Below are positions 1 to 17,364 of a stretch of 17,364 bases of DNA, one piece after another. Under the pieces are notes generated by a model. The model had not been told where the DNA came from and ran no database searches. It saw nothing but the letters and a program-made list of their open reading frames with translations. The DNA comes from Elusimicrobiota bacterium. GTDB taxonomy: Bacteria; CG03; SLGR01; PWQF01. How positions within the stretch are numbered: the stretch's first letter is position 1; each line of letters begins with the position of its first letter. The stretch spans positions 1 to 17,364 of the forward strand of contig PWOI01000113.1 of assembly GCA_003557485.1 (NCBI GenBank), read 5' to 3'. Both the position numbers and the translations under genes were made by a program.

Positions 1-1
1 A

Positions 2-1090
2 AGTGATGTTGCTATAGACAGTCAGGGAAATATCATTATTACCGGAACAATCCGTTTTGAAGGAAATGAAGCTTTTATTACCTTAAAGTATGATTCTAAT
101 TTGTCAGAAACATTAGGATATCATATCCACAATAGGGATATTTCTATCGGTGAGGATAATGCGTACAGCGTTGCAGTTGACGGGCAGGACAATATTGTTG
201 TTGCCGGGGTTACCTCGGTAGAATTTGAACAGGATATATATATAGATACTTTTTACATAGTGAAGTACAGCACGGGGTTTGAAATAATATCTTCAACGAT
301 GGGGCCCCAGCCGGATGTAGGATCTTTTGCTTTATCACGACCTGCAATAGCCGTTGACGGGGATGGAAATAATGTGCTTGCGGTAAGCATTGCTACTGAA
401 GAGGGCTTCAATTATCATATCATCCGCTACAACCATGATTTAACGGAAATAGTGAATTCCGTTGAAAATGTTACTGCGGAGTATGACTTCGTTTCCGACC
501 TTGCTATTGACAGCCAGGGAAATGTCATAGTTACAGGCTACCGTATGGATGATGAGGTAAGCTGGTATTATACGGTAAAGTATAACTCTGAGCTGACATT
601 GCTGTCCGAACATATTTATGATGATGTAGTAGGAAATTATCACAATTGGGCGTGGGGTGTTGCGGTTGACGGCAGCGACAACATAATAGTTACGGGAATA
701 TCCGGGTACGAAACCGGTCTAAGCAGCGTTGGCGGCTACGCAAAAAATATGTCTTTTGCGCAGGGGTCGTATTCAGGTAATTACTATACGGTAAAATACA
801 GCCCTGATTTAACAGTATTAGAAACGGCTTCATATAACAGTGGGGGAGGGGACATGGCCCGCAGTGTGGCAGTAGACAGCAGCGGCAATATTATAGTGAC
901 AGGCCAGGTCGGCGGCCAGGGAGATGGAAACTACCACACAATAGCCTATGATTCCGGGCTTAACAGGATTGCTTCGGTTTCTTACAATAGCGGAAATGCT
1001 GATGGGGCTGAAGGCATTGCGGTTAATGGCAACAACATCATAGTCGCGGGGACTACGGATTTTGAAGGACACCCGGAAATATTTACTTTA
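2..1090 (+). repeat. Degenerate in-frame repeats encoding propeller blades
   Basis: Seven divergent copies of a roughly 150-210 nt unit lie in this stretch. The core DNA of each copy encodes A(V/I)D..GN(I/V)(I/V)V.G, with cores near 11, 173, 350, 500, 660, 869 and 1018. The copies near 17 (GACAGTCAGGGAAATATCAT) and near 509 (GACAGCCAGGGAAATGTCAT) are almost identical at DNA level, while the others share mainly protein-level similarity. This is the coding signature of a beta-propeller, not a mobile or regulatory repeat. Confidence 0.75.
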
Positions 1091-1423
1091 AACTATTTTT
1101 TGCGGAGACTTCCAACCAGGGTTTCTCCGGACGATGAGGGCGAAGTCAAAGTAGTCGTTCCCGAGGGCGGAGGGACGAGGGGGACAATTAACCCTGATTC
1201 CGGGCAGCCGGTTACCATTAACTTTAAGGGAAGCCGCGCCGGTTCTTACACTCTGCGGATATTTACCCAGCTAGGGGAGCAGGTCCATTCCGAAAGAATC
1301 TCCGCCGATTCGGCAGAAGGGTGGTTTGAATGGCTGCCAAAAGGACTTGCCTCGGGGGTTTACTTTGTGCATGTTAAGGGACCCGGGGTTGATATATATG
1401 AAAAAATTGCGCTTTTAAGATGA
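2..1423 (+). CDS. Secreted SBBP-type beta-propeller protein with C-terminal sorting-like domain (5' end missing)
   Basis: The reading frame is open from base 2, so the gene begins upstream of the window; the TTG at 101 is internal and preceded by propeller sequence in the same frame. About seven copies of a motif like (V/L/I)A(V/I)DxxGNIIVTG recur every 50-70 residues, each followed by a YxxKYxxxL-type strand, as in SBBP (seven-bladed beta-propeller) repeat proteins. After the propeller, roughly the last 95 residues form an Ig-like, FlgD/type IX-sorting-like domain (SYTLRIFTQLGEQV, then LASGVYFVHVKGPG and a basic KIALLR end). Such domains are known as export or anchoring tails of surface proteins. 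The TGA stop overlaps the next gene's ATG (ATGA), so the two are likely co-translated. The role is probably extracellular or surface-attached. The ligand is unknown, and no enzymatic motif was seen. Confidence 0.85.
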   Translation, partial: SDVAIDSQGNIIITGTIRFEGNEAFITLKYDSNLSETLGYHIHNRDISIGEDNAYSVAVDGQDNIVVAGVTSVEFEQDIYIDTFYIVKYSTGFEIISSTMGPQPDVGSFALSRPAIAVDGDGNNVLAVSIATEEGFNYHIIRYNHDLTEIVNSVENVTAEYDFVSDLAIDSQGNVIVTGYRMDDEVSWYYTVKYNSELTLLSEHIYDDVVGNYHNWAWGVAVDGSDNIIVTGISGYETGLSSVGGYAKNMSFAQGSYSGNYYTVKYSPDLTVLETASYNSGGGDMARSVAVDSSGNIIVTGQVGGQGDGNYHTIAYDSGLNRIASVSYNSGNADGAEGIAVNGNNIIVAGTTDFEGHPEIFTLNYFLRRLPTRVSPDDEGEVKVVVPEGGGTRGTINPDSGQPVTINFKGSRAGSYTLRIFTQLGEQVHSERISADSAEGWFEWLPKGLASGVYFVHVKGPGVDIYEKIALLR

Positions 1424-2352
1424 TGAAGAAAATTTTCCGTATTATATCTGTATTTTCTTTTTTCTGCCTTTTTTGCGGTTCCGGTTATCTTTATGGCGAC
1501 GCCGGAGCTACGGGCTGGTTTATATTCCGCCGTCCCCAGTCAACTACCCCCAGGGCCCCTGTGGCTGTTGCTGCGGTACGGGGTGACCTTTCGGGTATTT
1601 TCTATAACCCTTCCGTTCTCGGGACTATGCCTGCCCGTGAGATATTCCTCCTTACGGAATCAGGTATGGGCGGAGAACTATTTGGAGGCCTGCTTTACGG
1701 TCAGCCGCTGCCTTTAGGACAAGGAGCCGGAATAGCTGCGGGCGTTATTTATTATGATGCCGGCAGGACTACTCTTTACTGGATTGAAGGCGGTGACCTG
1801 AAAGAAAAAACAGTTACCATACAGAGAGATACAATGGGCATTATCTCTTACGGCCAGGCTGTAAGCGAAGAGATACTTGTTGGCGGTTCGTTTAAAGTCG
1901 CCTCAAGCAATATAGCCGAAGTTGAAGGTGCCACGGCAGTCGGAGTTGACCTTGGAGTGATGTACTTTGCGCCGTTTTACGAGGGGCTTTCATTTTCGCT
2001 TGCGGTCCAGAATATAGGCACTGCGTCAGAATTTATTGACAAGGCTGAGAAGCTTCCCGGCAGCGTCTGGCTCGGGACTTCTTATTTCACCGACCTTACC
2101 GACAGGACGTATATGAGCGCGGGCATAGACGGCGCCTATATACTTGAAGAACAGAGAATAATTCCCGGTCTTGGTATAGTTTACGGCTACGAACAGTTCT
2201 CTGCGAATTTCGGATACAGGTTCAATACGGACGAGTCAAAACTGCATATCGGTTTCGGGGCATTTGTTGGCAGTTTTGATTTAGGGTATTCATTTTCTCC
2301 TGCAACATACCTCTCCCATGTACACCGGCTGACAGTCGGGTATATGTTTTAA
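1420..2352 (+). CDS. PorV/PorQ-like outer-membrane beta-barrel protein
   Basis: The 310-residue product starts with a signal peptide: MMKK, then a hydrophobic run to about residue 25, with probable cleavage near LYG-DAG. An early motif, AAVRGDLSGIFYNPSVLGTM, resembles the A.G..GA...NPA segment of the PorV/PorQ (UPF0164, FadL-like) family. The rest is a series of amphipathic beta-strands ending in HRLTVGYMF, with the C-terminal phenylalanine typical of outer-membrane barrels. In the type IX secretion system PorV shuttles or tethers cargo carrying a sorting domain. Here the upstream partner carries such a tail and overlaps by 4 bp, which fits a cargo/barrel pair. Either ATG 1420 or ATG 1423 could be used; no strong Shine-Dalgarno is seen, consistent with translational coupling. 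No other secretion-system component is in view, so the type IX-like role is inferred. Confidence 0.75.
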   Translation: MMKKIFRIISVFSFFCLFCGSGYLYGDAGATGWFIFRRPQSTTPRAPVAVAAVRGDLSGIFYNPSVLGTMPAREIFLLTESGMGGELFGGLLYGQPLPLGQGAGIAAGVIYYDAGRTTLYWIEGGDLKEKTVTIQRDTMGIISYGQAVSEEILVGGSFKVASSNIAEVEGATAVGVDLGVMYFAPFYEGLSFSLAVQNIGTASEFIDKAEKLPGSVWLGTSYFTDLTDRTYMSAGIDGAYILEEQRIIPGLGIVYGYEQFSANFGYRFNTDESKLHIGFGAFVGSFDLGYSFSPATYLSHVHRLTVGYMF

Positions 2353-2384
2353 GCTTCAAATCCCGGCGATACCTTAAAGGATAC

Positions 2385-2412
2385 TTGATTTATTTTCAAA
2401 TATTGTTAGTAT
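2385..2412 (+). promoter_or_regulatory. Candidate sigma70-type promoter for the hyd operon
   Basis: TTGATT (2385-2390) and TAGTAT (2407-2412) are separated by 16 bases and would place a transcription start near 2419-2420, immediately before the Rex-type palindrome. Both boxes match the consensus only partly, and the 104-base intergenic region is AT-rich, so chance matches are likely. A perfect palindrome, GCTTTAAAGC (2414-2423), lies between the -10 box and the operator. Confidence 0.35.
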
Positions 2413-2425
2413 TGCTTTAAAGCTA

Positions 2426-2445
2426 TTTGTGAAATTTTTCACAAA
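2426..2445. promoter_or_regulatory. Rex-type redox operator upstream of hydG
   Basis: A perfect inverted repeat with 9-base arms, TTTGTGAAA-TT-TTTCACAAA, contains TTGTGAA-ATTT-TTCACAA. That matches the known bacterial Rex binding consensus (TTGTGAAnnnnTTCACAA). Rex is a repressor released from DNA by NADH and commonly controls fermentation and hydrogenase genes. The site lies 11 bases before the hydG start and just downstream of the candidate -10 box, so bound protein would block transcription of the whole hydG-to-hydA operon. The rex gene itself is not in the window. Confidence 0.75.
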
Positions 2446-2456
2446 CGCGGTCAGTT

Positions 2457-3863
2457 ATGAAAACAAAGACAAATAAAATCATAAATGAAGACTACCTCTT
2501 GTCACTTTTAAGCAGCGCCGGTAAGCCGTCTGATTCTGAAGTGCAGAAGGTTCTGGACAGGGCTATGCAGCTTAAGGGCCTTTCCCCGAAGGAAGCCGCC
2601 GTTTTGCTTAACATAGCCGATACCGAATCCCTTGACAGGCTTTACAGTGTTGCAAACGCAATTAAAAACCTTATCTACGGGAGCCGTCTGGTTCTTTTTG
2701 CCCCGCTATATATATCAAACTACTGTTCAAACAGCTGCCTTTACTGCGGATACCGCAGGGAGAATACCTCTATAGAGAGAAAATGCCTGACTATTGACCA
2801 AATCAGGAGTGAAGTTGAAATAATTCTCAGCTGGGGCCACAAACGGATCCTGATGCTTATGGGAGAGCATCCCGGCAGGTGCTCTTTTGATTATTTCCTT
2901 GAGTCAATCCGGGCTGCGTACAGTGTAAAGGACAGCAGGGGAAACTCAATCAGGCGCATAAATGTGGAGGTGCCTCCTCTGAACGATGAGGAGCTTTCCC
3001 GGCTTTCCCGCGCCGGGATAGGAACATATACAGTATTTCAGGAAACATATCACCGCCAAACATACGAAAAAATGCACCCGGCCGGAGAGAAGAGAGATTA
3101 CGACAGGCGCCTGGAAACAATGAGCCGAGCGCTTGAAAACGGGATTAACGATGTCGGCATAGGCGCTCTTTTCGGGCTTTACGACTGGCGGTTTGAAGTT
3201 CTGGCCCTGCTCGAGCACGCCGGGTATCTTGACAGGATTCACGGTGTTGGTCCCCATACCATTTCCGTTCCGAGAATAGAGCCTGCTTCAGGCGCTCCTC
3301 TTTCGGAGAATATACCTTATCCGGTAAGCGATGAGGATTTTAAAAAAATAGTCGCGGTCCTGAGGTGCTCAGTTCCATATACCGGCATAATTCTCTCTAC
3401 GAGGGAACCGGCGGTCCTGAGGCAGGAAGTTTTTGAACTTGGGGTATCCCAGATAAGCGCCGGTTCCCGCACAGCGCCCGGAGGATACGGGAATAGCCGG
3501 CCGGACGAGGCAGGTGCGGGCCAGTTTTCGCTTAACGATACGCGCAGTGTCGGAGAGGTTATTAAATCAGTAATAAAGCAGGGATATGTTCCTTCTTTCT
3601 GCACCGGATGCTACCGCCTCGGAAGGGTGGGAGAAGATTTTATGGACCTGGCAAAACCCGGGCAGATAAAACTTCACTGCCTGCCTAACGCCCTATCAAC
3701 GCTGAAAGAATACCTTGTTGATTATGCGGACGGGGAGACGAAGCGGCTGGGAGAAAAACTGATTAATGAAAGCCTGGACAAAATACCGTCCCCCGGAAGA
3801 AGAAAAAAAACAGAAGAGTATCTTAAAGAAATAGAAAATGGAAAAAGAGACCTTTATTTCTAA
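2457..3863 (+). CDS. hydG: [FeFe] hydrogenase H-cluster radical SAM maturase HydG
   Basis: HydG cleaves tyrosine to p-cresol plus CO and CN-, which become the Fe ligands of the H-cluster. The 468-residue protein has the radical SAM motif C90-x3-C94-x2-C97 (YCSNSCLYCGY). It also has the HydG-specific C-terminal motif C382-x2-C385-x22-C408 (CTGC ... LHC), which holds the auxiliary iron-sulfur cluster. Length and N-terminus fit the family, and the GLSPKEAAVLLN segment is typical of HydG/ThiH relatives. The ATG start has no convincing Shine-Dalgarno and sits 11 bases after the Rex-type palindrome. The end overlaps hydE by 26 bp. It is the first gene of the maturation and hydrogenase operon. Both cluster motifs distinguish it from ThiH. 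Confidence 0.97.
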   Translation: MKTKTNKIINEDYLLSLLSSAGKPSDSEVQKVLDRAMQLKGLSPKEAAVLLNIADTESLDRLYSVANAIKNLIYGSRLVLFAPLYISNYCSNSCLYCGYRRENTSIERKCLTIDQIRSEVEIILSWGHKRILMLMGEHPGRCSFDYFLESIRAAYSVKDSRGNSIRRINVEVPPLNDEELSRLSRAGIGTYTVFQETYHRQTYEKMHPAGEKRDYDRRLETMSRALENGINDVGIGALFGLYDWRFEVLALLEHAGYLDRIHGVGPHTISVPRIEPASGAPLSENIPYPVSDEDFKKIVAVLRCSVPYTGIILSTREPAVLRQEVFELGVSQISAGSRTAPGGYGNSRPDEAGAGQFSLNDTRSVGEVIKSVIKQGYVPSFCTGCYRLGRVGEDFMDLAKPGQIKLHCLPNALSTLKEYLVDYADGETKRLGEKLINESLDKIPSPGRRKKTEEYLKEIENGKRDLYF

Positions 3864-4908
3864 AAAGTCCATTGAAGAAATGCTGAGCCTGAGCGGGCCC
3901 GGGGCCCGGGACCTGAGGGAAAAAGCAGCCCGCGTCAGAGATGAATGCGTAGGACGTAAAGTTTATTTCCGCGGCCTTATTGAGTTTTCCAATATATGTT
4001 CCAACGACTGTTTTTACTGCGGTATCAGAAGTTCTAACAGTAAAACGGAGCGCTATACTATGACGCCGGGTGAGATAATGGAATGCGTGCGGTTCTGCGA
4101 TGAGTCGGGATACGGATCTGTAGTGCTTCAGTCTGGAGAGAGAAGAGACGGGGAGTTTACCGGTTTTGTTACAGAAACTGTCAGCGCGATAAAGAGTGAA
4201 TTTCCCGAAATGAGGATAACTCTTTCCGTAGGCGAACAGGACAGAGAGACTTTAAGAAGGTTTTACCAGGCCGGCGCGGAGAGGTATCTTCTCAGGATAG
4301 AGACTTCAAACAGCAGCCATTACAGAAAGCTGCATCCGGAAAAAATGGTTTTTGAAAACCGCAGGAATTGCCTTGAAACATTAAGGAGAATCGGTTTTCA
4401 GGTAGGAACAGGAGTTATGATAGCAAGTCCTTACCAGGAGATAGCAGACCTTGCCGGAGACCTGCTTTTTATGAAGGCCATAGATATAGATATGGTGGGT
4501 ATGGGGCCTTATCTTCCGCAGAAGGATAATACTCTTAAAGATTGGAGCTATGACCCGCAAGAGGCGCTCAGGCTGAGCCTTAATATGATAGCGGTCCTCA
4601 GGATTATGATGCCGGATATAAATATTGCTGCAACAAGCGCCCTGCAGGTGCTGGATGAAAACGGCAGGGAAAAAGCTATTGCTTCCGGCGCTAATATCGT
4701 GATGCCCAATGTGACTCCGCTGAAATACCGCCAGGCATATTCCCTGTATGATAACAGGCCCTGCGTACTTGATACGCCATATGGCTGCTATAACTGCATA
4801 ACACAGAGGATAGAGGGAACGGGACTTCTTCCTGCAAAGGGAGAAAAAGGTGACTCTCTTCGATTTTTAAAACGCAAAGGGAAAAGAATAGATGTCTGTA
4901 ATTGTTGA
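3838..4908 (+). CDS. hydE: [FeFe] hydrogenase H-cluster radical SAM maturase HydE
   Basis: HydE works in assembly of the [2Fe] subcluster, acting on the cysteine-bound Fe(CO)2CN product of HydG. The 356-residue protein contains the radical SAM motif C54-x3-C58-x2-C61 (ICSNDCFYCGIR). It also carries C309-x7-C317-x2-C320, the spacing of the accessory second cluster described for Thermotoga maritima HydE. GMGPYLPQKDNTL and the ATSALQ segment fit the HydE barrel, and BioB-like alternatives lack this context. The start lies within the end of hydG (26 bp overlap), and the stop overlaps the start of hydF (17 bp), indicating translational coupling. A short Cys-rich tail (DVCNC) is an extra feature of unknown meaning. 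Confidence 0.97.
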   Translation: MEKETFISKKSIEEMLSLSGPGARDLREKAARVRDECVGRKVYFRGLIEFSNICSNDCFYCGIRSSNSKTERYTMTPGEIMECVRFCDESGYGSVVLQSGERRDGEFTGFVTETVSAIKSEFPEMRITLSVGEQDRETLRRFYQAGAERYLLRIETSNSSHYRKLHPEKMVFENRRNCLETLRRIGFQVGTGVMIASPYQEIADLAGDLLFMKAIDIDMVGMGPYLPQKDNTLKDWSYDPQEALRLSLNMIAVLRIMMPDINIAATSALQVLDENGREKAIASGANIVMPNVTPLKYRQAYSLYDNRPCVLDTPYGCYNCITQRIEGTGLLPAKGEKGDSLRFLKRKGKRIDVCNC

Positions 4909-6193
4909 AAGAGATAATATAGGGGTTTTCGGAAAAATGAACTCCGGGAAGAGTTCGTTTGTTAATCTTATTTCGCAGCAGGAAGCTTCAATAGTAGATT
5001 CTACTCCCGGAACTACTGCCGACACCAAACAGGTCAACAAGGAAATTCACGGAACGGGGCCTGTAAGTTTTTACGATACAGCCGGTATTGACGAGGCAAA
5101 TGAACTCGGACTTAAGAAAAAGAAAAAAGTAATTGACCTGCTCAAGGAATGCGACACGGCCCTTCTTCTTATTGACCCTTCAGCGGAAAATATGCAGCCC
5201 GAAAAAGAGTTTCTTGAGCTTGCCCTGCTTCACGGCAAGCCCGTACTTGCCGTCTACAATATTTTTAACCAGAAAGATACTGCCCGCATTACGGTTATAG
5301 AAAAAGAAGTCCCGCTTTTGAAAAATTGCCCTGGCATAAGGATAAGAGCTGTTGACAGCGCCTGCCGGCCTGCAGCGCTGGAATTTATTGCCCGGCATCT
5401 TAAAAGCGGAAAAGACAAATTTCCGCTGCTTCCTTTTATAAAGAAAGATGAGTTCTATGTTCTTGTAATTCCTATGGATAGCCAGTCGCCTCACGGCCGC
5501 TACCTGAGGCCCCAGGCAATGACGGAAGAATATATAACAAGGAACTGGGCATACCCGGTCTCTTTCAGGCTTAATATGAATGCGCCGGATATGGATGAAG
5601 AAAGGAAACGGTTTTACGAATTTATAGGATCTCTTTCAAAAAAGCCGCTGGCAGCTATTACTGATTCCCAGGCCGCAGGGCTTATGAACCGGTGGCTGGA
5701 TGAGGATATAATGGTCACAACTTTTTCAATCGTTATGATTAATTATTTCAGCCGCGGCCGTATTGCAGACTTTCTGGAAGGGATAAAAACCGTGAAAGAA
5801 CTTGTCCCCGGAGACAGTGTTCTTATTGCCGAGGCCTGCAACCATTCCCGTATAGGGGAGGATATAGGCACCGTTCAGATACCGGAGTATCTCAAGGAGC
5901 ATTTTCCCGGCGTTTGTATTGAACACAGTTTCGGGAGAGAGTTCAGCGATCCCGGGCAGTTGCAGGATTACAGGCTTGTCATTCACTGCGGGGCATGTAT
6001 GATAACCCGGCAGAAACTCCAGGCAAGGATAAAAATGCTTGAGGAGTCAGGTGTACCTTATACTAACTACGGGATATTTTTATCATTTATACAGGACCCG
6101 GCAGCTTTAAAGAGGGTTATGCTCCCATGGAATGTGAATTTTGAGTATGAGGAATTAAAAGAAAATCAAAGGAGAAAAAAAGTTGAATCCTAA
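4892..6193 (+). CDS. hydF: [FeFe] hydrogenase H-cluster maturation GTPase HydF
   Basis: HydF is the GTPase scaffold that carries the diiron precursor and delivers it to HydA. The N-terminal Era/Ras-like GTPase domain shows G1 GKMNSGKS (14-21), TPGTT (38-42) and G3 DTAG (62-65). The usual NKxD guanine motif is altered to NIFNQKD (123-129). The C-terminal cluster domain has C316-N-H318 and, 46 residues later, H365-C366-G-A-C369, matching the family pattern CxHx(44-53)HCxxC that binds a [4Fe-4S] cluster. The 433-residue length is normal. The gene overlaps hydE by 17 bp and the following nuoE-like gene by 11 bp. Confidence 0.96.
   Translation: MSVIVERDNIGVFGKMNSGKSSFVNLISQQEASIVDSTPGTTADTKQVNKEIHGTGPVSFYDTAGIDEANELGLKKKKKVIDLLKECDTALLLIDPSAENMQPEKEFLELALLHGKPVLAVYNIFNQKDTARITVIEKEVPLLKNCPGIRIRAVDSACRPAALEFIARHLKSGKDKFPLLPFIKKDEFYVLVIPMDSQSPHGRYLRPQAMTEEYITRNWAYPVSFRLNMNAPDMDEERKRFYEFIGSLSKKPLAAITDSQAAGLMNRWLDEDIMVTTFSIVMINYFSRGRIADFLEGIKTVKELVPGDSVLIAEACNHSRIGEDIGTVQIPEYLKEHFPGVCIEHSFGREFSDPGQLQDYRLVIHCGACMITRQKLQARIKMLEESGVPYTNYGIFLSFIQDPAALKRVMLPWNVNFEYEELKENQRRKKVES
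6168..6174 (+). promoter_or_regulatory. Shine-Dalgarno supporting a TTG start
   Basis: AAAGGAG ends 8 bases before the TTG at 6183, inside the 3' end of hydF. No ATG lies at a usable distance, and the family-typical N-terminal helix begins right after this TTG, so TTG is the chosen start. Confidence 0.7.
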
Positions 6194-6671
6194 AACAGCA
6201 AGTAAAATAGACGGTATTATAAAAAAGTATTCACAAGGGCACGGCAGGCTTCTGGGAATGCTGGAGGAAATACAGAGGGAAAACCCCCATAATTATCTTC
6301 CGGAAGATACACTGGCATACGTTGCGCGAAAAACCTGCATACCGTATGCAAAAATATACGGAGTAGTAACTTTTTATTCTTTTTTCAACCTTATTCCCCA
6401 GGGTGACCACTGCATATCGATATGCCGGGGAACGGCCTGCCATACAAAAGGCTCAAAGAAAATACTTGATTATTTAAGGAATAATTATGATTTTGAAGGG
6501 GAAGACACAAATGACGCAAAACTTTTCCTGACAACCAGAGACAGAAAAATTACTTTAAGGTCGGTAGCCTGTTTCGGGCAGTGCGCTCTGGCTCCCGTTG
6601 TAGAGGTTGACGGGGAAATTTACGGAAATATGACAGTTGACGGGCTTAAGAAAATCATAGAGAAATTTTAG
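6183..6671 (+). CDS. hydC: NuoE/HydC-like [2Fe-2S] thioredoxin-fold subunit of the hydrogenase
   Basis: This 162-residue protein is the small electron-transfer subunit (24-kDa complex I subunit family). It holds a [2Fe-2S] cluster and pairs with the NuoF-like subunit. Ligands are C81-x4-C86 (CRGTAC) and C130-x3-C134 (CFGQC), exactly the family spacing. The N-terminal helical segment (LLGMLEEIQRENPHNYLPEDTLAYVA) is typical of NuoE, HndA and HydC. It starts with TTG behind a good ribosome site and overlaps the hydF stop by 11 bp. It precedes the NuoF-like fusion by 13 bp. In trimeric HydABC enzymes this subunit is HydC. Its location between maturation genes and hydB/hydA makes the same role very likely here. 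Confidence 0.93.
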   Translation: MNPKTASKIDGIIKKYSQGHGRLLGMLEEIQRENPHNYLPEDTLAYVARKTCIPYAKIYGVVTFYSFFNLIPQGDHCISICRGTACHTKGSKKILDYLRNNYDFEGEDTNDAKLFLTTRDRKITLRSVACFGQCALAPVVEVDGEIYGNMTVDGLKKIIEKF

Positions 6672-6684
6672 GAAGAGAGAAAAA

Positions 6685-9600
6685 ATGAAAATAAAAACAC
6701 TGAAAAATCTTTCAAGCGTGAAAGAAAAAGGGCTTGCAAAAGTCAGGCCTGACACTGCAAGAATAGCAGTAGGAATGAGTACCTGCGGGCTCGGTAACGA
6801 CGCGGAGAATATTTACCGTGAATTCAAAAAAGAGCTGAAAAAACAGGATGTGGAAGCGATCCTTACTGAAACAGGCTGTTTTGGATACTGCGCAGCGGAG
6901 CCTATGGTAAATATTTATGTTCCGGGCAAACCCCTTGCCGTAATGAGCCGCCTTGGTGTTGAAGACGTAAAAGAAGCAGTCAGAAATATTAAGAAAGGCA
7001 ATCCCTCAAACAGCAAAACCATATGCAGGATAGACAGCTGGAACCATCACACTTCGGTTATTGATTACGGTGACGCCCTGGAAGGAATACCTTTATGGAA
7101 CGAACTTCCTTATTACAGGGGCCAGAAAAAAGATGTTCTCAGAAACTGCGGGCTAATAAATCCTAATGATATAGAGGAGTATATCGGTGTGGGAGGATAC
7201 CGTCCTCTCTATGATGTGCTTAACGGTATGTCTGAAGACGAGGCGCTTGATGAAATAAAAGTATCAGGATTAAGGGGCCGAGGAGGTGCGGGGTTCCCTG
7301 TTTGGCTTAAATGGCAGATGCTTAAGCAGAATAAAGAGACGCCCAAGTATATAATATGCAACGCCGATGAAGGAGACCCCGGGGCATATATGAACCGCAA
7401 TGAACTTGAAGGCGACCCCCATATGATAATAGAAGGAATGATTATAGCCGGGTATATTACAGGGGCAAATCACGGAGTAATATACTGCCGCGCGGAGTAC
7501 CCCATCGCGGTGAGACGTCTTGAGAATGCTATAAAGCAGTGCCGCAGTATGGGAATCCTGGGCAAGTCCGTTATGGGGACCAAGTTTTCTTTTGATATAC
7601 AGATAGTAGAGGGTGCAGGGGCTTTTGTCTGCGGAGAGGAAACAGCTCTCATCTCATCAATTCAGGGAGATCCGGGATGGCCGATGCCCCGTCCACCGTA
7701 TCCTTCGGAAAAGGGTCTTTACGGGAAACCGACCTGCATTAATAATGTTGAAACATTTTCCAATGTTCCGATGATAATCGCGCGCGGCGGCGAAGATTTT
7801 GCCAGAACGGGAACCGAAAAAAGTACGGGAACCAAGGTCTTTTCACTGGTTGGAAAGATAAAAAATACCGGGCTTGTGGAGCTCCCTCTGGGGACGCCTT
7901 TGAGAAAGCTTGTTTATGATATTGGCGGCGGAGCGGAAAAAGGGAAAAAGATCAAGGCCGTACAGACCGGGGGGCCATCCGGAGGATGTATTCCCTCGTC
8001 GCAATTTGACTGCAGTATTGATTACGAGGCCCTTGCCGGCCTTGGAGCAATAATGGGTTCGGGAGGAGTTGTCGTAATGGACGAAGACAACTGTATGGTT
8101 GACGTCGCCCATTATTTTACCGAATTTACAACTTCGGAATCCTGCGGAAAATGCGTTCCGTGCCGGGAAGGGATAAATCATACTCTCCATATGCTTTCCC
8201 GCATAAAGAACGGTGATGGTGAGATGGATCAGTTGCCCGGGCTTGAAAAGCTTGCAGACGTAATAAGAGACAGCTCTCTATGCGGACTTGGCCAGACCGG
8301 CCCCAATCCTGTTGTTACAACGATGAAGTATTTCCGTGATGAATACGAAGAACACATAAAAGAAAAATACTGCCGGGGCGGTGTCTGTGAGACTATGTAC
8401 TCTTCTCCATGCGAAAACAGCTGTCCGCTTCATATGAATGTTGCAGGATATCTGCAGCTCTGCGCAGAAGGGCGCATTGAGGACGCTTTTGACCTGATAA
8501 TAAGGGAAAACCCCCTGCCTTCAACGCTGGGAAGAATATGCCATTTCCACTGCAGGATGAGATGCCGTAGGGAAGATATTGACTCTCCGGTTGCCCAGGG
8601 AGAAGTTCACCGCTATATTGCCGACCGCATTTATGATGAAAATAAACTGGATGAGATGGCGGCCCGGCTGAAAAAAGACAGAAAACCTTCAACAGGTAAA
8701 AAAATTGCCGTAATCGGGGGCGGCCCGGCAGGATTGACAGCCGCTTTTTACCTGGTGATGCTGGGCCATAAGGTAACAGTTTATGAGGAAAAAAGCGAAG
8801 CCGGCGGCATACTCAGATGGGGTATTCCCCGCTACAGGCTTCCTAAAGACATCCTCAAAAGAGAAATAGATTTTATAAAGAAAATAGGAGTTGACATAAA
8901 AACAGGAAAGAGAATCTCTCCTGCGGAATTTAAAAAAATCAGTAAAGGCAGCGATGCTGTTATTGTGACTACCGGAGCATACAGAAGCCGGGATCTTAAA
9001 GTAACAGGGATGAGCCTTAAGGGTATAGTTACCGGCTCTGATTTCCTCGAGAAAGCGGCTACTGAGAGCAATTTTAAACCCGGGAAAAAAGTAGTAGTTA
9101 TAGGGGGAGGAAACGTTGCAATTGACGCTGCAAGGACTGCTGTCAGGTACGGAGCCGATGTAACTATAGTCTACAGGAGGGGAGAAGAAGAGCTTCCTGC
9201 AATCAGGCAGGAGATAGAAGACGCTATTGAAGAAAACGTTAAATTTAAGTTCTGGAGAAATCCCGATAAATTTAACGGGGAGAAGGGAAAACTTAAGTCT
9301 CTGCGCCTCTCTGTTACAAACCCGGGGGAATACGATATTTCCGGCCGCCGCCGCCCGGTTCCTGCAGAAGGGACAGAAACGATAAAATGCGACTGCGCTG
9401 TTATTGCAATAGGCGAGGATGTTGACAGCTCTTTTCTTAAAGATTGCGGGGTTTCTGTTACAGGCCGCGGCCGTGCTGCAGCCGATCCTTTCACTATGGA
9501 AGTTTCAAACGGAATTTATGCTGCCGGTGATGTTGTTTCCGGTCCCTCTACCGCTGCCGAAGCTATGGAGCAGGGAAAGAAAGCCGCCCGGCGTATTGAC

Positions 9601-9819
9601 CGTGAGCTGATGGATGAAGACAGGATTGAAAGCATAAAAAAAGAGATTTCATACAGTATGGAAGTGCCCGCAAAGCCGGACGGGCGAGGGCAGTCTAAAA
9701 CAAAGGCCATAAGCCTGGCAAAAAGAAAGAGCGGTTTTGAAGAAGTGCGTAAAGGATTTACTGCTGCTCAGGCACTGACAGAGGCGGCCAGGTGCCTCCG
9801 CTGCGACGTTAAGGATTAA
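6685..9819 (+). CDS. hydB: NuoF/HydB-like subunit fused to a GltD/NfnB-type FAD-NAD(P) oxidoreductase
   Basis: Domains of this 1044-residue protein in order: (1) residues ~25-105, thioredoxin-like [2Fe-2S] domain with three cysteines (C34, C65, C69). (2) ~135-555, the NuoF core, with FMN/NADH motifs GLRGRGGAGFP (196-205) and ADEGDPGAYMNR (227-238), GAGAFVCGEETAL (310-322) and a [4Fe-4S] site C487-x2-C490-x2-C493...C533. (3) ~560-635, a cysteine-rich GltD-type segment with C563, C568, C576, C580, C619, C623 and C627, and the family signature ENPLPSTLGRIC. (4) ~672-970, two Rossmann folds: FAD motif IGGGPAGLTAA (677-687), second motif IGGGNVAIDAARTA (806-819), YRRGEEELPA (830-839) suggesting NADP(H), and AAGDVVSGPSTAAEAM. 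(5) a tail EAARCLRC (1033-1040). HydB of trimeric hydrogenases instead ends in a ferredoxin-like domain. Role: NAD(H) entry, probably plus NADP(H), to the hydrogenase complex; bifurcation is inferred. A good ribosome site (GGAAGAGAG) precedes the ATG. Confidence 0.93.
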   Translation: MKIKTLKNLSSVKEKGLAKVRPDTARIAVGMSTCGLGNDAENIYREFKKELKKQDVEAILTETGCFGYCAAEPMVNIYVPGKPLAVMSRLGVEDVKEAVRNIKKGNPSNSKTICRIDSWNHHTSVIDYGDALEGIPLWNELPYYRGQKKDVLRNCGLINPNDIEEYIGVGGYRPLYDVLNGMSEDEALDEIKVSGLRGRGGAGFPVWLKWQMLKQNKETPKYIICNADEGDPGAYMNRNELEGDPHMIIEGMIIAGYITGANHGVIYCRAEYPIAVRRLENAIKQCRSMGILGKSVMGTKFSFDIQIVEGAGAFVCGEETALISSIQGDPGWPMPRPPYPSEKGLYGKPTCINNVETFSNVPMIIARGGEDFARTGTEKSTGTKVFSLVGKIKNTGLVELPLGTPLRKLVYDIGGGAEKGKKIKAVQTGGPSGGCIPSSQFDCSIDYEALAGLGAIMGSGGVVVMDEDNCMVDVAHYFTEFTTSESCGKCVPCREGINHTLHMLSRIKNGDGEMDQLPGLEKLADVIRDSSLCGLGQTGPNPVVTTMKYFRDEYEEHIKEKYCRGGVCETMYSSPCENSCPLHMNVAGYLQLCAEGRIEDAFDLIIRENPLPSTLGRICHFHCRMRCRREDIDSPVAQGEVHRYIADRIYDENKLDEMAARLKKDRKPSTGKKIAVIGGGPAGLTAAFYLVMLGHKVTVYEEKSEAGGILRWGIPRYRLPKDILKREIDFIKKIGVDIKTGKRISPAEFKKISKGSDAVIVTTGAYRSRDLKVTGMSLKGIVTGSDFLEKAATESNFKPGKKVVVIGGGNVAIDAARTAVRYGADVTIVYRRGEEELPAIRQEIEDAIEENVKFKFWRNPDKFNGEKGKLKSLRLSVTNPGEYDISGRRRPVPAEGTETIKCDCAVIAIGEDVDSSFLKDCGVSVTGRGRAAADPFTMEVSNGIYAAGDVVSGPSTAAEAMEQGKKAARRIDRELMDEDRIESIKKEISYSMEVPAKPDGRGQSKTKAISLAKRKSGFEEVRKGFTAAQALTEAARCLRCDVKD

Positions 9820-9834
9820 GGAAGGAAATTATAA

Positions 9835-11610
9835 ATGAATAAGCAGGTAAGAATAAAAATAAACGGTTCTGATTATCTTATGTATGACGAGATTACGGTG
9901 CTTAATGCGTGCCGTAACGCCGGTATAAAAATACCGACTTTATGTTATCTGGAAGGGGTAAGCCAGAGGGCTTCATGCGGGCTCTGCGTTGTTGAGATTA
10001 AAGGAGCTAAATCCCTTATGAGAGCCTGTGTTACCAACATCAGGGAAGGCATAGAAATATTTACCAATACAAAAAGGGTCCGGCAGGCAAGAAAAACAAA
10101 CCTTGAACTGCTTCTTGCAAACCATCCCCGAAACTGCCTGCAGTGCAATAAAAATATGAAGTGCGAACTGCAGAGTATGGCCGATGAACTTGATGTCAGG
10201 GAGTGCAATTATCCCAATATAAGAAAAAAGAAAGTTCCGGTAGATAATTCTTCCCACTCGCTCTTCAGGGACCACGAGAAATGTATCCTCTGCGCCAGAT
10301 GCGTTGAGGTCTGCAGTCAGGTCCAGACAGTTGATGCTATAGAAATCGCCGGCAGGGGTATGGACGCCCATGTTACTACTTTTTTTGACAGGGGACTGGG
10401 GAATTCAGAATGTGTTAACTGCGGCCAGTGTCTGCTTGTATGCCCTACGGGCGCGCTTATGGCAAGGAGCGAAATTGACAGCGTATGGAAGGAAATAGAC
10501 GACCCGGATAAATTCGTCATTATACAGACAGCTCCCGCCATCCGCGCCGCAATCGGAGAAGAATTCGGGTTTCCCCCTGGAACAGGGACTACCGTCCGGC
10601 TCGCAGCCGCTTTAAGGAAGATGAATTTTGACCGCGTATTTGATACCCAGTTTACTGCGGACCTTACAATAGTGGAAGAGGGAAATGAACTTATTGAGAG
10701 AATAAAGATGGGAGGGACCCTTCCTATGATAACCTCCTGTTCACCCGGATGGATAAGGTTTGCCGAGGAATTTTATCCCGGAGTGCTGGATCATATATCA
10801 AGCTGTAAGTCTCCTCAGCAGATGTTCGGGGCCATTGCAAAAACCTATTACGCCCGGAAACTCAATATGGACCCGCGTAAAATATCGGTGATTTCGGTTA
10901 TGCCTTGTACTGCAAAAAAGTTTGAGGCCAGGCGCAGCGAAATGACATCGGCATATGAATACTGGGAAAAAGAGCTTAAGCTTAAAGAAAAAGACAGATT
11001 CCCCGATGTGGACTATGTGCTTACTACCAGGGAAATGGCAGATATGATAAAAGAGGCCGGCGTGGATTATGCCAATATTTCCGGGGAGAGGTTTGACAGC
11101 CCGCTGGGCATATCAACCGGCGCTGCAACAATATTCGGAACAACCGGTGGCGTCATGGAAGCTGCAGTGCGTACGGCCTATTTTGAACTGACCGGTTCAG
11201 AGCTTCCCAAACTGGACCTGGAAGAGGTTCGGGGGCTTAAGGGCGTAAAACAGGCATCTCTGGATATAAACGGAAAAAAGATCAATGTTGCTGTTTCACA
11301 CGGACTGAGTAACGCCCGTGAAATTATTAGAGAGATAAAAAAAGGCAAAAGCCCTTACCATTCTATAGAGATAATGACCTGTCCCGGAGGATGTATTGGC
11401 GGCGGGGGACAGCCTATTCCGGCAGATTACGAGATACTTAAAAAGAGAATGGAAGCGCTTTACCGGGAAGACCGTGAAATGCAGGTCCGCCAGTCACACG
11501 ATAATCCTGCAGTTAAAGAATTATATGAAAGCTTTCTGGATAAGCCTCTGGGTAAACTCTCTCACAGCCTGCTTCACACTAAATACACGAAAAGGGGTAT
11601 TTACAGTTAA
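9835..11610 (+). CDS. hydA: Catalytic subunit of [FeFe] hydrogenase (HydA, NuoG-like N-terminus)
   Basis: This subunit catalyses reversible H2 oxidation/proton reduction in the cytoplasm. Its 591 residues carry, in order: a plant-type [2Fe-2S] domain (C37, C48, C51, C65); a His-ligated [4Fe-4S] site H97-x3-C101-x2-C104-x5-C110; two [4Fe-4S] clusters (C150/153/156/160 and C193/196/199/203); and the H-cluster domain. H-cluster motifs are L1 TSCSPGW (300-306), L2 MPCTAKKFE (356-364) and L3 EIMTCPGGCIGGGGQP (512-527). L1 differs from the prototypical TSCCPxW, with Ser303 where the second cysteine normally sits. Proton-path residues appear conserved (C302, E282, E285, S322). The C-terminus LGKLSHSLLHTKYTKR is typical. 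No signal peptide was seen. It follows hydB by 15 bp with a strong ribosome site (AAGGAAGG) and is the last gene of the operon. Confidence 0.97.
   Translation: MNKQVRIKINGSDYLMYDEITVLNACRNAGIKIPTLCYLEGVSQRASCGLCVVEIKGAKSLMRACVTNIREGIEIFTNTKRVRQARKTNLELLLANHPRNCLQCNKNMKCELQSMADELDVRECNYPNIRKKKVPVDNSSHSLFRDHEKCILCARCVEVCSQVQTVDAIEIAGRGMDAHVTTFFDRGLGNSECVNCGQCLLVCPTGALMARSEIDSVWKEIDDPDKFVIIQTAPAIRAAIGEEFGFPPGTGTTVRLAAALRKMNFDRVFDTQFTADLTIVEEGNELIERIKMGGTLPMITSCSPGWIRFAEEFYPGVLDHISSCKSPQQMFGAIAKTYYARKLNMDPRKISVISVMPCTAKKFEARRSEMTSAYEYWEKELKLKEKDRFPDVDYVLTTREMADMIKEAGVDYANISGERFDSPLGISTGAATIFGTTGGVMEAAVRTAYFELTGSELPKLDLEEVRGLKGVKQASLDINGKKINVAVSHGLSNAREIIREIKKGKSPYHSIEIMTCPGGCIGGGGQPIPADYEILKKRMEALYREDREMQVRQSHDNPAVKELYESFLDKPLGKLSHSLLHTKYTKRGIYS
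11607..11610. other. Interlocked stop codons of hydA and gdhA (TTAA)
   Basis: The palindrome TTAA provides TAA for hydA (11608-11610, plus) and TAA for gdhA (11607-11609, minus). The convergent genes therefore overlap by 4 bp and leave no room for an intergenic terminator. Any termination must occur inside the opposite gene. Confidence 0.9.
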
Positions 11611-12965
11611 ACTACTCCCTGAGCTGCCATAGCCCTGGCAACTTTGGAGAATCCTGCTATATTTGCGCCTGCTTCGTAGTCACCCGGTTTTCCGTATTCT
11701 TCGGCAGCCTGGAGAGTTACACTGTGGATGGCCTTCATTATCTGGTGAAGCCTGTCGTTAACAGTTTCCCTGGACCAGTTCTGCATCTGCCTGTTCTGTG
11801 ACATTTCCAGGCCTGAAACGCTGACTCCCCCTGCGTTTGCCGCTTTACCGGGCCCGAACATGACCCCGTTTTCCTTGAGGTGTTTAATTGCATCGGGCAT
11901 AGTGGGCATATTTGCTCCTTCGGCTACGCAGCAGCACCCGTTCTTTACGAGAGCTTCGGCATGCTGGAGGTTTATCTCGTTCTGCGTGGCGCAGGGAAGG
12001 GCAATATCTATTTTAATGTCTTTGTCCTTTATGGCGTCCCATATGTTTTTTCCAGGAAGGCAGGTGGCCGGATATTTGTTTGCATATTCGCTGATCCTGG
12101 CGCGCGCCTGATTTTTTATTTCTTTTATGTGAGTTAGTTTTTCGGCGTCAATTCCTTCCTCGTCTACAATTGTGGATCCCGAATCGCAGAGGGATATTAC
12201 TTTAGCGCCCAGCTGAATGGCTTTCTCAGCGGCAAACTGGGCCACGTTCCCCGCACCGCTTATAGCTACAACCTTGTCCTGGAGAGGCATTCCTTTTGTC
12301 TTGAGCATTTCCTTTACAAAGTAGACAAGTCCGTAACCGGTAGCTTCGGGGCGGATCAGGCTTCCTCCCCATTCAAGGCTTTTGCCTGTAAGCACTCCGG
12401 TATATTCATTTACTATACGCTTATAGTATCCGTACATATATCCGATTTCCCGCGCGCCGACTCCTATATCACCGGCAGGGACATCCACATTTGCTCCTAT
12501 ATGCCTGAAGAGTTCCCTCATAAATGAATGGCAGAAGTTCATAACATCCATATCGGTTTTACCTTTGGGGTCAAAATCCGATCCTCCCTTGCCTCCTCCC
12601 ATAGGAAGGGTAGTAAGAGCGTTTTTAAAAATCTGTTCAAATCCCAAAAACTTGACTATTCCCAAGGTCATAGAAGGATGAAACCTGAGCCCTCCTTTGT
12701 AGGGGCCTATTGCATTATTGAACTGCACACGGTATCCCCTGTTAACACGGACCTCCCCTGTATGGTCAACCCAGGGAACCCGGAACATAACCACCCTGTC
12801 CGGTTCAACGATCCTTTCTACAATCCTGTTCTTAATAAACTCGGGATGTTTTTCAAGAACGGGAATTATGGAAAAGAGGACCTCTTTCACAGCCTGCTGA
12901 AACTCAGCTTCTTCTTTGTTTTTCCTGGTAAGCGTTTCAATAATTTCGTTTATGTAGTCTTTCAT
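11607..12965 (-). CDS. gdhA: Glutamate dehydrogenase, probably NADP-dependent (GdhA)
   Basis: It catalyses glutamate = 2-oxoglutarate + NH4+ with NAD(P)H. The 452-residue length fits the hexameric small-subunit class I enzymes typical of bacteria. Visible motifs are substrate-binding KGGLRFHPS (90-98), the catalytic lysine region PMGGGKGGSDFDPKG (121-135, K126), GDIGVG (166-171, Asp166) and a Rossmann motif SGAGNVAQF (236-244) with CDSGSTI (260-266). GPGKAANAGGVSVSGLEMSQN is the class I signature. Coenzyme preference cannot be proved from sequence by eye; NADPH is favoured by similarity to E. coli GdhA. A ribosome site, GGGAGAA, stands about 6 bases before the ATG. The gene converges on hydA and is divergent from the gene at 13116. 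Confidence 0.95.
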   Translation of the reverse strand: MKDYINEIIETLTRKNKEEAEFQQAVKEVLFSIIPVLEKHPEFIKNRIVERIVEPDRVVMFRVPWVDHTGEVRVNRGYRVQFNNAIGPYKGGLRFHPSMTLGIVKFLGFEQIFKNALTTLPMGGGKGGSDFDPKGKTDMDVMNFCHSFMRELFRHIGANVDVPAGDIGVGAREIGYMYGYYKRIVNEYTGVLTGKSLEWGGSLIRPEATGYGLVYFVKEMLKTKGMPLQDKVVAISGAGNVAQFAAEKAIQLGAKVISLCDSGSTIVDEEGIDAEKLTHIKEIKNQARARISEYANKYPATCLPGKNIWDAIKDKDIKIDIALPCATQNEINLQHAEALVKNGCCCVAEGANMPTMPDAIKHLKENGVMFGPGKAANAGGVSVSGLEMSQNRQMQNWSRETVNDRLHQIMKAIHSVTLQAAEEYGKPGDYEAGANIAGFSKVARAMAAQGVV

Positions 12966-13115
12966 TTTAGTTCTCCCGTATAAATTTTATTTCAAGTAAA
13001 ATGATAATAATTTGTTAAAAAAATTCAAGGGAAATGTTTCTTGCGCTCTGCGGGCAACCCGTAAAGTTGAAAAATTACAAGATGCAGGTTAGCATTATAT
13101 TGGAGCAGTAATGAT
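12966..13115. promoter_or_regulatory. Divergent intergenic region between gdhA and the 13116 gene
   Basis: These 150 AT-rich bases must hold the promoters of both divergent genes. I could not assign a convincing -35/-10 pair on either strand. A short stem CGGG-CAA-CCCG (13051-13061) has no T-run on either side. GGAG at 13102-13105 is the probable ribosome site of the 13116 gene; an in-frame-looking ATG at 13111 is followed by a stop two codons later. Confidence 0.4.
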
Positions 13116-13703
13116 ATGAAAAACAGTATGACCAGATGCAGCATATGCGGATTAGACAGGGTTCCTGAAGAAATGGTTTATACAAGGTTCCGTCGCCCGT
13201 CATGCCCGGTATGCTTTCATAATGAAAGGCAGAGTTCAGGCGTTGTTATAAGGTTTTCCGGAGAAAAGCCTGTTGATTTCAGGGTTTTTTCCCCTTATTT
13301 TAATTTTTGGGAAACCAATATAGCTAATTTCCCCGATCCGGTTGCCGGGATATTAAGTTTTCCTGAATCAGACATTAATTCAGATATTGAATTTCCTGAT
13401 AGTGACAGGGTAACATTCGAATGGAACTGGATCCTGCAAAAAGGATATTCTTCGGCTTCCAGGGGAAGTATCCATGCTGTTTCCGAATGTGCAGTAATAG
13501 ATATAGCGCGTAGTTCAGAATACCTGGCTAAGAAACTGCAAACTCCTTTTGAAATATTTCTTATATTCCGCTATTTTGGATCCTTCAAGCGTATGGTATA
13601 TGAGATAGCTGCCGGAAAGGATTTTATAGGGCCCGCCGGTAAATGGTGCGAAAAAAACGAAACTCTTATAGTAAAAGAACTTTCCTGTCTTCTGAAAGGT
13701 TAA
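13116..13703 (+). CDS. Hypothetical protein with N-terminal zinc-ribbon-like motif
   Basis: I do not recognise the family of this 195-residue protein. Its N-terminus carries two CxxC pairs, C8-x2-C11 and C30-x2-C33, separated by 18 residues and surrounded by basic residues (YTRFRRPSCPVC), which looks like a small zinc ribbon. The remaining ~160 residues contain aromatic-rich strands (FSPYFNFWETNIANFPDP; VTFEWNWILQKGYSS) and a helical C-terminus. There is no signal peptide or membrane segment. Codon use resembles neighbouring genes, and the frame is supported by GGAG 10 bases before the ATG. It lies only 7 bp before the transporter gene, so the two are probably co-transcribed. Confidence 0.7.
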   Translation: MKNSMTRCSICGLDRVPEEMVYTRFRRPSCPVCFHNERQSSGVVIRFSGEKPVDFRVFSPYFNFWETNIANFPDPVAGILSFPESDINSDIEFPDSDRVTFEWNWILQKGYSSASRGSIHAVSECAVIDIARSSEYLAKKLQTPFEIFLIFRYFGSFKRMVYEIAAGKDFIGPAGKWCEKNETLIVKELSCLLKG

Positions 13704-13710
13704 ATTTTAA

Positions 13711-14559
13711 TTGCTAGTAAATATTTTTCTACCCCTTGCAGCCGGTCTCTTGTTTTCAAAGGTTCTGGGCTTCCGAGCAGGATTTAAAAATCTTCTTATA
13801 GATGCAATACTTTATCTCATTATACCTGTTTTTGTTTTCCAGGTGATGTGGGAGGCCAGTTTCAGAGGAGGAGAAGTTGTTTTTTTTTCACTGGCAGCGG
13901 CTGTTGTCTGTGCAGTAGGAGCCTTGGTATCTTTTATACTCTCAAAAAGGATGAAAGAAACACGGTTCAGAGACCTGGCTTTGCCGGCGGTTTTTATGAA
14001 TTCCGGAAACCTTGGTATTCCGGCTGCCGGATATTTGTTTGGAGCTGCCGGAATTACCTATGCGGTAATTTTTAACGCTGCAATTACTTTTTTTATTTTC
14101 AGTGCAGGAGTTATGATAGCTTCCGGAAAAGGAAATTTCAGGGAGGTTTTCAGAATACCTGTTATTTATGCGCTTTTTGCAGGGCTTGCAATGAACAGGT
14201 GGGGACCCCCGTTCCCTTCGGAAATCGCCGTTTTTGAATTCTTTAAGGACGCGGCAATATTTCTAATGCTTGCTATGGTAGGATGGAGGTTGGGTTATCT
14301 TAAGGCTTTTTTTACGGAAAAAGTCCTGTGGGCAAGCGCGGCCAGGTTTCTGTCAGGCGCCCTTGGGATATTTATTTTTATACATGTCTTTTCTGTTCCA
14401 CAGGAGTACGCGGCTCCTCTGATTCTTCTCTCTCTTATGCCGTCAGCTATAAATTCGTTTATTCTTGCGGAAAAGTATGATTCCTGTCCCGGGCTCTCTT
14501 CCGGTGCGGTGGCTTTAACAAGCGTTCTTTTTCTTGTAGTTTTTTATATCTTGTTCTGA
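13711..14559 (+). CDS. AEC (auxin efflux carrier) family transporter
   Basis: The 282-residue protein is hydrophobic throughout, with about 8-10 predicted membrane helices. The central segment LPAVFMNSGNLGIPAAGYLFG (91-111) matches the conserved N.GN.G.P signature of AEC/membrane-transport proteins. The end LMPSAINSFILAEKYD...GAVALTSVLFLV matches the second half-repeat. AEC members export or import organic anions such as malate, malonate or auxin-like acids; the substrate cannot be told here. The start is TTG at 13711, preceded by AAAGGT about 11 bases upstream, since the first internal ATG would remove the first helix. It is slightly shorter than the usual ~300-310 residues. It overlaps the convergent MaoC gene by 16 bp. 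Confidence 0.88.
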   Translation: MLVNIFLPLAAGLLFSKVLGFRAGFKNLLIDAILYLIIPVFVFQVMWEASFRGGEVVFFSLAAAVVCAVGALVSFILSKRMKETRFRDLALPAVFMNSGNLGIPAAGYLFGAAGITYAVIFNAAITFFIFSAGVMIASGKGNFREVFRIPVIYALFAGLAMNRWGPPFPSEIAVFEFFKDAAIFLMLAMVGWRLGYLKAFFTEKVLWASAARFLSGALGIFIFIHVFSVPQEYAAPLILLSLMPSAINSFILAEKYDSCPGLSSGAVALTSVLFLVVFYILF

Positions 14560-14981
14560 GATTCAGATCTGGGTATGACAACGGCTTTGCCGCGCACGAT
14601 GACTTTTCCGTCCTGGTTGGAAACCTTGTAGCTGAATTCGCACATCTTTATTTTTTCCTGCTTTTTTTGCAGCTTGATTTCTGCAGTTACTGTATCTCCT
14701 ATAAATGCCGGCCGGCTGAATTTGGCGTCCATCTGGCGCGCAACAGTGCCGAGTCCCGGGAACTTTGTACCAAGAACCCCCGAAACTATTCCGGTAAGCA
14801 GAACGCCGTGAGCAATTCTCCTTCCGAACTGGCTTGAAGAAGCGTATTCTTCATCCATATGGATAGGATTAAAGTCGCCTGTAGCTTCGGCAAAAGCCTT
14901 TATGTGTTTGTCCTGGATGGTTACCGTATGGGTTTCAATATCGCCTATTGTGAGTTCTTCAAATGTTTTGCTTTTGTGCAT
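14544..14981 (-). CDS. MaoC-type (R)-specific enoyl-CoA hydratase
   Basis: The 145-residue single hot-dog-fold protein carries the hydratase-2 motif ATGDFNPIHMDEEYA...GRRIAHGVL. Asp36 and His41 are the catalytic pair that adds water to trans-2-enoyl-CoA to give the (R)-3-hydroxyacyl-CoA (PhaJ/MaoC family). Size and motif spacing are normal. The substrate chain length and pathway are unknown, and no fatty-acid or PHA gene is nearby. A ribosome site, AAGGAT, precedes the ATG. The gene lies 29 bp downstream of htpX on the same strand, so it probably shares the htpX transcript. It overlaps the convergent AEC gene by 16 bp. Confidence 0.92.
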   Translation of the reverse strand: MHKSKTFEELTIGDIETHTVTIQDKHIKAFAEATGDFNPIHMDEEYASSSQFGRRIAHGVLLTGIVSGVLGTKFPGLGTVARQMDAKFSRPAFIGDTVTAEIKLQKKQEKIKMCEFSYKVSNQDGKVIVRGKAVVIPRSESQNKI

Positions 14982-15010
14982 TTTAATAATCCTTTCTATG
15001 TTTGATTAAA

Positions 15011-15838
15011 TCAGATTCCGATTTTCATCAGACGCTCTATTCTGTCTTCGATTGGAGGGTGAGTGCTGAAGAGGCTCTTAAGGCCGCCGCCCTTAAAAGG
15101 CTGTACTATAAAAAGGTGGGAGGTTGCCTGGTTGACCTGCATACGTCCGGAATAAGACTGCAGTTTCCTGAGAGCTTCTGCAAGTGAAACAGGGTTTCCC
15201 GATATGCCGGCTGCGGAACGGTCCGCAGTGTACTCGCGAGAACGGGAAATAGCCATCTGTATAAACATAGCAGCTATGGGCATTATGACGGCAGCTGCAA
15301 TAAGGGCCAGTATATTTCCTCTTCCTCTTCTCCTTCCTCCCAGAAAAGCCGACCATCTTGCCATACTTGCCAGCACCATTACAGCGCCTGCGACAGTAGC
15401 GGCTACAGTCTGGATAAGGGTGTCCCTGTTTTTAATGTGGCTGAGTTCGTGCGCGATAACCCCTTTAAGTTCCTGAGTATTGAGAATTCTAAGAAGGCCC
15501 TCTGTAACTGCCACTGCTCCCCTGGAAGGGCTTCTTCCAGTTGCAAAAGCGTTAGGATCCTGTGCCGGAAGAATGTAAATTTCCGGTACAGGTATAGAAG
15601 CGGCTGCAGCCAGTTCTTCAACAGCCGAGTAGAGGGCCGGATATTGTGTCCTTTCTGCCGGTTTTGCCTTATAGATTGCCAGAACTATTTTATCGGAATA
15701 CCAGTAGCTTATGAAATTTATGCCGAAAGCAAAAATCAAAGCAATAATCATACCCTGCCTGCCTCCGAATATATTACCCATCAGCAGCAGTAGTCCGGTA
15801 AGGACTGTCAGCAGAAAGAAAGTTTTGATATGGTTCAT
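15011..15838 (-). CDS. htpX: Membrane zinc metalloprotease HtpX
   Basis: HtpX is an inner-membrane M48 protease that degrades misfolded membrane proteins. The 275-residue form starting MNHIKTFFLL is preferred: its ATG is preceded by GGAGG at 15849-15853, whereas a 15-residue longer frame would need an unsupported TTG. Two N-terminal membrane helices (about 5-22 and 26-47) and two central ones (about 141-160 and 175-197) flank the zinc site H130-E131-L-S-H134, with the third ligand E202 in SREYTADR. The C-terminal signature FSTHPPIEDRIERL is diagnostic. It is first in a probable htpX-maoC transcript. Confidence 0.95.
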   Translation of the reverse strand: MNHIKTFFLLTVLTGLLLLMGNIFGGRQGMIIALIFAFGINFISYWYSDKIVLAIYKAKPAERTQYPALYSAVEELAAAASIPVPEIYILPAQDPNAFATGRSPSRGAVAVTEGLLRILNTQELKGVIAHELSHIKNRDTLIQTVAATVAGAVMVLASMARWSAFLGGRRRGRGNILALIAAAVIMPIAAMFIQMAISRSREYTADRSAAGISGNPVSLAEALRKLQSYSGRMQVNQATSHLFIVQPFKGGGLKSLFSTHPPIEDRIERLMKIGI

Positions 15839-15848
15839 TTTATAATTT

Positions 15849-15853
15849 CCTCC
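15849..15853 (-). promoter_or_regulatory. Ribosome binding site fixing the htpX start
   Basis: GGAGG on the minus strand lies 10 bases before the ATG at 15838 and inside the longer alternative frame. It therefore argues for the shorter, 275-residue HtpX. Confidence 0.75.
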
Positions 15854-15872
15854 ATGTTTTATTTCTTCTAAG

Positions 15873-15902
15873 CATACAAGCAAAAATTCACTGCAATGTC
15901 AA
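15873..15902 (-). promoter_or_regulatory. Candidate htpX promoter
   Basis: On the minus strand a perfect -35 box TTGACA (15897-15902) is followed after 18 bases by TGTATG (15873-15878), a weak -10. The predicted transcript start is about 30 bases before the htpX ATG. The left end of the insertion element begins 9 bases beyond the -35 box. Confidence 0.4.
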
Positions 15903-15910
15903 TATTGAGC

Positions 15911-15966
15911 TGTTATTACTAAGTCAAAATGTTAATTTGTTACTAAGCAAACTGGTTAATTTTTTA
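15911..15966. repeat. Left terminal repeats of the IS (two tandem units)
   Basis: Unit 1 (15911-15938) has the core ACTAAGTCAAAATGTTAATT. Unit 2 (15939-15966) has the core ACTAAGCAAACTGGTTAATT. The units are about 28 bases each in direct orientation. Unit 1 matches the inner unit of the right end, inverted, at 24 of 26 positions. The stop codon of the transposase gene lies in unit 2. Confidence 0.8.
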
Positions 15967-17262
15967 TCGGTGTCTAAATTCATTAAATAGAGCTCTGTTC
16001 TGCTGTCTCCAAGGATGACTCGGTGGCGGGATACGTTTCTTTTTAGGAACATCAAAGTAATCCCGCATATTTATTAATTCTTCGATCTTTTTTTCTTTTT
16101 TCAATGTTCTATTGCTCTTTAATAATTTTGATTCGCAAATAATAGATTTTTTGTAGAGGACAATAATTCTATCGTACTGAAGAATACAGACATCGACTTT
16201 TCGTCCGGCAAAAGACAAGTGAGAATTCGATGGAGGAATTTGAATAGTATGTCCATTAACCTGAATAGTATTGTCATTTTTAACTTTGCGTGTTTTTTTG
16301 ATGCAAAAGATAGTATCCAGGTTGATGTTTTCCGGTAGCGGGCGGTAAACAGATTCTGTTTCTTTGCTTGAGAAACGATTGTTGTACCATGGCAGAAAGC
16401 TGCTGATTAAGAAAGAGTTGGCCTGTTTATAGTTTTTAATACCGGCAAGTCTCATTTCCTTGATCAGTCTGTCCTGGAATAGCCTGAATAGTCTTTCTAT
16501 TCTTCCCTTGGCCTGTGGTGAATTGGCAGAGATAAGAGTGATATCCAGTTCTTCAAGAGCTCTTTGAATTTGCGTGTCTGACTGTTCAGGTTCAACTGAG
16601 TAATGAATACCGCAATGCCGGGTAGTTGTGAAGTGGCTTGCTTTATCGGCATAAAGAGCCATAAAAAGGCCTTTTAGCTCAATATATCTTCTGAGAACGT
16701 GCATATTAGCATAAAGAGTGTCTTTGGGGAAGAAAACTGCATAAGGTACTTCATTGGTAGCATCGTCAATTATGGCTACAAGCCACCATTTCTTGTGAAT
16801 ATGTGGCAGCCATTTATGCTGAGAGGAATCCATTTGAACCAGCATTCCGGCTTTTGGCATTCGTCTTCTTTGACGGTGTATGATTTTTTTCTTTTTAGGC
16901 ATATGAATTTCTTTGATGATGAGGATTTTTCTTATAGTTTCATAGCTGAGAGATATTTTATGAATATCCGAGAGTTTTTCCTTGAAATGAGTTATATTGA
17001 AGTCATGATAATATTTCTGATACAGCTCCGCTACAGTATCGGAAAACCGATCTGTTTTTTTGTTGTGGGCTGGGCGTGATTTTCTGAGAAGCCCGTTAAT
17101 ACCGTGTTTCTCGACGCGTTTTTTGAGTCGGGAAAAATGAACCGGAGTTATGCCTAGAATATTACAGGCCTGTACTCCTTTGATCTTTTTATCCATAACT
17201 TCTGTGATAATTTTGAATCTTTGAATGTCTTTCATTGTTACAAGAATTTTTTGGTTATTCAT
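15964..17262 (-). CDS. DDE transposase, ISNCY (IS1202-like) family
   Basis: The 432-residue protein has an N-terminal helix-turn-helix region (about 10-60, VQACNILGITPVHFSRLKKRV) and a linker rich in Lys/Arg. An integrase-type catalytic core follows: D145 (VQMDSSQHKWL), D206 (LYADKASHF) and E256 (NSPQAKGRIERL). The run NSPQAKGRIERLFRLFQDRL followed by IKEMRLAGI, and the C-terminal HPWR motif, are characteristic of ISNCY/IS1202-type transposases. A strong ribosome site, AAGGAGG (17270-17276), sits 7 bases before the ATG. No frameshift or premature stop is present, so the protein may be active. It reads toward htpX. Confidence 0.9.
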   Translation of the reverse strand: MNNQKILVTMKDIQRFKIITEVMDKKIKGVQACNILGITPVHFSRLKKRVEKHGINGLLRKSRPAHNKKTDRFSDTVAELYQKYYHDFNITHFKEKLSDIHKISLSYETIRKILIIKEIHMPKKKKIIHRQRRRMPKAGMLVQMDSSQHKWLPHIHKKWWLVAIIDDATNEVPYAVFFPKDTLYANMHVLRRYIELKGLFMALYADKASHFTTTRHCGIHYSVEPEQSDTQIQRALEELDITLISANSPQAKGRIERLFRLFQDRLIKEMRLAGIKNYKQANSFLISSFLPWYNNRFSSKETESVYRPLPENINLDTIFCIKKTRKVKNDNTIQVNGHTIQIPPSNSHLSFAGRKVDVCILQYDRIIVLYKKSIICESKLLKSNRTLKKEKKIEELINMRDYFDVPKKKRIPPPSHPWRQQNRALFNEFRHR

Positions 17263-17276
17263 TTGAAAGCCTCCTT

Positions 17277-17294
17277 TTGCAACAATTATTGCAA
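17277..17294. promoter_or_regulatory. Inverted repeat in the transposase leader
   Basis: TTGCAA-CAATTA-TTGCAA is an 18-base inverted repeat directly upstream of the transposase ribosome site. It could be an operator or a small leader hairpin limiting transposase expression; the position is suggestive but function is unproven. Confidence 0.35.
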
Positions 17295-17310
17295 AAAAAT
17301 AGCTTTCTAA

Positions 17311-17364
17311 AAATTAACATTTTGGCTTAGTAGTAAAACTTAACATTTATGTATTGTAACAACA
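17311..17364. repeat. Right terminal repeats of the IS (two tandem units)
   Basis: Read on the minus strand, the outer unit (17364-17337) starts TGTTGTTAC and contains AAATGTTAA. The inner unit (17336-17311) has the core ACTAAGCCAAAATGTTAATT. The outer unit matches the left outer unit at 18 of 25 positions. The inner unit is the strongest partner of the left outer unit (24 of 26). Confidence 0.75.

Follow-up and report, generated by a model that had tools for sequence, protein, structure and literature searches.

A hydrogenase HydB subunit that carries an NfnB/GltD flavoprotein module in place of its ferredoxin domain

The window considered here, the whole 17,364-nucleotide stretch of Elusimicrobiota DNA that was analyzed, contains a fusion gene, hydB::gltD (6685..9819), that lies between hydC and hydA and behind the genes hydG, hydE and hydF, all on the plus strand. 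The H-cluster maturases HydG (2457..3863; TIGR03955, 530.7 bits, cut-off 312) and HydE (3838..4908; TIGR03956, 369 bits, cut-off 255) are followed by the H-cluster maturation GTPase HydF (4892..6193), which matches HydF_tetramer (2e-36) and scores 295 bits against TIGR03918, below the cut-off of 326 for this model. The NuoE/HoxE-like [2Fe-2S] subunit HydC (6183..6671; PF01257, 1e-40) precedes the fusion, and the [FeFe]-hydrogenase catalytic subunit HydA (9835..11610) follows it. This HydA passes the NCBIfam model for [FeFe] hydrogenase group A6 (NF040763, 848 bits, cut-off 765), contains the motifs TSCSPGW, MPCTAKKFE and EIMTCPGGC, and has A. woodii HydA1 as its nearest relative. The idea that TSCSPGW marks a lost proton-relay Cys was rejected, because A. 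woodii HydA1 carries the identical motif. A convergent gene for an NADP-type glutamate dehydrogenase (11607..12965, minus strand; NF006929, 725 bits, cut-off 536) is mentioned as context only.

The fusion gene is a single frame, open over 1044 codons, and a Pfam search of the 1044-residue product found Complex1_51K, SLBB, NADH_4Fe-4S, Fer4_20 and Pyr_redox_2 in this order, which confirms the uninterrupted joining of NuoF to GltD/NfnB that had been proposed from the sequence-only reading. One chain thus holds a full HydB/NuoF core and a full NfnB/GltD module, with the joint at residues 557–576. The core comprises the FMN/NADH domain (Complex1_51K, residues 191–362, 7255..7770, 3e-44), the SLBB domain (residues 386–434) and the NuoF-type [4Fe-4S] domain (NADH_4Fe-4S, residues 473–557, 8101..8355, 1e-31) with C487, C490, C493 and C533. 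The junction (residues 557–580, 8353..8424) contains H557, C563 and C568 and leads without a break into the C576-x3-C580 motif of the Fe-S domain of GltD (Fer4_20, residues 568–652, 8386..8640, 2e-18). The FAD and NADP(H) double Rossmann module (Pyr_redox_2, residues 673–964, 8701..9576, 8e-38), which includes the sequence YRRGEEELPA at residues 830–839, and a C-terminal tail with RCLRC (9715..9816) complete the protein. The concern that the joint (residues 555–575) might be an assembly artefact is refuted by the presence of full-length fusions in independent assemblies, together with intact loci in the genome scan described below; four independent assemblies from the host's order contain full-length homologues with 61–86% identity, and five further genomes contain more distant full-length ones.

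In known systems, the HydB C-terminal domain carries the B3/B4 clusters (PMC9499530), ferredoxin reduction takes place at the C-terminus of StnB (PMC10482914), and the C-terminal 2[4Fe-4S] ferredoxin domain of HydB (B3/B4) has been presented as a component of the BfuBC core, which is said to be invariant (PMC9304861). The fusion protein departs from this stated core, as it is without the B3/B4 domain: the Pfam domain search found no bacterial 4Fe-4S dicluster or Fer4-type domain in it, and the GltD module, rather than being an extra, takes over the place of the HydB C-terminal 2[4Fe-4S] domain just past the candidate hinge cysteines. An earlier proposal that an NADP(H) or ferredoxin port had been added to the hydrogenase therefore holds in part, since the module is naturally read as providing an NADP(H) site, but this port replaces the ferredoxin domain instead of supplementing it. 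The host genome also encodes an ordinary HydB that retains the ferredoxin domain and has its own HydA, so the fused enzyme is distinct from it. In addition, this genome contains a Stn-like locus that is separate from the fusion.

An AlphaFold2 model of the whole fusion chain (pLDDT 87.9, pTM 0.84) is consistent with this domain exchange. In a structural search, the halves of the model resembled bifurcating HydB-type subunits (Z of 38–48) and NfnB/StnC, respectively, and the GltD part was 39% identical to NfnB (5jca_L) across 404 residues of the structural alignment. Judged from the ends of the aligned ranges, the alignments to 9n5u_B and 9bp5_B run beyond the HydB core to residues 629–639, which apparently places the GltD Fe-S domain at the position of the C-terminal Fe-S domain of these subunits.

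The GltD part has the complete set of residues expected for two [4Fe-4S] clusters. By homology, the predicted ligands are C576, C627, C1037 and C1040 for the distal cluster, which the two cysteines of the tail would complete, and C580, C619 and C623 plus H642 for the proximal one. H642 (codon 8608–8610) aligns with NfnB Glu102 and StnC Lys170 and probably provides the fourth ligand of the proximal cluster; this position is His in 40/40 fusions of the main type and Lys in a second fusion type. Across an alignment of the same 40 fusions, the flavin, Fe-S ligand and dinucleotide residues that were checked, including the YRR of the second Rossmann fold, are invariant, as is R718, the equivalent of NfnB Arg201. 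The invariance of R718 would be expected if the FAD of the GltD module were a second, NfnB-like site of flavin-based bifurcation, a possibility raised from the sequence alone. Such a role is very improbable, since the Arg201 equivalent is also present in StnC, whose FAD is reported to be non-bifurcating (PMC10482914), the fusion has His where NfnB has a Glu ligand, and a Pfam scan of ten window proteins revealed no gene for NfnA, the partner to which the other electron is passed.

The HydB core of the fusion has retained features of bifurcating enzymes. The residues considered diagnostic for bifurcating beta subunits (A/E, M, F and GGPSG; Losey et al., 2020, PMC7311640) are present as A234 and M236, both within the FMN/NADH domain, and farther along the chain as F386 and GGPSG at 429–433. 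In addition, C470, H557, C563 and C568 are invariant in the 40 fusions and constitute a candidate zinc hinge of 3 Cys and 1 His by homology to that described in PMC9499530. The N-terminal [2Fe-2S] site keeps three of four Cys (C34, C65 and C69), with Gly at residue 30 in 36/40 fusions, and the corresponding site of StnB is likewise degenerate (PMC7483475). In a second explanation, the protein is part of a non-bifurcating dual-nucleotide hydrogenase whose GltD module acts as a second diaphorase, so that H2 reduces NAD+ or NADP+ independently and uncoupled transhydrogenase activity is possible. HydB proteins without the ferredoxin domain are non-bifurcating (PMC9304861, PMC7311640), and the FAD of the homologous StnC is a plain electron entry (PMC10482914), both of which agree with this explanation. 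We consider it unlikely, though worthy of attention, because the bifurcating-type and candidate hinge residues of HydB are retained and because unrestrained equilibration of NADH and NADPH would waste the NADPH/NADH gradient.

Comparison with known systems bears out the proposal that a HydABC-type/NfnB-type hybrid is encoded beside hydA and hydC. The fusion system shares HydC, the FMN/NADH/[4Fe-4S] core of HydB, the candidate hinge residues and an H-cluster HydA with the HydABC enzymes of A. woodii, T. kivui and T. maritima, but has a GltD/NfnB module of ~470 amino acids where their HydB has the C-terminal 2[4Fe-4S] ferredoxin domain. It resembles NfnAB in its GltD/NfnB fold, two [4Fe-4S] clusters, FAD and NADP(H) fold, and differs from it in being without NfnA, in the His for Glu at the proximal-cluster ligand and in being joined to HydB. 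The Stn or Nfn-Bfu enzymes (NfnABC) of S. ovata, C. saccharolyticus and T. sibiricus also combine NuoE, NuoF and GltD parts, and both StnC and the fusion have the RCxxC tail C-terminal to the GltD part, whereas it is N-terminal in NfnB. However, the Stn systems contain no hydrogenase, place GltD on a NuoG-like third subunit and keep the ferredoxin domain on NuoF, while the fusion system carries GltD on a NuoF subunit devoid of that domain and has a hydrogenase as its third subunit.

Other relatives share fewer of these traits. The HydB core is 60% identical, by structural alignment, to that of the [NiFe] HydABCSL enzyme of A. mobile, whose HydB bears a ferredoxin domain (PMC9304861) where [NiFe]-type fusions bear GltD. 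Proteins of the NF009410/PRK12771 family ('NAD(P)-binding protein') link the NuoF C-terminal Fe-S domain to GltD near the same point, but are without the FMN/NADH domain (examples have about 640–650 amino acids). The glutamate synthase-linked [FeFe] group A2 of HydDB also pairs a hydrogenase with a GltD protein; its defining rule places a GltD gene without NuoF downstream of hydA (PMC5037454), whereas in the window a single protein, encoded upstream of hydA, combines NuoF with GltD.

A search for the same fusion near hydA in other genomes, which had been suggested for this gene, was fruitful. When a 5-sequence junction alignment was used as the query against named genomes, 80 loci were obtained, 78 of which match the fusion protein and 67 of which are intact end to end; they spread over about eight phyla, including Lokiarchaeota. 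Candidate loci number roughly 437 in total. The catalytic partner varies while the fused subunit stays constant: [FeFe] HydA is found at 15 of the fusion loci, [NiFe] HoxH/HydL-like proteins at 53, a GltB-like protein at 3 and formate dehydrogenase at 1, and HydL is the nearest solved relative of the catalytic subunit at one [NiFe]-type locus. Within Elusimicrobiota, 5/16 genomes have the fusion, all from one order. In the main fusion type, the GltD modules group together in a single clade (SH-aLRT 100), but monophyly of the HydB halves is rejected (AU p 4.5e-92), which indicates that the module was attached to different HydBs; a single origin for all fusions was tested and rejected. A plasmid search yielded no fusion, its best match being split in two pieces. 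No description of a HydB/HoxF-GltD fusion was found in the open-access literature, a search that could miss an account in a subscription journal, so this is apparently a widespread enzyme type that has so far gone undescribed.

The explanation that we favor, at about an even chance of being correct, is that the locus encodes a HydABC-type [FeFe]-hydrogenase that has traded its ferredoxin port for an NfnB/GltD FAD·NADP(H) port, so that H2 turnover is coupled to both NAD(H) and NADP(H). The analysis establishes the gene order, the domain order, the replacement of the ferredoxin domain, the conservation of ligands and the spread with several partners; cofactor occupancy, NADP specificity, the electron path, coupling and direction are inferred. 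Electrons from H2 would enter at the H-cluster, travel along the clusters of HydA and reach the FMN/[4Fe-4S] site, at which HydB would react with NAD(H). The other branch, which runs through B3/B4 to ferredoxin in an ordinary HydABC, would leave via the pair of [4Fe-4S] clusters in the GltD module, from the distal cluster to the proximal cluster with its unusual His at the fourth-ligand position, and continue to FAD and on to NADP(H). In this way the enzyme would interconvert H2 with NADH plus NADPH without ferredoxin, and in a fermenter it would most likely run toward H2 evolution.

Ferredoxin use by the fusion may nevertheless persist, because the distal cluster of NfnB doubles as the entry for ferredoxin, and the NfnB subunit of NfnAB has the site for ferredoxin as well as that for NADP(H) (PMC10482914). 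In a four-substrate enzyme of this kind, H2, NAD(H), NADP(H) and ferredoxin would meet in one complex. Both clusters of the module are conserved, and genes for RnfC and an Rnf/Nqr membrane subunit are present in the host genome, so ferredoxin is probably used by this organism. Such an enzyme seems decidedly improbable to us, as the dedicated ferredoxin domain is gone and the distal cluster is probably turned toward the HydB hinge and HydC and away from solvent. Extended to the family, our favored explanation becomes a tentative and somewhat doubtful proposal of ferredoxin-independent bifurcation or confurcation, in which partners of the [FeFe], [NiFe] and formate dehydrogenase types, spread over about eight phyla, would couple H2 (or formate, depending on the partner) to NAD(H) plus NADP(H).

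The part played by the mobile ferredoxin domain of HydB in bifurcation is still debated. The fusion is a natural exchange of this domain for another redox port in an otherwise intact core, so it offers a direct comparison on that role, and it does not fit the published claim that all bifurcating BfuBC cores bear identical clusters (PMC9304861). Our findings also suggest that NADPH, and not ferredoxin, may be the product or substrate of many hydrogenases that are currently assigned to group A3 or 3d/bifurcating and that occur in soil Acidobacteriota, Chloroflexota, Omnitrophota and further groups. If the reaction is fully coupled, NADH plus NADPH could push H2 to about 145 Pa, as computed with the physiological potentials of PMC9304861, compared with about 3 Pa when NADH is the only donor and about 15 kPa when it is combined with ferredoxin. 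If true, the use of NADPH instead of ferredoxin would alter the metabolic models and energy yields of these organisms.

The [FeFe]-hydrogenase genes in the window follow one another on the + strand in the order hydG, hydE, hydF, hydC, a hydB-like gene encoding 1044 aa (6685-9819) and hydA (9835-11610), an apparently complete set whose members overlap or are separated by gaps of at most 15 bases. The source genome is an Elusimicrobiota MAG of ~2.07 Mb whose nearest named relative is the sediment isolate CSSed10_282R1. Downstream of the set, a gene for an NADP-type glutamate dehydrogenase (11607-12965, - strand) converges on hydA, an arrangement that recurs in a sister genome (locus L037). The window also encodes a beta-propeller/T9SS-sorting-like protein and a PorV/PorQ-like protein (2-2352), with scores below the curated cut-offs of T9SS models, and a 432-aa HTH-rich protein (15964-17262, - strand) that is possibly a transposase.

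Residues 1-557 of the 1044-aa protein form a HydB/NuoF subunit, and residues 568-1044 form an NfnB/GltD module equipped with an Fe-S domain of its own, an FAD fold and a second dinucleotide fold. Domain analysis and an AlphaFold2 model of the whole chain (pLDDT 87.9, pTM 0.84), which matches HydB chains over residues 2-570 and StnC-type chains over residues 570-1043, agree with the sequence-only reading that a complete core and a complete module are joined in one protein. The solved structures closest to the HydB half are bifurcating enzymes (A. mobile HydABCSL, A. woodii HydABC and T. sibiricus NfnABC), and the nearest relatives of the GltD half are NfnB and the GltD domains of NfnABC and Stn.

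The GltD module is a replacement for the ferredoxin domain of HydB, the C-terminal domain that is the site of ferredoxin reduction in published structures (PMC10482914, PMC9499530). In unfused HydBs of the source genome and phylum, a C-x4-C hinge motif is followed by a 2[4Fe-4S] ferredoxin-like domain; in the fusion, the hinge motif (H557, C563, C568) leads straight into the CxxxCP motif (C576, C580) of the GltD Fe-S domain, and a domain search of the fusion found no bacterial ferredoxin domain. Structural alignments of the model to 9n5u_B and 9bp5_B reach model residues 629-639, so, judged by these range ends, the GltD Fe-S domain appears to overlap the position of their C-terminal Fe-S domain. 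The earlier suggestion that the module adds a port is therefore revised, since the ferredoxin domain is absent and the module takes its place, and an NADP(H) port is kept as the simplest reading.

Across 40 fusions from named genomes, over which ligand conservation was judged, every flavin or Fe-S ligand position checked is invariant. Residues found in all 40 are C487, C490, C493 and C533; the candidate hinge C470, H557, C563 and C568; C580, C619 and C623 of the proximal cluster, with H642; C576, C627, C1037 and C1040 of the distal cluster; and R718, R831 and R832. The C1037/C1040 tail is C-terminal, as in Stn, whereas it is N-terminal in NfnB. H642, a putative ligand of the proximal cluster, aligns with Glu102 of NfnB and Lys170 of StnC; because Lys occupies this position in a second, more distant type of fusion and in nearly all unfused GltD proteins inspected, His here is characteristic of the main fusion type. 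At its N-terminal [2Fe-2S] site, HydB has an incomplete set of three Cys in the window's fusion and most of the 40. The NuoF part at one locus (L010, genome G003) has CGAETAL where CGEETAL is conserved, in a region that may bear on NADH/NADPH discrimination.

Full-length fusions occur in five of 16 Elusimicrobiota genomes, all within one order; the first 61 genomes searched also contained five from other phyla that carry one. Named genomes were scanned once with a junction pattern, and a 60-aa junction query had 437 relatives, the best 80 of which were read. Of these best 80, all but two (78) match the fused protein and 67 are uninterrupted over their full length, with fusions sharing 45-86% identity with that of the window; the 80 derive from Acidobacteriota (32), Chloroflexota (16), Omnitrophota (13), Pseudomonadota (6), Elusimicrobiota (3), Lokiarchaeota (3), Verrucomicrobiota (2), Kiritimatiellota (1) and Margulisiibacteriota (1), plus 3 records without a phylum label. 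In genome G007, an in-frame TAA divides the fusion gene into two frames (L040:1952-5098), reflecting either decay or an assembly error.

The same best 80 of 437 loci reveal that the fusion recurs beside hydA, as a survey had been proposed to establish, and beside other partners. An [FeFe] HydA adjoins the fused gene at 15 loci (Elusimicrobiota, Omnitrophota, Margulisiibacteriota), a [NiFe] large subunit with HoxE/U/Y-like genes at 53, a GltB-like protein at 3, all Lokiarchaeota with glutamate dehydrogenase genes nearby, a formate dehydrogenase at 1, and a [NiFe] small subunit only at one further locus; the 7 loci left out of these classes have no identified catalytic neighbour, mostly because the contig ends. 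One examined [NiFe] large subunit is closest to that of bifurcating HydABCSL, ahead of NAD-reducing soluble hydrogenase. Neighbours of the second fusion type include HydA (genome G039), a formate dehydrogenase-like gene (G053) and complex I-like genes (G036), the last recognised by eye rather than by model search. At the Lokiarchaeota loci (L080, L081, L094), the place of a hydrogenase after the fused NuoF-GltD is taken by a HoxU-like protein and a GltB-like protein of 526 aa; the set possibly forms an NADH/NADPH-linked glutamate synthase complex. The third H-cluster motif is EIMTCPGGC in the window's HydA and EIMCCPGGC in some Omnitrophota, the corresponding motif in unfused HydAs and A. woodii being MACPGGC; a changed motif is common to most fusion-partner HydAs, with exceptions in G007 and G039.

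Separate trees of the two halves place the GltD modules of the main fusion type in one clade (SH-aLRT 100), but its HydB halves do not form a single clade (AU p 4.5e-92). A single clade of all fusions was rejected in the HydB tree (p 2.8e-6) and, weakly, in the GltD tree (p 0.02), these p values being a guide, as tree groups were partly named post hoc with the trees already seen. It follows that the module was attached to HydB on more than one occasion, at the same point. About the same joint is seen in a shortened relative, in which the NuoF C-terminal Fe-S domain alone is joined to GltD (~640-650-aa proteins at L133, L134 and L135). Fusion-related HydBs of other Elusimicrobiota (L019, L020) branch within the fused HydB clade, that of L019 carrying an ordinary ferredoxin domain and that of L020 being cut off by a contig end; the ferredoxin domain was either kept from the ancestor or regained by a reverse swap.

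By analogy, the fused enzyme would work like HydABC and borrow from Nfn and Stn, yet it differs from each. The B3 and B4 clusters on the NuoF-type subunit BfuB, stated as defining the bifurcating core (PMC9304861), are absent from the fusion; Stn carries GltD on a third subunit, unlike the fusion; and of the features that define Nfn, the Glu ligand is lacking and no NfnA was found among the ten window proteins scanned. The HydDB rules for group A consider only the gene downstream of hydA and did not foresee a single protein with both NuoF and GltD parts (PMC5037454), and one Omnitrophota study classes hydrogenases simply as A3 or 3d (PMC8542988). No description of a HydB-GltD fusion was found in the open-access literature searched.

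Residues said to distinguish bifurcating from non-bifurcating beta subunits are kept in the HydB core of the fusion. The ferredoxin port is missing, and its place is occupied by a module that in other enzymes works on NADP(H) via FAD. This is most simply read as a swap of ports, by which H2 would be coupled to NAD(H) at the FMN and to NADP(H) at the FAD. The anatomy, conservation and spread of the fusion are shown by the sequences, whereas its bound cofactors, its specificity, the route of the electrons and their coupling are inferred. Rnf-type genes and a Stn-like locus are present in the source genome, as is an ordinary HydB paired with a HydA of its own; the fused enzyme therefore does not substitute for an absent ferredoxin enzyme. 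With H2 pressures computed from the physiological potentials of PMC9304861, the limit is ~3 Pa for NADH alone and ~15 kPa for NADH plus ferredoxin; if fully coupled, an NADH plus NADPH enzyme could drive H2 to ~145 Pa.
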